Below the pieces are notes generated by a model. The model saw only the letters and a program-made list of their open reading frames with translations. It searched no databases and was not told the origin of the DNA. A stretch of DNA of 64,000 nt, taken from Bacteroidia bacterium. Lineage in GTDB: Bacteria; Bacteroidota; Bacteroidia; B-17B0; Aurantibacillaceae. The stretch is taken from positions 1 to 64,000 of the forward strand of contig JAEUTO010000004.1 in assembly GCA_016787785.1 (NCBI GenBank), in the 5' to 3' direction. Each line of letters opens with the position of its first letter. The first letter of the stretch is position 1. The translations under genes and the position numbers were made by a program. This document shows, piece by piece, positions 1 through 64,000 of the stretch.

Positions 1-43
1 TAAGAAAAACATGATAAAACAGTATGATCAATTCACAAATACA

Positions 44-145
44 GGGGGTCAATTTGGTCCGGAAAAGGGGGTCAATTTACACCGATCTCATGGGGGTCAA
101 TTTGCTCCGAAGAAGTGGGGTCAGTTTCACCGGAATTTCCACTTT
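44..145. repeat. Tandem terminal repeats of an insertion sequence end
   Basis: Four near-identical units with the core GGGGTCAATTT (or GGGGTCAGTTT) start near 44, 67, 92 and 117, so they are spaced 23-25 bp apart. Each is followed by a CCG-containing segment. Multiple short direct repeats at one end are known transposase-binding sites in IS21-type elements. The transposase itself would lie left of the window, so the family is an inference. The repeats run straight into a broken secreted-protein gene. Confidence 0.6.
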
Positions 146-154
146 GGGCCATAT

Positions 155-484
155 AGTTTATCGAATTCTTCTGGTAACGGAAACTATTTTCTGATTAAAA
201 TAGGGTTATCTCAACTAACAAATCTGATTACTATAAGTAAAAATCCCCTTGTCGAAATCTATCCAAACCCATGCGGTGATTTCTTTTCAATCCGATTAAT
301 TGACAACTACTTTGGAATTCATAAATTGGAAATAACTAATATGTTAGGGGTAGTTGTTTTTCAAAATGTTTACTCCGAAGCAAATTAAAAAATATCACTT
401 GGTGATTATGTTAATGGCATATATTTTGTTCGGATTATTAACGAAAAGGGGGCTTTTATTGCCAAATTAGTTAAACAAAATTAA
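155..484 (+). pseudogene. Remnant of a T9SS-sorted secreted protein with in-frame stop
   Basis: The reading frame encodes the last part of a type A T9SS C-terminal sorting domain: the 'VEIYPNPCGDFF' motif near 260-290, then 'LEITNMLGVVVF'. A TAA stops it at 386-388, yet the same frame continues with 'ISLGDYVNGIYFVRI' and ends at 482-484, which is the normal closing strand of the domain. The N-terminal part is missing and replaced by the repeats at 44-145. I read this as a gene truncated by an insertion sequence that then picked up a nonsense mutation. A sequencing error at the stop is the alternative. Confidence 0.7.
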
Positions 485-569
485 TCATGCTATACGTTTA
501 TAAGAAGGTTCACAAATTAAACCTTTGTTACTTTAAACTGTCAAACTGAAAAACAATAAACTTCACGAC

Positions 570-1886
570 ATGAAAATATTTTTATCATACCTTACGACAG
601 TAATAATTTTAACGCAGTATTCTAATGCACAAACATTTGATGTAACACTGGCAACAAAACTTCAAACCACAATTGATAGCATGAAAATTGCCAATAACAT
701 CAAAGGTATTTCTGCAAGTGTAATTTATCCCGGACAAGGTATGTGGAAAGGTGTAACCGGCGATTCCTATTCAGGGCTTTCCATTACCTCCGATATGGAA
801 TTCGGCATCGCAAGCAACACCAAATTATTTACCGGTGTTATTGCTTTAAAACTTGCCCAGAGCGGTCTTATTTCTCTTGATGATTCTCTACACAATTGGC
901 TGCCGACTTTTGCAAACGTAGATTCTAACATTACGATCCGGCAATTACTTAATCATACAAGTGGACTTGCTGATGTAAATAGTGTTATTGGGTATTCAGA
1001 TTCTATACTTCTTAATCCTTATAAGATTTATACCCCTAGCCAAGTGATTACTTGGGTTGGTACACCATTGTTTCCTGCGGGTACAAGTTGGTCTTATAGT
1101 AATACGAATTATTTATTGGCAGCAATGATTGCTGAAACCTCAACAGGGCAAAGTTATGGCAAAATTTTACATGATAGTATTTTAACCCCATTGCAACTTG
1201 ATAGTACCTTTCTTGATGTGTATGATAGTATAATAGGAACTATCTCACATCCATGGCAAGTTGGAGTTGATAAAAACTCTACCCCAAGAAAAGCACTTAA
1301 TAGTGCAGCATGGTCTGCTGGAGGAATGTATTCCACATCAAGTGAAATGGCACAATGGTATTGGGCATTAATGAATGGTCAGGTCTTGAATCTAAACTCT
1401 TTTAACGAACTGACAACATTTGTCGGGTCGGGTAACTATAGCATTGGTCTATATGAAACTTCCATTTTAGGTAGAATAATTTGGCAACACGGCGGAACCA
1501 TTTGGGGAGGATATAATTCTTCGATGATGTACGACACAACAACTCATGCTGTTATCTGTGTATTAACCAATCAAAATCCTGCTCAGGCATTCTTGGTCGC
1601 TAAGCAAATGTTACAAAATATAATAAGTTTTAACCCTGTTGGAGTAAATGAAATCTCGCCTACTCAAAAAAATCTTGCAATTGTTCCAAACCCAACTTCA
1701 GGTAACGTTCATGTAAAAATTGTTGGAGAAAAACTTCAGAGCATTAAAGTTTATAATCTGACAGGTGAATTGCTTCTGGAACATTTTACAAACGACTTTT
1801 CAATTGCAAATCTGCCAAATGGAATTTACTTTATTAATACCCAAACTACCGAGTCTACTTTTATCAACAAACTCATAAAACAATAA
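570..1886 (+). CDS. Secreted serine hydrolase (class C beta-lactamase fold) with T9SS sorting domain
   Basis: A 438-residue protein with a signal peptide (about residues 1-20). The core is the beta-lactamase/DD-peptidase-like fold: the nucleophile motif SNTK (Ser82, Lys85), a YSN motif near residue 175 and a HGG motif near residue 310, in the right order. Residues after about 355 form a type A T9SS C-terminal domain ('VPNPTSGNVHVKI'). It is probably an esterase, peptidase or peptidoglycan-related hydrolase released or anchored at the cell surface. Substrate cannot be told from sequence, and a true antibiotic-hydrolysing beta-lactamase is less likely given the T9SS tail. It is followed by two more T9SS-exported proteins on the same strand. 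Confidence 0.88.
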   Translation: MKIFLSYLTTVIILTQYSNAQTFDVTLATKLQTTIDSMKIANNIKGISASVIYPGQGMWKGVTGDSYSGLSITSDMEFGIASNTKLFTGVIALKLAQSGLISLDDSLHNWLPTFANVDSNITIRQLLNHTSGLADVNSVIGYSDSILLNPYKIYTPSQVITWVGTPLFPAGTSWSYSNTNYLLAAMIAETSTGQSYGKILHDSILTPLQLDSTFLDVYDSIIGTISHPWQVGVDKNSTPRKALNSAAWSAGGMYSTSSEMAQWYWALMNGQVLNLNSFNELTTFVGSGNYSIGLYETSILGRIIWQHGGTIWGGYNSSMMYDTTTHAVICVLTNQNPAQAFLVAKQMLQNIISFNPVGVNEISPTQKNLAIVPNPTSGNVHVKIVGEKLQSIKVYNLTGELLLEHFTNDFSIANLPNGIYFINTQTTESTFINKLIKQ

Positions 1887-1936
1887 ACACATTAAAAACT
1901 GACGTTGTTTAAACTATATTCACAAAAATTATTATT

Positions 1937-4006
1937 ATGAAGGATAAAATACCAAAAAACATCACTACATATAGTACATCCGTTTCAGTTTTAATACAGT
2001 GTATTTCAATTTCATTTTTTTTGCTCGTAGGGCAACAGATTTTCTCTATTAATTACTTCGTTAGTTCATCAATGGGTAATAACTCTAATAACGGTACATC
2101 ACCTTCAACGCCATGGCAAACAATTTCAAAAGTAAGTAATTTTAATTTTCTTCCGGGTGATTCCATTTTATTTAAAAAGGGTGATGTGTGGAAGGGCACT
2201 AACGCACTTTTTTTTACCGAAAGTGGAAGCGCTGGCAGTCCAATTGTTATTTCATCATATGGTACGGGTGCCAAGCCAATACTATCAGATATTTTACCTC
2301 TAACTGGATCAACTCTTACCGCCAATTGGACAAGCTACTCAACTAATATTTGGAAAATGAAATATTTACCGGGAACATCACCAAATCGCTTATGGTTAAA
2401 TGGTACAGAGGTTCTTGTCTCCGTAATTTTGGCTGATGTTGGTACAACAAACAGTCAGGGCACTTTCGAAAAATGGTTTTATAATGCTGTTGACTCAATG
2501 CTATATTTACATTCTATCGGCAATCCGGCCACAACTTATACCGCAATTGAAGGAAATAACCCTGCAGGTGTTTTTGCTTTATATGGTAGTGCATATTTCA
2601 TTGTTGATGGCCTTGATTTTCGCGGAGGCAGGTGGGCTACCATTTATCTTGGCGCAGCTTCATATAGCACAATAAAAAATTGTAATATTGGTTTCGGGCT
2701 AACTGGTATTACCGTAACATCTTCAAATTCTTTAACAGCTACCCATCATTTTACCATTGAGAATAACACTTTCGATTCAGGATTTAATTTTCTGTACGGA
2801 ATGAGCTCTGCTTTAACAGATGGAGCTCTTAATAGAGGTAATGAAGATGGAATTACTATGTCATTCGCCGTTAATAATTGTATTATTAGAAATAACACAT
2901 TCAAAGGTTGGGGGCATGCAGAAATTAACGGTTATTGTAAGGATAATGCTTTTAGTGGCATCCATGATAATAAAATATACAGCAACACATTTACAGGAAA
3001 CAATAATTCGTACAACCGAGCAATTGGTCTTGATGGTTTTGAGGGTAAGAATTTCAATAACGAGTTTTATTATAATTTAATAAAAGACCATAAAGTAAGA
3101 AGTCAGGTTAACGGTAATAACAATTGGGTACATCATAATATTTTTGATGGACAAACCACTTCACCGGCGAGAAATTTTGCAACTGATGGATGCGGACAGG
3201 CTATTGAAATGTCCGTTTATGGATTAGGTTTAGTTAGCCATGATAATAAAATCGATAACAATCTTTTTATTAATACTACCGAAGCAGCTCTTGTATTTAG
3301 ATCTTATGGCGGCTACCCTGATAAATCCACCAATCATCTAATTCGTAATAATATTTTTTACAATACCGGATACAAAACAGCTTTAGCGGCCGATTCTGGT
3401 TTAGCAATTAAATTAACTACCACCGTTGAAGCGTTTAATAATACATTTCAAAATAACTGCATATACAATCCCGGTAAACCATTAACCAGCGCCATTAAAT
3501 ATTACGGTACTTTGCAAAGTGTAGCTCAGTTTAATTCTCAGAACGGAAATGTTGGTAATACCATTACAAATAATATTCAAATGGATCCACTGTTTATTAA
3601 TTACATAAACGATTTTCATTTGCAGGTAACTTCGCCTTGTATTGATTCGGGTATCGTAATTTCAGGTCTAACAAATGATTTAGATGGCAATCCCATTTTT
3701 AGCGGCATAACTTCCGATATCGGCCCTTACGAATTTACTTCCGGTGTTGGCATCACAAATTATTTTCTTAGCAAGCAACAGCTTTTAGTTTATCCTAACC
3801 CTTCTAACGGTCAATTTACAATCGAAGTTCAAAAAACAGAAAATACGCTAGTTGAAATTTACAATATGCTTGGTGAAAAAATATTTGAAAACCAAAGTTA
3901 TGGTTCAAAAATAAAAATCAATCTTACTATGGGCTCTGGAATTTACTTTTACAAAGTAATAACACAGCAAAAAATAATCGGTAATGGGAAAATAGTAATT
4001 CAATAA
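1937..4006 (+). CDS. Secreted right-handed beta-helix protein with T9SS sorting domain
   Basis: A 689-residue protein. The N-terminus has a hydrophobic export signal around residues 15-35. Residues about 40-70 read 'NGTSPSTPWQTISKV', the usual opening of Bacteroidota pectate-lyase-like proteins. The middle has repeated 'IRNNTF', 'IHDNKIYSN' and 'IDNNLF' strands typical of parallel beta-helix (PbH1) repeats. The end is a type A sorting domain ('VYPNPSNGQFTIEV'). Family knowledge suggests polysaccharide binding or lyase activity. No catalytic residues can be assigned with confidence. Gaps to its neighbours are about 50 and 80 bp, so the genes may be separately expressed. Confidence 0.85.
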   Translation: MKDKIPKNITTYSTSVSVLIQCISISFFLLVGQQIFSINYFVSSSMGNNSNNGTSPSTPWQTISKVSNFNFLPGDSILFKKGDVWKGTNALFFTESGSAGSPIVISSYGTGAKPILSDILPLTGSTLTANWTSYSTNIWKMKYLPGTSPNRLWLNGTEVLVSVILADVGTTNSQGTFEKWFYNAVDSMLYLHSIGNPATTYTAIEGNNPAGVFALYGSAYFIVDGLDFRGGRWATIYLGAASYSTIKNCNIGFGLTGITVTSSNSLTATHHFTIENNTFDSGFNFLYGMSSALTDGALNRGNEDGITMSFAVNNCIIRNNTFKGWGHAEINGYCKDNAFSGIHDNKIYSNTFTGNNNSYNRAIGLDGFEGKNFNNEFYYNLIKDHKVRSQVNGNNNWVHHNIFDGQTTSPARNFATDGCGQAIEMSVYGLGLVSHDNKIDNNLFINTTEAALVFRSYGGYPDKSTNHLIRNNIFYNTGYKTALAADSGLAIKLTTTVEAFNNTFQNNCIYNPGKPLTSAIKYYGTLQSVAQFNSQNGNVGNTITNNIQMDPLFINYINDFHLQVTSPCIDSGIVISGLTNDLDGNPIFSGITSDIGPYEFTSGVGITNYFLSKQQLLVYPNPSNGQFTIEVQKTENTLVEIYNMLGEKIFENQSYGSKIKINLTMGSGIYFYKVITQQKIIGNGKIVIQ

Positions 4007-4089
4007 ATAATTTACACTTAGCAATTAAACCATTGCGTTGAAAATTGATCTAATATTTACTAAATGTAGATGAGTTAAATAGTAACAAA

Positions 4090-5676
4090 ATGAAAATAAA
4101 AAAATATATAAATATTTTACTTTGGTTATTCATAACCAAAACTGCGTTTGCTCAACCAACCAATATTAACTTATCTACAACAACCCTAGTTGCAAGTGAA
4201 CCCTTTATGGCAATAAATCCCACAAATACACAAAATATTGTTGTAGGTTGGATGGCATTAGATGCTTCTACAGGTTATAAAATGGCCATTAAAACTAAAG
4301 CCAGTTTTGATGGTGGAACTTCGTGGGCTAATCAAAATATTCAACCTCATTTTTCATCAACGTGGAATTCGGCTGATGTGTCTATGCATTTCACAAACGA
4401 TGGAATGTTACACCTTACTTATGTCGACTTTCGACAAAGCCCGGATTCGGGAGGAGTTTTTTATACGCATTCAATTGATGGTGGAGTTACTTGGATTGCG
4501 CCAATTCAAGTTTGGAATGGAAATACTGAAGACGCAGCGAAAAGACCCTTCGATAGGCCTTGGATTGTTGCAGATAACTCGGGTTCAATAAATAACAAAG
4601 TGTTATACCTTACAACAAAGCCGGCACCTTGGATAACAAGTCCTTCAAATCGTCCATATTTGAAATTTTCAGCGGATAGTGGTCAAACATGGAGTACGTA
4701 TAGATACATCGACACAACAAATTACCTTGTTGGCAGCTACACAAGTCCTATGGCTTCACCTGCTGTAGGCCCCACAGGTGCTTTTTTCGCAGCATATCCA
4801 AGTTATAATATATCGCAATCACCTTTTCTAAAATTTTTCTTAGCTAAATCAAATAATCGTGGTGGCACCTTTACTTATAGCGATATAATTGTTAGCCCAA
4901 CTATTGCCGCACAACCTAACTATAAAAAAGCATGGCATCTTGCTGCCAATCCTGCAAACAGTAATCAATTAGCTTTTGCCTACATAGGTTCTGCGTATGG
5001 TGATCCTGATGTGTTTATAACTACAACAAACAATGGCGGATCAACATGGTCTTCTCCTGTTCGAGCAAATGATGATGCTATCTCAAATGGAAAAGGTCAG
5101 GATTTGGTTTGGATATCATATTCAAATATTGGAACACTTTTAGCTACATGGCGAGATAGAAGAAATGCAGCTGGTACGGGCTTTTCACAACCAACAGATA
5201 TTTATTATACAACGTCTTCTAATAATGGAGCAAGTTTCAAAACTAATAAACCACTAACAAGCTATACCTTACCTCATGATACTGCACTTTTACTGTCAGA
5301 TAATGCATTTATGTGCTCGCAAATGTTAAACGGTAATGTATACGCAACTTGGGGCGATGTGAGAACCGGAAACTTAAATATTTTTTTTACAAAAGTGGTT
5401 AATGATACATTAACTTTTATCTCTGAATTAAATCATACTGATAATTTAAGTTTTTCATTCTATCCTAATCCGGCTAGTGCTAAAGTAACAGTTAAGTCCA
5501 CTAATTCGATTTTCACCGTTTCTGTTTGTGATATATTTGGTAGTGAGATTGCAAAACTGGAACAGAAAGGTGATCTTTCAGAGATAGATGTAAGTAAATT
5601 TCCCAACGGCACTTATATTTTGAAAATATATAATGGTAAGTACTGTAGTTCGCAGAAAATTATTGTACAGCACTGA
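4090..5676 (+). CDS. Secreted BNR/sialidase-like beta-propeller protein with T9SS sorting domain
   Basis: A 528-residue protein with a signal peptide (about 1-22). It contains several Asp-box motifs (S-x-D-x-G-x-x-W): 'SFDGGTSW', 'SIDGGVTW', 'SADSGQTW', 'TNNGGSTW' and a degenerate 'SNNGASF', which place it in the sialidase/BNR-repeat propeller fold. Residues after about 450 are a type A T9SS sorting domain ('FYPNPASAKVTVKS'). I did not see the arginine triad of true sialidases clearly, so glycosidase activity is not certain. It may be a binding propeller. Confidence 0.85.
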   Translation: MKIKKYINILLWLFITKTAFAQPTNINLSTTTLVASEPFMAINPTNTQNIVVGWMALDASTGYKMAIKTKASFDGGTSWANQNIQPHFSSTWNSADVSMHFTNDGMLHLTYVDFRQSPDSGGVFYTHSIDGGVTWIAPIQVWNGNTEDAAKRPFDRPWIVADNSGSINNKVLYLTTKPAPWITSPSNRPYLKFSADSGQTWSTYRYIDTTNYLVGSYTSPMASPAVGPTGAFFAAYPSYNISQSPFLKFFLAKSNNRGGTFTYSDIIVSPTIAAQPNYKKAWHLAANPANSNQLAFAYIGSAYGDPDVFITTTNNGGSTWSSPVRANDDAISNGKGQDLVWISYSNIGTLLATWRDRRNAAGTGFSQPTDIYYTTSSNNGASFKTNKPLTSYTLPHDTALLLSDNAFMCSQMLNGNVYATWGDVRTGNLNIFFTKVVNDTLTFISELNHTDNLSFSFYPNPASAKVTVKSTNSIFTVSVCDIFGSEIAKLEQKGDLSEIDVSKFPNGTYILKIYNGKYCSSQKIIVQH

Positions 5677-5740
5677 GTAAATGATTTTTTAAAAAATAAA
5701 GGATGATAAAAAAATAGCTATAAATTAAAACCTAAAAATC

Positions 5741-5893
5741 ATGAAAAAAGTATTACAGCATAAAATAGCCCTATTAATGTATAGCATTTTTTTTTCTTAT
5801 ATAGTAAGTGCACAAAACACACCTCCGGTTGTTAATGCGGGAGTTGATCAAATGATTTTATTACCTAGCAGTGCATCCCTCTCAGGTATGTAA
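5741..5893 (+). pseudogene. Truncated start of an exported PKD-domain protein
   Basis: An ATG opens a 50-codon frame with a signal peptide ending in 'SAQ', followed by 'PPVVNAGVDQMILLPSSA', the first strands of a PKD/kelch-type domain common in Bacteroidota surface proteins. It stops at TAA (5891-5893), just where the domain should continue, and no continuation is visible in the next 270 bp. I infer that the rest of the gene was deleted. Confidence 0.6.
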
Positions 5894-6083
5894 AAACAAT
5901 CTAAAAACTTACAGTTGCGCGACAGTTGTGGATTTTCACCACGTTCGCTATTAATTATTTACGCAAGTAAATAAACCAATGCGAGGCAAAGTTAATCTTT
6001 ATAAATTACTATACAAGCTTCAATTGGGCTCATTTCGGAGGTTTTTGAATAGGGTTACCGTCATCTAATTCCGTAATATTCCA

Positions 6084-6155
6084 TGTTAATTCCCTAAAAC
6101 TTCAGTCAGGTTAATCTACTGTTACCTCACCTATTTTACTTCTTAACTTTAGTTG
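6084..6155 (+). promoter_or_regulatory. Conserved upstream element shared by the two giant adhesin genes
   Basis: About 85 bp before the start codon lies TGTTAATTCCCTAAAAC, then TCAGTCAGGTTAAT and CTGTT, ending in TTAACTTTAGTT. The same blocks in the same order and spacing precede the paralogous gene at 13981. The surrounding intergenic DNA is not conserved, so this is likely a shared promoter and regulator-binding region. TTAACTTTAG may be the degenerate -7 element. Confidence 0.65.
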
Positions 6156-6168
6156 AAAACTATTAACC

Positions 6169-9100
6169 ATGAAATTTAATTCGCCTTTTTGTAAGTGTAT
6201 TGCTCTGTTATTATTTATATGTACCTCAACTTTAATCAGTAATAATAACAATCCTTTTGCAAATAGTAGTAAGTCTGCTTTAAGTAAACCACTTCAGTCA
6301 AATGATGATTCCAATCTAAAGGAAAAAGCACAGCAATGGATGCAAAGCCAACCTGTTCAGTTTCTTGAAAATAAAGGTCAAATAGCTGATGTAAATGGTC
6401 AGCCGATCCCTTACGTTTTATTTGAAGCTACCACTCCCGGCATGAATTTGTACGTTACCGAAAAAGGGTTAAGCTATTTTTTTGTTACGCCCGATGAAGA
6501 TAAGGAAGAGTATGAAAGAGAGAAAAAGCATTCCAATAAAAACAATCTAGGGATGAGCGAGGAGAACTTTAAAATAAAATACGCTCGAATTGATATGCTT
6601 TTAAAGGGCGCATCTATTAAAAGAGAAAATATTAGTAAGGAAGGTGAAAGCTCTGATTTCATGCAGTTTTTTTTAGGCCATTGCCCAAAGGGAATTACAG
6701 GAGTGCGTAAGTATAAAAAAATTACTATTAAAGAAATATATTCTGGTATTGATTGGGTACTTTATAACTCAGATAAAAATGGTTTTAAATATGATTTTAT
6801 TGTACATCCGGGGGCTAATCCTAAGCAAATAGAAATGGTTTACTCCTCATTGAAGCCATTAAAACTAAACGAGAAGGGTGATATTGAAATTAGAACTAAA
6901 CTGGGTACATTAACTGAAAATGCTCCTGTCAGTTATCAGGACCACAAAGAGATTCAAAGTAGTTTTGTAAAAACTGTAAATCAAAAAAACGATAATGATG
7001 GATATGATACGCATATTCAATTTGCCATAGAAAATTACAATCGAAAAGAAATACTTACCATCGATCCGCAATTAGCTTGGGGTACTTTTATTGGTAATGT
7101 ATCTCCTTCTATTTTAACGGGACCTAAAAGCATTACAACTGACCTTTCAGGAAATGTTTTTGTAACCGGTTATGGCTCGGCGAATGCACTATTTAATCCC
7201 GGTGGTTCTACTTATTATCAAGGTGTATCAGGTGGTGGAGGTGGCGAATTTTGGATTTTAAAATTTAGTAATTCTGGTGTGTTGCAATGGGGTACTTTTT
7301 ATGGGGGTAGTGGTACCGATGAATCTACATTTATATGTACTGATAATTCTGGAAATGTTTTTTTGACAGGATATACTTCTTCTACAAATTTTCCTGTAAT
7401 GAATTCTGGGGGCTATTTTCAGGCAACACCGGCCGCCGCAAGTAATACGGATGCTTTTATACTAAAATTTACTAACGCGGGTGTTCTACAATGGGCTACT
7501 CTATATGGCGGTACTGGGTCTGGAGGTCCTTTTACCATTGGTATGTCAATCTGTATTGATCCTTCAAATAATGTTTACGTTACTGGTCAAACAATGGCAA
7601 CTACTTTTCCTGTCCTTAATCCAGGCGGTGGCGCTTATTATCAACCTACAAAATCAAACCCGTTTACAAATAGCGCGTATTTGTTAAAATTTAATAATAC
7701 AGGTGCGCTTATTTGGTCAACTCTTTTTGGTACGGGTACTGGCACTAATACTTCTGCTGGCAGCGCTGTATCTACAGATGCTCTTGGTAATGTGTTTATT
7801 GCAGGTGTCGGAACTGTTCCTCTTTTAAATCCTGGTGGAGGCGCATATTTTCAAGCGGTAAACGCAGGCGCGAGCGATATTTTTGTTACAAAGTTCCTGA
7901 GTACGGGTGCACTTTTTTGGTCAACCTATTATGGTGGCTCCGGTAATGATAAGGTAATTTCTATTTGTACAGATAATTCTGGAAATTTGTTTGCAACCGG
8001 CTGGACTACCTCATTGAATTTACCTGTACTTGATCCGGGATGTAATGCCTACTTTCAAAATGTCTATGGCGGAGGTACGCAAGATGCTTATATTCTTAAA
8101 TTTAGTAACAGTGGTGTAAATTTATGGTCTACATATTATGGAGGTGTTAGTAATGAGGATTTTTTATCAAATGATGTGATTACCACCGACCCTTGTGGAA
8201 ATTTATACATTGGATTGAATGGTCAAGGAAATGGTACGCCCTTACAATTATCTTCTTGTTCTGTAGGGTTTAATGATTTAACTTATGGTGGAGGAGCAAG
8301 AGATAACGTCATATTAAAATTTAGCAACATCGGTGTTCGTTTATGGGCAAGTTACGCCGGAGGAGCGTTTGCCGCTCGTGTTTCAGTTGCTTGTGATGCA
8401 ATTGGAAATCTATTTATGACTGGTGAGTGGGGAACAGGTGCTGGATATCCTATATTAAATCCTGGTGGAGGCGCATATTATGTTTCGAGTGGAACAAATA
8501 GTGATAATGGTTATGTAGTGAAGTTTGCTCCTGATCCCCCACCAACTTACTCGCAGTCTCAAATTAATAATTCAGGTACATGCAGTGGTTGTAATGGTAG
8601 CGCTTCCTTTACTGTGAATTGTGGCTCGCCCCCGTTTAATTATATTTGGAGCAATAGTTCGCAAACACTCTGTAGCACCAATTCAGTCAATACTATTTCA
8701 AGTATTTGCCCTGGTAATTACTCGGTACAAATTACAGATCAAGATTGCCATACAAACACTCTGTCTTATACAATAACAGGAAGTGTAGGTTCGCCACCAA
8801 GCTTAACCGTTGTACCTTCAGCTACCTTGGCATGTAATCCAAATACTACTACATTAATTGCATCGAGTACTGCAACAGGTGTTCTTACTTACACTTGGTC
8901 AGGGCCTAGTATTATTAGTGGTTCAGCAACTTCAACACCAATAGTTAATTTACCTGGTAATTATACCGTAACACTAACTCAAGGAGTTTGTAGCAATACA
9001 GCCATCGTTTCTGTGACGAACAATACAAACATTCCTAATATTTCTGTTACAGCTTCTAACACTTTATTAACCTGCTTAAATAGTTCTATACAAGTTACCG

Positions 9101-10476
9101 GTACATCAACAACAAGTGGTGTAACTTACTCCTGGTCACCTCAAAATGTAACTACAAACACTGCTGTTGCAAATACTCCAGGAAATTATACCCTAACTAT
9201 CACCAATACAGTAAGTGGTTGCATTTCTTCATCTGTACTAACAATAACACAAAACACAACGGCTCCTAATATTTCTATTACTCTACCTTCAACCTTAACA
9301 TGTATTACCCCAAGTGCCATCTTAACGGGTACGTCAACAACGTCTGGTGTTACGTATTCTTGGCAACCACAGGGTGTTACTACCAATACTGCTAATGCAA
9401 ATGCCGCTGGTAATTATACTTTGGTTATTACCAATACACTTAGTGGTTGTAAATCTACTTCTGTAATGGCAGTAGCGCAAAATACTACATCTCCTGATGT
9501 TTCATCAAATGTTAGCGGTGTTTTAACATGCCTAAATACTTCTGTTGTTTTATTGGGAATATCTACAACATCCGGCGTTACTTTTACATGGCAACCGCAA
9601 AATGTAAATACAAATACCGCAACCGCATTAAATTCCGGTAATTATACTTTAACAGTTGCCAATCCAACAACTGGCTGCTTAAATAGTACAGTTGTAGTAG
9701 TTTCTCAAAACACAATTTCTCCGAATGCTTCAGCAAGCGGTGGAGGCACTTTAACTTGTTTAAATACAACGGTTAGTTTATTAGGTAATTCAACCACAAG
9801 TGGCGTATCATATTTCTGGAATGGCCCAGGTATTATTTCTGGTACAAATATTGCCATGGCAATAGCAGATCAACCCGGCATCTATACTCTAACTGTTATT
9901 GAGCCTGCTACAGGCTGTGCAACAACAACAACCGTGAGTGTTTCAAGTAGTAGTGTACCAATTGCTTCATTTACACAAAATGTTACAAGTGGTTCAGCCC
10001 CTTTAAATGTTAGTTTTACAAATTTAAGCTCGGGTGCAACATCCTATAGTTGGAATTTCGGTAACGGCGTCTCCTCTCTGACAAATCCAACAAATGTATT
10101 CAGTACCCCTGGAACATATACGGTGGTTTTAACGGCAATAAACGCTCCATGTACATCAACAACCGATATCGTGATAAAAGTAAATACTAGTTTGGGCATT
10201 ATACCTCAAGTGTTTACTCCAAATGGAGATGGAATAAATGAAGTGTTCGAAATCAATGGATTAGATTCTTATCCGAGCAATAGCCTGCAAATATTTAATC
10301 GCTGGGGTAATGAGGTTTATTTCGCTAAGCCATACAAAAATGATTGGAATGGTACCCCCAATACGATTGGCAAAACGGGTACAAATAAATTACCAACAGC
10401 AACCTATTTTTATATTTTGGAATTAGGCGACGAACTACAAACAGTTTTTAGAGGGTTTATTCAATTACAATATTAA
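6169..10476 (+). CDS. Giant secreted adhesin-like protein: DUF7948, SBBP propeller, Ig-like repeats, T9SS type B domain
   Basis: A 1435-residue protein. It has a signal peptide, then a DUF7948-type region opening with 'FLENKGQI' (about 65-310), then SBBP-type propeller repeats marked by '[14 protein letters not shown]' and '[11 protein letters not shown]' (about 310-780). A Cys-rich Ig-like block (about 800-965) follows, then four tandem 76-residue Ig-like repeats, one PKD domain ('[11 protein letters not shown]') and a C-terminal CHU_C domain ('[13 protein letters not shown] ... [11 protein letters not shown]'). The last is the type B signal for T9SS export. It is probably a cell-surface or released adhesin. 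It lies 17 bp before the PorP/SprF gene, the partner expected for type B cargo. Confidence 0.9.
9070..9981 (+). repeat. Four tandem 228-bp repeats inside the adhesin gene
   Basis: Units start at 9070, 9298, 9526 and 9754 with exactly 228 bp (76 codons) between them. Each begins T-C-L/I and carries 'STTSGV', a W, a 'GNYTL'-like strand, a 'GC' pair and a 'QNT' linker. The last unit is the most divergent. The same 228-bp unit length occurs in the paralogue at 13981. Confidence 0.9.
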
Positions 10477-10493
10477 TTGATAGAAAAGAAATA

Positions 10494-11426
10494 ATGAAAA
10501 ATTCAAAAACACTAATAGTATTGATGCTATGTTTTCAGTGCTACACTACTACTTTATTGGGCCAACAAGAAGTGCAAAACTCATTCTATATGTTTAACCC
10601 TTCAGTTTTAAATCCGGCGTACGCTGGCAGTCGTAATGCTTTAAGTGCGGTTCTGGATGCTCGCAGTCAATGGGCCGGATGGGTTGGAGCACCTAAAACA
10701 AATGCTTTTACATTACATTCACCACTAAGGAATGAATCTATCGGTTTAGGATTAAATTTGGTAAATGATTTAATCGGACCAACAAATAAAACTGCACTAT
10801 TCGGTGATTTTTCCTATCGAATTCGTTTGAATAAAGCCAATGATCGCTTGTGTTTTGGTGCTCGTGCTGGTGTTGATTTTTCCAGAAGCAACTTGGCAAA
10901 CCTTGATATAAATAATGCATCTGATCCGGTAGTTACAAATAATACCAATTTTAATACAACTACGTTTAATACTGGATTTGGTATTTATTACTATGGCAAA
11001 CTTTTTTTCCTTGGTTTAACAGCGCCAAAAGTCTTACCAAGTAAGTTAAGTAAAGACTCTAATTTCCCTTATTCAAAACAAGTTTTACATTACTACTTAA
11101 TAGCCGGATATGTTTTTAATTTAAATAGCCTTTGGGATCTAAAACCTAGTTGTTCTATAAAATACACTCAAAATGCACCTTTGTCCATGGATGCTAACCT
11201 TTCGGTATTATATAATAGTAAAATATGGTTTGGTATTATGTATCGCTATGGTTCTGCAGCAGGAGCAAGTATCGTGTTCAATTTCACAAAGCAATTAAGA
11301 GTTGGTTATGCCTATGACTACTCTATCAGTAATATGGGTAAATATACTCCCAGCTCACATGAAATCATTTTTGGATTTGACTTACAGCCTACAAATAAAG
11401 CAGTAAAATCCCCTCGATATTTTTAA
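10494..11426 (+). CDS. PorP/SprF family T9SS outer-membrane protein
   Basis: A 310-residue protein with a signal peptide ('TTTLLGQQ') followed by the family hallmarks 'FNPSVLNPAYAGSR' and 'RSQWAGWVGAPK', then a series of amphipathic beta strands and an aromatic-rich end. PorP/SprF proteins sit in the outer membrane. They are needed for export or surface attachment of type B (CHU_C) T9SS cargo. It lies 17 bp after one such cargo gene and 35 bp before an OmpA-family gene, a common three-gene arrangement in this phylum. One operon is likely. Confidence 0.93.
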   Translation: MKNSKTLIVLMLCFQCYTTTLLGQQEVQNSFYMFNPSVLNPAYAGSRNALSAVLDARSQWAGWVGAPKTNAFTLHSPLRNESIGLGLNLVNDLIGPTNKTALFGDFSYRIRLNKANDRLCFGARAGVDFSRSNLANLDINNASDPVVTNNTNFNTTTFNTGFGIYYYGKLFFLGLTAPKVLPSKLSKDSNFPYSKQVLHYYLIAGYVFNLNSLWDLKPSCSIKYTQNAPLSMDANLSVLYNSKIWFGIMYRYGSAAGASIVFNFTKQLRVGYAYDYSISNMGKYTPSSHEIIFGFDLQPTNKAVKSPRYF

Positions 11427-11461
11427 AAAGAAGCACAAATTAACATTAAAGAATTCAGTAA

Positions 11462-13672
11462 ATGAATAAAGCAACATTATTATTTTTGGTTTTATCTACA
11501 ACAAGCCTCTTAAAATCTCAATCGAATAAGGAAAAGATTGCCGATAAGTACTTCGCGAATTTAGAATATTTTCCGGCTTCAAAAATATACGAAGAGTTGG
11601 CACAAGGCAAGCGTGCAAAAGTCAAATATTACCTGAGAGCTGGCGAAAGTAATCTAAATATAGGTAATTACGATAAAGCACAAGAGTATTATGAAAATGC
11701 CTATAAGAATTCTGGTATGTCTGATAAAGATTTCTATAATTATTATCAGGTGCTAAAGTACAATTCAAACTACAACAAAGCTTCCGAAGTGTTTTCAAAA
11801 ATTAGCACCGATCAATATAAATTAATACGTAGTAATATTAATAGCAAAAATTTTACAGTTGAAGAGTTAAAAAAAGATTCGAGTAATTATTCTTTGAAGA
11901 GATTAACCATTAACTCGGAAGAAAATGATTTCTGTCCTTATCTGTTAAATAATCAAATGTATTTTCTCTCTTCCCGAAGAAACACCTCTTTTGTTGGACG
12001 TAAATACGGATGGGATAATTCGTATTATTTAGATGTTTATAAAGGTGCTATAGAAGGAACAGATGTCAAAAAATGTCAAGTTGTTAAAGAAGGATTAAAA
12101 ACAAAAGCTCACGAAGGTCCTATGTGTTTCACTAACGATGGTAATACCCAATTTATAACACGCAATAATTTAGTTAACAATAAACTAAAAAAAAGTAACG
12201 AAAATCAATTAAACCTCAAAATCTTAATAAGAAAAAAGGAAAATAACAATTGGGGCGAATGGATTGAGTTCCCTTTTAATAGCAATGATTACTCCTGCGG
12301 TCATCCTGCAGTAAGTGGCGATGGAAATACATTATACTTTGTTTCTGATATGCCCGGTAGTTTTGGTTTAACAGATATTTGGGTATCCCGCTATAAAAAC
12401 AACAATTGGTCAAAACCTGAGAACTTAGGTAAATCTGTTAATTCAGAAGGTAGAGAAATGTTCCCGTATTTATTTAACAATGAAGTCCTTTTTTATTCAA
12501 GTGATGGGAAAGTGGGATTAGGGGGATTAGATATATTTTACACCATGCCAACGGAGAATGATTATTTTGAAGCGCAGAACTTAGGTTACCCAATCAACTC
12601 AAGGTTTGATGATTTTGGTTTTTTAGCAAAAACAACCACTCAAGGTTATTTTGCAAGTAATAGGGGTGAAACAAAAGATGATATTTATAGCTTTGAATCA
12701 ATTAATCCAATTATTGGAGGTGTTATTAATCTAATTGTGAAAGATAAAATTACAAAAAAAATTGTCCCAAATACTAATATAGTTTTAATGGCAGAAAATA
12801 ACAAATCCATCTATAAAGGTATAACCGATGATAAGGGAGAGATTAAGTTTAATGTTTTAGATGACAAAGGATATAAAATATCTGCGAATAAAGCTGGGTA
12901 CAAAGATGGCGTTGAAAAAATTAAACAGGGCGAGCTTAAAGTATTAGCAAATTCTAAAAAAGAAATATTTATTGAAAGCATGATTTTTGGTTTGACATGC
13001 TTAATAAGTGATGCTGAGAGTGCATTACCAATTGAGGGAGTTAAAATTACAATTACCGATGGTTTTAATCAAACACAGTCTATGAATTTTACGACCGATA
13101 AAGAAGGTGGTTTTAAGTATACCTATAAAGATAAAAAAATAGGTGATGAGTTGTCATACGTCATCAAATTAGAAAAAGAAGGTTATTTAACCAAAACTCA
13201 ACCTGTTGATATGGTTATTAAAACCGATGGTTATATCGTTTTGAACGATTACCTAAACAACAAAATGAGTAAAATGAAATTGGGTACCGATATCGGAAAG
13301 TCCGTAGATCTCAAATCAATTTATTTTGATCTCGACCAATCGGCCGTTCGCATGGATGCGAAATTGGAGTTAGATAAAATTGTTCAGTTATTAAAACAGA
13401 ATCCGGAAATTGTCATTGAGCTTAGTTCACATACAGATTGCAGGGGTAGTGCTATAAGAAATTTAACGTTATCTGATAAACGCGCAAAAGCCTCCGCAGG
13501 TTATATCATTTCAAAAGGCATAAGTCAAACTCGTATTTATGGGAAAGGTTATGGTGAATCTAAATTAATTAATGACTGTAAATGCGAAAACACGATTAAT
13601 ATCCCTTGTAATGAAGAGCAGCACGCTCAAAATCGTAGAACCGAATTTAAGATCACAAAGATAAAACCATAA
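11462..13672 (+). CDS. OmpA-family protein with TPR, PD40 and carboxypeptidase-regulatory-like domains
   Basis: A 736-residue protein. After the signal peptide come TPR-like helices (about 20-130), then PD40/WD40-like propeller blades ('DGNTLYFVSDMPG', 'LGGLDIFYTMP') to about 415. Two beta-sandwich segments resembling carboxypeptidase-regulatory domains follow (about 420-590). The end is an OmpA C-terminal peptidoglycan-binding domain ('IELSSHTDCRGS', 'LSDKRAKA', 'NRRTEF'). Such proteins are linked to PorP/SprF systems and probably tether them to the cell wall. It closes the putative operon starting at 6169. Confidence 0.9.
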   Translation: MNKATLLFLVLSTTSLLKSQSNKEKIADKYFANLEYFPASKIYEELAQGKRAKVKYYLRAGESNLNIGNYDKAQEYYENAYKNSGMSDKDFYNYYQVLKYNSNYNKASEVFSKISTDQYKLIRSNINSKNFTVEELKKDSSNYSLKRLTINSEENDFCPYLLNNQMYFLSSRRNTSFVGRKYGWDNSYYLDVYKGAIEGTDVKKCQVVKEGLKTKAHEGPMCFTNDGNTQFITRNNLVNNKLKKSNENQLNLKILIRKKENNNWGEWIEFPFNSNDYSCGHPAVSGDGNTLYFVSDMPGSFGLTDIWVSRYKNNNWSKPENLGKSVNSEGREMFPYLFNNEVLFYSSDGKVGLGGLDIFYTMPTENDYFEAQNLGYPINSRFDDFGFLAKTTTQGYFASNRGETKDDIYSFESINPIIGGVINLIVKDKITKKIVPNTNIVLMAENNKSIYKGITDDKGEIKFNVLDDKGYKISANKAGYKDGVEKIKQGELKVLANSKKEIFIESMIFGLTCLISDAESALPIEGVKITITDGFNQTQSMNFTTDKEGGFKYTYKDKKIGDELSYVIKLEKEGYLTKTQPVDMVIKTDGYIVLNDYLNNKMSKMKLGTDIGKSVDLKSIYFDLDQSAVRMDAKLELDKIVQLLKQNPEIVIELSSHTDCRGSAIRNLTLSDKRAKASAGYIISKGISQTRIYGKGYGESKLINDCKCENTINIPCNEEQHAQNRRTEFKITKIKP

Positions 13673-13709
13673 TTGTGCTATAATATACTTTAACAGATAA
13701 GTAAGTAAG

Positions 13710-13740
13710 CATTCATATTAACTCATTGTTAATATGAATG
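13710..13740. terminator. Perfect 13-bp inverted repeat after the OmpA gene
   Basis: CATTCATATTAAC, a 5-nt loop, then GTTAATATGAATG. It lies about 40 bp after the stop codon. It lacks a following T-run, so it may stabilise the mRNA end rather than act as a classical terminator. The rest of the 308-bp gap (13673-13980) holds only the control element before the next gene. Confidence 0.5.
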
Positions 13741-13892
13741 GTGCCTACAAAAAAATGCAAACAACTATACTTAATGAAGGAGCTCATTTACCATTCTTTA
13801 AAACTCGACCTTTATACCCCTAATTAATACAATATATACTATTTTATTGTTTTTTGAACCATTTAGCCTTCATTTCATTCCTTTAAACCACC

Positions 13893-13965
13893 TGTTAATG
13901 CCCTAAAACCTCATTCAGGTTAATACGCTGTTGAAACAGTTTTTTTAGTATTTAACTTTAGTTTA
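13893..13965 (+). promoter_or_regulatory. Second copy of the shared adhesin upstream element
   Basis: TGTTAATGCCCTAAAAC, TCATTCAGGTTAAT, CTGTT and TTAACTTTAGTTTA lie 16-88 bp before the start codon. They match the element at 6084-6155 block for block, with similar spacing to the start codon (88 versus 85 bp). Co-regulation of the two paralogues is the simple reading. Confidence 0.65.
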
Positions 13966-13980
13966 ATAAAATTATTTGTA

Positions 13981-16900
13981 ATGAAAAATAATCTGACTTT
14001 TTTGATCTGTAAGGTACTGCTACTGTTAATCTGCACCTCAACTTTTGCTGATAATGGTGCTAATCCTTTTGGCAATTTTAAAAATGTTGCTTCGTCCGCT
14101 CAAATAGAAACCGATCCCGCCCTAAAACAAAAAGTAAACCAATGGATGGATCAATCCAAAGTTTTGGGCTTTCAGGAAAATAAAGGTCAAATTATAGGAG
14201 ATGATGGTAAACCTGCAGATTTCGTTTTATATAAAGCCGAAGCGCCTAATTTAAATATTTGGGTAACCAATACGGGGCTTACCTATCAGTTTTTTAAATT
14301 AGAAGAAGATGAGGAAGAAGAAAGAGAAAGGAAGCAGAAGAAAGGAAATATTGATAAATCAGAGGGTGAAAAAGATGCAAAAACAAATTGGTATAGAGTT
14401 GATATGGTTCTTAAAGGAGCTAACATCAAAAAAGAAAACATAATAACGGAAGGTAATATTACCCAAGGCGAAGTAAATTACTACTTAGGCCATTGTCCCA
14501 ACGGAATTTTTAACGCAAAAACATTCACAAAAGTAATCATCAAAGAAGTATATAAAGGAATAGATTGGGTAATATATACATCAAAAGAAGGGGGCATAAA
14601 ACACGATTTCATTGTTCATCCGCAAGCCGACCCCAATCAAATAAAATTAATTTACGAAGGAAACGGAAAATTTAATGTAAAAAATAATCAAATTCTTTTC
14701 GAAAACAAACTCGGTAAAGTTATTGAAGGAAATTTACTCTGCTATCAGGGTAGTGAATCAAACGTAATTCAATCAAATTACGCAGTTAAAGAAAATGAAT
14801 ATTCAATGTACTTAGGTGCAGGGAATTTATCTGCGGAGCCATCAAATTTAAAAAAAACTAAAAAAGGTGTTTTCTCTTATGAAGTATCTGTTGAGCTTAA
14901 TGAGTATAACAAAAACGAAACACTTATAATCGATCCCCAACTAACTTGGTCTACCTTTTTTGGATCAAACAACGCCGATGGAACGTATGATATTAAATTA
15001 GATCCAAGCGGTAATATTTATTTAGTTGGTTATACATCCTCAACAACATTTCCTTTGCAAAACCTTGGTGGTGCCTATAATCAAATAACTTCAACCGGAT
15101 GGGAAGGAGTTATTTTGCGCTTCAACAGTTCTATGGCACTTACCTGGTCTACTTATTATGGCGGCAGTGGTATGGATGAACTCCGTTCTGTAGCCATTGA
15201 TCCAAGTGGTAATATTTATCTTGCAGGAATGACTTCGTCAACCAATTTCCCGTTGCAAAATTTGGCAGGTGCATATAACCAAGCAACCTTAAACGGGAGT
15301 AGTGATGCGGTTATTCTTTGTTTTACAAATACTGGAGTTCGCACTTGGGCAACTTATTATGGTGGTAATGCTGCCGATTGGGGAAACTCAATAGCACTTG
15401 ATGCATCGGGGAATATACTTGTTACGGGCCATACACAATCCAACGTTTTCCCAACGCAAAATTGGGCGGGTGCATATAATCAAGCTGTTTATGGTGGTGG
15501 TACAGGAGATGTTTTTATTTTAAGATTTACCAATGCGGGTGTAAGAGTATGGGCAACATATTACGGTGGCAACGGCATTACCAGTCAAGAACAAGGTAAT
15601 TCAATAACTTGTGATCCTGCAGGTAATATTTATGTCGCAGGCCTCGCATCCTCAGCAAATTTCCCAATACTAAACTGGGCAGGTGCATATAATCAATCAA
15701 TTTTAGGGAATACTGCCGGTGATGCTTTTATTTTACGTTTCACAAATGCTGGCGTACGTACGTGGGCAACTTTTTATGGTGCTAATGCTGGTGTTAGTAC
15801 TGCGCATTGCGTTAAAATCGATCCTGTTGGAAATATTTATGTAGTAGGTTCTACGGCTGCTTCAAACTTTCCAACCCAAGTTCTTTTCGGAGCATATAAT
15901 CAAACAGTTTTTGGTGGTTCAAGTGATGCGTATATTTTGAAATTTACAAGTAGTGGCGTTCGCACTTGGGCTACATTCTATGGTGGCAACGGGGCGGAGT
16001 CAATAAGTTTGAATGGAGCAGGTGGTAATAATTTGGCTTTTGATAACTGTGGTAACGTATACATGAGTTTTAGAACTTATTCAACAAATAACTTTACGCT
16101 AGGAAACTCAAGTTGCGGTTTTTATAACCCTTCATTAAGTGGTGCTTCTGATCTTTTCTTAGTTAAATTTAACTCACTAAATTCGGTTATTTGGGCCACA
16201 TATTTTGGCGGATCTTCTAATGATTGGCGTGAACCTTTAACTACTGATAATGCCGGGAATTTATTTTTTTCAGGTGAATGGAATGCGAGCAGCGCTTCTC
16301 CGTTAGCAAATCCTGGTGGTGGTGCCTATTATGATGCAACAGCTAATGGTAGTGATGAAATATTTATTTCTAAATTTATACCCGTACCACCCACTTACAC
16401 TCAAACTCAAGTTAACCCAACTGCCTGTGCATGTAATGGCGTTGCAACAATAAGTGTCACTTGCGGTGAGGCGCCTTATAATTATTATTGGAGTAATGCA
16501 GTTAGTGTTTTAAATACCACCCTTACAACTCATAGCATCTCAGGTTTGTGTCCCGGTGTTTATCAGGTAACGGTAACAAGTAATTGCAATTATACATATA
16601 CAACAACATATACCCTTATAGGTACTGCCTCTACACTCACAGCAAATATCACAACTTTTAATGCAAGTTGTACAAATCCAACAGGTAGTGTAACTATTAA
16701 TAGTGTTACAAACGGCGTTCCTAATTACACAATAGCCGAGGGTACAACTACCTTGGCTGCAAACGTAAATGTACCTTACACTATTTCCGGTGCCACAGTT
16801 GGTACACATACGTACATAATAACAAGCTCTAATGGTTGTAGTACAACCTTTACGGCAATAATTTTACCCGGTGGCACAATGCCAAATATTAGTATAGCGC

Positions 16901-19062
16901 CAACCGCCACACTTACCTGTTTAACTAATTCGTTAATTGTTACAGGCACATCAACAACAAGTGGTGTAAGCTATTCATGGTCCCCACAAAATGTAAGTAC
17001 CAATACCGCAGTAGCAACAAGTGCTGGCAATTACACTTTAGTCGTAACAAATACAGTAAGCGGATGTTCATCATCTTCAGTAATCGCTGTTACACAAAAC
17101 ACAACTGTACCCAATATTTCAGCAAGCATTAGCGGTACACTAACTTGTTTAACAACAAGTGTAATTTTAACTGGTACCTCAACAACTTCCGGTGTTACAT
17201 ATTCATGGCAACCACAAAATGTAAACACCAATACTGCCGTTGCAACAGTCGCGGGTAATTACACCTTTTTTGTAATTGATCCAAGCAATGGTTGCGCCTC
17301 AACATCTGTAGTAGCTGTTACTCAAAATATCACACCCCCTAATTTTACTGCTTTATCAAGCAATAATTTAAACTGTTTATTGTCTACCGCTACTCTTACA
17401 GCTAGTGGTACAGGTATTGTATTTGTGTGGAATGGTGGCGCTTTAAGTAATGCTGCAAATCCGGCCGTGGTTAGTGTGGTCGGGTCTTACAGCGTTACTG
17501 CTACTAATTCTTCTAATGGTTGTGCTTCTTCATCGGTTATCACTGTTACTCAAAACACAACAACACCTGGTGTATCAGCATCGGTTTCAGGCACGCTTAG
17601 CTGTTCTGCAAGTTCGGCAACTCTAACAGGCTCTTCAATAACAAGCGGTGCAACTTATTCTTGGTTACCCCAAAACGTAAATACTAATACTGCAGTCGCA
17701 ACAAGTCCCGGTAATTATACGTGTATTGTAACCGATCCTTTAAACGGTTGTATGAATTCAACAATTGTTACACTAAATTCAGTGCCAATGTTCACGGCTA
17801 ATATTTCTGTATTAAATCAAATTAATTGTTTTGGCAACAATAATGGGGTCGTACAAATAAATAATTCTGGTGGCAATCCACCTTTTAGCATCACCAATCT
17901 TAATAATAGCAATAACATAAATAACATATTCTCTTTTCCTGTTAACTTAGGTGGCTTATCTGCTGCAAACTATTCTATTCAAATCACCGATGCTAATGGC
18001 TGCAGCCAAATACTTTTTGCAAGCATTAATCAACCACCTGCGCTCAGTATCGGTTTAAATGGCAATACTACTATTTGCGAAGGTCAAAGCACTGCAATAA
18101 CTTCAACCGTTTCAGGTGGTACAGCTCCTTATGCGTTTATGTGGTCACCTATCGGCGGTAGCACTCCTGTTTTAAATACTTCCCCTAGTATCAATACTTC
18201 ATTTACTGTAACTGTAACCGATAACAATGGCTGTCAAACAGCCGCTAATGTCGCAATTATTGTTAATCCTAAACCTAATGCTTCTTTGGTCAATAATAAA
18301 GTATATGGTTGTGCTCCTATATGCGCTTCATTTAGTCTATCTCAATCTCAAGGAACAGGTTATTCTTACAACTGGTCATTTACTAATAATGCAACAGGTA
18401 GCATTACCGCCTCGCCACTTTATAATCCCGAGCTTTGTTTTAATACTCCGGGTACGTACAACGCAAGTTTACTAATTACAACCCCCGCAGGTTGTACTAC
18501 AAGTATTAATTACAATACTCTCATAAATGTATACACTAAACCAAATGCCGATTTTTCTGCATCTCCTGATAAACCAAGTATTCTTGAGCCTACAGTTAGT
18601 TTTACTAATTTAAGCACAGGCGCAACCAACTACGCCTGGTATAATATAAATGAAGCATTCTCTAATCAAACTAACGTAACGTATGCTTTTCAAGATCCGG
18701 GCAAGTTTTTGATTACTCTTATCGCATCCAATGGCCAGTGCTCTGATACAATGTCTAAAGTAATAATTATCGAGGATGAGTTCTTATTCTACATCCCAAA
18801 CACATTTACACCAAACAATGATAATTTAAATGACTTCTTTTACCCGGTTATGTCCGGATACAAAGATGATAACTACAACTTTTCAGTTTTTGACCGGTGG
18901 GGGGCTCAAATTTTTCACACCACTGATCCGCGTTCAAAAGGTTGGGATGGCTTTTATAAAGGCGAGTTTTGCAAAGACGATGCCTATGTTTGGAAAGTTA
19001 ATGTAACAACCAATAAAGGTATTAACAAAGCGTTTACAGGTCATGTAACTCTGTTAAAATAA
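13981..19062 (+). CDS. Second giant adhesin-like protein: DUF7948, SBBP propeller, Ig-like and PKD domains, T9SS type B domain
   Basis: A 1693-residue paralogue of the protein at 6169. Order: signal peptide; DUF7948-type region ('FQENKGQI', about 60-320); long SBBP propeller with repeated 'NAGVRVWATYYGGNG' and 'DPSGNIYLAGMTSS'; Cys-rich domains; four Ig-like repeats of about 76 residues; a SprB-like repeat ('INCFGNNNGVVQI'); a PKD domain near 1500; and a C-terminal CHU_C type B sorting domain ('IPNTFTPNNDNLNDFF ... VFDRWGAQIF'). It is probably a surface adhesin exported by T9SS through PorP/SprF. Its own PorP/SprF is absent, so it may share the one at 10494. Confidence 0.9.
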   Translation: MKNNLTFLICKVLLLLICTSTFADNGANPFGNFKNVASSAQIETDPALKQKVNQWMDQSKVLGFQENKGQIIGDDGKPADFVLYKAEAPNLNIWVTNTGLTYQFFKLEEDEEEERERKQKKGNIDKSEGEKDAKTNWYRVDMVLKGANIKKENIITEGNITQGEVNYYLGHCPNGIFNAKTFTKVIIKEVYKGIDWVIYTSKEGGIKHDFIVHPQADPNQIKLIYEGNGKFNVKNNQILFENKLGKVIEGNLLCYQGSESNVIQSNYAVKENEYSMYLGAGNLSAEPSNLKKTKKGVFSYEVSVELNEYNKNETLIIDPQLTWSTFFGSNNADGTYDIKLDPSGNIYLVGYTSSTTFPLQNLGGAYNQITSTGWEGVILRFNSSMALTWSTYYGGSGMDELRSVAIDPSGNIYLAGMTSSTNFPLQNLAGAYNQATLNGSSDAVILCFTNTGVRTWATYYGGNAADWGNSIALDASGNILVTGHTQSNVFPTQNWAGAYNQAVYGGGTGDVFILRFTNAGVRVWATYYGGNGITSQEQGNSITCDPAGNIYVAGLASSANFPILNWAGAYNQSILGNTAGDAFILRFTNAGVRTWATFYGANAGVSTAHCVKIDPVGNIYVVGSTAASNFPTQVLFGAYNQTVFGGSSDAYILKFTSSGVRTWATFYGGNGAESISLNGAGGNNLAFDNCGNVYMSFRTYSTNNFTLGNSSCGFYNPSLSGASDLFLVKFNSLNSVIWATYFGGSSNDWREPLTTDNAGNLFFSGEWNASSASPLANPGGGAYYDATANGSDEIFISKFIPVPPTYTQTQVNPTACACNGVATISVTCGEAPYNYYWSNAVSVLNTTLTTHSISGLCPGVYQVTVTSNCNYTYTTTYTLIGTASTLTANITTFNASCTNPTGSVTINSVTNGVPNYTIAEGTTTLAANVNVPYTISGATVGTHTYIITSSNGCSTTFTAIILPGGTMPNISIAPTATLTCLTNSLIVTGTSTTSGVSYSWSPQNVSTNTAVATSAGNYTLVVTNTVSGCSSSSVIAVTQNTTVPNISASISGTLTCLTTSVILTGTSTTSGVTYSWQPQNVNTNTAVATVAGNYTFFVIDPSNGCASTSVVAVTQNITPPNFTALSSNNLNCLLSTATLTASGTGIVFVWNGGALSNAANPAVVSVVGSYSVTATNSSNGCASSSVITVTQNTTTPGVSASVSGTLSCSASSATLTGSSITSGATYSWLPQNVNTNTAVATSPGNYTCIVTDPLNGCMNSTIVTLNSVPMFTANISVLNQINCFGNNNGVVQINNSGGNPPFSITNLNNSNNINNIFSFPVNLGGLSAANYSIQITDANGCSQILFASINQPPALSIGLNGNTTICEGQSTAITSTVSGGTAPYAFMWSPIGGSTPVLNTSPSINTSFTVTVTDNNGCQTAANVAIIVNPKPNASLVNNKVYGCAPICASFSLSQSQGTGYSYNWSFTNNATGSITASPLYNPELCFNTPGTYNASLLITTPAGCTTSINYNTLINVYTKPNADFSASPDKPSILEPTVSFTNLSTGATNYAWYNINEAFSNQTNVTYAFQDPGKFLITLIASNGQCSDTMSKVIIIEDEFLFYIPNTFTPNNDNLNDFFYPVMSGYKDDNYNFSVFDRWGAQIFHTTDPRSKGWDGFYKGEFCKDDAYVWKVNVTTNKGINKAFTGHVTLLK
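16915..17780 (+). repeat. Tandem 228-bp Ig-like repeats inside the second adhesin
   Basis: Units start at 16915, 17143, 17371 and 17599, again with 228-bp spacing. Unit 3 lacks the 'TSTTSGV' stretch and is the most diverged. Protein similarity to the repeats at 9070-9981 is high, but many synonymous positions differ, so the two arrays are not a recent copy of each other. Confidence 0.85.
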
Positions 19063-19075
19063 ATTATAAATAAAA

Positions 19076-19657
19076 ATGAAAAAACAACTTTTTTTACTCT
19101 CTGTTTTGGCACTTATTTGTACAAAAGTAAGTGCCCAACTCAATCTTACTTCTCCTAATGGTGGTGAAAATTGGGCAGTAGGATCCTCACATCAAATAAC
19201 ATTCAGTGGGGCAGGCTCTGCAATTATAAAATACAGTATAAATAATGGTGTAAGCTGGTTAAATATTAGCTCTACATCTGGTAGTCCATACACATGGATT
19301 GTTCCAAATACACCTTCTACACAATGTCGAGTTAAAATTCAATGGTGTGGTTCTTGTGTTGATTCATCAAGTACTGTATTTACTATATCTGCGCCAACTT
19401 TACTATCCGAAAATAGCTTTGAAAACAAAGTAGTTAAAATATACCCTAATCCTTGCAGTTCAGTTCTATACATTGAGGGAAGTGCTAATGAAAAATCAAA
19501 AGCAGAAATACTGAACGTATTTGGAGAAGTTTTAATTAGTTACATAGGTACACTTAGTTCATATTCAGTGGATATTTCAGAGTTACCATCAGGAGTTTAT
19601 ATATTGAAACAGGGTGTAGGTTCAAATTTAATTCAGAAAAAATTCATTAAAAATTAG
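19076..19657 (+). CDS. Small secreted protein with Ser/Thr-rich adhesive domain and T9SS sorting domain
   Basis: A 193-residue protein with a signal peptide (about 1-20). A beta-sandwich opens with 'LTSPNGGENWAVGSSHQI' and resembles the GPI-anchored/KNH-like 'NGGE-W' domain of many Bacteroidota surface proteins. A type A T9SS domain follows ('VVKIYPNPCSSVLYIEG'). It starts 13 bp after the second giant adhesin, so it is probably co-transcribed with it. Function beyond secretion is unknown. Confidence 0.85.
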   Translation: MKKQLFLLSVLALICTKVSAQLNLTSPNGGENWAVGSSHQITFSGAGSAIIKYSINNGVSWLNISSTSGSPYTWIVPNTPSTQCRVKIQWCGSCVDSSSTVFTISAPTLLSENSFENKVVKIYPNPCSSVLYIEGSANEKSKAEILNVFGEVLISYIGTLSSYSVDISELPSGVYILKQGVGSNLIQKKFIKN

Positions 19658-19668
19658 ATAAAACTCAG

Positions 19669-19767
19669 ATGAAAACAAAAAATCAATTTACTAATTTCAT
19701 TATGTGAATAGCAATATTTCTCCCTGCATTTTCAGTCTGTCAAAATTTCGTTCGGGCAAAAAAATGA
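19669..19767 (+). pseudogene. Broken signal-peptide remnant
   Basis: An ATG frame reads 'MKTKNQFTNFIM', then a TGA at 19705-19707, then 'IAIFLPAFSVCQNFVRAKK' before another stop. Without the first stop this would be a normal export signal, so it looks like the decayed start of a secreted-protein gene. Nothing recognisable follows up to 19900. Confidence 0.4.
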
Positions 19768-19907
19768 GTGGGATATCGGCTGATGTTGGTAACTCTATTA
19801 CTTGAATAAATGGTAGATAATATGGCTTCAAATAGAGGTTAATAACAAAATAATTTTTAATCGTAATGCAATTGCTTACCTTCAGGCAACAAACATTTCC
19901 TCAAATT

Positions 19908-20372
19908 ATGAATAATAAGGAACTAATAACAAAATTTTACATGTCTTTTGCTAAAGCTGATGCAGATGAAATGATAAATTGCTATGATTCAATAATTACA
20001 TTTACCGACCCGGCCTTTGGCACATTAAGTAGCAATGAGGTTAAAAATATGTGGCGTATGCTTATTGAAAGAAGTAAAGGAAATTTGGAAATCACATTTG
20101 ATAATGTTGAAGCAAATGATAAAACTGGTTCGGCAAACTGGACAGCTATTTATTTTTATGGAGATACTCAAAGGAAAATTACAAATAAGATTTCGGCTAA
20201 GTTTGAATTCGATAATGGTAAGATAATTAAACATACAGATCATTTTAATTTATGGAAATGGACCCAACAAGCCTTCGGTTGGAAAGGGTATTTATTTGGG
20301 TGGACTTCGCTTATGAAAAAAAAGATTCAGTCGCAAACAGCTTCCTTATTACAAAGTTACAGCTCAAATTAA
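19908..20372 (+). CDS. NTF2-like (SnoaL-like) small protein
   Basis: About 154 residues from the chosen ATG at 19908; a longer start at 19866 would add a poorly structured tail. The pattern 'LITKFYMSFAKADADEMI', 'FTDPAFGTL' and a closing 'HTDHFNLWKWTQQAFGWKG' fits the nuclear-transport-factor-2 / SnoaL cone fold. Members range from isomerases and cyclases to ligand-binding proteins, so no reaction can be assigned. There is no signal peptide, so it is cytoplasmic. It sits at the left border of the accessory island and ends about 300 bp before a bidirectional terminator. Confidence 0.75.
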   Translation: MNNKELITKFYMSFAKADADEMINCYDSIITFTDPAFGTLSSNEVKNMWRMLIERSKGNLEITFDNVEANDKTGSANWTAIYFYGDTQRKITNKISAKFEFDNGKIIKHTDHFNLWKWTQQAFGWKGYLFGWTSLMKKKIQSQTASLLQSYSSN

Positions 20373-20680
20373 AAAAGGTAATTGATTGGTGAAGCTCATA
20401 ATAAGAAATAGTTCAATAAATTATTTAAATATTTACTCTAATTTTGATGGAATAATTAAGCTAAAAAACAAGCTTACCAAAGAAGAAATAAATGTGAAAA
20501 TATATTTTGGTAAAAACTTGTTGCGTTATAAAAATGCACAATGTCAAATGGATAAAATATCTTATAAAGTAATTAGTCTTCAATAAATTTAATGTCGCAT
20601 AAGCCTTAAAACATGAATGTGAAATGTATAGCAGCAAATGGATGAAAAACCATTAAAACAGTTAATCAAATCCAAAAAAA

Positions 20681-20706
20681 GCCTCCGACTTATCGGAGGC
20701 TTTTTT
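20681..20706. terminator. Rho-independent terminator, probably bidirectional
   Basis: GCCTCCGA, a short TTA-type loop, then TCGGAGGC, flanked by an A-run on the left and a T-run on the right. Confidence 0.85.
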
Positions 20707-20733
20707 ATTTGTAGCTATATCATAGCTACAAAT
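20707..20733. promoter_or_regulatory. Operator-like palindrome before the Xre gene
   Basis: ATTTGTAGCTAT, 3 bp, ATAGCTACAAAT: a perfect 12-bp inverted repeat ending 22 bp before the Xre start. Autoregulation by the Xre protein is the likely use. Confidence 0.6.
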
Positions 20734-20755
20734 AACGTCTCTAAAAATCATTCAT

Positions 20756-20995
20756 TTGCGCAATTCTAAAAATATTATAGGTGAGATGATAAAACATCAA
20801 CGTACAAAATGTGGCTTTACTCAAAGTGAATTAGCCTCTAAATTAAATATTGATAAACAATATGTTTCTAAACTCGAAAACGGAAAAGTAAACATGACAC
20901 TCGATTATCTAGATAAAATAATTAAAAAATTAGGGGATAATCATCAAGATTTCTTCCAACTGGGGGCCAATCGAATTACTAAAAAACAAAGCTAA
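20756..20995 (+). CDS. Xre-family helix-turn-helix regulator
   Basis: A 79-residue HTH_3 protein: 'GEMIKHQRTKCGFTQSELA', then 'NIDKQYVSKLENGK' as recognition helix. The start is TTG at 20756; an ATG at 20786 is possible but would cut into the first helix. It is the first gene of a mobile-element module (RteC, excisionase-like, replication genes). It probably represses its own promoter through the palindrome at 20707-20733. Confidence 0.8.
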   Translation: MRNSKNIIGEMIKHQRTKCGFTQSELASKLNIDKQYVSKLENGKVNMTLDYLDKIIKKLGDNHQDFFQLGANRITKKQS

Positions 20996-21017
20996 ATGCA
21001 TCAAACTGAATACCGTT

Positions 21018-21860
21018 ATGGAGCAATATGAAAAAATAAATTCCGAACTCGAAGAACAGCTATTATTTATCACTCACGAAACAAATTGCTGCATAAAGCA
21101 GGCCGAACTTTCAGTCCCCATTTGCGCTAATGCCCTTGATGCGATTAAGAAGCGCGTGTACAAATTACCTTTCAAATCACCTAAAGACGAAATTTTCTTC
21201 TTCAAGTATCTTAAGCCAAAAATATCTTCTAGGTTAATTTATCATGTTCAGGTGTTTAATATTGAAACCCGTAAACCTTCCGGAACAAATCAACAACAAA
21301 AAAAGTATCTTTCGCGCCAACTAAAAAATATTAATCGCTTCGTTGAAGAAAATCTGGAATTTCACCAGTATTACCGAAGTAATAGTGTGTTCTTAGATGA
21401 AAAGTATTTTATACGTGGCAAAGCTGACCTGCATCTAATTCTCAATAATGGTTTTTATAATTACGATCCCAATTTCAACACCTCCCACGATCATATGGTT
21501 GCCCTCATAATTGCAAACGATAGGTTAACTATTTACATTCGTGATGAGATCAATAAATTAGAAAGGCAAAACAAATTAACAGATCAACAACAACATAACA
21601 ATCCTAAATTCACATGGACAGATTCTAAAACCTACCTCGTTGAACTCATATATGCACTCCACGCCATAGGTGCTATCGAAAACGGCAAACCAGATATAAA
21701 AGAAATAGCAACAACGTTCCAAAGGGTTTTCAATATCGATCTTGGTAATTACTATCACGCTTACATCGAAATCCGAAACCGTAAATCCGGCCGCACAAAA
21801 TTTTTAACCCTTCTTCAAGAAGCCCTCACCAAAAAAATGGACGAACAAGATGGTAAGTAG
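21018..21860 (+). CDS. RteC-domain protein of a conjugative/mobile element
   Basis: A 280-residue protein recognised by overall pattern: N-terminal helices ('EELEEQLLFITH'-like start), the core 'KYLKPKISSRLIYHVQVF', 'FHQYYRSNSVFLDEKYFIRG' and a winged-helix-like C-terminus ('FTWTDSKTYLVELIYALHA'). RteC of CTnDOT-type elements activates excision genes in Bacteroides. Many Bacteroidota genomes carry stand-alone relatives next to Xre regulators, as here. It lies 22 bp after the Xre gene, probably in one transcript. Confidence 0.85.
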   Translation: MEQYEKINSELEEQLLFITHETNCCIKQAELSVPICANALDAIKKRVYKLPFKSPKDEIFFFKYLKPKISSRLIYHVQVFNIETRKPSGTNQQQKKYLSRQLKNINRFVEENLEFHQYYRSNSVFLDEKYFIRGKADLHLILNNGFYNYDPNFNTSHDHMVALIIANDRLTIYIRDEINKLERQNKLTDQQQHNNPKFTWTDSKTYLVELIYALHAIGAIENGKPDIKEIATTFQRVFNIDLGNYYHAYIEIRNRKSGRTKFLTLLQEALTKKMDEQDGK

Positions 21861-21870
21861 TCTCCCTCTC

Positions 21871-21892
21871 CGGTTGCTGAGCGGAGTCGAAG
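21871..21892 (+). repeat. Dispersed small repeat (TGCTGAGCGGAGTCGAAGC type)
   Basis: The unit CGGTTGCTGAGCGGAGTCGA recurs in related form inside the CDS at 22893-22914 and, as a CCTGAGCGTAGTCGAAGG variant, at 37983-38000. Confidence 0.6.
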
Positions 21893-21971
21893 CATTTTTC
21901 TTTCCCAACTAGGATAATAGTACGAAACAAAATAAATCATTCTATACATTTTTGCGCCATAAACATTTATT

Positions 21972-22271
21972 ATGGCAATAGACATCTTAACAAAAGACGA
22001 TTTAAACAGTTTTAAAAGCGAACTGTTCGCAGAACTAAAGAGTATTCTGAAGATCAAAAACTCCCATCCTCAACAAAAGGAGTGGCTAAAATCCTACGAG
22101 GTACGTAAGCTCTTAAGTATTTCTCCTGGTAAACTTCAAAACATGCGTGTTAACGGCACTATAGCCTTTACGCAAATTGGTGGTTTAATGTTTTACAAGT
22201 ACGATGATATTGTAAAACTCATGGAGGAAAACAAAAGTCAACGACCATTAATTGCACGGTATGGCAAATGA
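21972..22271 (+). CDS. Excisionase-like helix-turn-helix protein
   Basis: A 99-residue protein with an N-terminal coiled segment and a winged-helix domain of the MerR/excisionase type: 'WLKSYEVRKLLSISPGKLQN', 'MRVNGTIAFTQIGGLMFY', 'YDDIVKLME'. Such proteins are standard in Bacteroidota integrative elements, where they control excision or replication. It overlaps the next gene by 4 bp. A close paralogue lies at 37610-37894. Confidence 0.82.
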   Translation: MAIDILTKDDLNSFKSELFAELKSILKIKNSHPQQKEWLKSYEVRKLLSISPGKLQNMRVNGTIAFTQIGGLMFYKYDDIVKLMEENKSQRPLIARYGK

Positions 22272-23185
22272 ATTACATCATTCATTTAAACAAAACCTTC
22301 GCCATTTTTTGTGAGGACGAGAGGTTAACCCCCTTTCATGTAAGTCTGTATTTTAGTTTGTTCCAGTATTGGAACATGGCCAAGTTTCGTAATCCAATTT
22401 CAATTAGTCGCGATGAATTAATGCGCGCTTCAAAAATTGGCTCTGTAAATACATATATCCGAAGTATAAAGGATCTGCATAACTGGAACTACATAAAATA
22501 CATCCCCTCTTACAATCCGCAAAAAGGGTCACAGGTTTACCTGTACACATTTGATAATAGTAGTAATAATAGTAACGATAACAGTAATAATAATGGTTCT
22601 GATATATCTAATAATAAAGGCTCTGATAAAGCTAATAAGAAAGGTGCTGATAATACTGGTGAAAAACCGGTGATACCTTCTATAAACAGTTTAAACAATA
22701 CAAACAAACTAAACATTAAAAACGAAGATGAGCACAAGCGATCAAAAAATTCTAACAAATCTATTTCTCTTCATGGTCGGAAAACTAATGGAGGAAGAGG
22801 GTCAAAAAAAGTTGAGGCGCCAGCCGAAATCCCGAGCGTTAGCCTCGGGAAAAAAGATTCCGGCCAAAAAGAAAATGCAAACTCTACCCCGTCGGTTGCT
22901 GAGCTTGCCGAAGCACCAACCCTCAACGAAATCAAGATCTATTTTGTCGAAAACAAATGGCCGCTCCTTGAAGCTGAAAAGTTCTTCAATCACTATGAGA
23001 GTAACGGTTGGTTGGTTGCCGGAAAAACCCCAATGAAAAACTGGAAAGCCTCATCCGCCAACTGGATGATTAACTCAAAAAACTTTGGTACTGGTAAATC
23101 ACCCCTCTCCTTGGGAGAGGGGAAGGGGGTGAGGCCAGGTAAACTCCAAACCTCAAACGATAAAAACTATGCAGACCCATTATGA
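22268..23185 (+). CDS. Mobile-element replication/regulatory protein with repeat-filled linker
   Basis: A 305-residue protein. Residues 1-95 form a winged-helix-like domain ('LTPFHVSLYFSLFQYWN', 'ISRDELMRASKIGSVNTYIR') as in replication-initiation or transcription factors of Bacteroidota elements. Residues about 98-215 are low-complexity, rich in Asn, Ser and Lys. The C-terminal domain ('IKIYFVENKWPLLEAEKFFN', 'NWKASSANWM') resembles DnaT/DnaD-like helicase-loading tails. Small palindromic repeats are embedded in frame in the linker and near the end. It overlaps the DnaC-like ATPase gene by 17 bp, which supports a joint replication role. Confidence 0.75.
   Translation: MNYIIHLNKTFAIFCEDERLTPFHVSLYFSLFQYWNMAKFRNPISISRDELMRASKIGSVNTYIRSIKDLHNWNYIKYIPSYNPQKGSQVYLYTFDNSSNNSNDNSNNNGSDISNNKGSDKANKKGADNTGEKPVIPSINSLNNTNKLNIKNEDEHKRSKNSNKSISLHGRKTNGGRGSKKVEAPAEIPSVSLGKKDSGQKENANSTPSVAELAEAPTLNEIKIYFVENKWPLLEAEKFFNHYESNGWLVAGKTPMKNWKASSANWMINSKNFGTGKSPLSLGEGKGVRPGKLQTSNDKNYADPL
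22831..22849 (+). repeat. Palindrome inside coding sequence
   Basis: CCCGAG, 7 nt, CTCGGG. It lies in frame within the linker of the gene at 22268-23185. Confidence 0.7.
23102..23122 (+). repeat. CCCCTCTCC/GGAGAGGGG palindrome inside coding sequence
   Basis: A 9-bp stem with a TTG loop, followed by AAGGGGGTGAGGC. A related element with the same CCCCTCTCC arm and trailing GGGGTGAGGC occurs at 23803-23838, between genes. This is a dispersed repeat family. Confidence 0.75.
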
Positions 23186-23783
23186 TTACGATAAGGCCAT
23201 CGAATGGTTGTGCCAACGTGGTAAGGAAAACTATGGCGGACATTTCACAATTCTTGATAGTGATCGCGAGCTCATCATCAAACTCATTTGCTATTTTCTT
23301 AAAGACGAACCAAAAATGAAACACTATGAAATTAATCCAAACAAAGGAATTCTCCTCAATGGGCCTATCGGTTGTGGTAAAACCTCCTTAATGTCGCTCA
23401 TGCGATTTTACGAACCGGCCAATCAACGTTTCAATATTAAATCATGCCGCGATATTAGTTTTGATTTCATTCAAAGCGGTTATGATGCCATTCATCGTTA
23501 CAGTCGCCGCTCATTCGAGCAGCACAATCCTTTAACCTGGTGTTTTGATGATCTTGGTACCGAAAGTAATTTGAAGTATTATGGCAACGAATGCAACGTA
23601 ATGGCCGAGGTTTTGCTTTCAAGATATGATCTATTCGTAAGTCGCAAGCTCCTTACTCACCTAACAACAAATCTAAGCGCAAGTGAAATCGAAGAACAGT
23701 ATGGCAATCGCGTTCGCTCACGCCTAAGAGAAATGTTCAACCTCATAGCATTCGATAAAACAACTAGAGACAAACGAAAATAA
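23169..23783 (+). CDS. DnaC-like AAA+ ATPase (helicase loader type)
   Basis: A 204-residue protein with Walker A 'GPIGCGKTS', Walker B 'WCFDDLG' and a sensor-like 'THLTTNLSASE', ending in 'YGNRVRSRLREMFNLIAFD' with an arginine-finger-like stretch. This fits DnaC/IstB-type ATPases. The gene before it encodes a DnaT/DnaD-like protein, so together they may load helicase at the origin of a mobile element. An IstB transposition helper is less likely, since no IstA is present here. Confidence 0.83.
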   Translation: MQTHYDYDKAIEWLCQRGKENYGGHFTILDSDRELIIKLICYFLKDEPKMKHYEINPNKGILLNGPIGCGKTSLMSLMRFYEPANQRFNIKSCRDISFDFIQSGYDAIHRYSRRSFEQHNPLTWCFDDLGTESNLKYYGNECNVMAEVLLSRYDLFVSRKLLTHLTTNLSASEIEEQYGNRVRSRLREMFNLIAFDKTTRDKRK

Positions 23784-23802
23784 ATCCATTTTGCATCTTC
23801 TT

Positions 23803-23838
23803 CCCCTCTCCAAAGGCGAGGGGACCGAGGGGTGAGGC
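23803..23838 (+). repeat. Dispersed CCCCTCTCC repeat between genes
   Basis: CCCCTCTCC, a short spacer, GAGGGG, then GAGGGGTGAGGC. It is related to the copy at 23102-23122. Confidence 0.65.
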
Positions 23839-23855
23839 TTAAAACTAAAGTAAAT

Positions 23856-24575
23856 ATGAAAACAACAAACACACCAGGCCCCGATCTACGTGATTACAGC
23901 CAATTAGAAAAAGAAAACAAATTAGTATTATCTTACTTAACTATCCGAAAGCTCATTGGTATATTGGGTTTTTTCTTTCCATTAATCTTAGTCCTCGGTT
24001 CCATTATTTTTGGACATTGCAATCATATCGAAATTTCAATCAGTAATTATTACCATACCAACATGCGCGATGTGTTCGTTGGTTATGTGTGTATACTCTC
24101 CATATTTTTATTCTCTTACAAAGGATATGATATAGCAGATAGAGTTACATCAGCCCTCACCGGAATATTTGGAGTAATCGTTGCGTTAATGCCAACTAAC
24201 TTAAAAATCAGTAATGGCATCATTCCACAATGCAACATTTGGTGTGATGTTGAACGGCATTCAGTAATCGGAACAATTCACCTCATCGCAGCAGGCTTAT
24301 TTATTTTAGGAATGGCATACTTCACTTTATTTCTCTTCACCAAAGGTGAAACATATCCTACAGCTCAAAAGTTAATCAGAAACAAAATTTACAAAGGCGC
24401 CGGCTACGTAATGATCACTTGCGTCGCTATCCTTAGTATATTTTTCCTCTTGCCAGATAACATTAGTCAACCACTCCTCAAATACAAACCCGTCTTTTGC
24501 CTCGAAACTATCGCATTCGTAGTCTTCGGCTTCTCATGGCTGGTAAAAGGAGGGGTGTTATATAATGACAAATAA
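23856..24575 (+). CDS. DUF998-like multi-pass membrane protein
   Basis: About 239 residues from the ATG at 23856. I count six or seven hydrophobic helices, beginning 'LIGILGFFFPLILVLGSIIF' and ending 'LETIAFVVFGFSWLV'. A 'SISNYYHTNMRDVFVG' motif follows the first helix, as in DUF998-type proteins. The function of this family is unknown. It is convergent with the ubiquitin-like operon and separated from it by 30 bp. An upstream start at 23832 would overlap the dispersed repeat, so I prefer the internal ATG. Confidence 0.65.
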   Translation: MKTTNTPGPDLRDYSQLEKENKLVLSYLTIRKLIGILGFFFPLILVLGSIIFGHCNHIEISISNYYHTNMRDVFVGYVCILSIFLFSYKGYDIADRVTSALTGIFGVIVALMPTNLKISNGIIPQCNIWCDVERHSVIGTIHLIAAGLFILGMAYFTLFLFTKGETYPTAQKLIRNKIYKGAGYVMITCVAILSIFFLLPDNISQPLLKYKPVFCLETIAFVVFGFSWLVKGGVLYNDK

Positions 24576-24605
24576 ATGGAACTATTCTTTTCAACTGAAG
24601 TTTAT

Positions 24606-25298
24606 TTACTTTTTAAGAGATAAAAATTGTTCAAAGAAAATTTTAGCATACGTTTTCCCATAATAATTTATTAATGACTTACTACTTAATAAGATTATCA
24701 AATAAATTAGAGCAAGCAGAACAGCAGTAAATTGTAGGGCTCTATTTTCGATAGCGACTGAATAAAATATTGTTCCAATTGAAAAAATAAAAGCAAGCAA
24801 ACTTCCTCCTATAAGATTTCGCATGAAGCCATATTCAATGTTGTGCTGAAGTAAGAGACGATTATCCCTCAGATCATTTCTCCCCAGCGACAAACATGAG
24901 GCAATTAATTTTCTTGCTCGAAGCTCATCAACTTTTTCAGCATCAAAATCTAAAAGATTAATATTATAATATTGTTGTATTCGTTCACGAATTGTGTTTT
25001 TTATACTCTCTTCTAAAGTTAGATCATAGCCCATTAATTGATTTACCGTTGGCATTTTTAGTTCGTCATGGAAATATATTCTTTGAAATACCTCCTTTGC
25101 CAACAGCCGATTAATCTGTACCATTAAAAATATCAGAGCCCCGGATATACCAATGTTAATAAGAATCTGAAAAATTGAACTTAGTGGTATAAGGCTATTA
25201 GCATTGTTAAGTAAGAAAAAGTTAGTTAACACTAATAGTGGAATACAAGTTAAAAGTGTAGGGAACAAACGTGCGTTTAAATAATATTTCGTTATCAT
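24606..25298 (-). CDS. Four-helix membrane protein, last gene of the ubiquitin-like operon
   Basis: A 230-residue protein I do not recognise. Two hydrophobic helices are near the N-terminus (about 12-30 and 38-60), then a soluble charged middle of about 85 residues, then two more helices (about 148-170 and 178-200) and a basic tail. It starts 3 bp after the E2-E1-JAB gene, so it is translated from the same message. A membrane-acting effector or an anchor for the operon's enzymes is possible. Resemblance to SLATT-type two-helix effectors is weak. Confidence 0.7.
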   Translation of the reverse strand: MITKYYLNARLFPTLLTCIPLLVLTNFFLLNNANSLIPLSSIFQILINIGISGALIFLMVQINRLLAKEVFQRIYFHDELKMPTVNQLMGYDLTLEESIKNTIRERIQQYYNINLLDFDAEKVDELRARKLIASCLSLGRNDLRDNRLLLQHNIEYGFMRNLIGGSLLAFIFSIGTIFYSVAIENRALQFTAVLLALIYLIILLSSKSLINYYGKTYAKIFFEQFLSLKK

Positions 25299-25301
25299 AG
25301 C

Positions 25302-27533
25302 TTATTCAAATATAAAAGGTAATATTTTTCCATTGGACACAATAATTGACAGGGTTGGAATTGGAACTTTATCGTTAATTACCTTTAGCTCTGCAACATT
25401 TGATCTATCCTGTCCGCTTAATGAATCAAGACCCATTGGATGCGAGTGCCATTCACCAATATAGCCAATTAATCCCCCTGTTCTTTTTTTAATTTCATCA
25501 ATTGCATTTGGCAAATTGTGTACCCCTCGATAGAAACATGCACATTCAGCAATGCTATCCGAAGGAGCGTCAATTAGGTCAAAAACATGCACAACCTTTG
25601 TTTTATAATTTACCAGACCAACTAACACGCCGGCTGCTTCTTTAGGTTTTAAAATACTGGAGGCTTCATGTATCCTACTACTAATCCCATCTGCCATTCT
25701 AATATTCCAACTTTTATCATTTATGCATGCATAGTTTTCAAATGGCTTTACTATAACTAAATTGCTTTTTACGATATATGGAAATTCATCCGAACGATTG
25801 TTTAAATAAACATAACCATAATTAACTTTTGCGGTATCGGATATTAATTTTGAAAAAATAGCGGCATGCAAAGATATATCATCATCGGCTATTAATACTG
25901 TAGTTGAACTACATCCTAAGCCAACTGGTAAGTTTTCCAACTCTGTTGTCGAATCATATTGTCTCCATGCTTCAATCTCTGGATATGATAGCGCTGCAAA
26001 ATAGGTATAATTAACAAGGTCATCAATGCGCGGATTTCTGTCCTTGCCTTCTTTGTATAAAAGCCCTAATGTGCCTTTGTGCACAATTTCAGCTCTAAAT
26101 AAAAGTTGGTTTTGAATGTTTGGATTTACTGTAAGCCAATTTTGCACATTCAATGACGCAGTCGAATCTACAATAACTTGGTGTTCATTAAAATCAGATG
26201 CCTCTAATGTCAGAAGATCCTGAGGTATAGCTTTTAAATTTTTTGTTTGTTGAACTTCGAAATAGTCTTGCGCTTCTTTAATAAGGGCAACTGCTTTATT
26301 TTTACCAAGTCGACCGCTATGCAAAGAATGACGAGCAAGATTATGATGTAAGAAAATATCTTTGTCAACAATGGTCATTTTATTATTACCGCCTCTTAAA
26401 TTATGCATAAAAATTTTAGATCCTAGTGCACCACCACCTAAAAATAATATTTTTTCTCTATTTTCTTTACCGGAAATCCTACTTGCCAATTCGGAAGTAA
26501 AAGGCTCAATATGGCTTTGGTTTTTTACTTCGGCATTTTTTGGTATTTTCATTCCTTGTACATTAGACCCTAAAATTGTAAAATTTAAGAACTCTACATC
26601 GCCTTCATATCCCACAATTTTTTTCGGCCTTTTTAAAGCCAATATTACAGGTATACGCCTTCTAGTATTAAGTTTGTTAGTTATGTAAAATTTTAAAGCC
26701 AGTTTTATATCGATTGAAAATTGATCACAGAAGTTTTCGAAATCTTCAAGTGTTTTTGGTAAATCAGTTTGATAATCTGAAAACGTTTCTTCTTTATCTG
26801 ACCAACATAAAATCGAAAGTATTGGGTTTTCAACAGGCTTTAATTTTTTTAATTCGGCCATAGCTTCAAGCGTTACTTTTAACGCAATCAAAGGTAGCGC
26901 TTCAAAACTTTTATAAGATAACCCATCCTTTGAATTAGCCCCAACAGATCCAAATAAAATAGCAAAATTAAATTCTGGTGCTACTGAATTTTTTTTAGTT
27001 ACAATTTCATACAATTTATTATACTGATATGAATGAATACCATTATAAGAATCCAACCTAGTAGGATCAAATTCATTGCCGTCTGTACCTAATAAACCGG
27101 ACCCAGCTTTATAAAGCCATAACTTAATACTATTTATAAAGCCCTCAATCGTATGTTCAGCAAACCAATCGTTTTGGCCATTTCTATTAATACATAAAAC
27201 CGCTTGGTCAGCTACGGCATATAAATGTGGTAGTCTTGTTTTCGGAAAATCCTTGCGATCACTATGAACTTTTGGTGCAATAAATGGATAATAGTTTTTT
27301 GAAACCATCAATAATAAAGGCTCTACTTCTCTTATATCAATATCATCCACCGTGCCACCGCTCGGTAGAGACACTTCTATCGTAATTGGTATTGCAACCC
27401 GGCCAGTATCACCATCAAACAATTTTCCTCCGGTATATACACCCAAATCCTTTAACTTGGATATTAGAAAGTTTATAGCAGGGCTTAATGTGCCTTTATG
27501 TTCAGATAGAGAAGTACTATATAAGTTATCCAT
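25302..27533 (-). CDS. E2-E1-JAB fusion: ubiquitin-like conjugation enzyme with built-in isopeptidase
   Basis: A 743-residue, three-part protein. Residues about 1-150 look like a bacterial E2 (UBC) domain with Cys114 in 'AVLCINRNGQNDW' as candidate catalytic residue. Residues about 355-600 are a ThiF/E1 domain: 'GGGALGS' (366-372), Asp390, 'NLAR' (398-401), 'VDST' (455-458) and candidate Cys541 in 'GLGCSST'. Residues about 620-743 are a JAB/MPN peptidase with a full JAMM set: Glu632, His696, His698, Ser706 and Asp709 ('HSHP...SGQD'). It should adenylate a protein C-terminus, transfer it to a target and also cleave the product. CBASS uses separate Cap2 (E2-E1) and Cap3 (JAB); here all are in one chain. 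Its start overlaps the stop of the metallo-hydrolase gene (ATGGATAA). Confidence 0.9.
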   Translation of the reverse strand: MDNLYSTSLSEHKGTLSPAINFLISKLKDLGVYTGGKLFDGDTGRVAIPITIEVSLPSGGTVDDIDIREVEPLLLMVSKNYYPFIAPKVHSDRKDFPKTRLPHLYAVADQAVLCINRNGQNDWFAEHTIEGFINSIKLWLYKAGSGLLGTDGNEFDPTRLDSYNGIHSYQYNKLYEIVTKKNSVAPEFNFAILFGSVGANSKDGLSYKSFEALPLIALKVTLEAMAELKKLKPVENPILSILCWSDKEETFSDYQTDLPKTLEDFENFCDQFSIDIKLALKFYITNKLNTRRRIPVILALKRPKKIVGYEGDVEFLNFTILGSNVQGMKIPKNAEVKNQSHIEPFTSELASRISGKENREKILFLGGGALGSKIFMHNLRGGNNKMTIVDKDIFLHHNLARHSLHSGRLGKNKAVALIKEAQDYFEVQQTKNLKAIPQDLLTLEASDFNEHQVIVDSTASLNVQNWLTVNPNIQNQLLFRAEIVHKGTLGLLYKEGKDRNPRIDDLVNYTYFAALSYPEIEAWRQYDSTTELENLPVGLGCSSTTVLIADDDISLHAAIFSKLISDTAKVNYGYVYLNNRSDEFPYIVKSNLVIVKPFENYACINDKSWNIRMADGISSRIHEASSILKPKEAAGVLVGLVNYKTKVVHVFDLIDAPSDSIAECACFYRGVHNLPNAIDEIKKRTGGLIGYIGEWHSHPMGLDSLSGQDRSNVAELKVINDKVPIPTLSIIVSNGKILPFIFE

Positions 27534-28692
27534 GTTTAATTACGGTAGAAGCTGCCCCTGTGCCGCCTGCTGAACCAATTGAATTAGAATTTGTCGTTTT
27601 TGGTGGTCTTGAAGGGCCTTTAGCTGTAATAATAAACTCAATAGGTTGCGGAGTCTTGTCGTTAACATCATCGGTATCAGTATTAAGAAACTTATCTTTC
27701 CCAACCTTCTTTATATACTCTTCCTTAGCTTCGTAGTGTGGTGGATTATCATCATCATCAATAATTTCTTTACTGGATGCTATTACAATTGCATTCTTAC
27801 GTTTGTAATCTAAGACCTTCAGTGAATTCTCTTTTGGATCAGGATGTTCATCCTGAGGCGTTTCATTAAAAAATGACCAGGAGCAATGATGAGGAGCTAA
27901 AAACAGATCCCAATCCAAGGCTTTTTGTGTTTGATGATTTTTCTTTCTTTCAGTTTTCTCTAAAATTACTTCCCATGACTCATGATCCGAATCTCCACCA
28001 AACATTGCTAAACAAATATATTCAGTATCAACGGCGTGATTTTTAAAACGAGCCTGAAATACAATACTAGGAGTGTTTTTATTGTTAGCATCTTCTATTT
28101 GAACTTTAAAAGGTGCATGGATGAAAATTGAAAATTTATTCTGCTCCTTATTATTGATGTTAGTAACAACTGTTCCTGGAGTTTGACGCAAATGATCAAG
28201 ATCTTTATAATCTTTATTAGCGCCGTCATATCCAATAATGTAAATACGATTACCCGGTTCATTTCTGTTTGGATCTTTATCTTTATGTAGCTTAAGACGG
28301 CGTTCTGCTTCGGTTTGTACGATATCCTCGTCGTCGTTAGAAGATTCCTCTGCAATCATTGGGGAAAACCATAGCTCGTCTATAATAATTTCACCATCTT
28401 TTCTGTTTTTTTCACCATACTTTTTTGGATCACCTTGGTAAAAATTATTTTCGAATCCTCTGCAATGATCTTCATCTCCATGAGTAAGAACAAATACATC
28501 AACATAAGGATTACTATTTCTTTTTTGTATGGAGTTTAAAAGATCTTCTTTCACATCATACATAGTTTTATCTTTATCACCTTTTGATCCTTCACGAATG
28601 TTACAATCCACTAAGATGGTTGTATTATCTTCAAGTGTAATTAGTGACATATCACCATTGCCTGTTGGGTAGTATTTTATTTTTGCATTCAT
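27526..28692 (-). CDS. ComEC-like metallo-beta-lactamase-fold hydrolase with glycine-ended tail
   Basis: A 388-residue soluble protein. It has the metal-binding motif 'THGDEDH' (70-76), an acidic 'FGGDSDHESW' strand (231-240) and 'APHHCS' (266-271), matching the MBL domain of ComEC/Rec2-type proteins that cut nucleic acids or nucleotides. The last 30 residues are Gly/Ser/Thr/Ala-rich and probably disordered, ending '...STVIKHG'. The terminal Gly recalls ubiquitin-like proteins and CD-NTases that are conjugated through their C-terminus. The gene overlaps the E2-E1-JAB gene by 8 bp. Activity and substrate are not shown by sequence. Confidence 0.85.
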   Translation of the reverse strand: MNAKIKYYPTGNGDMSLITLEDNTTILVDCNIREGSKGDKDKTMYDVKEDLLNSIQKRNSNPYVDVFVLTHGDEDHCRGFENNFYQGDPKKYGEKNRKDGEIIIDELWFSPMIAEESSNDDEDIVQTEAERRLKLHKDKDPNRNEPGNRIYIIGYDGANKDYKDLDHLRQTPGTVVTNINNKEQNKFSIFIHAPFKVQIEDANNKNTPSIVFQARFKNHAVDTEYICLAMFGGDSDHESWEVILEKTERKKNHQTQKALDWDLFLAPHHCSWSFFNETPQDEHPDPKENSLKVLDYKRKNAIVIASSKEIIDDDDNPPHYEAKEEYIKKVGKDKFLNTDTDDVNDKTPQPIEFIITAKGPSRPPKTTNSNSIGSAGGTGAASTVIKHG

Positions 28693-28694
28693 AA

Positions 28695-29279
28695 TTAATT
28701 TTGATTTTCTATTATTAATAATTGATTGTATTCTGTTCTCATTAACATTAATTGTTCTGTTTCCATTTTTAAGCGTATTTCGAAAGTTGTTATTAACACG
28801 GGTTCAAAACAATTTTTTTGGCACTCTCTCATTATAAAATACTCTTTTAGTATCTGCAAAGTAAGATTAAAATCGCCCAATTTGTTTTTAACTATTATGC
28901 AAACAGCATTAAAGCTTAATGAGGCAATGGTTATTATTGTAAACACAGCTTCAAAAAAACTGAAATTAAATACCGCATAACACATTATACTTATACCTAT
29001 TATCATTCCTATTATTGAAATTTTTACCCATCTGAAAAACCTCAGCGACTTTTGAATTATATCGTCATTAAGTGCTCTTAGTTTTTCGACTTCGGTGATT
29101 AGATACCCGATCATTGATTCTTTTTCTACGATATCCCTTTGAAGCTCTTCACGCCTGAACGTGACATCATCTTGATAGTTTTTAACTTTTTCGCTTTGTG
29201 AGGCCTTATAAATTATCCAGAGAACAACCAATAATAGTCCTAAAAGAAACCAACCTAAAAAATTATTTTTATTTTTCAT
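28695..29279 (-). CDS. Coiled-coil membrane protein of the ubiquitin-like operon
   Basis: A 194-residue protein with an N-terminal membrane helix ('FLGWFLLGLLLVVLWIIY'), a coiled coil of about 50 residues, two adjacent helices (about 88-108 and 112-135) and a soluble tail. I do not recognise a named family. The layout of helices plus coil loosely recalls SLATT or pore-forming effectors seen in bacterial defence operons. It lies 2 bp before the MBL gene, and that spacing indicates co-translation. Confidence 0.7.
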   Translation of the reverse strand: MKNKNNFLGWFLLGLLLVVLWIIYKASQSEKVKNYQDDVTFRREELQRDIVEKESMIGYLITEVEKLRALNDDIIQKSLRFFRWVKISIIGMIIGISIMCYAVFNFSFFEAVFTIITIASLSFNAVCIIVKNKLGDFNLTLQILKEYFIMRECQKNCFEPVLITTFEIRLKMETEQLMLMRTEYNQLLIIENQN

Positions 29280-29303
29280 AATTATATCTTTGCTTTCTAA
29301 TTA

Positions 29304-29639
29304 TTAACCTAGATCTTCTATTCCTGCATTAGGCGCATCCCTTTTAACTGCTGCAATTCCATTATCTCTGGCTTGTGACGAATTATATACCTCACTTCTG
29401 CCAACTATTTCTCCGTTAGCGGCTAAAAGATTAAAACTATATCCTGCCGCAGTACTTCGTTTATCATAGCGAAGATCCCAAGATGAATTACTCTTTACGG
29501 AAATAATTCCATTTTGGCACGATTGTTTACTTATGTAACCTTCTCCGCCTAAGATAATTTCGCCGTTAGCAGCTCGTAAGCGAAAATAAAACTGACTATT
29601 TGCACTACTTTTGAAGATTTGAAATTTTGGATTGTTCAT
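29304..29639 (-). CDS. YegP-like (DUF1508) protein
   Basis: A 111-residue protein made of two tandem DUF1508 repeats: 'FYFRLRAANGEIILGGEGY' followed by 'SCQNGIISVKSN', then 'YSFNLLAANGEIVGRSEVY' followed by 'ARDNGIAAVKRD'. YegP proteins are small, widespread and poorly understood; a role in stress or nucleic-acid binding has been suggested for the fold. It ends 24 bp before the coiled-coil membrane protein. Its presence in a ubiquitin-like operon is unusual. Confidence 0.85.
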   Translation of the reverse strand: MNNPKFQIFKSSANSQFYFRLRAANGEIILGGEGYISKQSCQNGIISVKSNSSWDLRYDKRSTAAGYSFNLLAANGEIVGRSEVYNSSQARDNGIAAVKRDAPNAGIEDLG

Positions 29640-29657
29640 TTTTTTTGTTTTTGATTA

Positions 29658-29882
29658 TTAGTGAATATTAAATCCATCGGTGGCTACAATAATAACATTG
29701 TAACCTTTCCATTGATTTTTTTTAATTAGTCCCTTTATTTTTTCTGAAACAATTGGATGGTTTTTATCGATAGCAACTTCAATTACAGGAATATTGTCCT
29801 TATTGATTACACCAATACCATTCACACCATCCCAAAGAATGATCTGTTTTTCCAATTCGTTCTTAGCTTCTTCTATATTCAT
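29658..29882 (-). CDS. Small protein sharing the N-terminal domain of the adjacent protease
   Basis: A 74-residue protein: 'VNGIGVINKDNIPVIEVAID', then 'VSEKIKGLIKKNQWKGYNVI' and 'VATDGFNIH'. The strand-helix-strand pattern with a 'GIG' turn matches the propeptide-like domain that precedes many bacterial trypsin-like proteases. The protease next door has a related 'NGIGFIN...ILEIGID' stretch (residues 21-69). It could inhibit, present substrates to or target the protease, or even serve as a small modifier, although it does not end in Gly. Spacing to the protease gene is 6 bp. Confidence 0.65.
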   Translation of the reverse strand: MNIEEAKNELEKQIILWDGVNGIGVINKDNIPVIEVAIDKNHPIVSEKIKGLIKKNQWKGYNVIIVATDGFNIH

Positions 29883-29888
29883 AATTTA

Positions 29889-30842
29889 TTATTTTATAGG
29901 GTAACCCCATTGTTTTAATTGTTGTACAACTAGAGTTTGGTGATTGGCAAGTGTCCATGTTCCGTTACCTGCAAAAAGTAATCCTACCAGTGCATTATCA
30001 GTACGCGATTTAATTATGGATCCTGAATCGCCTCCGGCACTAAAACTATGCCCGGCAATTCCGGTAGTTATTTGTATTTGATCAACAAAAACAGCGTTAA
30101 AACCACCGTAGTTAATTTTTGAAGTATAATGTAAAGAACGCACAATGCCATTAGTCACTCCGGTTGTTGCTCCTCGTTTGTACACCTTCTCTCCAATAAA
30201 AGGTGTTCTATAGCCAGCAGAGTTTTTGGGTATCGGATTGCTAAAACCATGTAATTCCGCAATAGCTAAATCTAATCTATTTGCACCATTAGTAATAGGT
30301 ACATAGTTATCCAAAGTGCCTATTCTTACAGCAGACCCGTCTAATGAGTATATTGCGTCGCCTACATTTGCATTATTGCTATCTGCTAAAACGTGGTTGT
30401 TACTGATAATACATGGATTTTCATTTTTATTTCGAGGTAGTAAAAAGAAACCTAGTGATCCATAAGAGTTTCCAGCGAGGTTCACATGCCCAACTTTATT
30501 TCCTGGGTTAAGGGTTAAGTGTGCATTGTATTTTTGCTTCGGTCTTATTTGTATATAGGCTTCATTGATCATAAGCTTTCTACAAATATCATTTTTCAAG
30601 CAGCTGCAAAATGCTTGAGATTTTGTTAAACCTGAGTCAATTCCAATCTCTAAAATATTTCCGTTTAATAGTCCAACTGAAATTATATCATTGGCATAAT
30701 TTGCGTTTGAATTAAATCCCGTAAACGCGGAGGATTTTTGAAAATGGTTTTGCGCCGATTCATTAATAAATCCGATACCATTTGTGTTGGTACCTAAAAG
30801 GACCTCTTCAATAAAACTTTTTCCGTTGTAAATATTTTTCAT
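29889..30842 (-). CDS. Cytoplasmic trypsin-like serine protease, first gene of the ubiquitin-like operon
   Basis: A 317-residue protein without a signal peptide. Residues about 10-110 hold a 'GIG'-type N-terminal domain and three Cys. The peptidase domain has His150 ('ISNNHVLAD'), Asp191 ('NRLDLAIAEL') and Ser273 ('SAGGDSGS'), a complete S1 triad. Trypsin-like proteases inside the cell are common effectors in bacterial immune operons. It may alternatively act as a deconjugase. It is the first gene after a 460-bp gap, so the operon promoter should lie just right of it; I see only a weak AT-rich candidate there. Confidence 0.85.
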   Translation of the reverse strand: MKNIYNGKSFIEEVLLGTNTNGIGFINESAQNHFQKSSAFTGFNSNANYANDIISVGLLNGNILEIGIDSGLTKSQAFCSCLKNDICRKLMINEAYIQIRPKQKYNAHLTLNPGNKVGHVNLAGNSYGSLGFFLLPRNKNENPCIISNNHVLADSNNANVGDAIYSLDGSAVRIGTLDNYVPITNGANRLDLAIAELHGFSNPIPKNSAGYRTPFIGEKVYKRGATTGVTNGIVRSLHYTSKINYGGFNAVFVDQIQITTGIAGHSFSAGGDSGSIIKSRTDNALVGLLFAGNGTWTLANHQTLVVQQLKQWGYPIK

Positions 30843-31057
30843 TTGTTTCTTGTTTAAATTAGTATTGCCTGAGCTATTATTAGCTTAGTTAAATTATTTG
30901 TTTTAGGGTGATACAGTGCCTGCCGCACAGTCATCAAGCTGTGTTGATAATAGTGTGACCAGAAATTCTCTCACATAGTGCCCCATTCCAATCTTGTTGG
31001 TAGGGACATTTGTACGGCAACTTGTCAGTTTTTCTTAAGGAAGGATTTTTATTAGTA

Positions 31058-31088
31058 TTTGTATCTTTAATTTACAATACTATCTTTG
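31058..31088 (+). promoter_or_regulatory. Strong Bacteroidota-type promoter reading into a gene-free stretch
   Basis: TTTG (31058-31061), 19 bp, TATCTTTG (31081-31088). It matches the TTTG-N19-TAnnTTTG pattern exactly. No ORF follows on this strand before a terminator, so it probably drives a small RNA. Confidence 0.65.
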
Positions 31089-31094
31089 CGACGT

Positions 31095-31224
31095 TATTTT
31101 GACTCAAAAACAAAAAAACAGAATGTGCAAAAAAGGAGCAATCCCTAGAAAAACGTAAGCTGCGAAGGTTTTATGTTAGCATTCTATCGGCCCTTGATGT
31201 TTCCGCATCCGGGGCCATTTTTTT
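31095..31224 (+). ncRNA. Candidate small RNA between promoter and terminator
   Basis: About 125 nt lie between the promoter at 31058-31088 and a terminator hairpin (31189-31216) with a T-run (31218-31224). The segment holds no convincing ORF. It sits between the first gene of the ubiquitin-like operon and the antitoxin gene, both on the other strand, so it is not a leader for either. The Rfam identity is unknown. The other sequence in 30843-31306 shows a GTGC/GCAC hairpin near 30916 but nothing else I can name. Confidence 0.5.
31189..31224 (+). terminator. Rho-independent terminator of the candidate small RNA
   Basis: GGCCCTTGATG, a short loop, CATCCGGGGCC, then A and seven T. The stem has one T/C mismatch and a wobble pair. 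The T-run is only on the + strand. Confidence 0.75.
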
Positions 31225-31306
31225 ACTTTATATGTTTTAAATTAATAATTCCGTTCATTTTACTCAATTTTGGTGCCATTTGTTATTTAATGTTAAGTTC
31301 TGCCAA

Positions 31307-32308
31307 TTAGACACTTTTTAACTCAAATCCGTATTTATAGCTGATCCCTTTAAACCCTTCAACATTCTTCTGCCATCCGCTTTCATCGTGGCTCACATCT
31401 ACAATTTTACTTGTATTCATAGGTTTAAACTTGTCGGCAATAATTTCCATCACTTCTAATTCCTCCCTCGAAAACAAACCTGCATTAAATTTCCGATCAT
31501 TTCTCGGCATAAAATGCTCACCTATTTTTCCGTCGCTAAACTCTGTATATACTATATCAATATGATCTTTGTTCGCCGCATAATCAAATAAGGTTCCAAA
31601 ATTCTTAGGCACGGGTCCCAGTTGTATGGCCATATACCTGGCGCCGCTAATTGAAAAACAGCTCTTTTTAAAGTTTAAAAAATCCGAGTAAAACAACACT
31701 TTATTCATTTTTGTTTTATATGGCTCCAGTCGTTCTGTAAAAAACACAACCATCTCCACGAACTTATCTAGCTGCGGAATTTTAAACCCGGTATATTCGT
31801 CCGGCAGTTTGTCCCCCATCATATATACTTCAAGGTCAACATCAAAAAAATCTTTTTCAAGATCTTTTACCTCTTCAATTATTTTTATTCTTTTTTCAAG
31901 TTCACCACCTTCATAAGTTCGGCTCAATTTTAATAGCTTAAGAAATTCTTCGGGATCTTTTGCAAGCTGAATAAGCCTGGCATTCGACTCACTGGGAATT
32001 TCACCACTCTCATAGTTTCTGTATACGTTAATTCCAAAGCCTAATATTTCCGACATTTTTGTTGCTGGTAACGCATACTTATTGCGTATAGCAATTATTT
32101 CTTCCGGAAAAGGCAAATGGTGTTTAGCTCTGTACTGGTTATACAATTGGTTTAAATTTATTTCATCGAGCTCCTGCGTGGTGTATTTATCACCGGTGAT
32201 CGGGTGTTCGTAATAATGATACCGCACGCCGAACTCTTCCTTGCGAAAGGTTAAAGCCTTGTTCTCTATCTTCAAGGTCTTTCCTTTTTCTGTAAATGAA
32301 TTTTTCAT
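31307..32308 (-). CDS. Antitoxin with helix-turn-helix and SocA/Panacea (DUF4065) domain
   Basis: A 333-residue protein. Residues about 45-105 form an MqsA/HigA-like HTH ('PATKMSEILGFGINVYRNYE'). Residues about 165-300 are a SocA-like/Panacea domain: 'MNKVLFYSDFLNFKKSCFSI', then 'YMAIQLGPVP'. Panacea domains are known as versatile antitoxin domains paired with many unrelated toxins (PanAT systems). The N-terminal zinc-binding Cys of MqsA are absent. It overlaps the upstream toxin gene by 4 bp, the usual sign of a two-gene module. Confidence 0.85.
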   Translation of the reverse strand: MKNSFTEKGKTLKIENKALTFRKEEFGVRYHYYEHPITGDKYTTQELDEINLNQLYNQYRAKHHLPFPEEIIAIRNKYALPATKMSEILGFGINVYRNYESGEIPSESNARLIQLAKDPEEFLKLLKLSRTYEGGELEKRIKIIEEVKDLEKDFFDVDLEVYMMGDKLPDEYTGFKIPQLDKFVEMVVFFTERLEPYKTKMNKVLFYSDFLNFKKSCFSISGARYMAIQLGPVPKNFGTLFDYAANKDHIDIVYTEFSDGKIGEHFMPRNDRKFNAGLFSREELEVMEIIADKFKPMNTSKIVDVSHDESGWQKNVEGFKGISYKYGFELKSV

Positions 32309-32649
32309 GCTACAAGTTTTTTAAATGGATAATTTATTTTTTGATCTGAGGGACAAAATGAAACACATATCGCTTCTGCTCCGTACCAACCTACAATAAT
32401 TTTAATGCATATTTCTTTACTCTTATGGGTTTTTCCAAAAATCCAAACGGTCGAACCGCATACTTCATTAATTACTGGCCCATCACTATAATCTTCCTCT
32501 GTAATACCATCTATGATTTTATTTCTCTCTTCAGTACGCATCTCTAAATTGGCAAGCATTTGGGCATTGCCATGCTCGGTAAAATATACCTCCCAGGCAC
32601 TTGCCTTCTTCTCTCTAAAATCCTCCAGAAATTGCGTAACTTTGTCCAT
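32305..32649 (-). CDS. MqsR-like toxin
   Basis: A 114-residue protein. Its C-terminal half ('IIDGITEEDYSDGPVINEV', 'EICIKIIVGWYGAEAICVSF') follows the MqsR pattern of an I-x-x-L/I-x-x-x-D-Y segment, a central aromatic strand and a closing V-x-S-F strand. MqsR proteins are mRNA-cleaving RNases of the RelE fold. The assignment is by pattern rather than clear identity. It precedes its antitoxin, as in mqsRA and higBA. It has its own promoter (32680-32711). Confidence 0.7.
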   Translation of the reverse strand: MDKVTQFLEDFREKKASAWEVYFTEHGNAQMLANLEMRTEERNKIIDGITEEDYSDGPVINEVCGSTVWIFGKTHKSKEICIKIIVGWYGAEAICVSFCPSDQKINYPFKKLVA

Positions 32650-32679
32650 GTTCGTACTCGGTCTTTAACCATTCTCTAA

Positions 32680-32711
32680 CAAATATACTTAATTTAAATG
32701 AGTAATGCAAC
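32680..32711 (-). promoter_or_regulatory. Promoter of the Panacea/MqsR-like toxin-antitoxin pair
   Basis: On the minus strand: GTTG (32711-32708), 20 bp, TATATTTG (32687-32680). It matches the Bacteroidota consensus and lies about 30 bp upstream of the toxin start. Confidence 0.65.
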
Positions 32712-32820
32712 ATTAAAGTTGTTTTTAGTGTTAAAATATGCATTATTATAAACTTTTAAATGAAATAATAAATAATCTATACCATTTTAGTATAATTATA
32801 TCAATATATTAAATAAATAT

Positions 32821-32836
32821 AGTATATTTGTATACT
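32821..32836 (+). promoter_or_regulatory. hipB: hipB operator overlapping the -7 element
   Basis: AGTATATTTGTATACT is an inverted repeat (AGTATA/TATACT) whose centre supplies TATATTTG, the -7 box at 32823-32830. HipB dimers bound here would block the polymerase, giving autoregulation. The intergenic region between the two divergent toxin-antitoxin systems is 225 bp long and very AT-rich. Confidence 0.6.
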
Positions 32837-32874
32837 TATATAATATGTAATCTCAAGTACGCCTATTCTGTATA

Positions 32875-33315
32875 ATGAAGCAATTAAACAACATAGCAGC
32901 TTTCGTAAAATACAATCGCGAAAAACTAAACCTTACTCAGGAACAATTGGCAGATATGTCTGGAGTAGGAATACACTTTATTCGAGATTTAGAACAAGGT
33001 AAACCCTCGCGCTTTGATAAAGCCGATAAAGTTTTGCAAGTATTCGGCTTTCATCTTGCCCCCACCGTAAACAGTAATGATCCTTGGGGTATTTGGCTCA
33101 AGTATTTAAATAAACCTGTTACAATAACAAAAAAAAACAAGCAGGAAGTAGTAGGATGGCTCATGGAGGAAGTAAGAGATGAAACAGGAGTTATTATTGC
33201 TTGGAAAATAGTTCCAAATCTTAAAGCAATGGAATGGCAAAGAACTAAAGATAAATCTTTGTACGTTGAGGTAAAGCAAAACGATATTGAAAAAATTCAT
33301 GAACAATTAGTATAA
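32875..33315 (+). CDS. hipB: HipB-type antitoxin and regulator
   Basis: A 146-residue protein. The N-terminus is an Xre helix-turn-helix ('NREKLNLTQEQLADMSGVG', then 'FIRDLEQGKPS') ending at about residue 65 with 'VLQVFGFHLAP', a typical HipB boundary. A C-terminal extension of about 75 residues follows, longer than usual for HipB. It forms an operon with hipS and hipT, the stop and start overlapping. In HipBST systems HipB binds DNA and enhances control of the kinase. Confidence 0.87.
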   Translation: MKQLNNIAAFVKYNREKLNLTQEQLADMSGVGIHFIRDLEQGKPSRFDKADKVLQVFGFHLAPTVNSNDPWGIWLKYLNKPVTITKKNKQEVVGWLMEEVRDETGVIIAWKIVPNLKAMEWQRTKDKSLYVEVKQNDIEKIHEQLV

Positions 33316-33635
33316 TGAACAACAAGGGAAAAGTAAAACTTCATGAAGCACTTGCCGGTTATGTTTGGCAGGACGAAAATGGGTATTGGTTTGAATACAC
33401 CGATGAGTATTTTAAAAACCCCAAGTATGGCCCTGTTAGCCAAACCTTGCCGGTAACTCAAAAACAATATCACGACTCAAAATCTATGATTGCTTTTTTT
33501 GATGGGTTAATCCCTGAGGGTTGGTTGTTGGACATAGCCCTCGATAATTGGAAGATTAATGAAAAGGACAGAATGGAATTATTACTTACAGTTTGTAAGG
33601 AATGTATTGGGGCTATAAGTATAGAAAAAGAATAA
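33315..33635 (+). CDS. hipS: HipS-type protein (HipA N-terminal domain as a separate gene)
   Basis: A 106-residue protein matching the N-terminal subdomain of HipA: 'LAGYVWQDENGYWFEYTDEY', 'GPVSQTLPVTQKQY', 'MIAFFDGLIPEGWLLDIALD', 'LLLTVCKECIGAISIE'. In split HipBST systems this piece is the antitoxin that neutralises the HipT kinase. It ends in TAATG, where the TAA overlaps the hipT start. The split is therefore the normal HipBST state and not a frameshifted hipA. Confidence 0.88.
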   Translation: MNNKGKVKLHEALAGYVWQDENGYWFEYTDEYFKNPKYGPVSQTLPVTQKQYHDSKSMIAFFDGLIPEGWLLDIALDNWKINEKDRMELLLTVCKECIGAISIEKE

Positions 33636-34594
33636 TGGTTGAAAATGTAAATAGATGTTTGTACTGCTATCAAAAATTAGGTGATGGCGAAAATGGTTTT
33701 CATTCTAAATGCAGTAAGTTGTTTTTTGAGCTTCCCGCTCCACCTTCTTTGTCATTAACGGAAAATGAATTGAATGATCTCGCAAAACAAATCGTAAGCA
33801 GTAGTGTAACAATTCCAGGTGTTCAACCCAAACTGTCCCTTGGTATTCAACGAAATTCACAAGATCCTAAAAAATCAAGACTTACAATCGTAGGTTTATG
33901 GGGAGAATATATTTTGAAGCCTCAAACACCGCGTTTCAAAAATTTACCTGAGAATGAAGATTTGATAATGCACTTGGCGCAACTTGCAGGTATTGAAACT
34001 GCCGAGCATACTTTATTAAAAATAGAGTCTAGTCAATTAGTTTATATTACTAAAAGATTCGATCGTGTTAAAAATAAAAAAGTTCCTATGGAAGATTTTT
34101 GTCAACTATCGGGCTTATTAAGCGCGGATAAATACAAAAGCTCTATGGAAAAAGCGGGTAACATCATCAATACATACGTTAGCCCAACAGCAAAAACGCT
34201 TGATACGATGAGGTTTTTTGAAGTAGCATTGTTTTCGTTCTTAGTTGGAAATTCAGATATGCATCTAAAAAACTTTTCTATTATTAAAAACGAAGAAAAC
34301 CAATACCGTTTATCTCCTGCTTACGATTTGCTTTCAAGCAATGTGGCAATGCCGGCTGATAAAGAACAAACAGCGTTAACCCTTCATGGCAAAAAAAACA
34401 GAATAAGAAGACCAGACTTTGTTTCTTTTGGTACAAAAATTGGATTGCAAGAAACGGTAACAGAAAAGATTTTAAATAAATACAACAATGAAATGCTTGA
34501 GAGGTTCACGGAATTTACTTCTATTAGTTTCCTCCCTGATGATTTAAAAGAAGAATTTATTTCTCTTATGAAATCACGCTTTGCTATTTTATAA
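33635..34594 (+). CDS. hipT: HipT-type serine/threonine kinase toxin
   Basis: A 319-residue protein from the ATG overlapping the hipS stop. It starts with a zinc-ribbon-like motif ('CLYCYQKL ... HSKC'), then the HipA-kinase Gly-rich loop 'SSVTIPGVQPKLSLG' with candidate autophosphorylation Ser, an ATP-binding Lys95 in 'YILKP', catalytic Asp208 in 'GNSDMHLKN' and metal-binding Asp231 in 'SPAYDLL'. HipT of the known system phosphorylates tryptophan-tRNA synthetase; the target here is unknown. A start at 33602 is possible but would extend into the hipS gene, so I prefer 33635. Confidence 0.9.
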   Translation: MVENVNRCLYCYQKLGDGENGFHSKCSKLFFELPAPPSLSLTENELNDLAKQIVSSSVTIPGVQPKLSLGIQRNSQDPKKSRLTIVGLWGEYILKPQTPRFKNLPENEDLIMHLAQLAGIETAEHTLLKIESSQLVYITKRFDRVKNKKVPMEDFCQLSGLLSADKYKSSMEKAGNIINTYVSPTAKTLDTMRFFEVALFSFLVGNSDMHLKNFSIIKNEENQYRLSPAYDLLSSNVAMPADKEQTALTLHGKKNRIRRPDFVSFGTKIGLQETVTEKILNKYNNEMLERFTEFTSISFLPDDLKEEFISLMKSRFAIL

Positions 34595-34620
34595 CCGAAT
34601 ATTTGTAAAAAAAATGCATT

Positions 34621-34962
34621 ATGTTGTCCAAGAAGCTAACATTAGGAAATGTTCAAGAAACAAAACAAATTTTCACTAGAGCATTTTATGCTAGAGGGTT
34701 CGATGTTGTTGAGCAATTAGAAAAGTTTCCTCATTTTAAATTATTTTTTTCCAATAACCCTTCCGAACTAAAAGCAATTGGCGAAGGTAGTTCCAAATCT
34801 GGAGTAACGCCTTTTTTTATTGATTTTAAAAGAGATCCCGATGCAAAAGGTTATTTCATTCCGGAATCCAAAAAGGTCTGCCCTAAATTCGATTATTATT
34901 TATTAGTACCAAGCTTTGCCGTTCCAATAGAAAAGATCGATTTCTTTTTCGAATACAAATAA
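34621..34962 (+). CDS. Small hypothetical protein
   Basis: A 113-residue protein I do not recognise. It is basic and mixed alpha/beta, with an aromatic-rich C-terminus ('KFDYYLLVPSFAVPIEKIDF'). There is no signal peptide or membrane helix. It starts 26 bp after hipT and may be part of that operon. Codon use looks like its neighbours. Confidence 0.5.
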   Translation: MLSKKLTLGNVQETKQIFTRAFYARGFDVVEQLEKFPHFKLFFSNNPSELKAIGEGSSKSGVTPFFIDFKRDPDAKGYFIPESKKVCPKFDYYLLVPSFAVPIEKIDFFFEYK

Positions 34963-35663
34963 CCGCATTCCTCCGAACAGGTAAAAAGGTGTTCGTCAGC
35001 TTCTGCAAAGCAAAATGATGCGCCAAAACAAAACAGCATTTGCTTATGTGTTATTTTTTAAAGGTTTAAGCAAAAGCTGTTTTGCCAAAGGTTGCTAAAG
35101 CAATTTTGTCACACATTTTGCAATTTGCACGAGCTTCCTCACGGCAGCCTTTTCCGTCCTTAAAGCCACTTCGTCTCTCTACGTCTCCATTGCACCCGCG
35201 TTCCGCTGGGTTCCATTGCGCCTCGTTCGCCTCAGTCGCTTTAAGTCCGCCGGCTGCCAATTTTATGCTCGCCTGCTGGTCGCTCGGGCATCGGTTAAGG
35301 CAGCGCAAACCTCTTGGCGGCAGATAATTTATTTTATGTTTGCGCTTTGCCTTAACCTCGTTTTGCTATCGCGTGGCATAAATCAAAGCCCCTGCGGGAC
35401 CTTTATTTAATTTGCCACGCTTGCAAAATAGGTCGGCCCCGCGCTCATCGTTCCTCTTCGCACTCCAGGCCTTCCCACCCTCGCTCCACTCGCAAGACGG
35501 CTCGCAAGCACAGTGGCTGCAAACCATTCCGTTCAATCGCCGCGCCTTTCAGGACGCACCTCAATCACTCCACTATTTGCATCCACTTTTCCTAACGCAC
35601 TGCCGCAGGCGCTTTTACCTGAATCAAATTTTTCGTATCTTCAACTTTCTTAAAAGTACTTCA
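34963..35663. other. GC-rich, stem-loop-rich gene-free stretch
   Basis: About 700 bp with no convincing gene. From about 35090 it is far more GC-rich than the AT-rich DNA around it. It contains three large inverted repeats: 35029-35084 (18-bp arms with one mismatch), 35293-35357 (GGTTAAGGC/GCCTTAACC outer arms) and 35371-35420 (GCGTGGCA/TGCCACGC). ORFs across it look like chance frames. It could be a structured non-coding element or transferred DNA. Confidence 0.6.
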
Positions 35664-36896
35664 ATGCATACAAACCGAACATATGTTATAATCTTTTTGA
35701 TTTTCAGCTTTGTTTCAAATTCACAATCCGATTTCAAAAAATACGCCCATGTTCAAGATAGCCTTACTGTTAAAGCATACGAAGTTCGTGACAATAAGAA
35801 ATTCGAGAAGATACTTTCCGATTTTCTTGTGAAGTATACCAAATTAGCCGATAGTACAAAAAAGGAGAATAAAAACTATGTCGCCGGTATGTATTATAAC
35901 CTCACTTGTCTGTACTCAATTCAAAACAATAAACCTTCAGCCATTTCCAATTTTAATAAGGCGCTTCAGTTTGGTTATCGCGACTATTACCACATTCTCG
36001 AAGATACCGACCTCGATAACATTCGGGACGAAGAGGGCTACAAAAAAATAATTTCAGGTTTAAAAGAAACTTGCGATTATCAATTCATTCTTCGCCGTGG
36101 AGAAAAGTATAATCTTTCAGACAACCGCTCCTTCCCTAAATTCACTTATCAATCTCTTGATAATTCAAATCTCGTTGCATTAAAAAAAGCATTTAATCTC
36201 GATTCCGTGGCCGGCACCGGTAACGAAGTTTCAAAAATTCTTAATCTCCTTCACTGGATTCATAATTTGGTTCCACACAATGGCAGTCAAGATAATCCTG
36301 CCGTTAAAAACGCCATAAATATGATCTCGGTTTGCAAAAAGGAAGGCAGAGGCTTGAATTGCCGTGGTATGGCCACTGTTTTAAACGAGTGTTATCTCGC
36401 CATCGGAATTAAATCAAGATTTATTACTTGCTTACCCAAAGATAGTTTAGGTATCGATGAAGATTGCCATGTAATAAATATGGTTTATAGCACTTCTCTT
36501 AAAAAATGGCTGTGGATCGATCCTACTTTCGACGCTTACGTTATGAATGAAAAAGGCGAATTGCTGAGCATTGAAGAAGTTAGGGACCGAATTATCAACG
36601 ACAAACCTCTTATTTTAAATCCTGATGCAAACTGGAATCATAAATCTTCACAAAGCAAAGAATATTATTTGCTAAACTACATGACTAAAAATTTATATAT
36701 GTTACAATGTTCTCTTAGTAGCGAATATGATACAGAAACAAAATCTGTCGGTAAAGAAATAAATTACATACAGTTATTACCACTTGAATATTTCAAACAA
36801 CCAAAAGAGAAAACAATTTCTCAAAATACCGAATCAAAGTTTTCTCACATTACGTATTACACCAATAACCCTTCCGCTTTTTGGCAAGCCCCTTAA
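35664..36896 (+). CDS. Secreted transglutaminase-like protein
   Basis: About 410 residues from the ATG at 35664 ('MHTNRTYVIIFLIFSFVSNS'), which gives a signal peptide; the frame also extends 84 codons upstream into the GC-rich DNA but without conserved content. N-terminal helices follow. Then comes a transglutaminase-like core: Cys in 'GRGLNCRGMATVL', His in 'DCHVINMVY' and Asp in 'WIDPTFDAYV', the classic triad order. It probably acts on proteins or peptidoglycan outside the cytoplasm. The N-terminal segment of about 100 residues has TPR-like helices. Confidence 0.8.
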   Translation: MHTNRTYVIIFLIFSFVSNSQSDFKKYAHVQDSLTVKAYEVRDNKKFEKILSDFLVKYTKLADSTKKENKNYVAGMYYNLTCLYSIQNNKPSAISNFNKALQFGYRDYYHILEDTDLDNIRDEEGYKKIISGLKETCDYQFILRRGEKYNLSDNRSFPKFTYQSLDNSNLVALKKAFNLDSVAGTGNEVSKILNLLHWIHNLVPHNGSQDNPAVKNAINMISVCKKEGRGLNCRGMATVLNECYLAIGIKSRFITCLPKDSLGIDEDCHVINMVYSTSLKKWLWIDPTFDAYVMNEKGELLSIEEVRDRIINDKPLILNPDANWNHKSSQSKEYYLLNYMTKNLYMLQCSLSSEYDTETKSVGKEINYIQLLPLEYFKQPKEKTISQNTESKFSHITYYTNNPSAFWQAP

Positions 36897-36919
36897 TTTT
36901 ATTTTTTTAAATTCAATTT

Positions 36920-37549
36920 ATGAAACATCTACTGCTCCTTGTATTAGTTTTTTCAACAAATCTAATAATTGCACAATCAACCATAAAAATACAAGGCAAA
37001 AATTGCCCCATGGAAGGTGATGCTCAAATGGAGGATGAAATAAAGCAAAATCCATTTAAAAATAGATACACATTTCCAAAGAAAAGCGATGTTGATGAAA
37101 CAATTGATATTAACTATCTTTTAAAGGCGAAAGGCAGTGATGCGAAATTATCACAGGACATGGCCGTTAAAATTACTGGTTATGTTCGTCTTGTAAAAGC
37201 AGGTTCAAAAGAAACGTGCAACTGTCATGCCTCTAAAGTAGCTTTTCAAGATACACATATCGAAATCACACCAACAAAAAAAAGTAAAGGCATAAAAAAT
37301 ATATTAATAATTGAAGTTACACCACGCATCCGAAAACTTCTATTAGAAGATGGGGAGGATTGGTCAACTTCTGAGCTAAAAGATAACATTGAAGGTAAAA
37401 TGATAACATTTACTGGGTGGTTGTTTTACGATGGTTCTCACGAAGACGAGGCCTATGCAAATGATACCAAAAATAAAATTGGTAAAAAAAATTGGCGTGG
37501 CACTTGCTGGGAAGTTCATCCGGTAACAGCAATTGAAATCATAAATTAA
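36920..37549 (+). CDS. Secreted hypothetical protein
   Basis: A 209-residue protein with a signal peptide ('LLVLVFSTNLIIAQS'). The sequence contains a Cys pair ('ETCNCHAS') and ends with 'GTCWEVHPVTAIEIIN', a closing strand I have seen on Bacteroidota OB-fold-like secreted proteins. It starts 23 bp after the transglutaminase-like gene, so the two may be co-expressed. Function is unknown. Confidence 0.65.
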   Translation: MKHLLLLVLVFSTNLIIAQSTIKIQGKNCPMEGDAQMEDEIKQNPFKNRYTFPKKSDVDETIDINYLLKAKGSDAKLSQDMAVKITGYVRLVKAGSKETCNCHASKVAFQDTHIEITPTKKSKGIKNILIIEVTPRIRKLLLEDGEDWSTSELKDNIEGKMITFTGWLFYDGSHEDEAYANDTKNKIGKKNWRGTCWEVHPVTAIEIIN

Positions 37550-37609
37550 ACCAAGCCTTTTATTTCTAATGATTATTTTAATCGGATAAACCAATTAAAA
37601 ACAATAATC

Positions 37610-37894
37610 ATGAGTGTAGAAATCGCAACAAAACAAGATCTGCAGAATTTTAAAATCGAAATTCTCGAGCAAATTAAAAAACTGATCTTAGAGCCAGGAT
37701 CGCAAACAGAAACCCCAAAGAAATGGATCAAGTCCCATCAAGTTCAGCGAATGCTTGGTATTTCTCCTGGTACCTTACAAAATCTTCGTATTAACGGCAC
37801 AATTCCTTACACCAAAATTGGTGGTGTTATCTTTTACTCTCCAGATGATATTAATCTATTAATGCAAAGAAACAAAAGGAATGTTTTCAAGTAA
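37610..37894 (+). CDS. Excisionase-like helix-turn-helix protein, second copy
   Basis: A 94-residue paralogue of the protein at 21972-22271. Its core is 'KWIKSHQVQRMLGISPGTLQ' and 'LRINGTIPYTKIGGVIFY'. The two share the N-terminal coiled segment, the winged helix and the order of motifs. It may be the remaining regulator of a second, mostly lost, mobile element. Confidence 0.8.
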   Translation: MSVEIATKQDLQNFKIEILEQIKKLILEPGSQTETPKKWIKSHQVQRMLGISPGTLQNLRINGTIPYTKIGGVIFYSPDDINLLMQRNKRNVFK

Positions 37895-37926
37895 TCTCTC
37901 AAAATAAAAAAGGTCAGCAAAGTTAA

Positions 37927-38088
37927 GGTTGTCACCTGGCGGATTGTCAAGGTCAAGATGAATTTTGCAAAAAAAATTTTATCCTGAGCGTAGTCGAAGG
38001 GCTCCACCTCAAAATTATCTTATTGGTAATACTCCTTTCAAGTAAAATTTTTTATTGCAAAAACCTTGCACAACCGCCGTTGCCAACC
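37927..38088. repeat. Large imperfect inverted repeat with nested stem and dispersed repeat at its tip
   Basis: Outer arms: 37927-37952 (GGTTGTCACCTGGCGG...) and 38064-38088, about 25 nt with a few mismatches. Inner arms: TTTTGCAAAAAAAATTTTA (from about 37963) and TAAAATTTTTTATTGCAAAA (to about 38062). The loop holds CCTGAGCGTAGTCGAAGG (37983-38000), a dispersed repeat. It is about 160 bp and lies between two genes. It resembles a MITE-like element or a structured RNA. Confidence 0.6.
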
Positions 38089-38232
38089 TATTAAAAATGC
38101 TTTCTTTTTTAATTTTTTTACTGGGCTTTTCGTCCGGTTTTTTGTGTTTTTTCTTTGGTTTCAATTAGGCTTTTAAGGTTCATAGGCAAACACAAGTTAA
38201 GAAAGGAAAGCAAACCTTTTAAAAATTTCAAT

Positions 38233-38655
38233 ATGCTTAAGCACAAAATCAAAACACACAAATTGGGGGCAACGTATGATTGTCCGCACTTCTTTATTTT
38301 AAATAAAGGTAATCACTCTGGTAAACCAGAAAGTCACTACTGGTCTAACTGCTTTGTTTTTATCGCTGATACTTCAGCGGAAAAGGAATTTTATTATTTC
38401 GTATTTCTCGGGCTTTGGGAGCTGGGCTTTTTTAAGAAAGCTTTAATTGGTTCGGTTGTTCCATTCATTCGCTTAGGTGATTTAACTGATATTGCGGAGG
38501 AAGCGATAAACAACATCAATACCGGTAATCGCGAGTGGTCCGATGTAAGCGGCACTATAACGCAATTAGAGCAACACAAAAATAATTTGATGATGCAGAT
38601 TGATTACATTCTTAAAATACGTCGCGTAATGCTTTACAACTTTATTAAAAAATAA
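38233..38655 (+). CDS. DUF6943-like protein of a Bacteroidota mobile element
   Basis: About 140 residues from the ATG at 38233. The protein has 'CPHFFILNKGNHSGKP' followed by 'SNCFVFIA', 'LGLWELGFFKKALIGSVVPF' and 'IRLGDL', matching a small family of unknown function often found near RteC/HTH mobile-element genes. The family name is recalled, not verified. The start of the longer frame (38155) lacks support. The gene is flanked on both sides by large inverted repeats. Confidence 0.7.
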   Translation: MLKHKIKTHKLGATYDCPHFFILNKGNHSGKPESHYWSNCFVFIADTSAEKEFYYFVFLGLWELGFFKKALIGSVVPFIRLGDLTDIAEEAINNINTGNREWSDVSGTITQLEQHKNNLMMQIDYILKIRRVMLYNFIKK

Positions 38656-38719
38656 TCCTTAAGCCGGGCTTTTGTCCTGGCTGATTAAGGACATTAAATT
38701 TTATACGCAAAGGTAGCAC

Positions 38720-38821
38720 GGCGGTAAGGCAAAAAACCAAAAGACTACGGCATAAAGCCGCCACGGATGAGTTTAATAGGGTGGCTATTTATTCCGTTTC
38801 CTTTTGGTTTTTTGTACCGCC
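38720..38821. repeat. Inverted repeat after the DUF6943-like gene
   Basis: Left arm 38720-38743 and right arm 38801-38821: GGCGGTA, then CAAAAAACCAAAAG, against CTTTTGGTTTTTTG, then TACCGCC, with a 3-nt bulge. Further short stems (CGGC/GCCG) lie inside. The rest of 38656-39119 has only the weak ORF at 38853. Confidence 0.65.
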
Positions 38822-38852
38822 ATGCAATGAGATGCGCATAAAATTTAATACT

Positions 38853-39086
38853 ATGCTTAAACATCCAAAAATTAAATCAGTTCAGCCTGCAGGTCAGTGC
38901 TCGTTTACAAATCATGTGCTTGTTAACAACATGCAGCTTTCACCTTACGCATTTCAACGGTATTTACGTAAAGCATCTTTGTATCTTAAACCAAATCCAA
39001 GCCTCAAAATTTATCAGTTGCCTTGTAACTGTTACGTTTGGGTTTACGCTTCTGGTATTCGCCAACTCTCCGCATTGCCTTTTTAG
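38853..39086 (+). CDS. Doubtful small hypothetical protein
   Basis: A 77-residue frame starting 'MLKHPKIKSV', with a basic middle and 'YQLPCNCYVWVYASG' near the end. The first four residues, and the AT-rich sequence before them, resemble the start of the DUF6943-like gene (also MLKH), which hints at a duplicated start region. It may equally be a chance ORF. Confidence 0.3.
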   Translation: MLKHPKIKSVQPAGQCSFTNHVLVNNMQLSPYAFQRYLRKASLYLKPNPSLKIYQLPCNCYVWVYASGIRQLSALPF

Positions 39087-39119
39087 GTTTTGCGATTGAA
39101 ATTGTATTAATTGGGGTAT

Positions 39120-39923
39120 TTATTTAATCCGCAGAGAATCACAGTGAGCTGGCTCTGTAAAACTTTCAAATGGTAAGACTTCAACCAAAATACTATCTTT
39201 TTGAGTGAATTCTATGAATACAAATTTGTCGTTAAAGTAGACCATCTTTAAATTATTTACAGGTCTTTTCTTCGATTTATTGAACTTACATTTAACGTAC
39301 TCTGTATTCACCACATTTTCAGGCATAAGAAAACTTTTGTGAAAAGCTGAAGCGGTAAACAAAAGCAACTTCACGGAAAGGAAGAAGATGCTTACCGCAG
39401 CAAGTCCTGTCAGTAATTGTCTTAACCCATCGTGTTTGATTTTATCTAAGCTGATCCCATAAGCTTTTAATAGCGATGCAAGACTACTTAGAAATAAAGT
39501 AAGGACAATGACACTCATTGGCAGGAAAGCAAGCAAGATAATAGGACTTATTCTTTCACTTTTATACAACTCCTGAACTGCCGGCACGAATACTATGTAA
39601 ATTACAAAGGATGAAATTAATAGCAAGGCAATCGTAATACCTTTCCTTTTATGCTCCTCCTCCTTAGTTCCAAGTGAAAAATGCTTATCCTTAAAAAATG
39701 AACGCGTTATTCTCAGCCCAATAAACCCGAAAAACATCAAGAACAAAATCAACGCGCCATCTGCCACTAATTGTGTTACAGAAAAGAATCTTATAAAAGC
39801 GGTTTGAATGCTAGCCAATTCGACAATTTGCCAAATACTCCCTAATACTGCTGGAAGCAAAAGAACAATGCTTAAATTCTCTTTAATATCTTTGTATGTT
39901 GGATTTTCTAATATTTTCTTCAT
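39120..39923 (-). CDS. Multi-pass membrane protein of unknown function
   Basis: A 267-residue protein with about four or five hydrophobic helices ('ALILFLMFFGFIGLRI', 'ITIALLLISSFVIYIVFVP', 'ILLAFLPMSVIVLTLFL', 'LTGLAAVSIFFLSVKLLLF') and a soluble C-terminal beta-rich tail of about 55 residues. I do not recognise a family. A terminator at 39945-39972 separates it from the operon upstream, so it has its own transcript. Confidence 0.65.
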   Translation of the reverse strand: MKKILENPTYKDIKENLSIVLLLPAVLGSIWQIVELASIQTAFIRFFSVTQLVADGALILFLMFFGFIGLRITRSFFKDKHFSLGTKEEEHKRKGITIALLLISSFVIYIVFVPAVQELYKSERISPIILLAFLPMSVIVLTLFLSSLASLLKAYGISLDKIKHDGLRQLLTGLAAVSIFFLSVKLLLFTASAFHKSFLMPENVVNTEYVKCKFNKSKKRPVNNLKMVYFNDKFVFIEFTQKDSILVEVLPFESFTEPAHCDSLRIK

Positions 39924-39944
39924 ATTACTTTGTAATAAAGGTAA

Positions 39945-39972
39945 TAAAAAAGCCGCCTTATCTAAGGGCGGC
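39945..39972 (-). terminator. Terminator of the 40-41.7 kb operon
   Basis: Read on the minus strand: GCCGCC, a stretch including TTAGATAA, GGCGGC, then a T-run. The stem is GCCGCCTTA/TAAGGGCGGC on the + strand. It lies 22 bp after the stop of the 62-residue protein. Confidence 0.8.
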
Positions 39973-39994
39973 TCAATTGATTTTAAGAATTATT

Positions 39995-40183
39995 TTAACG
40001 CTTCAGTTTTTTCATAAGCCATTTCATCGACACAGACACGCAGAAACTAACCACCGCTCCAAGAGCGGCAAGGATAACTGTTTTTAATATATCCGATGAA
40101 CCTATGTTCACCAATACGGTTAAGGCCGTTCCTGAAACAGTACCCAGGAAAGTTCCGCTGCCTATGTGTTGATGGTCGCTCAC
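39995..40183 (-). CDS. Tiny two-helix membrane protein (holin-like size)
   Basis: A 62-residue protein with two hydrophobic helices (about 8-28 and 33-53) and a basic tail ('KWLMKKLKR'). Size and topology resemble phage holins, but there is no family motif to prove it. Its start overlaps the stop of the HU-like domain gene by 1 bp. Last gene of the operon. Confidence 0.6.
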   Translation of the reverse strand: MSDHQHIGSGTFLGTVSGTALTVLVNIGSSDILKTVILAALGAVVSFCVSVSMKWLMKKLKR

Positions 40184-40638
40184 TACTTGATCTCGCTAGT
40201 TTTAGTGGTGTAGTAGCTTTCTACGTTGGCGCATTCAGCTTCGCAAGATTTTTCCGCTTTTAGGGTAAAATAATCTTCTATCTTTTTGTCTAACGCGCGA
40301 CCGGCATCTGCTTTGGTAAGCTTCGAGCTCGAAGCAATTGCATCTATCAACTCGGATTTGTTCATGTCAAAAGTTTGACCTTTCAAATCAATTTCAACTG
40401 TGGTTTCAGTTTCGCCCTGTCCAATTGATGTTGAGCGATAATCTACTTCCATTTTCGGTGTTCCGCAATCGCTTGCGCGGAAAGTGATCGCGTCCTCATC
40501 GTTTTGCGAAACGCGGTCGGTGTCCGCTTTAGTGATTTGCGCTTTGCCGCCAAAAACATTCTTTAACTTGCCGTTTTGGTAGTCAGTGGCTTTTACTTCA
40601 ATTACAACATTTAAGTTTTTCTTTTTTGTATTTTCCAT
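40183..40638 (-). CDS. Protein with beta-rich N-terminus and HU-like segment
   Basis: A 151-residue protein. Residues 1-90 look like beta strands ('LNVVIEVKATDY', 'AITFRASDCGTPKMEVDY'). Residues 92-124 read 'MNKSELIDAIASSSKLTKAD', then 'AGRALDKKIEDYF', which matches the first two helices of HU/IHF proteins but without the rest of the HU fold. It could bind DNA or dimerise through these helices. It is the third gene of four on this operon. Confidence 0.65.
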   Translation of the reverse strand: MENTKKKNLNVVIEVKATDYQNGKLKNVFGGKAQITKADTDRVSQNDEDAITFRASDCGTPKMEVDYRSTSIGQGETETTVEIDLKGQTFDMNKSELIDAIASSSKLTKADAGRALDKKIEDYFTLKAEKSCEAECANVESYYTTKTSEIK

Positions 40639-40667
40639 TTCGGTGTAAATTTTAATTATTATTACTA

Positions 40668-40919
40668 TTACTTTTTTTTAAACGGTCCGCATTCTTCAAC
40701 TGCAGCTTGGCTTACTGCCGTCGCTACACTTCCGGCTACAATAATGTAACCGGCCGCTGTAACTAGGGCTGTTGGTAATGCAACCGGGGCGGCAATAATT
40801 GCCCCGCCCGCTGCTGCCAGTATTAAGCCAAGTGTTCGCATTTTTTTGAAGAATTTGGGAGTTGGAGCGCACATCCTTTCTACGATGTTCATCTCCTCTG
40901 GTGTTTTTTCTTTGTTCAT
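40668..40919 (-). CDS. Small membrane protein
   Basis: An 83-residue protein with two adjacent hydrophobic segments of Ala/Gly/Val ('TLGLILAAAGGAIIAAPVAL' and 'AAGYIIVAGSVATAVSQAA'). Glycine-rich helices like these pack closely in membranes. I do not recognise a family. Spacing to neighbours is 12 and 29 bp, so it belongs to the operon. Confidence 0.65.
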   Translation of the reverse strand: MNKEKTPEEMNIVERMCAPTPKFFKKMRTLGLILAAAGGAIIAAPVALPTALVTAAGYIIVAGSVATAVSQAAVEECGPFKKK

Positions 40920-40931
40920 GCTTTTTCTCCT

Positions 40932-41681
40932 TTATGCAACCTCAACAATACTCAACGTATTGTGGGCTCCATTTTTAAGTGAATACTGAATTGTATTAAC
41001 CAATTGGAAAAACTCGATCTGTAATAAATACAAATCGGTTCCTGCACCGGTTGGTGTTCCGGTAGGTGTTAACGTAATGTTGTTATTGGCTCCGTTAATA
41101 GGCATATTAACGGCATTGCTTTGAAACACCTGAGTTACACCTGTAGCAAAATTTATTCTTGCCCAAGCACCTTTAATGGTCATGTGCGTTGCACCGGTTG
41201 GGTATGCAATTTCATTGATCGGAATTAATCCGTTTATTGTAATTACACCTGTACTTGTGTTTACCGCATAAGGATTAAACAAGATACTTCCTAAAATCGC
41301 CCTGATGTTGAAATTAAAGCCCTTCAGTAATGCTTTAGCGGCTGGTAAGGCAATTGCCACGCCAACATTACGATCACCTCTTACAGAGGTAGCATCAAGG
41401 TTTTTAATATCAGTCATTAATTTTGTTACACGCGAAACAACTCTGTTGTCTGCAGCGGTTAACATCATTGGACGAATTGTATCTCTTAACGTCTTTCCGG
41501 AGTTTGCAGATGCGCCAAACTCAGCTCCGTTCTCACGGGTGCGAACAAAAGCAGCGTCATTTGCGATGCGCTCGGCATCAACGCCACCTTTTTCACGAGC
41601 TAAATGGCCATCTTGTGTTTTGTAAAAAGAAATATCTCCGATTTTTCCTTTTAGTTTGATGATCCCTTTTTGTCTTGCCAT
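40932..41681 (-). CDS. MARQKG-type Bacteroidota protein of unknown function
   Basis: A 249-residue protein with a strongly patterned N-terminus ('MARQKGIIKLKGKIGDISFY', 'AREKGGVDAERIANDAAF', 'RTRENGAEFG'). This I recall as a family of uncharacterised proteins repeated in Bacteroidota genomes. A helical segment (about 60-110) follows, then a beta-rich C-terminal half of about 120 residues. No signal peptide or membrane helix. It is the first and largest gene of the four-gene operon, under a perfect palindrome at 41715-41730. A structural or particle-forming role is possible but unproven. Confidence 0.75.
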   Translation of the reverse strand: MARQKGIIKLKGKIGDISFYKTQDGHLAREKGGVDAERIANDAAFVRTRENGAEFGASANSGKTLRDTIRPMMLTAADNRVVSRVTKLMTDIKNLDATSVRGDRNVGVAIALPAAKALLKGFNFNIRAILGSILFNPYAVNTSTGVITINGLIPINEIAYPTGATHMTIKGAWARINFATGVTQVFQSNAVNMPINGANNNITLTPTGTPTGAGTDLYLLQIEFFQLVNTIQYSLKNGAHNTLSIVEVA

Positions 41682-41714
41682 TTTATAATGGTTTAATTAA
41701 TAATTTATTGAACT

Positions 41715-41730
41715 ATGTATTGCAATACAT
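41715..41730 (-). promoter_or_regulatory. Perfect 16-bp palindrome before the four-gene operon
   Basis: ATGTATTGCAATACAT lies 33 bp upstream of the operon start. It is a likely operator. Confidence 0.55.
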
Positions 41731-41874
41731 CAACCTTTATTTTATCGCGAAGAAATTCTGGTTAACACTTCAAAATTAATTTCAGTAAAATGATTTTTCA
41801 ATGGGCCTTGTCCGGTCTGTTCCTTTTATGCCGTTTTGGTACACTTTGCCTGTTTCAGTATTAAAATGGTACCA

Positions 41875-41889
41875 ATACCTTTGAGGTAT
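41875..41889 (+). promoter_or_regulatory. Short inverted repeat before the small HTH gene
   Basis: ATACCT, TTG, AGGTAT, about 30 bp upstream of the start of the 66-residue protein. A possible operator. Confidence 0.45.
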
Positions 41890-41920
41890 GTCATAAGTAT
41901 ACATAAAGCATAGATAGTGT

Positions 41921-42121
41921 ATGAAACGGTCAAAACGGGTCTGTATTTACCCAAAAGATATAATGAGGATCACAGGTAAAAGCGAAAGATATTCTCGGAG
42001 GCTTTTAGCCAGAATTAAAAAGCAACTAAACAAATCGAGTCATCAATTTCTTACTCTTGATGAATTTTCTGAATTTACCGGTATTGATATATCCACTATT
42101 GAACAAAATCTGGTTGATTAA
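41921..42121 (+). CDS. Small helix-turn-helix-like protein
   Basis: A 66-residue protein: 'VCIYPKDIMRITGKSERYSR', then 'FLTLDEFSEFTGIDISTIEQ'. The pattern fits a small Bacteroidota DNA-binding protein with a two-helix core. It is divergent from the four-gene operon and could regulate it through the palindrome at 41715-41730. Confidence 0.65.
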   Translation: MKRSKRVCIYPKDIMRITGKSERYSRRLLARIKKQLNKSSHQFLTLDEFSEFTGIDISTIEQNLVD

Positions 42122-42335
42122 TTTTAATTTATTTTGCATCATTTTGTTGTACATGGTTAGTTCATTTATTACTTTTGAAGAACATTATTCGTTCTTTATT
42201 CTACCATAAACTGTATTAAATTAGGTTATTATGATTGAGACCTTTTCGGTTATCTCAATAAAATACTAGTCCTAAAACCATTGATATATCTAATACTACG
42301 AGCTTTTACGGGCGTTTTGCCACCCCGACAAAAGT

Positions 42336-42362
42336 AAAACCTTTCACGAAGTGAAAGGTTTT
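42336..42362 (+). terminator. Terminator-like hairpin
   Basis: AAAACCTTTCAC, GAA, GTGAAAGGTTTT, then more T. It is a perfect 12-bp stem. No gene precedes it closely. Confidence 0.7.
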
Positions 42363-42402
42363 TTTGTTTTCAAGCGAAGCAAAAGCTCGCTTTTGCAGAG
42401 CG

Positions 42403-42592
42403 AAGAAAACAAAAAAACCTATTTTTTGCGTAGCAAAAAAGGTTTTGCTTTTGCACCGCCCCCCAGCACAGATCAGCGTTAGCTAATCTGGTCAGCGAAA
42501 ACTTGCTTTAATGGATTAAGAAAACAAAAAAACCTATTTTTTGCGTAGCAAAAAAGGTTTTGCTTTTGCACCGCCCCCCAACCCAGATCAGC
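42403..42592. repeat. Two-copy direct repeat of about 75 bp, each forming a hairpin
   Basis: Copies at 42403-42477 and 42518-42592, offset by 115 bp. Each contains CCTATTTTTTGCGTAGCAAA, which with the following AAAGG forms a TTTTTTGC-GTA-GCAAAAAA hairpin, and then TTTTGCACCGCCCCCCA. Copy 1 ends in the AGATCAGCGTTAGCTAATCT hairpin; copy 2 has a degenerate version. Confidence 0.8.
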
Positions 42593-42755
42593 TTAGCCAA
42601 TCTTATTAAAACAAGCTTTCTATCGCTAAAAAAAGCTTTTTTTTAATGAATTCAGGTAAGTAACACTCTTCTCTAGTTTATGCGCAAAAAACCTTCTAAA
42701 TGGCTGGCAAATATGAATTAGATAAGTTATTTTTAATCAGTCAAATAAACATATA

Positions 42756-45700
42756 ATGAAAAAAATATTTCTGTTAGTAGCGGTTTGTATTGTTTTTAAT
42801 ATAAAAGCGCAAAATCCAAATTTATTATGGAGCAAATTCGAAACAGGTAATGCAATCGTAAAAAAGGTTCTGGATTACAACAACAACATATATGTTGCGG
42901 GGATCCTTAATACCACTTTAGACGTTGATTTCGGTCCGGGTACATACACCCTTGCGCCAATTGCGGGAAACGGCACCTATGATTTTTATATGGCTAAATA
43001 TGATCCGGCGGGAAATTTTTTAATGGCTAAAGGAATTGATGCCCAGGCATCCCCATCTTCATTAGCAGTGGATAAATTTGGCAATGTTACACTTACCGGA
43101 ACTTATTTTGTGAACGGTGATTTTGATCCGGGACCTGGCGTGAATACGCCACTTACAGCCGGTTACCAATCTTGTTTTGTCGTAAAATATAACTCTCAAT
43201 TTAATTTTAAATGGGCGCATGTGTTAAATGTCGACCTTCAGATAGGGTCTACTCACACACCACCTCATACTACTAAAATTATAACCGATTCCATTGCCTG
43301 TGGTGTTTATGTTTGCGGCGATTTTGTGGAGAGATGTCCCATAGATGGTTCTAATATTAATCTTGCAGGAGATGACCCTCACCATTCTGGTAACGTATTA
43401 TGTTTTATGGTAAAATTCGATTCAACGGGCGCTACTCAGTTTTATAAGGTGCCAACTTATTACCCGGCAATAAGTGTAACCAGTAACGGACAAACAATGG
43501 CTTTTTACCCAAACCAAGGGCAAGTATGTCTTGCAACTCAATATCTGGCCAGTACGGCACCGCAGTATGGATTGCTCTTTGATTTTTATGCGTTGAATGG
43601 CACTTCTATATCAACACGTAACATTCAACCAAATACAACCCCAACAACTACAACCACCTTTTTGGATATTAAAAGCCTTAACATCTACAACGGCTATCTT
43701 GTTTTTTCCGGCCATATGAGAGGCACGTATGATTTTGATCCATCTCCTACAACAACTATAACAGTAGCTAGTACAGTTCCAACAAAGAATGATATGTTCT
43801 TTGCAGCATATTCTCTAACATGGGTAAATAAATATGTAAAGAAAATGTCGAGTGCAGGTACCCCTATTGCAACATTATCTTCCGGCGAATGTGATTCGAA
43901 AAAGAATCTTTTGCTCAGTTCAAGATTGCAGGCGGGTAATACAGTAGACTACGATCCAAATGCCACAAGTCTTTCCTTTAACACAACTGCACCTGCTTGT
44001 GCGGTACTGCATCAATATGATTCACTTGGTAATTTAAATTGGGCTTTTAAATACGATCCCGGAACCTCAGTAACCAACGTAATTGATGTTAAATACGATA
44101 AAGTAAATAATATTATTGTTACAGGTATTGCAAATACTACGGTAGATATTGATCCGAATGCCGGTGTTACCAATATTCCAGGCACTTCTAATTTTTTCGC
44201 AAAATACGCTAATCCAAATGGTGCAACTGCAGGGTTTTTACCCATCAACACAAATATATGCGCAGGACAATGTATTAATTTTACGGATATAAGCAGCAAC
44301 TCTCCTTCGTCATGGACGTGGAGTTTCCCGGGAGCATCAACAACAACAGCTAACGTACAGAACCCGGTTATCTGTTATCCAACCGGCGGAACTTATACAG
44401 TAACTTTAGTAACTACAGGAACGCCTAATTCGACCGTTACAAGTTGGGTACACGTAAATCCACTTCCAACGCAACCAGCATCAATAAGTGGTTTAACAAC
44501 CGTTTGCGCTGGTAGTGCAAATATTTATAGTGTTGCTCCTGTTAGCGGAGCAACGTCTTATACATGGAGCTTGCCCGGCGGATGGACAGGTTCGTCAACC
44601 ACAAATTCAATTTCTATTACAGCAGGTGCATCAAGCAACACAATAAACGTTGCTGCAAATAATGGATGCGGTTCTTCTATTGTACAAACATTAAGTATTA
44701 CTGTTAGTCCAATTCCTGCTACTCCGGCGGCTATTTCAGGACCTGTATCCATTTGCAACGGCACAGCCAATTCGTATTCCGTTGCAGCAGTGCCTTTTGC
44801 AACTACTTATTTTTGGGGTTTACCCGGCGGCTGGAGCGGTTCGAGTACCACAAATAATATTAATACAACTGCAAGTGGTACGAGTGGCACCCTAAGCGTT
44901 TTTGCGAGCAACGCTTGTGGAAACAGCAGTGCTCAAACATTAAGTGTAACGGTAAAACCGTTACCATCAATTACAGTTAATAGTGGTGCTATTTGCCCTG
45001 GCCAGAGTTTTACAATGTCGCCTTCTGGCGCAAGTACTTTTACATTCAGCAGTGTTAGTGCAATTGTTTCGCCAACTATAACAAGTTCATACTCTGTTAC
45101 AGGTACCAGCAGTTTAGGATGTGTGTCGTCGCTTGCAGCAGTTTCAAATGTTACGGTTAATCCAAATCCAACAATTTCGGTAAACAGCGGCGGTATTTGT
45201 ATTGGCCAAAACTTTACCATGTCACCTTCAGGCGCAAGTACTTATACCTTTAGCAGCGGCAGCGCCGTTGTTACACCAACAATAAATAGTTCTTATTCAG
45301 TTACAGGAACAAGTGCTGCGGGTTGCACCGCTGTGGCACAGGCAATTTCTAATGTAACGGTTAACAGCTTGCCAACTATAAGCGTAAATAGCGGCAGTAT
45401 TTGTTCGGGACAAAGTTTTACCATGTTGCCGTCGGGTGCCAGTACGTATACATTTAGCGGAGGCTCTGCAATAGTTTCACCGGTAACAACAACATCATAT
45501 ACAGTTAGCGGTTCCAGTGCACAAGGCTGTGTTGCGAGTTCGCCAGCTGTCTCAAATGTAACCGTTAGTCCTTCACCAACAGTTGCTGTTGCTTCGACCA
45601 CAACACAACTTTGTATTGGTCAGAGTGCTACACTTACAGCGTCGGGTGCAACAACTTATTCGTGGTTACCCTCAGGTTCAGGAACTAGTTTTGTGGTCAA

Positions 45701-46040
45701 TCCGGTCGTTAATACTACCTACACCGTTACGGGAGCCGATGCTATTGGGTGTGCGAATACAACCTTATTTACGCAAAATGTAATTAACTGCACTATAACA
45801 GGGTTAAATGCTTTACTAAATAATTCTTCGGTAAGTTTAGTTTACCCTAATCCGTTTAACAGCAAAGTAAATGTTGCGGACGCAGCAACTGAAAAAATGG
45901 AGATCTATAGTTCAACTGGCGCATTAATACTATCTACAACTTTACAAAGCAATCAGGTTGAAATTGACCTCAGCAAAGAGGCTAATGGAATTTATTTTAT
46001 TAGGATAGGTTCTGTAATTAAAAAAGTGGTAAAGGAATAA
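42756..46040 (+). CDS. Large secreted protein: propeller-like repeats, PKD, Ig-like repeats, T9SS sorting domain
   Basis: A 1094-residue protein with a signal peptide (about 1-18). Residues about 30-490 hold SBBP-like or propeller-like repeats ('NNIYVAGILNTTLDVDFGPG', 'MAKYDPAGNFL'). A PKD domain follows ('CINFTDISSNSPSSWTWSF'), then two Ig-like repeats of about 81 residues and four repeats of 68 residues. The end is a type A T9SS domain ('LVYPNPFNSKVNVADAA'). Probably a surface or released adhesin. It lies between two dispersed hairpin repeats and is followed by a terminator. Confidence 0.87.
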   Translation: MKKIFLLVAVCIVFNIKAQNPNLLWSKFETGNAIVKKVLDYNNNIYVAGILNTTLDVDFGPGTYTLAPIAGNGTYDFYMAKYDPAGNFLMAKGIDAQASPSSLAVDKFGNVTLTGTYFVNGDFDPGPGVNTPLTAGYQSCFVVKYNSQFNFKWAHVLNVDLQIGSTHTPPHTTKIITDSIACGVYVCGDFVERCPIDGSNINLAGDDPHHSGNVLCFMVKFDSTGATQFYKVPTYYPAISVTSNGQTMAFYPNQGQVCLATQYLASTAPQYGLLFDFYALNGTSISTRNIQPNTTPTTTTTFLDIKSLNIYNGYLVFSGHMRGTYDFDPSPTTTITVASTVPTKNDMFFAAYSLTWVNKYVKKMSSAGTPIATLSSGECDSKKNLLLSSRLQAGNTVDYDPNATSLSFNTTAPACAVLHQYDSLGNLNWAFKYDPGTSVTNVIDVKYDKVNNIIVTGIANTTVDIDPNAGVTNIPGTSNFFAKYANPNGATAGFLPINTNICAGQCINFTDISSNSPSSWTWSFPGASTTTANVQNPVICYPTGGTYTVTLVTTGTPNSTVTSWVHVNPLPTQPASISGLTTVCAGSANIYSVAPVSGATSYTWSLPGGWTGSSTTNSISITAGASSNTINVAANNGCGSSIVQTLSITVSPIPATPAAISGPVSICNGTANSYSVAAVPFATTYFWGLPGGWSGSSTTNNINTTASGTSGTLSVFASNACGNSSAQTLSVTVKPLPSITVNSGAICPGQSFTMSPSGASTFTFSSVSAIVSPTITSSYSVTGTSSLGCVSSLAAVSNVTVNPNPTISVNSGGICIGQNFTMSPSGASTYTFSSGSAVVTPTINSSYSVTGTSAAGCTAVAQAISNVTVNSLPTISVNSGSICSGQSFTMLPSGASTYTFSGGSAIVSPVTTTSYTVSGSSAQGCVASSPAVSNVTVSPSPTVAVASTTTQLCIGQSATLTASGATTYSWLPSGSGTSFVVNPVVNTTYTVTGADAIGCANTTLFTQNVINCTITGLNALLNNSSVSLVYPNPFNSKVNVADAATEKMEIYSSTGALILSTTLQSNQVEIDLSKEANGIYFIRIGSVIKKVVKE
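44964..45779 (+). repeat. Tandem 204-bp repeats inside the secreted protein gene
   Basis: Units start at 44964, 45168, 45372 and 45576, exactly 204 bp (68 codons) apart. The first three are clear ('ISVNSG-IC-GQSFTM-PSGAS'); the fourth is more diverged. Confidence 0.88.
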
Positions 46041-46053
46041 ATAAATTTTATAT

Positions 46054-46089
46054 AAAAAGCCTTTTCCGATCAAAAGGGATGGGCTTTTT
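46054..46089 (+). terminator. Rho-independent terminator after the T9SS protein
   Basis: AAAAAGCC, loop, GGGCTTTTT, ending 49 bp after the stop codon. Confidence 0.75.
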
Positions 46090-46106
46090 ATTTGCAACTC
46101 ATCTAG

Positions 46107-46132
46107 CCAGATCAACGTTAACTAATCTGGTC
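46107..46132. repeat. Dispersed palindromic repeat
   Basis: CCAGATCAACGTTAACTAAT then CTGGTC. It matches AGATCAGCGTTAGCTAATCTGGTC at about 42470-42493, with two base changes. Both form hairpins. Confidence 0.65.
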
Positions 46133-46184
46133 GTCCAAAAAAGGTCTATAGCGATATATTCTTTGAGCCAAATTCCCGCCCGAT

Positions 46185-46724
46185 CTATTTTTTGGTATGT
46201 GCTACCCAAATTAATTTAGAAGTATCGTAACCAATATTTTGGGCCAGCTTTAAATAATCGGCTTTTATATTTTCAGGAATGGTTATCTCTCGTGAAAGTA
46301 TCCACAAGTATTTTAAACTATTGCCAGCCACTAAAGCATATTTATAATCTTTATCGATGGCAATTACATTGTAACCTGAATAAAAAGGACCAAAGAAAGA
46401 AACCTTTAATTTGGCTTCCGTTGGATCCGATACTGGCTTTGCTTTTCCGATAGCTTCTTCCCACTTATTCTTTTTAAAATTATAGCCCTTATTATCTACT
46501 TTAATCGTTCCATTTTCTTTTAGGGAATAGGTAGCGGTAACATTATTTAAATTTTTCTCGAAACGATAATCAAAACGGGCAATTTCGTACCAGGTACCTA
46601 AATATTTTTGCGTGTCAAAGGGTTTAACGGCAACTGCACCTTTCGGAATAGTTCTAAAACTGCTCGCAGAAACTATAACAAGACCCGCCGCAGCAACAAT
46701 GCCTAAAATTTTTAATTTTTGCAT
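46185..46724 (-). CDS. blc: Lipocalin of the Blc type
   Basis: A 179-residue protein. A signal peptide (about 1-23) without a lipobox Cys is followed by 'YLGTWYEIARFDYRFEKNL', the lipocalin GxW motif, then 'YSGYNVIAIDKDYKYALVAG' and 'YLWILSRE'. This is the bacterial lipocalin/apolipoprotein-D pattern. Blc-type proteins bind lipids or lysophospholipids and help with envelope maintenance. In E. coli Blc is an outer-membrane lipoprotein; here a soluble periplasmic form is likely. Confidence 0.9.
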   Translation of the reverse strand: MQKLKILGIVAAAGLVIVSASSFRTIPKGAVAVKPFDTQKYLGTWYEIARFDYRFEKNLNNVTATYSLKENGTIKVDNKGYNFKKNKWEEAIGKAKPVSDPTEAKLKVSFFGPFYSGYNVIAIDKDYKYALVAGNSLKYLWILSREITIPENIKADYLKLAQNIGYDTSKLIWVAHTKK

Positions 46725-46847
46725 ACTATTTTTTATTTAAATCATGCGAATTTTATGCCAGATGCAGGTTAACGTTTAATGGTAACTACATTCATGACCT
46801 AAATTATATCAATAACCAAAAAAAAACTAAAAAAAGTACAAATAAAA

Positions 46848-46888
46848 TTTGCGCAACCAGATAATTGCACGTATATTTGCAACCAGAT
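46848..46888 (+). promoter_or_regulatory. Promoter with a direct-repeat operator before the ArsR gene
   Basis: TTTG (46848-46851), 20 bp, TATATTTG (46872-46879). The 10-bp GCAACCAGAT occurs twice (46853-46862 and 46879-46888), one copy between the boxes and one overlapping the -7 end. It lies about 20 bp before the ArsR start. Confidence 0.7.
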
Positions 46889-46906
46889 GATAGCATATAA
46901 TTAATT

Positions 46907-47230
46907 ATGGAAATTAGAAGAGATGTATTTCAGGCAATAGCAGATCCAACGCGCAGAGCTATTTTAAGTCTAATAGCCTTGCAGGCTATGACGCCAAATG
47001 CGCTTGCCGAACATTTTGACACCAGTAGGCAAGCAGTTTCAAAACACATTAAAATATTAACTGAATGTCAGTTGGTAAAACAAGAGCAATCGGGCAGGGA
47101 GATTTATTATCACTTTAATCCAAAAAAAATGAAAGAAGTAGCAGATTGGTTAGCGCCATTCACTAAGATGTGGGAAGACCGCTTTAGCCGTTTAGATAAT
47201 GTATTAAATAACTTAAAAAAGAAGAAATAA
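46907..47230 (+). CDS. ArsR-family winged-helix regulator
   Basis: A 107-residue protein: '[19 protein letters not shown]', then '[20 protein letters not shown]', then '[13 protein letters not shown]'. This is the ArsR form that usually sits next to AHSA1-type (SRPBCC) proteins and lacks the metal-binding Cys box. It overlaps the SRPBCC gene by 1 bp and probably represses the cluster through the direct repeats at 46853-46888. Confidence 0.9.
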
Positions 47231-47727
47231 TGACAACACCCAATCACACAACAATTGTTGCCGAAAAAGGCAAGCAGGAATTTTTTATCACACGCGAATT
47301 TGACGCGCCACGAGAAATGGTATTTAAAGCATTTAGCGAGCCTGATCTTTTAATGCAGTGGCTTGGGCCGGATAACATGGAAATGGAAATTGAAAAATTT
47401 GATAATAGAAGCGGTGGCTCTTACCGTTTTATACATACCGATTGTAATGGTAGTGGAATGAAATTTGCATTTAATGGCGCTATTCACGAGGTAGCTGCGC
47501 CCGAGCGCGTGATAAGAACTTTTGAATTTGAAGGTTTGCCTGAAAGAGGTCATGTTTCTTTAGAATTTCTAACGATGGAAGTTTTGCCCGGAAACAGAAC
47601 GCTGCTTAAAATTCAATCTGTTTTTAAATCGGTTGAAGACCGAGACGGACTTATTAACTCGGGCATGGAAGGTGGGCTTAACGCAGGGTTTAGAAAATTG
47701 GATGCGTTGTTTTTAAAAGGTATATAA
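47230..47727 (+). CDS. SRPBCC/AHSA1-type protein
   Basis: A 165-residue protein with 'TREFDAPREMVFKAFSEPDL', 'LMQWLGPDNMEMEIEKFD' and 'GGSYRFIHTD', the START-like fold of AHSA1-type proteins. These bind hydrophobic ligands; their reaction is usually unknown. It forms an operon with the ArsR regulator (1-bp overlap) and lies 1 bp before the GyrI-like gene. Confidence 0.88.
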   Translation: MTTPNHTTIVAEKGKQEFFITREFDAPREMVFKAFSEPDLLMQWLGPDNMEMEIEKFDNRSGGSYRFIHTDCNGSGMKFAFNGAIHEVAAPERVIRTFEFEGLPERGHVSLEFLTMEVLPGNRTLLKIQSVFKSVEDRDGLINSGMEGGLNAGFRKLDALFLKGI

Positions 47728-47728
47728 T

Positions 47729-48142
47729 ATGGAAACTGTAAACATTGATAATGATATAAAGATCTTCTATGTAACGGCAAGGTCTTTTCCGGCGGGTATT
47801 CTGGAGGCAATGCAAAAATTACATTCATTAATTCCATTTTCAAAAGATAGAAAGTACATGAGTGTCTCTCGCCCTGAGAATGGTGGCGAGATCGTTTATA
47901 AAGCAGGAGCAACAGAATTAGAGGCAGGCGACCTGAGTAAGCATGATTTGAATTCATTAATAATTAAAAAGGGGCCTTATTATTGCATCGAAATTCACAA
48001 TTTCAGAAAGGATGTAACGGCCATTGGCAGGGCTTTTGAAGAATTGATCGTTCAAAAAGATATTGACCCGGAAGGTTATTGCGTTGAGTGGTATTCAAAC
48101 ACAAGTGAAAGCGTAAAATGTATGGTAAGAATAAAAGAATAG
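47729..48142 (+). CDS. GyrI-like ligand-binding protein
   Basis: A 137-residue protein. The pattern 'YVTARSFPAGILEAMQKLHS', 'KYMSVSRPENGGEIVYKAGA' and 'YYCIEIHNFRKDVTAIGRAF' matches GyrI-like/AraC effector-binding domains, without an attached DNA-binding domain. Such stand-alone domains bind small molecules or proteins. Likely part of the ArsR-led cluster. Confidence 0.75.
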   Translation: METVNIDNDIKIFYVTARSFPAGILEAMQKLHSLIPFSKDRKYMSVSRPENGGEIVYKAGATELEAGDLSKHDLNSLIIKKGPYYCIEIHNFRKDVTAIGRAFEELIVQKDIDPEGYCVEWYSNTSESVKCMVRIKE

Positions 48143-48154
48143 ATCTATTTTAAA

Positions 48155-48364
48155 ATGGTAGAAGTATTTATAACAAACGTACAGAGTAGTGAAAAAGCAA
48201 ATAGTGTTATGCAGGATTTTGAAATTCTATTTCCACACTACATCGTTAATTTTGATCTGGAAGACTGTGATAAGATCTTGCGGATTGAGAGTGAAAATAT
48301 AAATATTGAAAAGATCATTAGAATATTAAATGAAAAAAATATTGCGTGTAAGATTTTAGAATAA
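48155..48364 (+). CDS. Small HMA-like ferredoxin-fold protein without Cys motif
   Basis: A 69-residue protein with a strand-helix-strand-strand-helix-strand pattern ('MVEVFITNVQSSEKANSVMQ', 'ILRIESENINIEKIIRIL'). The fold resembles heavy-metal-associated domains, but the CxxC metal-binding pair is missing. Metal transport is therefore not supported. It starts 12 bp after the GyrI-like gene. Confidence 0.65.
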   Translation: MVEVFITNVQSSEKANSVMQDFEILFPHYIVNFDLEDCDKILRIESENINIEKIIRILNEKNIACKILE

Positions 48365-48397
48365 ATACAAATAAAAAACAACTAAAAATTAAAAAAA

Positions 48398-48823
48398 ATG
48401 ACAGAACAAGTTTATCCATGCCTATGGTTTGATGGCCAGGCAAAAGAAGCAGCAGAATTGTATTGCTCAATTTTCCCAAATTCAAAAATAACAATGGACT
48501 CACAAATGGTTGTAAATTTTGAATTGAATGGTAAAAAATTTATGGGACTAAACGGCGGCCCCATGTTTAAATTTAACGAAGCGGTTTCGTTTGTTATTAA
48601 CTGCGAAGATCAAAAAGAAATAGATCACTATTGGGATAAACTTACGGCTGATGGTGGTAAGGAAAGTCAATGTGGTTGGCTGGTTGACAAATTCGGCGTT
48701 TCTTGGCAGGTTATACCTGCTATCCTCGGAAAACTAATGTCTGATCCCGAAAAAGGCCAAAGAGTTGTGCAGGCTTTTATGAAAATGAAAAAGTTTGACA
48801 TCGAAAAATTAATTAACGCGTAA
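48398..48823 (+). CDS. PhnB-like VOC-fold protein
   Basis: A 141-residue protein: 'YPCLWFDGQAKEAAELYCSI', 'FMGLNGGPMFKFNEAVSFVI', then 'CGWLVDKFGVSWQVIP'. This is the 3-dmu-9/PhnB family of VOC proteins, which often sit in ArsR/SRPBCC stress clusters. Despite the old family name, methyltransferase activity is not expected. Substrate is unknown. Confidence 0.88.
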   Translation: MTEQVYPCLWFDGQAKEAAELYCSIFPNSKITMDSQMVVNFELNGKKFMGLNGGPMFKFNEAVSFVINCEDQKEIDHYWDKLTADGGKESQCGWLVDKFGVSWQVIPAILGKLMSDPEKGQRVVQAFMKMKKFDIEKLINA

Positions 48824-48906
48824 ATAAAAGCGCAGATAAATAATAAATTGTTTGCTATTTCGCCTAAAATTGTATTTTTATACTAAATATAAAATACAAT
48901 TTTGTA

Positions 48907-51018
48907 ATGAAGTTTATAACCTTTTTTTTATTTTTCGTTACCTGGATTTCAGGTGTCGCACAATTTACCAAAGCCGATCTTGTATACAAATGCGATTTTG
49001 AGGCTAATGATCTTTTCTGGAAATCCTATAACGAAAAAGGATTTACTTCTGCTACTGTAAAAGGTAAATTTATTCTGCAACATACCGGTAAGGATGAAGC
49101 ATGGAACCAAACAGACAATTTGAATTTTGATCCTCATTTTGATTATGAGGTTGAAATGTCTATGTGTCAAGTAAGCGGTCTAGAGGATAGAGGATATGGT
49201 ATTAGTTACAATTATAAAGATGCAAATAACTCAAATACATTTTGCATAAGCGCCAATGGCTATTTCTCTGTTTTTCATTACTCTAAAGGCATTTATAAAG
49301 ATGATATTGCCTGGAAAGAATCAGACAGGATAATTAAAGGATTTAATAAATACAATAAATTAGGTATTGCGCGTAAAGGCACTAACCTGCATTATTATAT
49401 AAATGGTGTTGAGGTAGCTTCTTTGCCAGTGCCAAAGTATAATGACGAATTTGTTGGATTTCATATAGGTGGCGTAATGAAAGTTGAGGCAGATTACGTT
49501 TATATGTATCAAAAAAAGAAACCTATTCGATTAGTAGACAACTATAACTCCTTTGGCGAGAAAATTCATTTGGGCGCAAATATTAATTCTACAGCGGCAG
49601 AAATTTGCCCGGTAATTAGTGCGGATGAAAAAACAATATTTATTACACGTACTTTTTGCAAAGCAAATACTGCCGGCGAAGACGACTATGATATTTGGGT
49701 TAGCCAGTTAGGTAAAGACAGTATTTGGTCCAAATTAAAGAACATTGGCCCACCACTTAATAATAGGGGAAATAATTTTGTTATATCAGTTAGCCATGAT
49801 AATAATTCTTTGGTTATTGGTAACGTTTATCATGGTGGCGACGGCAAGGATATGACCAAAGGAATTTCTTATTCGCACAAAACCAAAACCGGCTGGTCGT
49901 ATCCAAAAGAAATGAAGATCAAGAATTTTTATAATAATAACGATTATAACGAAGCCTGCTTATCTCCTGATGGTAAAACTATTCTTTTATGTATTGAAAG
50001 GGATGATACACATGGTGACAAAGACCTTTATTTTTCGCATTTGCTTTCAGATAGCAGCTGGAGTGAGCCCGAAAATTTAGGGAACATTGTTAATACTTAT
50101 TCAAACGAAACTGGTGTTTTTTTAGCATCAGATAATAAAACACTTTATTTTTCTTCAGCCGGACATCCAGGTTATGGCAGCAATGATATATTTATGACCA
50201 AGCGGTTGGATGATACCTGGAAACATTGGTCGGAGCCAAAAAATCTGGGCCCTAAAATAAATACCAAAGCCTGGGATGTATATTATACTATGCCGGCTTC
50301 TGGTAAGTATGCGTATATGGTATCTGAAGCAAAACAAAATGAAAAAGCAGATATTTTTAAGATACAACAACCCGAAAGCGTAAAACCAGAAACCGTTATA
50401 TTGGTTCATGGAATTGTACATAACAGCGATACAAAAAAACCAATGCAGGCCGTTGTTACTTATTACGAATTAGGATCAAAAAAAATATTGGGTAAGGCAA
50501 CGTCTAATATTGAGACCGGGGCTTTTACAATAGCTTTGCCCAAAGGAAGAAAATATTGTTTTAACGCACAGCACGAAGGTTTTATTTCGGTTAATGCAAA
50601 TACAGACGCCACGATCTTAGATACTTATAAAGAGGAGAACGTTGACCTGTATCTTAGCCCGGTTAAAACCGGGCAAAGTGTAGTATTGCACAACTTATTT
50701 TTTGTGTCGGATGAACACAGGATCTTGCCTGAATCTTTTCCTGAGCTGGATAAGCTTCATGATCTTTTGGTTGAGCATCCCGAGATGAAGATCGAGATTT
50801 CCGGTCATACAAGTATCAATAGTTCTGGAGAAAAATATAATCATGATCTTTCTACAGGTAGAGCCGAGGCAGTAAAAAAATACCTGGTTATGAAAGGCAT
50901 TAGCGAAAAAAGGATCACTGCCAAAGGATTTGGTTTCTCCAAACCGATCTATACTGATAAAACCGAAGCGCATCAGGCACTGAACCGCCGTATCGAATTT
51001 GTGATATTAAGTAATTAA
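48907..51018 (+). CDS. OmpA-family protein with lectin-like N-terminus and PD40 repeats
   Basis: A 703-residue protein. A signal peptide is followed by a beta-sandwich (about 20-205) that looks like a DUF1080/LamG-type domain, then PD40 propeller blades ('DNKTLYFSSAGHPGYGSND'), a short carboxypeptidase-regulatory-like segment (about 495-570) and a C-terminal OmpA domain ('IEISGHTSINSSG', 'STGRAEAV', 'LNRRIEF'). It probably links the outer membrane to peptidoglycan. It has its own AT-rich upstream gap of about 80 bp. Confidence 0.85.
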   Translation: MKFITFFLFFVTWISGVAQFTKADLVYKCDFEANDLFWKSYNEKGFTSATVKGKFILQHTGKDEAWNQTDNLNFDPHFDYEVEMSMCQVSGLEDRGYGISYNYKDANNSNTFCISANGYFSVFHYSKGIYKDDIAWKESDRIIKGFNKYNKLGIARKGTNLHYYINGVEVASLPVPKYNDEFVGFHIGGVMKVEADYVYMYQKKKPIRLVDNYNSFGEKIHLGANINSTAAEICPVISADEKTIFITRTFCKANTAGEDDYDIWVSQLGKDSIWSKLKNIGPPLNNRGNNFVISVSHDNNSLVIGNVYHGGDGKDMTKGISYSHKTKTGWSYPKEMKIKNFYNNNDYNEACLSPDGKTILLCIERDDTHGDKDLYFSHLLSDSSWSEPENLGNIVNTYSNETGVFLASDNKTLYFSSAGHPGYGSNDIFMTKRLDDTWKHWSEPKNLGPKINTKAWDVYYTMPASGKYAYMVSEAKQNEKADIFKIQQPESVKPETVILVHGIVHNSDTKKPMQAVVTYYELGSKKILGKATSNIETGAFTIALPKGRKYCFNAQHEGFISVNANTDATILDTYKEENVDLYLSPVKTGQSVVLHNLFFVSDEHRILPESFPELDKLHDLLVEHPEMKIEISGHTSINSSGEKYNHDLSTGRAEAVKKYLVMKGISEKRITAKGFGFSKPIYTDKTEAHQALNRRIEFVILSN

Positions 51019-51028
51019 AAACGCTTAT

Positions 51029-51415
51029 TTATTTTCTTGCAATAATTCGTTTTCTGTGTTTGGTGCCCCATTTGTGTAATTCACCTATTAATGGTCGTAA
51101 TGTTTTGCCGTATGGTGTTAATTCATATTCAACAGTAACGGGTGACGTATCATAAACATGTCTGCTGGCAAGTTCATTTATTTCCAGCTCTTTTAATTCT
51201 TTAGATAACATTTTTGGCGTGAGCCCGGGAATTTCACGCTGAATTTGTTTAAAGCGTTTTTTACCAAAAGTGAGTGATAAGATTATTTGTAATTTCCATT
51301 TACCACTTAAAATGTCCAATGCATCTTTTACCGGTAATAACCTGGCAGTGCATTCATCTCCTGATAAATGCGAGGGGCATTTTCGTTTATCATGTTCTAT
51401 CATTTCCATATACAA
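51029..51415 (-). CDS. HxlR-family regulator
   Basis: A 128-residue winged-helix protein with the HxlR pattern: 'KDALDILSGKWKLQIILSL', 'GKKRFKQIQREIPGLTPKML' and 'VEYELTPYGKTLRPLI'. It also has 'CPSHLSGDEC' near the N-terminus, with Cys residues that could sense redox or electrophilic stress. It is divergent from a nitroreductase gene and likely controls it through the nested palindromes at 51441-51500. Confidence 0.9.
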   Translation of the reverse strand: MYMEMIEHDKRKCPSHLSGDECTARLLPVKDALDILSGKWKLQIILSLTFGKKRFKQIQREIPGLTPKMLSKELKELEINELASRHVYDTSPVTVEYELTPYGKTLRPLIGELHKWGTKHRKRIIARK

Positions 51416-51440
51416 ATGTACAAAATTACACTATCTTTTT

Positions 51441-51516
51441 TATACCGCTTTCCTAAAGTATACTGGTATCTAAAAGGAAAGCGATACCTTTTGTATACTT
51501 AATCTCTGTAGCTTTG
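51441..51516 (+). promoter_or_regulatory. Nested operator palindromes and -7 element of the HxlR/nitroreductase locus
   Basis: AAGTATAC (51456-51463) pairs with GTATACTT (51493-51500), and GGTATC with GATACC just inside. TATACCGCTTTCC (51441-51453) is matched by GGAAAGCGATACC (51476-51488). The -7 box TAGCTTTG is at 51509-51516 on the + strand; a TTTG sits 15 bp upstream, closer than usual, under the operator. Confidence 0.7.
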
Positions 51517-51538
51517 TTTTAAATTAAAATAAATAAAA

Positions 51539-52171
51539 ATGAATTTAATAGAAAACTTAAACTGGCGTTATGCTGTAAAAAGGTACACAAATGTCAAAGT
51601 GCCAACTGATAAATTAAACAGGATATTGGAGGCGATCCGTTTGTCTGCATCTTCGGCTGGTTTACAGCCATATAGCGTATTGGTTATTGAGAACGAAGAG
51701 CTACGAAAGCAATTATTACCTTTTGCAAACGGACAACCGCAGGTAACAGAGGCGTCGCATCTTTTAGTATTTGCCGCCTGGGAAAATGTTACCGAAGAAA
51801 AAATAAGTGAATACATGAAAACTATTGCCGCTGTTAGAAATATACCAATAGAATCATTGAATGTTTTTAAAAGTAGGTTGATGAGCTTTGCCTCGCGCAG
51901 CGCGGAAGAAAATTTTAATTGGGCTGCCCGTCAAACATATATTGCAATGGGCACTGCTTTAGTGGCGGCGGCAGAAGAACAGGTTGATGCTACTCCTATG
52001 GAAGGTTTTGATCCCTCGGGCTTTGATAAGCTATTACACCTGAAAGAAAAAGGATTAAGAAGTGTTTCGATCATGACATTAGGTTATCGTGATGTAGCAA
52101 ACGACCCTACTGTTCAATTTAAGAAAGTAAGACGCCCAAGCGAAAATTTATTCATTCATTTTAAAAACTAA
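51539..52171 (+). CDS. NAD(P)H-dependent nitroreductase-family oxidoreductase
   Basis: A 210-residue protein: 'NLNWRYAVKRYTNVKVPTDK', 'RLSASSAGLQPYSVLVIENE', 'WAARQTYIAMGTALVAAAEE' and 'LRSVSIMTLGYRDVANDPT'. This is the FMN-dependent nitroreductase fold (NfsB-type). It probably reduces quinones or nitro compounds. It is divergent from the HxlR regulator and 4 bp before the DoxX gene, as in many electrophile-response loci. Confidence 0.9.
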   Translation: MNLIENLNWRYAVKRYTNVKVPTDKLNRILEAIRLSASSAGLQPYSVLVIENEELRKQLLPFANGQPQVTEASHLLVFAAWENVTEEKISEYMKTIAAVRNIPIESLNVFKSRLMSFASRSAEENFNWAARQTYIAMGTALVAAAEEQVDATPMEGFDPSGFDKLLHLKEKGLRSVSIMTLGYRDVANDPTVQFKKVRRPSENLFIHFKN

Positions 52172-52175
52172 TATC

Positions 52176-52544
52176 ATGACAACAAAAACAAAACGTATCA
52201 TTTCTATCGTACTTATGATCATTCCATCGCTAATGCTATTAATGAGCAGTGTTATGAAATTAATAGGCGCAGAGCAGATAGTAACGGGTTTAACAAAAGC
52301 CGGCTTAGGTAATTTTATCACGCTTATTGGTGTGATAGAATTATTATCTGTAGCTCTTTTCCTTTATCCAAAAACATATAAAATAGGATTTTTATTACTC
52401 TGTAGTTATTTGGGAGGTGCTATGTGTATTGAAATGGCGGGCGGACAACCACCTATGGCGGCTGTTTTTATTGCTATTATATGGATATCTGTATTTTTGC
52501 GTGATAAGAATATGTTTCTTGCTTCGGCAGAAAACAAAGCCTAA
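52176..52544 (+). CDS. DoxX-family membrane protein
   Basis: A 122-residue protein with four hydrophobic helices: 'IISIVLMIIPSLMLLMSSVM', 'IGVIELLSVALFLYP', 'IGFLLLCSYLGGAMCIEMAG' and 'AVFIAIIWISVFL'. The 'GVIELL' and 'GGAMCIE' motifs fit DoxX-like proteins. Function is mostly unknown; links to redox or electron flow have been proposed for the family. Co-transcribed with the nitroreductase (4-bp gap). Confidence 0.85.
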   Translation: MTTKTKRIISIVLMIIPSLMLLMSSVMKLIGAEQIVTGLTKAGLGNFITLIGVIELLSVALFLYPKTYKIGFLLLCSYLGGAMCIEMAGGQPPMAAVFIAIIWISVFLRDKNMFLASAENKA

Positions 52545-52563
52545 TTCGTTTTTTATTTTTAAT

Positions 52564-52594
52564 AGGTTCCAAATATACGTTTGGAACCTTTTTT
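52564..52594 (+). terminator. Rho-independent terminator after DoxX
   Basis: AGGTTCCAAA, TATACG, TTTGGAACCT, then T-run. The stem is perfect. Confidence 0.88.
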
Positions 52595-52640
52595 ATTTTC
52601 GGGGATTTGTTTTCAGAAAAAAAATTGTATTTTCCCCCTT

Positions 52641-53030
52641 GTGAAATTGCTTGACGAAATAAAATTAGATTTTGCGAAGGTTCAGTTATTTGACTCGAAG
52701 CTGGTACGTATCGAAATTTTTTCGAATAACATTATTGCACTTAACGAATCAAAAAAAATTAACGATGCCATTGGCACTCTTTCTAAAGGAACAGAATGTT
52801 TTGTGTTGATGGTTGCCGATGAATTTACTCAGTTTGATCGCAGTGCCGCTGATTTTTCAGCAAGTGAAGAAGGGTTGAGGTATACCATTGCTGATGCACT
52901 GGTAGTTAAAAGTCTTTCTCATAAAATACTGGCAAACTTTTATCTTAAATTCAATAAACCTGCAAAGCCAACTAAAATATTTACAAATGAACTGGAGGCT
53001 GTAAAATGGTTACTTTCTTTAACTAATTAA
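52641..53030 (+). CDS. STAS-like (DUF7793-type) protein
   Basis: About 129 residues from GTG at 52641; the frame also runs upstream to 52581, but that would start inside the terminator stem. The alpha/beta pattern ('LVRIEIFSNNIIALNESKKI', 'CFVLMVADEFTQFDRSAADF', 'AVKWLLSLTN') resembles SpoIIAA/STAS-like domains of Bacteroidota. Such proteins bind partners or nucleotides. It lies 4 bp before the alpha/beta hydrolase gene. Confidence 0.7.
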   Translation: MKLLDEIKLDFAKVQLFDSKLVRIEIFSNNIIALNESKKINDAIGTLSKGTECFVLMVADEFTQFDRSAADFSASEEGLRYTIADALVVKSLSHKILANFYLKFNKPAKPTKIFTNELEAVKWLLSLTN

Positions 53031-53034
53031 TTTC

Positions 53035-53721
53035 ATGCAAACGATAATTCTTTGCCACGGCGCGCTAGGTTCAAAAAATGATCTCGAAAATTTAAAACTT
53101 GCTTTGAGCAATAATGGTTTTAATGTTCACACATTTTCATTTTCCGGTCACGGTAATAAAGAATTTGCAGCTGATTTTGGCATTCATCAATTTTCTGTTG
53201 AACTGGAAAATTTTATTTTAAGCAAAAAATTAATAAAGCCTTCTGTTATTGGTTACAGTATGGGTGGCTATGTAACTTTGTATTTAGCTTCAAGATCTGC
53301 GGCAAGTATTCATAAGATCGTTACTCTTGCCACAAAATTTAACTGGAGTAAAGAAGTGGTAGAAAAAGAAACGAGGATGCTAGATCCAAACGTTATGCTT
53401 GAAAAAGTGCCTGCCTTTGCTGCCTCCCTTGAAAAAAAACATGGTAGCTGCTGGAAAGATCTCCTGGCTAAAACCGCACATATGATGTGGAGTATTAGCG
53501 AGAATAATTATTTAAATGCAGAAACATTAAAGGCCATCAAAAATAAAACCCTGGTTGGCCTGGGCGATAAAGACCAGATGGTAACTTTAGAAGAAACCGT
53601 AAATGTTTATAAAACCCTTACTAACGCTAATATGTACGTGCTTCCAAATACCAAGCACCCCATTGAAAGTGCCAATCTTGCTGTTTTGGCAGCAGCAATT
53701 ACAGAGTTTTTAAAGGACTAA
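53035..53721 (+). CDS. Alpha/beta hydrolase
   Basis: A 228-residue protein with an oxyanion 'CHGALGSKNDL' loop, a nucleophile elbow 'GYSMGG' (Ser75), Asp in 'GLGDKDQMV' and His in 'PNTKHPIESA'. The catalytic triad is complete. It is probably an esterase or lipase-like enzyme in the cytoplasm (no signal peptide). It sits 4 bp after the STAS-like gene. Confidence 0.88.
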   Translation: MQTIILCHGALGSKNDLENLKLALSNNGFNVHTFSFSGHGNKEFAADFGIHQFSVELENFILSKKLIKPSVIGYSMGGYVTLYLASRSAASIHKIVTLATKFNWSKEVVEKETRMLDPNVMLEKVPAFAASLEKKHGSCWKDLLAKTAHMMWSISENNYLNAETLKAIKNKTLVGLGDKDQMVTLEETVNVYKTLTNANMYVLPNTKHPIESANLAVLAAAITEFLKD

Positions 53722-53799
53722 TATTGCTTCGTAGCATAACCCGAAACAGTAAAGCAAGAATAATGAACGTTTAACCGTTAAAAAAAAGATTTGCAAATA

Positions 53800-53837
53800 A
53801 CTATAATTAATAGTAATTTTAAACTATAATTTATAGC
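53800..53837 (+). promoter_or_regulatory. Two operator palindromes before the S24 repressor gene
   Basis: ACTATAATTAATAGT (53800-53814) and ACTATAATTTATAGC (53823-53837), 23 bp apart, the second touching the start codon region. A regulator could block transcription and translation start here. Confidence 0.7.
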
Positions 53838-53838
53838 A

Positions 53839-54606
53839 ATGAGCAAAATATCATCCAACATCCGTTTTTTACGCCAGTTGAAGGGCTTATCACAAGAACA
53901 ATTGGCCGACGATCTAAAAGTTACCCGTTCCCGCATTGGCGGTTACGAAGAGGCGCGCAACGAACCTCCTATTGAATTGTTGATCCGCCTGTCGGAGTAC
54001 TTTCACATAGCCATAGATGCCTTAGTTAGAGGCGATCTTAAAAAGACCAACCTGGATGGTTTAATGAAAATCGGTAAGAACCGTATCTTATTTCCTATTT
54101 TATTAGATAGCGATGGTAATGATATGGTAGAGTTAATTCCGTTAAAAGCATCTGCCGGTTACACACGTGGTTATGCCGATCCGGATTATATTGAAAAATT
54201 ACCACAAATGAAATTGCCTTTTTTACCTTCAGGTAAGCATCGCGCTTTTCCTATTAAAGGCGATAGTATGCCGCCTATAAGAGAAGGCTCTTTTGTTATT
54301 GCAAAATATTTAGAACGTTTTGAAGACGTTAAGTTTGGTCAAACTTATATTATTGTTACCAAAGAAGACGGCCTTTCTTACAAACGTATTATGAGCTTTA
54401 ATAAAAAAGAAGCGGCTTACGAATTACATTCTGATAATAAATTATATGCACCGTTTAAAGTAAAAGCAAGCGATATTCTTGAAATTTGGGAATACACCTG
54501 CTGCATCAATATGAACCAATACCAAAACGATGAGCTTAATCTGGATAGTATTATGAATATGCTTAAAGGCTTAAAGGTCGAGATCTCTGAAATTAAAAGG
54601 AAATAA
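53839..54606 (+). CDS. Xre-S24 (LexA/CI-like) self-cleaving repressor
   Basis: A 255-residue protein. Residues 1-60 are an Xre helix-turn-helix ('IRFLRQLKGLSQEQLADDLK', 'SRIGGYEEARNEPP'). The C-terminal half is an S24 peptidase with candidate cleavage site Ala106-Gly107 ('ASAGY'), Ser143 ('KGDSMPP') and Lys182 ('LSYKRIM'). The protein should repress its own gene through the paired palindromes just upstream and may respond to DNA damage. Whether it controls a prophage or a stress regulon is unclear. Confidence 0.88.
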   Translation: MSKISSNIRFLRQLKGLSQEQLADDLKVTRSRIGGYEEARNEPPIELLIRLSEYFHIAIDALVRGDLKKTNLDGLMKIGKNRILFPILLDSDGNDMVELIPLKASAGYTRGYADPDYIEKLPQMKLPFLPSGKHRAFPIKGDSMPPIREGSFVIAKYLERFEDVKFGQTYIIVTKEDGLSYKRIMSFNKKEAAYELHSDNKLYAPFKVKASDILEIWEYTCCINMNQYQNDELNLDSIMNMLKGLKVEISEIKRK

Positions 54607-54626
54607 AGAACCGATCACTAATTTTT

Positions 54627-54653
54627 AAAAGCCGCCCAACCAGCGGCTTTTTT
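54627..54653 (+). terminator. Rho-independent terminator after the S24 repressor
   Basis: AAAAGCCGC, CCAACCA, GCGGCTTTTTT. Confidence 0.85.
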
Positions 54654-54745
54654 AATGCCTAACAATTAAATTAAAATAAGCGGCAAATTAATTTGAAATA
54701 TTGTTGCTTTTTAGCACATTTGGTAAAATCCCCACTATCTCTAAT

Positions 54746-56782
54746 ATGAAAGTTACAACCTGGCTGATACTATTTTTATTCAGCACTAGTATTTCGTTCC
54801 CGCAAACATTTCGTTCACACCAGGTAGCTTTAACACCAACGGCATTTCCTGTTTCAACTTTTGATAAAGAAGATTATAAAGCCCGCCTGTATAAAAAATT
54901 TGCAAGTGAAGAAAAATCAGAAGCGTTAGACAGATATATTAATGAAGAAGCGATTGGAACAGAATACTTTTTTTCTTCGAGCGAGATCTATACTAACTGG
55001 CCGGAAGCAACAGACTATGTTAAAAAAGTATTTAAACAGGCCATACCAAAAGAATTTAATACCGATGAGGTAAAAATTTATGTGGTAAGAGACCCGGCGC
55101 CAAATGCTTACTGTATGGAAGATGGTAATATTGCAGTTACAGTTGGATATTTTACTTTTATGAAGAGTGAAGCAGAACTTGCTGCTACTTTGTGTCATGA
55201 GTTTGGACATTATTATTCAAACCATCAATTTAATGATTTTAAAAAACAAACAAATAATAAAGGACTAAGGTCTTATGCCAGAGGCTCAATAATAGCAAGT
55301 GTAGCCTATGCTAATAAGATGAGTAATTTTAGGCAAGATCAGGAACGACAAGCCGATACTTTTCCAACTAATTTTTTTACAAAAAACGGTTACTCGCCAG
55401 AAGCAATTGCCGACAGGTTTATTAATTATAAAAGAGTAAACGCTAAATACAAAAAGCTAAATACGTATCGTAGCCAGCCTTCTTATTTCTCTACACATCC
55501 CTCAGATGATGAACGCATAAGAAATGCGCAGACGGCTTTAAAAAATAAAAATATAATTGGAAGAAAATATTTAGTCGATTCACTTGGTTTTCTTGCACTA
55601 AAAAAAAGAGCTGTTGATGAAACCATTTATTTATTATTTGAGGGCTTGCAATATGATGAATGTTTGGAAATGGCCTATCTGCAATATTTGTATTATCCAA
55701 AAGATGAATTCTATCTTTTTTATGTTACAGAATGTTTAAGACGACAAATGAAATTTAAAGAAGGCTTTGATAAAGCATTCTTTATTACCGGTAATTATAT
55801 AAACCTTACACGTTCAACGAACGATATTGGTAAGGAACCTGTTTTTTTAAAAGGAAAAAATTCTAAAAAATTAAATGCTTATAATTATTACAAATCAGTT
55901 TTTCCAAACCTAAAAGGCGAGATATATAATCTTTCTGATGCTGATATCAGCGCAATGGAAGCACGCGACCTTGTAACGAATGACACACTTGAGTTTTTAT
56001 TTAACGAAGACGCTTTTGATTATTTCTCTAAAAAGATACCTGAAGAGTCCTGCATCTTTAATTTACACAATTTGTTTTTAGATAAGCCGGTTCTTGCAGA
56101 CTGCGAAAAGAACATTGGAAACTCTGAATTAGAAAATGATTACAACCGCATAATTGCAGATTATAAAATGCTGGAGCAAAATGTGAGTGATTATAAAAAA
56201 GCACCGGTTATTTTTTTTAGTTTACTAACCTATACCCATTATGCCAGCGGAAACAAAAGTATTACTGCCAGTACCTACGATGCAGTTTTAAATCAGGAGT
56301 TAATTGAACAATATGTGAGAATTGCCTCAGAATATCCAAATGATATAATAGATCTGGACAATAAATTTAATTTTAGGGAAAAGCAAAAGATCATAAATAC
56401 TACAACATTTATTGAAACACTTGGTCTTGCAGGTTTTTTTGGTAAATCAGAAGTGGATTGTGATTTTTTATCCATTTTCCCGGAGATCAGTAACGAAATA
56501 AATAAATTTAATTATCGTAAGTTAATTTTCCTGCAAATTACTGCAACGAATGTAACTAACCCGGAAGGCCAACGAAAAAGTAAAGGCCTGTTTGGAAACA
56601 TGATGAATGCCGGTGCCGAAGGTTGGGGCGCTAATATCTATACTGTTGACCTTTTAAATAAAAAAATTGAAAGCTCTTCAGTTGGCTTGGATATAATGGA
56701 CATAATGAGTAGCGTTAGTCAAAAAAGAGAAGATAAGATAAAAAAAATACTAGATGCTTGTTTAAAAGCTGCCAACAAATAA
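54746..56782 (+). CDS. Secreted M48-family metalloprotease with long C-terminal extension
   Basis: About 678 residues from the ATG at 54746 ('MKVTTWLILFLFSTSISFPQ'), which gives a clean signal peptide; a longer start at 54701 would bury it. The metal-binding motif is 'LCHEFGHYYSNHQF' (HExxH), and the downstream 'QERQADTFPTNFF' supplies the usual third-ligand Glu/Asp region. A soluble C-terminal part of about 400 residues is unlike classic M48 and may be for substrate or partner recognition. No lipobox is seen. Probably a periplasmic protease acting on envelope proteins. Confidence 0.85.
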   Translation: MKVTTWLILFLFSTSISFPQTFRSHQVALTPTAFPVSTFDKEDYKARLYKKFASEEKSEALDRYINEEAIGTEYFFSSSEIYTNWPEATDYVKKVFKQAIPKEFNTDEVKIYVVRDPAPNAYCMEDGNIAVTVGYFTFMKSEAELAATLCHEFGHYYSNHQFNDFKKQTNNKGLRSYARGSIIASVAYANKMSNFRQDQERQADTFPTNFFTKNGYSPEAIADRFINYKRVNAKYKKLNTYRSQPSYFSTHPSDDERIRNAQTALKNKNIIGRKYLVDSLGFLALKKRAVDETIYLLFEGLQYDECLEMAYLQYLYYPKDEFYLFYVTECLRRQMKFKEGFDKAFFITGNYINLTRSTNDIGKEPVFLKGKNSKKLNAYNYYKSVFPNLKGEIYNLSDADISAMEARDLVTNDTLEFLFNEDAFDYFSKKIPEESCIFNLHNLFLDKPVLADCEKNIGNSELENDYNRIIADYKMLEQNVSDYKKAPVIFFSLLTYTHYASGNKSITASTYDAVLNQELIEQYVRIASEYPNDIIDLDNKFNFREKQKIINTTTFIETLGLAGFFGKSEVDCDFLSIFPEISNEINKFNYRKLIFLQITATNVTNPEGQRKSKGLFGNMMNAGAEGWGANIYTVDLLNKKIESSSVGLDIMDIMSSVSQKREDKIKKILDACLKAANK

Positions 56783-56976
56783 CATTCTAATTAACTCTTA
56801 AACAAGCAGTTATAATTTAACAAGCTATTAATAAATAGTGAAAAACTAATAACATTTAGCTGATACAGTTTTTTTTTCATCTATATATTTGCTGTTGTTG
56901 TAAACCCATTCTCATACAATATCAATTACTAACCAAAATATCCCAGCAATTGAATGGAATTGCGAAAAAAAAAGAA

Positions 56977-57429
56977 ATGAAAAAAATATTATCAATTGTA
57001 GCTATCGCTGCCGGAATTTTTTTAACAAGCTGTACGAACATTAACAGAAGCATGCGTGAACCAAACACACGTTTAAACCTAGAGAAGAAGGACTTTACCT
57101 TATCTGATCAGGTTACAGGCGAAGCCACTTCTACTAAGATCTTAGGAATAGATTTTAAACGTTTATTCTTAAAAGAAAGTGGTAGCCATATTAACGATAA
57201 CAGCAGTTTAGCACTTCCTAGTTTAGCTTCTATTCCGGTTATTGGAGGTTTTGTTGTTGACGGAACTGCAGGTTATGCATTATACGATATGATGCAAAAA
57301 ACCCCTGGATACGACGTTGTTCTTTACCCGCAATACGAAACAACGGTAAAACGTCCTATAGGCATTGGTTTTATCTACAAAGTAACTACTGTTAAAGCAA
57401 CAGCAAGATTAGGGAAATTAAATAAATAA
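56977..57429 (+). CDS. Small lipoprotein of unknown function
   Basis: About 150 residues from the ATG at 56977 ('MKKILSIVAIAAGIFLTSC'), a lipobox 'LTSC'. A beta-rich mature part follows with hydrophobic 'IPVIGGFVVDGTAGYALYDM' in the middle. I do not recognise the family. It is the first of two small genes of similar direction, followed by the TM2 protein. Confidence 0.75.
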   Translation: MKKILSIVAIAAGIFLTSCTNINRSMREPNTRLNLEKKDFTLSDQVTGEATSTKILGIDFKRLFLKESGSHINDNSSLALPSLASIPVIGGFVVDGTAGYALYDMMQKTPGYDVVLYPQYETTVKRPIGIGFIYKVTTVKATARLGKLNK

Positions 57430-57505
57430 TTACAGCTAAAATTTGCTTTATAAATTAAATTGGGTATTTTTAACCCCATATAAAACCCACACAAAAACAC
57501 AAACT

Positions 57506-57925
57506 ATGAAAAAATTAGCATTAGTATTAGGTTTAGCACTAGGGATCGGTTTTGGCGCCCAAGCTAGCAAGTACAAAATGGATGAGACTAAATTAGCTCA
57601 AACATTTGAAAACAGCCAAGAAGTAACATTTAGCGATATGTATTCTACAGATCTTAACGCTGCTGATATGACCAACTTAAACCTTAGCAGTAAAGGTGAT
57701 TCAAAAACCAGAGGCGGATATTTATTACGTTCGTTCTTTTGTGGTGGAATTGCATTACACCGTTACTACATGGGAACTGGTAAAAAATACATGTGGGCAT
57801 TATATTTCTGTGTTCCTGTAGCTGGTGGAGTTGCTGCTTGCGTAGATTTCTGGGGAGCAGTATTCTCAGCGGATTTTTACAAAAAATACGAGAACAACGA
57901 CAAATGGTTTGTTTGGTTAGACTAA
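57506..57925 (+). CDS. TM2-domain protein with signal peptide
   Basis: About 139 residues from the ATG at 57506 ('MKKLALVLGLALGIGFGAQA'). The C-terminal half is a TM2 domain: 'FFCGGIALHRYYMGTGKKYM' followed by 'VPVAGGVAACVDFWGAVFS', two membrane helices with the conserved H-R-Y-Y and D-F/W motifs. Role unknown; TM2 proteins may sense or control membrane state. It precedes a bidirectional terminator. Confidence 0.82.
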   Translation: MKKLALVLGLALGIGFGAQASKYKMDETKLAQTFENSQEVTFSDMYSTDLNAADMTNLNLSSKGDSKTRGGYLLRSFFCGGIALHRYYMGTGKKYMWALYFCVPVAGGVAACVDFWGAVFSADFYKKYENNDKWFVWLD

Positions 57926-57950
57926 CAAATTATTAAATGATAAAATAAAA

Positions 57951-57976
57951 AAACCGGCTAAATGGCCGGTTTTTTT
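57951..57976. terminator. Bidirectional terminator
   Basis: CCGGC, TAAAT, GGCCGG inside A-rich and T-rich flanks. It serves the converging genes at 57506 and 57975. Confidence 0.8.
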
Positions 57977-58862
57977 ATTTTAAAAGATTTTGTTTTACCT
58001 GCAATTTTAAGAACTCGTTGTATTTTTTGGAATGCTTATAATTGTATTTTTCAGTTAAAAATTCGGCACGTTTTATGCCACCTAAATAGAACTTACTAAT
58101 TAAAAGATTTCCTAAAAAGATAGAGGTAAAGTAATATTGATAAACAATACCTACCACCATAGCACCCGCACTAACTGTAATTGCCAAAAAAGAAGTAATA
58201 CCCTCGCCATAACTCTTAGCATAACATTGCCCGGAGCCTGGAAAAAAAGTTGACATTCTGCTGGCTTTATCTACACTCTTAAGTTTAGGTGTAAGTTTAA
58301 TATCATAAATAGAATCGAGGATAATTTTATTACGGTTAAAGGTTATTGGGTCATTTAAAAATAAACCGGTGTTTAATTTATATAGTTTTTCTTTTGCCTG
58401 AGGCCATTTATACTGTTCATTTAAAACAAAAGCATGCAGTAGCAACGAATTAATTACGTAAGATGAATCCTTAACCAGATAATTTAACTGCTCTAAGAAC
58501 GATTCTGCTTGTGTTAGATCGTTGCTTAAATAACTCATTAAAGCAGACTGGTATTTTGTGTTAAATATTACTGAATCAGGAGCCTCATTTAAATTTATAC
58601 CGTTCAAATGATCAATTCCTGCAGCATAATTTTTATTAAGCTTGTAACAATTGGCAGCTAAAAGCTTAGCTTCAATCTTCGATGCTTCGCCCAGTAAAAA
58701 AAAGTCGAGCTTTTGATAATAGATAGATGCCTCGTAGTATAATTTATTGGAAAATAAACTATCGGCTACCTGTTTTAATTGTAGCGTATCGTTGGTTGAA
58801 TAAGCATTAAGCTTACTTAAAAAAACGAACCACAGGCACGTGTATACTCGCCAAAATCTCAT
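57975..58862 (-). CDS. Secreted TPR-like membrane-associated protein
   Basis: A 295-residue protein. A signal peptide is followed by TPR-like helices (about 30-180) and a C-terminal region with 'FPGSGQCYAKSYGEGITSFL' and two or three membrane helices, similar to the gene upstream. The start overlaps the end of that gene by 50 bp. Likely acts in an envelope complex. Last gene of the operon with LolA-like and YidD-like genes. Confidence 0.7.
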   Translation of the reverse strand: MRFWRVYTCLWFVFLSKLNAYSTNDTLQLKQVADSLFSNKLYYEASIYYQKLDFFLLGEASKIEAKLLAANCYKLNKNYAAGIDHLNGINLNEAPDSVIFNTKYQSALMSYLSNDLTQAESFLEQLNYLVKDSSYVINSLLLHAFVLNEQYKWPQAKEKLYKLNTGLFLNDPITFNRNKIILDSIYDIKLTPKLKSVDKASRMSTFFPGSGQCYAKSYGEGITSFLAITVSAGAMVVGIVYQYYFTSIFLGNLLISKFYLGGIKRAEFLTEKYNYKHSKKYNEFLKLQVKQNLLK

Positions 58863-59673
58863 TATTTATTTTTCCGTTAACTGATCTAATTTGTTGTTTC
58901 ACACTAAATACACTTCCAAAAATATTACCCACATAAAAAAAAGTAAATAAAGTGCCAAAGGTTATAAATTGCGGGCTTTTGAAACTTTTTGTTCGGTAAT
59001 ACGATTCAAAAGCCATAGCCGCTAAAGCACCATTGGCAGCAAAGGCTGCAAGGCCTGCGCCTTTTTTGCCAACATAAAATTTACCAAGGCCGGGTACAAC
59101 AGCAGATAAAAGCCCGGCTACCGCGGGTGATTTTTTCTTTAATTTGATGACATCTTTTTTTAATTCGGTTAAACGTGTTTGCTCATTCGAGTAGCGAAAA
59201 TCGTTATACAAAAAACCGGCGCTCACAGAATCAAATTTCTTATGATCACGTAATAATAAATAATTTCCGGCACGCATAATACCAATAAGCTGCTCGTATT
59301 TTTGAGTTGTATCAACCGAAAAATTGGAGAATGCCGTTAATGCCTCTGTGTATTTTTTTGAGTACGATAAATTTAACGCGCCGAAAAATTTAGACTTGGT
59401 ATAAAAATTACTGCTTAATGCAACCGTATTAAGATAAAGAGCGGCAGAATCAGGTTTTTTTAAAAAATAATAATTCATACCTCTTAAATAATTAGAAGTA
59501 TCTGTGTTTGTGATCTCGTTGGCTTTATCCAGCAAAAATAAGGCTTCCCTGTTTTTATTAGAATGCGTTAAATGATCTACAAATAAAAAGTTAGAGTTGA
59601 TCTGCCCTTGCGAAAAAGATACCAGCAGACATAAAAATAAACCCAAGCCACAGTTTATGAATTTAAACTTCAT
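58813..59673 (-). CDS. Secreted TPR-like protein with membrane segment, paralogue of the next gene
   Basis: A 286-residue protein. A signal peptide ('LFLCLLVSFSQGQI') is followed by short helices of TPR type (about 35-170) and a C-terminal 'VVPGLGKFYVGKKGAGLAAF' plus hydrophobic helices. Both this protein and the one at 57975 carry a P-G-x-G-x-x-Y motif, as in small membrane 'DUF5683-like' proteins; the name is recalled, not verified. It overlaps YidD by 1 bp. Confidence 0.7.
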   Translation of the reverse strand: MKFKFINCGLGLFLCLLVSFSQGQINSNFLFVDHLTHSNKNREALFLLDKANEITNTDTSNYLRGMNYYFLKKPDSAALYLNTVALSSNFYTKSKFFGALNLSYSKKYTEALTAFSNFSVDTTQKYEQLIGIMRAGNYLLLRDHKKFDSVSAGFLYNDFRYSNEQTRLTELKKDVIKLKKKSPAVAGLLSAVVPGLGKFYVGKKGAGLAAFAANGALAAMAFESYYRTKSFKSPQFITFGTLFTFFYVGNIFGSVFSVKQQIRSVNGKINNEILASIHVPVVRFFK

Positions 59674-60137
59674 TATTTGTTTTTAGCTTTATAATCGTTT
59701 GGGTGATCGTAAATTTTGTGAGTTCTGGAGTTAAAATCAACACCCTCTATCATATCAATACCTGCAAGTTTTGTACAACGGGTTAGCCGGTCGGCAGTTA
59801 ATGGAATACCTTTTAAAACACCATATTTTTGTATACACTGCTTGCTAAAATTGCTGCAATTTACTTCGTAAGGGCAAGCGGCACCAATTTGAACAGAAAT
59901 TGTTTTTTGATAAGCGTACATTAATCCGCCAAACACTAAAGAAACCGGGTTGTATTTTACGAACGCATTTTTTCCGGCAAATAAATAAGTCACCTGGCGT
60001 TTGGTCTCAAAAGAAGATACAAAAGTTGTTTTTTCAAAGATGAGGTCGTTATCTGTTTTAGTCTGGGAAAATAGAACAGAGCTTAACGCGCAACAAAAGC
60101 CCAGCAATAAATTATTTACCTGATACCACTTTTGCAT
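59673..60137 (-). CDS. yidD: YidD-like protein with extra N-terminal region
   Basis: A 154-residue protein. The C-terminal half matches YidD: 'AYQKTISVQIGAACPYEVNC', then 'FSKQCIQKYGVLKGIPLTAD', then 'RLTRCTKL', with the family's Cys positions. YidD aids membrane-protein insertion. Here it has a signal-peptide-like N-terminus and about 70 extra residues, so it may work on the outer side of the membrane. It overlaps the LolA-like gene by 26 bp. Confidence 0.8.
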   Translation of the reverse strand: MQKWYQVNNLLLGFCCALSSVLFSQTKTDNDLIFEKTTFVSSFETKRQVTYLFAGKNAFVKYNPVSLVFGGLMYAYQKTISVQIGAACPYEVNCSNFSKQCIQKYGVLKGIPLTADRLTRCTKLAGIDMIEGVDFNSRTHKIYDHPNDYKAKNK

Positions 60138-60834
60138 TTGCAGGAATTTTAAAATCCAAATAATTTAAATTAACCTCTGTATTAATTTTTGGATTAGAAT
60201 AAGTTTTAGTTGTTACTGTTGAATCGTTTTTTTCTTTATAGGCAATTTCAGTGATCTTTAATGGTAAATTTATAGTACCAACCTTTTTGTAAGCAGAAAA
60301 AAATATTTTTCCCAAGGTTTTATTTTTTGGACCAACGAACTCAACATAAATGGGTAAACTTTTTTCGTGCACCATTTCTATTTTTTGAATGGGTGTATTT
60401 AAACCGGCCTTTGGCACCCAATTGGTAATAAAAACGCCATCATCTATTTTGGTGTCCTTTATAACGTAACCTAATTTTGGAAATCCAAGATCGTTATAGT
60501 TACCATTTAAAAAATACCAGAAATAACTCGACTCAGAAGAAGTTAATGCAGAGCTTGATTGCATTAATGTATTATCTAGCACATCGTAAATTTTCATTTC
60601 ACCATCTGCATTAATAATAGTAACATTCTCGAATGGTTTTATTAAACGCGTAGTTAATACGCCACCTTGTTTCTTAAAATAAACTTCACCTTCAACGGTA
60701 ATATATTTTTTGTTTTCCAGGATCTTTGAAACAAAAGATAAACTTATGGCATCGGTTTTATTTATATAAAAAGACGATGCAATTATGAGAATAAATGCAA
60801 GCGTAAAATAGTTATATAATTGGCCCCGAAACAC
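60112..60834 (-). CDS. LolA-like outer-membrane lipoprotein-sorting protein
   Basis: A 240-residue protein. A signal-peptide-like helix ('LAFILIIASSFYINKTDA') is followed by a half-barrel of strands ('ITVEGEVYFKKQGGVLTTRL', 'INADGEMKIYDV') as in LolA. Such Bacteroidota proteins receive lipoproteins or lipids in the periplasm. It is the first gene of the operon leading to yidD and the TPR-like genes. Confidence 0.8.
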   Translation of the reverse strand: MFRGQLYNYFTLAFILIIASSFYINKTDAISLSFVSKILENKKYITVEGEVYFKKQGGVLTTRLIKPFENVTIINADGEMKIYDVLDNTLMQSSSALTSSESSYFWYFLNGNYNDLGFPKLGYVIKDTKIDDGVFITNWVPKAGLNTPIQKIEMVHEKSLPIYVEFVGPKNKTLGKIFFSAYKKVGTINLPLKITEIAYKEKNDSTVTTKTYSNPKINTEVNLNYLDFKIPANAKVVSGK

Positions 60835-60921
60835 AGTGATGATCTTGTTTGTAAATATATTACTATATAGACTAATAATGTAATTTTATTTGTTATTTTT
60901 AACAGTATAAAACCTTTTTTT

Positions 60922-61563
60922 ATGCGCAAAATTTTCAATTTATTCTGGCTGCCTCTGGTCTTTTTGATTGTTATTTCCTCATGTAATGTAGAGAAGAGGC
61001 ATTATACAAAAGGCTATTATATTTCGTGGAACAAAAGCAAGTCTGTAAAGGCGCCGGGTTCTTCAGAGACCGCTGCTAATAAGGATGACAAAGCAATTGT
61101 ATTAAATAGAAAAGAGCCATTATTAAAAGGTAGAGAAAATATTAATGCGGAAATAAATGATGAGATCAGCTTAGAAGCTTCAGTAGCGGTAAACCGTATC
61201 ACTAAAAAAAGTAAAGCAACCAGAAATGAAGTTCATGCACAATTATTAAAGTTAAAAGCGCTTAATTTTAAACCCCTTAAATATTTGCCCGATGGTCCGA
61301 AAGAGCCGGATGATGAAGATGCTATGATAGCGCTAATAGTTAGTATAGCGGGATTTTTTGTAGTTGGTATAATAGGATCAATAGTTGGTTTGGTATTAGC
61401 GAACAGAGCCCTGAAAAAAATTAAGGCACAGCCAGATAAATATGGGGGAGAAGATCTTGCAAGTATGGCAAGGGTTATAAGTATTATTGGAATTATACTT
61501 TGGATAATTGCAATTATTTTAATTATTGCAATTATATCCGTTATAGCATCAATGGCGATCTAA
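60922..61563 (+). CDS. DUF4190-domain lipoprotein
   Basis: A 213-residue protein. A signal peptide ends in a lipobox-like 'VISSC'. The middle is charged and possibly coiled. The C-terminus carries two or three hydrophobic helices, including 'VVGIIGSIVGLVLANRALKK' and 'WIIAIILIIAIISVIAS', the DUF4190 pattern. Function unknown. It is divergent from the LolA-like operon and convergent with the DedA gene. Confidence 0.8.
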   Translation: MRKIFNLFWLPLVFLIVISSCNVEKRHYTKGYYISWNKSKSVKAPGSSETAANKDDKAIVLNRKEPLLKGRENINAEINDEISLEASVAVNRITKKSKATRNEVHAQLLKLKALNFKPLKYLPDGPKEPDDEDAMIALIVSIAGFFVVGIIGSIVGLVLANRALKKIKAQPDKYGGEDLASMARVISIIGIILWIIAIILIIAIISVIASMAI

Positions 61564-61573
61564 AAAGATCATT

Positions 61574-62203
61574 TTATTTTTTTTTCTTGCCGGTTAAATA
61601 ACCAATAATTATTGGTAATACCGAAACTAGAATAATGCCCAAGCAAACAAGGTCAACATGTTTTTTAATAAACTCTACTTCACCCAATAAATAACCTGCT
61701 GTTGTTAAACCGCCTATCCATAAAGCGCCACCAATAACATCAAAAACTAAGTATTTCTTGTAATTCATTTCGGCAATGCCGGCCGCAAAAGGTGCAAAGG
61801 TTCTTACAAAGGGTACAAAGCGCGCCATGATGATCGCTTTTGTACCATGTTTTTCAAAGAAAACATGTGTCTTATCAAGGTATTCTTTTTTTACCAACGG
61901 TTTGCCTCTAAACTTTAAATTGAAGATCCTTACGCCGATCTTTCTTCCTATCCAGTAGTTACAATTATCACCTAAAACAGCAGCAATAAATAATAGAATA
62001 AATAAATAAGAAATATTTAATTCTCCCGAGCGAGCAAACAATCCTGCCATAAATAGAAGTGAATCGCCAGGTAAAAATGGCATTGCTACTAAACCTGTTT
62101 CTATAAAGATCACTAAAAAAAGAACTGTATAAATAATGGTTCCATAGTTTAACATGATCCACTTAAAGTCCAAAGGCATTAAATGCTTAAATAATTCTAT
62201 CAT
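61574..62203 (-). CDS. DedA/VTT-family membrane protein
   Basis: A 209-residue protein: 'ETGLVAMPFLPGDSLLFMAG' and 'GDNCNYWIGRKIGVRIF' are DedA hallmarks, followed by 'ARFVPFVRTFAPFAAGIAEM' and 'GALWIGGLTTAGYLLGEVEF'. DedA-type (VTT) proteins act as flippases or transporters for membrane lipids. It ends the operon that includes rhodanese and ComA-like genes, 30 bp after the rhodanese. Confidence 0.92.
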   Translation of the reverse strand: MIELFKHLMPLDFKWIMLNYGTIIYTVLFLVIFIETGLVAMPFLPGDSLLFMAGLFARSGELNISYLFILLFIAAVLGDNCNYWIGRKIGVRIFNLKFRGKPLVKKEYLDKTHVFFEKHGTKAIIMARFVPFVRTFAPFAAGIAEMNYKKYLVFDVIGGALWIGGLTTAGYLLGEVEFIKKHVDLVCLGIILVSVLPIIIGYLTGKKKK

Positions 62204-62233
62204 ATGCTTTTTTTAATTTTTTTAATTTGGCTT

Positions 62234-62536
62234 TTAAAGTCCAATTTCTTCAATGTAAGCTAATATACCACCTTTTAAATTATAAAGATTGGTATAACCC
62301 TGCTGACTTTCTAATGCGCTAATAACCGTTGCGCTGCGTTTCCCACTTCTGCAGTGAATAACAACTTGTTTGTCTTTAGCGATCTCAGCTGATCTGTCTA
62401 ATGCTTCACCCATTGGAATTAAAATTCCGTTAAGGTTAGCTTCATCAAATTCATGTTCTTCGCGCACATCAATTAATTGAAAATCGGCGTTAGAATCTTT
62501 TAATTTTTTTAATTCCTGTACTGTTATTTCCTTCAT
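62234..62536 (-). CDS. Single-domain rhodanese
   Basis: A 100-residue protein with the CH2-type motifs 'LIDVREEHEFDEANL' and the active-site loop 'VIHCRSGKRSATVI' (Cys in HCRSGKRS). Rhodaneses transfer sulfur to cyanide or to partner proteins. It lies between the ComA-like gene (12 bp) and DedA (30 bp), a sulfur-linked neighbourhood. Confidence 0.92.
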   Translation of the reverse strand: MKEITVQELKKLKDSNADFQLIDVREEHEFDEANLNGILIPMGEALDRSAEIAKDKQVVIHCRSGKRSATVISALESQQGYTNLYNLKGGILAYIEEIGL

Positions 62537-62548
62537 AATTTAATTTTT

Positions 62549-63340
62549 TTAAAGTGTTTGTTTCATCTCTTCCGGTAAAAAAGTAAAGAAGGTGTCGCCG
62601 CGTAAACCCAGGCGTAATGTTTCTAACGGAATAACATCATCTACACCAATATTGCCAACGTTTACATTGCAACCAAACAATTTTAAAAAATAAACCTGCT
62701 GACTTTTTTGCGGGGTTTCCCAAATGATATTTTCGATCTTTACTTTATTTACAATTCTATTAATGAGCATCGTATGTGCACTGCCATTCTTATGAAAAAT
62801 GCCAACGGTGCCGCTTTCCCTGGCTTCCGCAATTACTTTAAACGCTCCTGCCTGCAATTCGCTTTCCATCATTTTTATCCATTTTGCAGGATGAATGATA
62901 ACACCTTCTTCTTTGCTTCCTACTTCGCTTAATACCGTGTAGTTTTTAGCAAGCGTACTAATATATTCACATTTTTTATCATGCTCCAACTCAATGCTTC
63001 CATCACTTACTTCTGCGCAATCCATTCCAAATTCATCTATGTATCTTAAATAATCGTCAAACTTGTTGCGTACCACAAATGCTTCAAACAAAGTACCGCC
63101 AACGTATACTTTAATACCTGCTTGTTTGTATAGCTTTACTTTTTCTTTTACATTTTTTGAAATGATGGATGTACCAAAACCAAGTTTTACAAAGTCTACG
63201 TAATCCGATGAAGAACTTAAAAAATCCTCGGCTTCTCTCAGGCTTATGCCTTTATCCATTACCATTGTAACGCCATTTTTGCGAGGACTAACGGTACGTT
63301 CCGGTAAATGCGATAAATTAAAATTATAGTTTGTTGCCAT
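62549..63340 (-). CDS. comA: Phosphosulfolactate synthase (ComA) family protein
   Basis: A 263-residue TIM-barrel protein. Markers: 'GVTMVMDKGISLREAEDFL', 'DFVKLGFGTSII', 'GIKVYVGGTLFEAF', 'CAEVSDGSIELEHDKK', then 'VIAEARESGTVGIF'. ComA catalyses phosphoenolpyruvate plus sulfite to phosphosulfolactate in methanogen coenzyme M synthesis. In Bacteroidota, homologues may feed sulfolactate or other sulfonates, such as sulfonolipid precursors, which I infer rather than know. It overlaps no gene and is 2 bp from the TPR protein. Confidence 0.85.
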   Translation of the reverse strand: MATNYNFNLSHLPERTVSPRKNGVTMVMDKGISLREAEDFLSSSSDYVDFVKLGFGTSIISKNVKEKVKLYKQAGIKVYVGGTLFEAFVVRNKFDDYLRYIDEFGMDCAEVSDGSIELEHDKKCEYISTLAKNYTVLSEVGSKEEGVIIHPAKWIKMMESELQAGAFKVIAEARESGTVGIFHKNGSAHTMLINRIVNKVKIENIIWETPQKSQQVYFLKLFGCNVNVGNIGVDDVIPLETLRLGLRGDTFFTFLPEEMKQTL

Positions 63341-63342
63341 AG

Positions 63343-64000
63343 TTATTTTTTAAAATTGGAAATTAAATTCAAAATTTCTTTGTCGTTTTGTAATATAGGT
63401 GCGTATTCAAATATTTCGTTGTGTTTAGAATAATCCATGGCCAAAGCTTTTTCAAAATATTCTAAAGACTCTTTTCTGTTTTCCTTGTCTAGTAATATTA
63501 CACCCATGCGGTAATACAATTCTACAACATCCGGAAAATACTTTATGCCTTCGCTTAAAGTTTCTAAGGCGTTTGTAATGTAACCATTTTGGTGTAAAAG
63601 TTTACTGTAATCTAACCAAACATCATAGTCCGGATATTCTAATTCAATTACACGCTGGTAAGCCATAGCAGCTTCTTCCATAAAGCCTAATTTTTCCTGC
63701 ACTTCTGCAAATACATACCAGTATTCAGGATCGTTAGGATTTATTTCGATGGCTTTTTTTACATAATGCACACCTTCTGTCAAACGGTTCATAGCATCCA
63801 ACACAACACCAATGCCTAACCAGGCATCTGCGTTAGCCGGATCGAGTTTAACACATTTATTATAATTTATAAGCGCTTCTTCAAAACGATTTAAATTCTC
63901 ATAGCATTCGGCAATGTAATAATAGGTTGTTGGTTCGTGCTCTTCGTGCTTAAAGGTTTCTTTATAAACTGCAATAGCTTCTTCGAATTGTTCCAGCTGC
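63343..64000 (-). CDS. TPR-repeat protein, cut by the window edge
   Basis: The frame is open through to 64000, so the N-terminus lies outside. The visible part is a tandem array of TPR units ('NPNDPEYWYVFAEVQEKLGF', 'YPDYDVWLDYSKLLHQNGY', 'EESLEYFEKALAMD'-type). It is likely a scaffold or periplasmic/cytoplasmic adaptor. It is first in the visible operon with ComA, rhodanese and DedA. An internal Met at 63804 should not be taken as the real start, because TPR units continue upstream of it. Confidence 0.82.
   Translation of the reverse strand, partial: QLEQFEEAIAVYKETFKHEEHEPTTYYYIAECYENLNRFEEALINYNKCVKLDPANADAWLGIGVVLDAMNRLTEGVHYVKKAIEINPNDPEYWYVFAEVQEKLGFMEEAAMAYQRVIELEYPDYDVWLDYSKLLHQNGYITNALETLSEGIKYFPDVVELYYRMGVILLDKENRKESLEYFEKALAMDYSKHNEIFEYAPILQNDKEILNLISNFKK

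What the first reader, a model, noticed from the sequence alone, without database searches (positions are those of the whole stretch)
27526..28692. MBL protein may itself be the conjugated molecule
Seen: no ubiquitin-like beta-grasp protein is apparent in the operon, yet the MBL hydrolase ends in about 30 flexible residues with a terminal Gly ('STVIKHG'), and its stop overlaps the E2-E1-JAB start. Known: in CBASS, Cap2 joins the C-terminal residue of the CD-NTase to a target. Inference: here the E2-E1-JAB enzyme could prime, attach or recycle the MBL enzyme in the same way, using the JAB domain to release it.
Basis: inference. Interest (0 to 1): 0.85.

Follow-up and report, generated by a model that had tools for sequence, protein, structure and literature searches.

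The report
Self-tagged MBL enzyme in phage defence
A bacterial defence operon pairs a metallo-beta-lactamase-fold enzyme with a ubiquitin-style attachment enzyme, and comparison of its relatives suggests that the first enzyme carries a short tag at its own tail end by which it is chemically attached to targets, in place of ubiquitin.

Summary
The operon is real and matches NCBIfam's '6A-MBL' anti-phage system; Iyer et al. 2006 listed the gene pair as operon type 6a. In 64 clusters of MBLs beside E2-E1-JAB, a Gly tag lies at or near the end of the tail, disordered in the window model. A motif learned on 35 clusters recurs in 22 of 29 held-out clusters, but in 2 of 50 E2-E1-JAB and 3 of 42 downstream-gene C-termini. 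In four loci a lone E2-SEC-C enzyme replaces E2-E1-JAB and the Gly tag is gone; 17 of 20 partners of that E2 (MBLs, CD-NTases, Pycsar cyclases) carry (K/R)P(W/Y) near the end, against 0 of 109 MBLs beside E2-E1-JAB. So the tag follows the enzyme. Caveats: the last residue is Gly in only 29 of 64 clusters, and in the window the Gly codon overlaps the next gene's start; the signal holds without overlap (25 of 28). Only two of the four switched MBLs have the strict motif. No chemistry was done.

The parts
27526..28692 (-). MBL-fold hydrolase, 388 aa, ComEC-like; proposed conjugated protein
   Evidence: NF058524 391.7 bits; AF2 model best matched by ComEC MBL domain 9ic4, Foldseek E 1.1e-11, VIA Z 24.1, rmsd 2.7, 249 aligned
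28465..28482 (-). MBL metal motif H71-x-D73-x-D75-H76
   Evidence: H71, D75, H76 in 51 of 51 orthologues, D73 in 45 of 51
27877..27894 (-). MBL motif PHHCSW (residues 267-272)
   Evidence: H268 and H269 in 51 of 51
27529..27591 (-). disordered tail, residues 368-388
   Evidence: pLDDT below 50
27529..27531 (-). Gly388 codon, the proposed conjugation residue; its first base is the G of the next gene's ATG
   Evidence: alignment column Gly in 49 of 51, one of these (L070) a misalignment; DNA
25302..27533 (-). E2-E1-JAB fusion, 743 aa (Cap2 plus Cap3-like)
   Evidence: NF058523 512.7 bits; closest solved structure Cap2 7to3, E 2e-22 by profile, 2.1e-26 by Foldseek
27192..27194 (-). E2 Cys114 codon
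   Evidence: 48 of 48
25911..25913 (-). E1 Cys541 codon
   Evidence: 48 of 48
25407..25640 (-). JAB metalloprotease residues E632, H696, H698, S706, D709
   Evidence: each 48 of 48
24606..25298 (-). 230-aa protein with hydrophobic stretches (membrane protein by eye), likely effector
   Evidence: in a single-linkage family of 22 among 76 downstream ORFs, 13 of them direct matches; no Pfam, NCBIfam or PADLOC hit
28695..29279 (-). 194-aa protein with hydrophobic stretches directly upstream of the MBL, role unknown
   Evidence: ORF; no family hit; no relative among the 32 upstream ORFs compared

Best explanation
The MBL enzyme takes the place that the CD-NTase has in type II CBASS: it is both the enzyme of the system and the thing that is conjugated. 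Proposed steps: (1) the JAB domain, where needed, trims the residues after the tag Gly (inferred); (2) the E1 domain adenylates the Gly carboxylate and takes it as a thioester on Cys541 (inferred from Cap2); (3) it passes to E2 Cys114 and then to an amine on a target (inferred; target unknown); (4) conjugation primes or localises the MBL, a ComEC-like metal hydrolase that probably acts on nucleic acid or a nucleotide (inferred from fold); (5) its product or action switches on the third gene, a patatin phospholipase or membrane protein (inferred); (6) the JAB domain releases the MBL again (inferred). Shown here: the conserved tag, the low-confidence (disordered) tail, intact catalytic residues in all three enzyme domains, and a change of tag where the enzyme changes. 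All chemistry is inferred.
For: Tag conservation: a motif learned on 35 clusters, nearly all from Bacteroidota, scores p<=0.05 against own shuffles in 22 of 29 held-out clusters and p<=0.01 in 12 of 29, with Gly at the motif end in 27 of 29. Terminal Gly 29 of 64 clusters against 8.9 expected, maximum 22 in 20,000 simulations; Gly in the last 10 residues in 64 of 64 against 47.1 expected. Controls with the same motif at p<=0.05: MBLs 56 of 64 (training clusters included), E2-E1-JAB C-termini 2 of 50, downstream genes 3 of 42, distant MBLs 1 of 16, other ORFs 14 of 300. Clusters where the E frame has no ATG, GTG or TTG before the end of the Gly codon: 25 of 28 at p<=0.05, of which 11 of 14 among held-out clusters (listing). 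Enzyme switch: four MBLs with lone E2-SEC-C lack the Gly tag; 17 of 20 E2-SEC-C partners carry [KR]P[WY] in the last 14 residues against 0.09 expected, and 0 of 109 MBLs beside E2-E1-JAB do in the last 12. L047's MBL core is 77% identical to Gly-tagged L040 yet has the other tail, and in the tree it lies in a supported clade apart from L070 and L063/L169. Tail of low confidence. Nearest solved enzyme is Cap2, in entries of its complex with the CD-NTase. In CBASS the CD-NTase ends in conserved Gly/Ala in operons with full Cap2 and Cap3 but not in those lacking them or the E2 domain, and deleting the Gly abolishes conjugation (PMC10097602, passages read).
Against: The very last residue is variable: Gly in only 29 of 64 clusters, so a trimming step must be assumed for about half. 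In 25 of 64 clusters, the window included, the ATG of E2-E1-JAB touches the Gly codon, so part of the Y/H-G motif can come from gene overlap. Seven of 29 held-out clusters miss p<=0.05. One of 16 distant MBLs also carries the motif (L016..SEYGR; its partner was not examined). Only four E2-SEC-C loci with a 6A MBL were found, two of them 96% identical (L063, L169), and only these 2 of the 4 have the strict motif: L047 ends KQPHCTND and L070 GNWCKS. L062, with a small lone E2-like ORF, still ends FYGEE. No conjugate, target or activity was observed.
Confidence: 0.78

Rival explanations
1. The C-terminal Gly and tail are a by-product of gene overlap: the start codon or ribosome site of E2-E1-JAB is written inside the last MBL codons (T[ATG]G, C[ATG]G).
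For: In 25 of 64 clusters an ATG of the E frame touches the Gly codon; the window is one.
Against: 36 of 64 clusters have no ATG of that frame before the end of the Gly codon and 31 of 36 still score p<=0.05; with GTG and TTG also excluded, 25 of 28 (both sets include training clusters; 11 of 14 of the held-out ones in the second set). In the listing no RAG- or QG-type cluster has an ATG touching the Gly codon. In E2-SEC-C loci a start codon of the E2 frame touches the motif in 4 of 17 (2 ATG, 1 GTG, 1 TTG). A ribosome-site effect was not tested.
Confidence: 0.07
2. E2-E1-JAB conjugates a host ubiquitin-like protein (ThiS/MoaD type) or an unlinked Ubl, and the MBL is a target or a bystander. 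Iyer et al. 2006 suggested use of endogenous ThiS/MoaD for such operons.
For: E1 domain of the ThiF/MoeB family; no Ubl hit among the operon's scanned proteins.
Against: It does not explain why the MBLs carry the conserved Gly tag while E2-E1-JAB and downstream proteins do not, nor why the tag changes with the enzyme.
Confidence: 0.1
3. The tail is only a docking peptide that brings the enzyme to the MBL, or the E1 modifies the C-terminus chemically (as MccB does with a peptide) without protein conjugation.
For: A conserved C-terminal motif can be a binding motif; MccB is among the profile matches.
Against: E2 and JAB active-site residues are invariant in 48 of 48, which points to transfer and release; the conserved position is a Gly, as in CBASS.
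Confidence: 0.05

Closest known systems
Type II CBASS with Cap2 (E2-E1) and Cap3 (JAB), related to operon type 6b of Iyer 2006
   Same: E2-E1 architecture and fold (7to3 is the best match), JAB deconjugase, C-terminal Gly/Ala tag on the partner enzyme; patatin-like third genes in some loci
   Different: The tagged protein is a ComEC-like MBL, not a CD-NTase; E2, E1 and JAB are in one chain; about half of the tags carry a short extension after the Gly
6A-MBL anti-phage system (NCBIfam NF058523/NF058524); operon type 6a of Iyer 2006
   Same: The window's two core genes score far above both cut-offs
   Different: The papers I could search gave nothing on what is conjugated; in the lone-E2 variant (L047, L063, L070, L169) the MBL meets the model (three scanned, 379-398 bits) but no E2-E1-JAB hit lies beside it
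Type II-short CBASS with a lone E2
   Same: Two E2-SEC-C proteins scanned (L063, L165) match PADLOC E2 models, and 11 of 20 partners are CD-NTases (and record annotation)
   Different: Here the same E2 family also sits behind MBLs and Pycsar cyclases
ComEC/Rec2 MBL domain
   Same: Fold and metal motif
   Different: Stand-alone protein with a C-terminal tag, linked to a conjugation enzyme

Membership tests
6A-MBL system (NCBIfam) | MBL protein over the NF058524 cut-off (220 bits) | tested here: met
   391.7 bits
6A-MBL system (NCBIfam) | E2-E1-JAB protein over the NF058523 cut-off (320 bits) | tested here: met
   512.7 bits
6A-MBL system (NCBIfam) | anti-phage activity of this copy | not testable with these tools
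   needs phage challenge
Cap2-type E2-E1 conjugating enzyme | E2 and E1 domains with catalytic cysteines, Cap2-like fold | tested here: met
   C114 and C541 in 48 of 48; 7to3 best by profile and by fold
Cap2-type E2-E1 conjugating enzyme | substrate is a CD-NTase encoded in the operon | tested here: not met
   the partner gene is an MBL; so it may work like Cap2 but the operon is not CBASS
Type II CBASS | CD-NTase gene | tested here: not met
   none among the flanking proteins scanned
JAB/JAMM isopeptidase | E, HxH, S-x-x-D metal site (motif recalled) | tested here: met
   E632, H696, H698, S706, D709 in 48 of 48
Ubiquitin-like conjugation substrate | flexible C-terminus ending in (or trimmed to) a conserved Gly/Ala | tested here: met
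   very last residue Gly in only 29 of 64 clusters, so the trimming is assumed
Ubiquitin-like conjugation substrate | thioester and isopeptide adducts | not testable with these tools
   needs biochemistry
ComEC-like MBL | fold and metal-binding motif | tested here: met
ComEC-like MBL | nuclease or phosphodiesterase activity | not testable with these tools
   needs an assay

The most novel reading that the evidence does not exclude
Conjugation of the signalling enzyme itself is a general, portable control layer in bacterial immunity. Short C-terminal tags act as address labels that match the conjugating enzyme: a lone E2 with a SEC-C motif reads (K/R)P(W/Y), and E2-E1-JAB reads a Gly tag. The same E2 family serves three unrelated enzyme folds (CD-NTase, Pycsar cyclase, MBL). 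Since the other partners all make nucleotide second messengers, the 6A MBL may also generate a nucleotide signal, perhaps by cutting phage nucleic acid, which then switches on patatin or membrane effectors.
Probability: 0.4. Interest if true: 0.88.

Novelty: new variant of a known kind. Interest (0 to 1): 0.74.

Why it matters
[quoted passage not shown] If the MBL, and by the same reasoning Pycsar cyclases, are conjugated through their own C-termini, the principle is not peculiar to CBASS: bacteria attach the immune enzyme itself, not a ubiquitin, to control it. The tag-follows-enzyme rule gives direct tests, and the question of what operon type 6a does, open since its description in 2006, becomes testable with single-residue changes.

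Tried and rejected
Gene-overlap artefact: tested; it can explain part of the Y/H-G pattern but not the rest. General Gly-rich tail composition: tested by per-sequence shuffles and by controls. Very-last-residue conservation: rejected in its simple form, 29 of 64. A separate ubiquitin-like gene: no hit among the window proteins scanned; the recurring neighbour groups (76 downstream and 32 upstream ORFs, of 93 loci with enough flank) were not tested for a beta-grasp fold, and unlinked Ubls are not excluded. The downstream proteins were not matched to named CBASS effectors beyond weak PADLOC hits (2 of 9 proteins, E 5.1e-4 and 9.6e-4). No match of the MBL in the phage collection. The phylum search around G395 gave, besides G395 itself, only the same seven places. 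Motif scan: by eye it put the tag wrongly in L007, L014, L127 and L153; the counts are left as computed.

Literature: '6A-MBL' gives 0 papers in the held library. The listings (20 of 159 shown) showed no title on conjugation of an MBL; of the listed papers I read passages of four only (PMC1779556, PMC10097602, PMC11153139, PMC12355090). Preprints and most subscription journals are not held, so a publication may exist.

Rows dropped before the counts: L001, L136-L144, L152, L155-L158, L160 (same places fetched twice); L039, L052, L118 (identical proteins); open ORFs at contig ends (for example L088, L109) and MBL hits under 80 bits (the 16 of these with closed ORFs over 200 aa serve as the distant MBLs); L069 (contig end) and L078 (two ORFs, broken). 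115 MBLs remained: 109 with an E2-E1-JAB hit of 25 bits or more beside them (some of these E frames are cut by the locus end or short, e.g. L044, L064), 4 with E2-SEC-C, 2 other (L062, L071). Fetched: 17 of 252 plasmid records for the MBL (chosen for diversity), 4 of 312 for E2-E1-JAB, 7 of 11 for E2-SEC-C; 80 of 324 relatives in genome contigs were kept by the tool.
Full report
What is there. On the minus strand the window carries a 194-aa gene with hydrophobic stretches (28695-29279), an MBL-fold gene (27526-28692), an E2-E1-JAB gene (25302-27533) and a 230-aa gene with hydrophobic stretches (24606-25298), tightly spaced. NCBIfam names the two core proteins as the MBL-fold protein and the cap2_3 protein of the anti-phage 6A-MBL system, both far over the curated cut-offs. 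Iyer et al. 2006 described this pair as operon type 6a, a triple-module E2-E1-JAB protein almost always next to a metallo-beta-lactamase (PMC1779556, passages read). So the system is known; what is conjugated is the open point.

The observation. The MBL ends in STVIKHG. The NCBIfam match stops at residue 359 of 388, and AlphaFold2 gives pLDDT below 50 for residues 368-388 in a model of mean pLDDT 90.6. The stop codon overlaps the next gene: CAT GGA TAA contains the ATG of E2-E1-JAB. Cys541, Cys114 and the JAB site are invariant in 48 of 48 orthologues.

Collecting relatives. I gathered MBL relatives from plasmid records, GTDB species genomes (best 80 of 324), viral contigs and whole genomes by family search (over the cut-off in 8 of 395 genomes of the window's own phylum, own genome included; that phylum is Bacteroidota by inference from the nearest named relatives; 2 of 249 in the phylum of the Clostridium genome G396; 7 of 398 in the phylum of the Bradyrhizobium genome G399; G396 and G399 themselves are counted). 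After removing duplicates and broken or truncated copies, 115 remained: 109 with an adjacent E2-E1-JAB hit, 4 with a lone E2-SEC-C, 2 others. They form 68 clusters at 70% identity, 64 of them with E2-E1-JAB.

A conserved tag. Most tails end with motifs such as PRAG, PKTYG, SKYG, VVKQG or PLSHG, followed by nothing or by a few residues. In the 51-sequence alignment the Gly388 column is Gly in 49 of 51 (one of them, L070, is a misalignment), while columns 360-387 are far more variable. A motif learned on 35 clusters, nearly all from Bacteroidota, and tested on 29 others scored p<=0.05 against shuffles of the same tails in 22 of 29 and p<=0.01 in 12 of 29. Terminal Gly: 29 of 64 clusters against 8.9 expected from tail composition; Gly in the last 10 residues: 64 of 64 against 47.1 expected. 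The same motif was near chance at the C-termini of E2-E1-JAB (2 of 50), downstream genes (3 of 42), distant MBLs (1 of 16) and other ORFs (14 of 300), against 56 of 64 for the MBLs themselves, training set included.

An artefact checked. In 25 of 64 clusters, the window included, the ATG of E2-E1-JAB touches the Gly codon, as in T[ATG]G for Tyr-Gly. This could create Y/H-G endings without selection on the protein. In the 36 clusters with no ATG of that frame before the end of the Gly codon, 31 still score p<=0.05; excluding GTG and TTG also, 25 of 28, and 11 of 14 if only held-out clusters are counted (the last count is mine from its listing). The tag is therefore not just an overlap effect, though the window's own Gly should not be taken alone as evidence.

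The tag follows the enzyme. In L047, L063, L070 and L169 the MBL is followed not by E2-E1-JAB but by a lone E2-like protein of 214-221 aa with a Cys/His cluster of SEC-C type (Pfam SEC-C in L047 and L070, none in L063; cluster aligned in the three). Three of these MBLs were scanned and all meet the 6A-MBL model (379-398 bits). The four tails end KQPHCTND, KKPWCNTDD, GNWCKS and KKPWCKTNE. I then looked at the partner genes of this E2 family in the 7 of 11 plasmid loci that I fetched and in all 9 matches in 395 genomes of the window's phylum. Together with the four MBLs there are 20 partners: 4 6A MBLs, 1 other MBL, 11 CD-NTases and 4 Pycsar cyclases (and record annotation). 17 of 20 carry (K/R)P(W/Y) in the last 14 residues, against 0.09 expected from shuffles, and 0 of 109 MBLs beside E2-E1-JAB do in their last 12. 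By class: 2 of 4, 1 of 1, 10 of 11 and 4 of 4. A possible start codon of the E2 frame touches the motif in 4 of 17 (two of them ATG). L047's MBL core is 77% identical to the Gly-tagged L040, and in the tree L047 sits in a supported clade away from L070 and L063/L169, so tail and enzyme changed together at least twice; the direction is not shown. Limits: few 6A loci of this type, two of them 96% identical; L062, with a small lone E2-like ORF, ends FYGEE.

How it most likely works. The best solved match to E2-E1-JAB is Cap2, by profile (7to3, 2e-22) and by fold (7to3, the Cap2-CdnD02 complex, 2.1e-26). In CBASS the CD-NTase C-terminal Gly or Ala is taken up by Cap2, transferred to lysines and released by Cap3; the residue is conserved in operons with full Cap2 and Cap3 and not in those lacking them or the E2 domain (PMC10097602, passages), and the Bacillus cereus cyclase ending KPGGFA is linked to PspA and released by Cap3 (PMC11153139, passages). 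I infer that the MBL is treated in the same way. By the motif scan 35 of 64 clusters have one or more residues after the tag (at least four placements are wrong by eye), which suggests that the JAB domain also matures the MBL. The MBL fold is closest to the ComEC MBL domain (Z 24.1) and its metal motif is intact, so a nuclease or phosphodiesterase activity is likely. Of 93 loci with enough flank, 76 gave a same-strand ORF after the enzyme gene: 22 fall in the window's own family (single linkage; 13 match the window protein directly), 14 in a family that includes patatin phospholipases (Pfam hit for L004; L130, L131 and L134 by record annotation), and 11, 5 and 4 in further groups whose shown representatives look like membrane proteins by eye; the rest are pairs or singletons. 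No transmembrane predictor was run. These look like effectors, which makes the MBL the counterpart of the nucleotide cyclase.

Known and new. The operon is a member of the known 6A-MBL system. That the MBL is the conjugated molecule, that a lone-E2 variant exists, and that tags match enzymes across three enzyme folds did not appear in the paper listings I could get, which exclude preprints and most subscription journals. From memory only, a 2024 paper on a single-E2 CBASS of Serratia reports processing of the cyclase C-terminus; it is not held and may describe the (K/R)P(W/Y) tag for CD-NTases. [quoted passage not shown]

Noticed in passing
L165, L172, L174, L177: Pycsar cyclases directly followed by an E2-SEC-C family gene, all four carrying (K/R)P(W/Y) near the C-terminus: an E2-linked form of Pycsar.
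   Followed up: partly
L181, L182 (haloarchaeal plasmids): CBASS-like cyclase (below NCBIfam cut-offs) plus a ThiF-family gene found with the window's E2-E1-JAB, plus a SAVED effector gene; the cyclases end DQRFA and HQFAASDS, perhaps an Ala tag without and with an extension.
   Followed up: partly
L062:5989-7221 and following: 6A MBL followed by a small lone E2-like ORF (128 aa, NLCLYYP) and a tail ending PHRFYGEE; perhaps a third enzyme type.
   Followed up: no
L016 (70-bit MBL homologue): A distant MBL whose C-terminus SEYGR also fits the Gly motif; its partner gene was not examined.
   Followed up: no
window 32875-34594: Helix-turn-helix gene, HipA N-terminal domain and HipA C-terminal domain as three genes: a split HipA toxin-antitoxin arrangement.
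   Followed up: no
window 31307-32649: Gene with SocA/Panacea match and weaker MqsA-like match, with a small upstream partner.
   Followed up: no
window 21018-21860: RteC-family gene (conjugative-transposon regulator, role recalled) near the operon: the region may be mobile-element cargo.
   Followed up: no
window 29304-30842: DUF1508 gene and a weakly trypsin/Nal1-like gene upstream of the operon; whether they recur in relatives was not tested.
   Followed up: no
L078 (Niabella defluvii): MBL gene split into two ORFs; left out of all counts.
   Followed up: no
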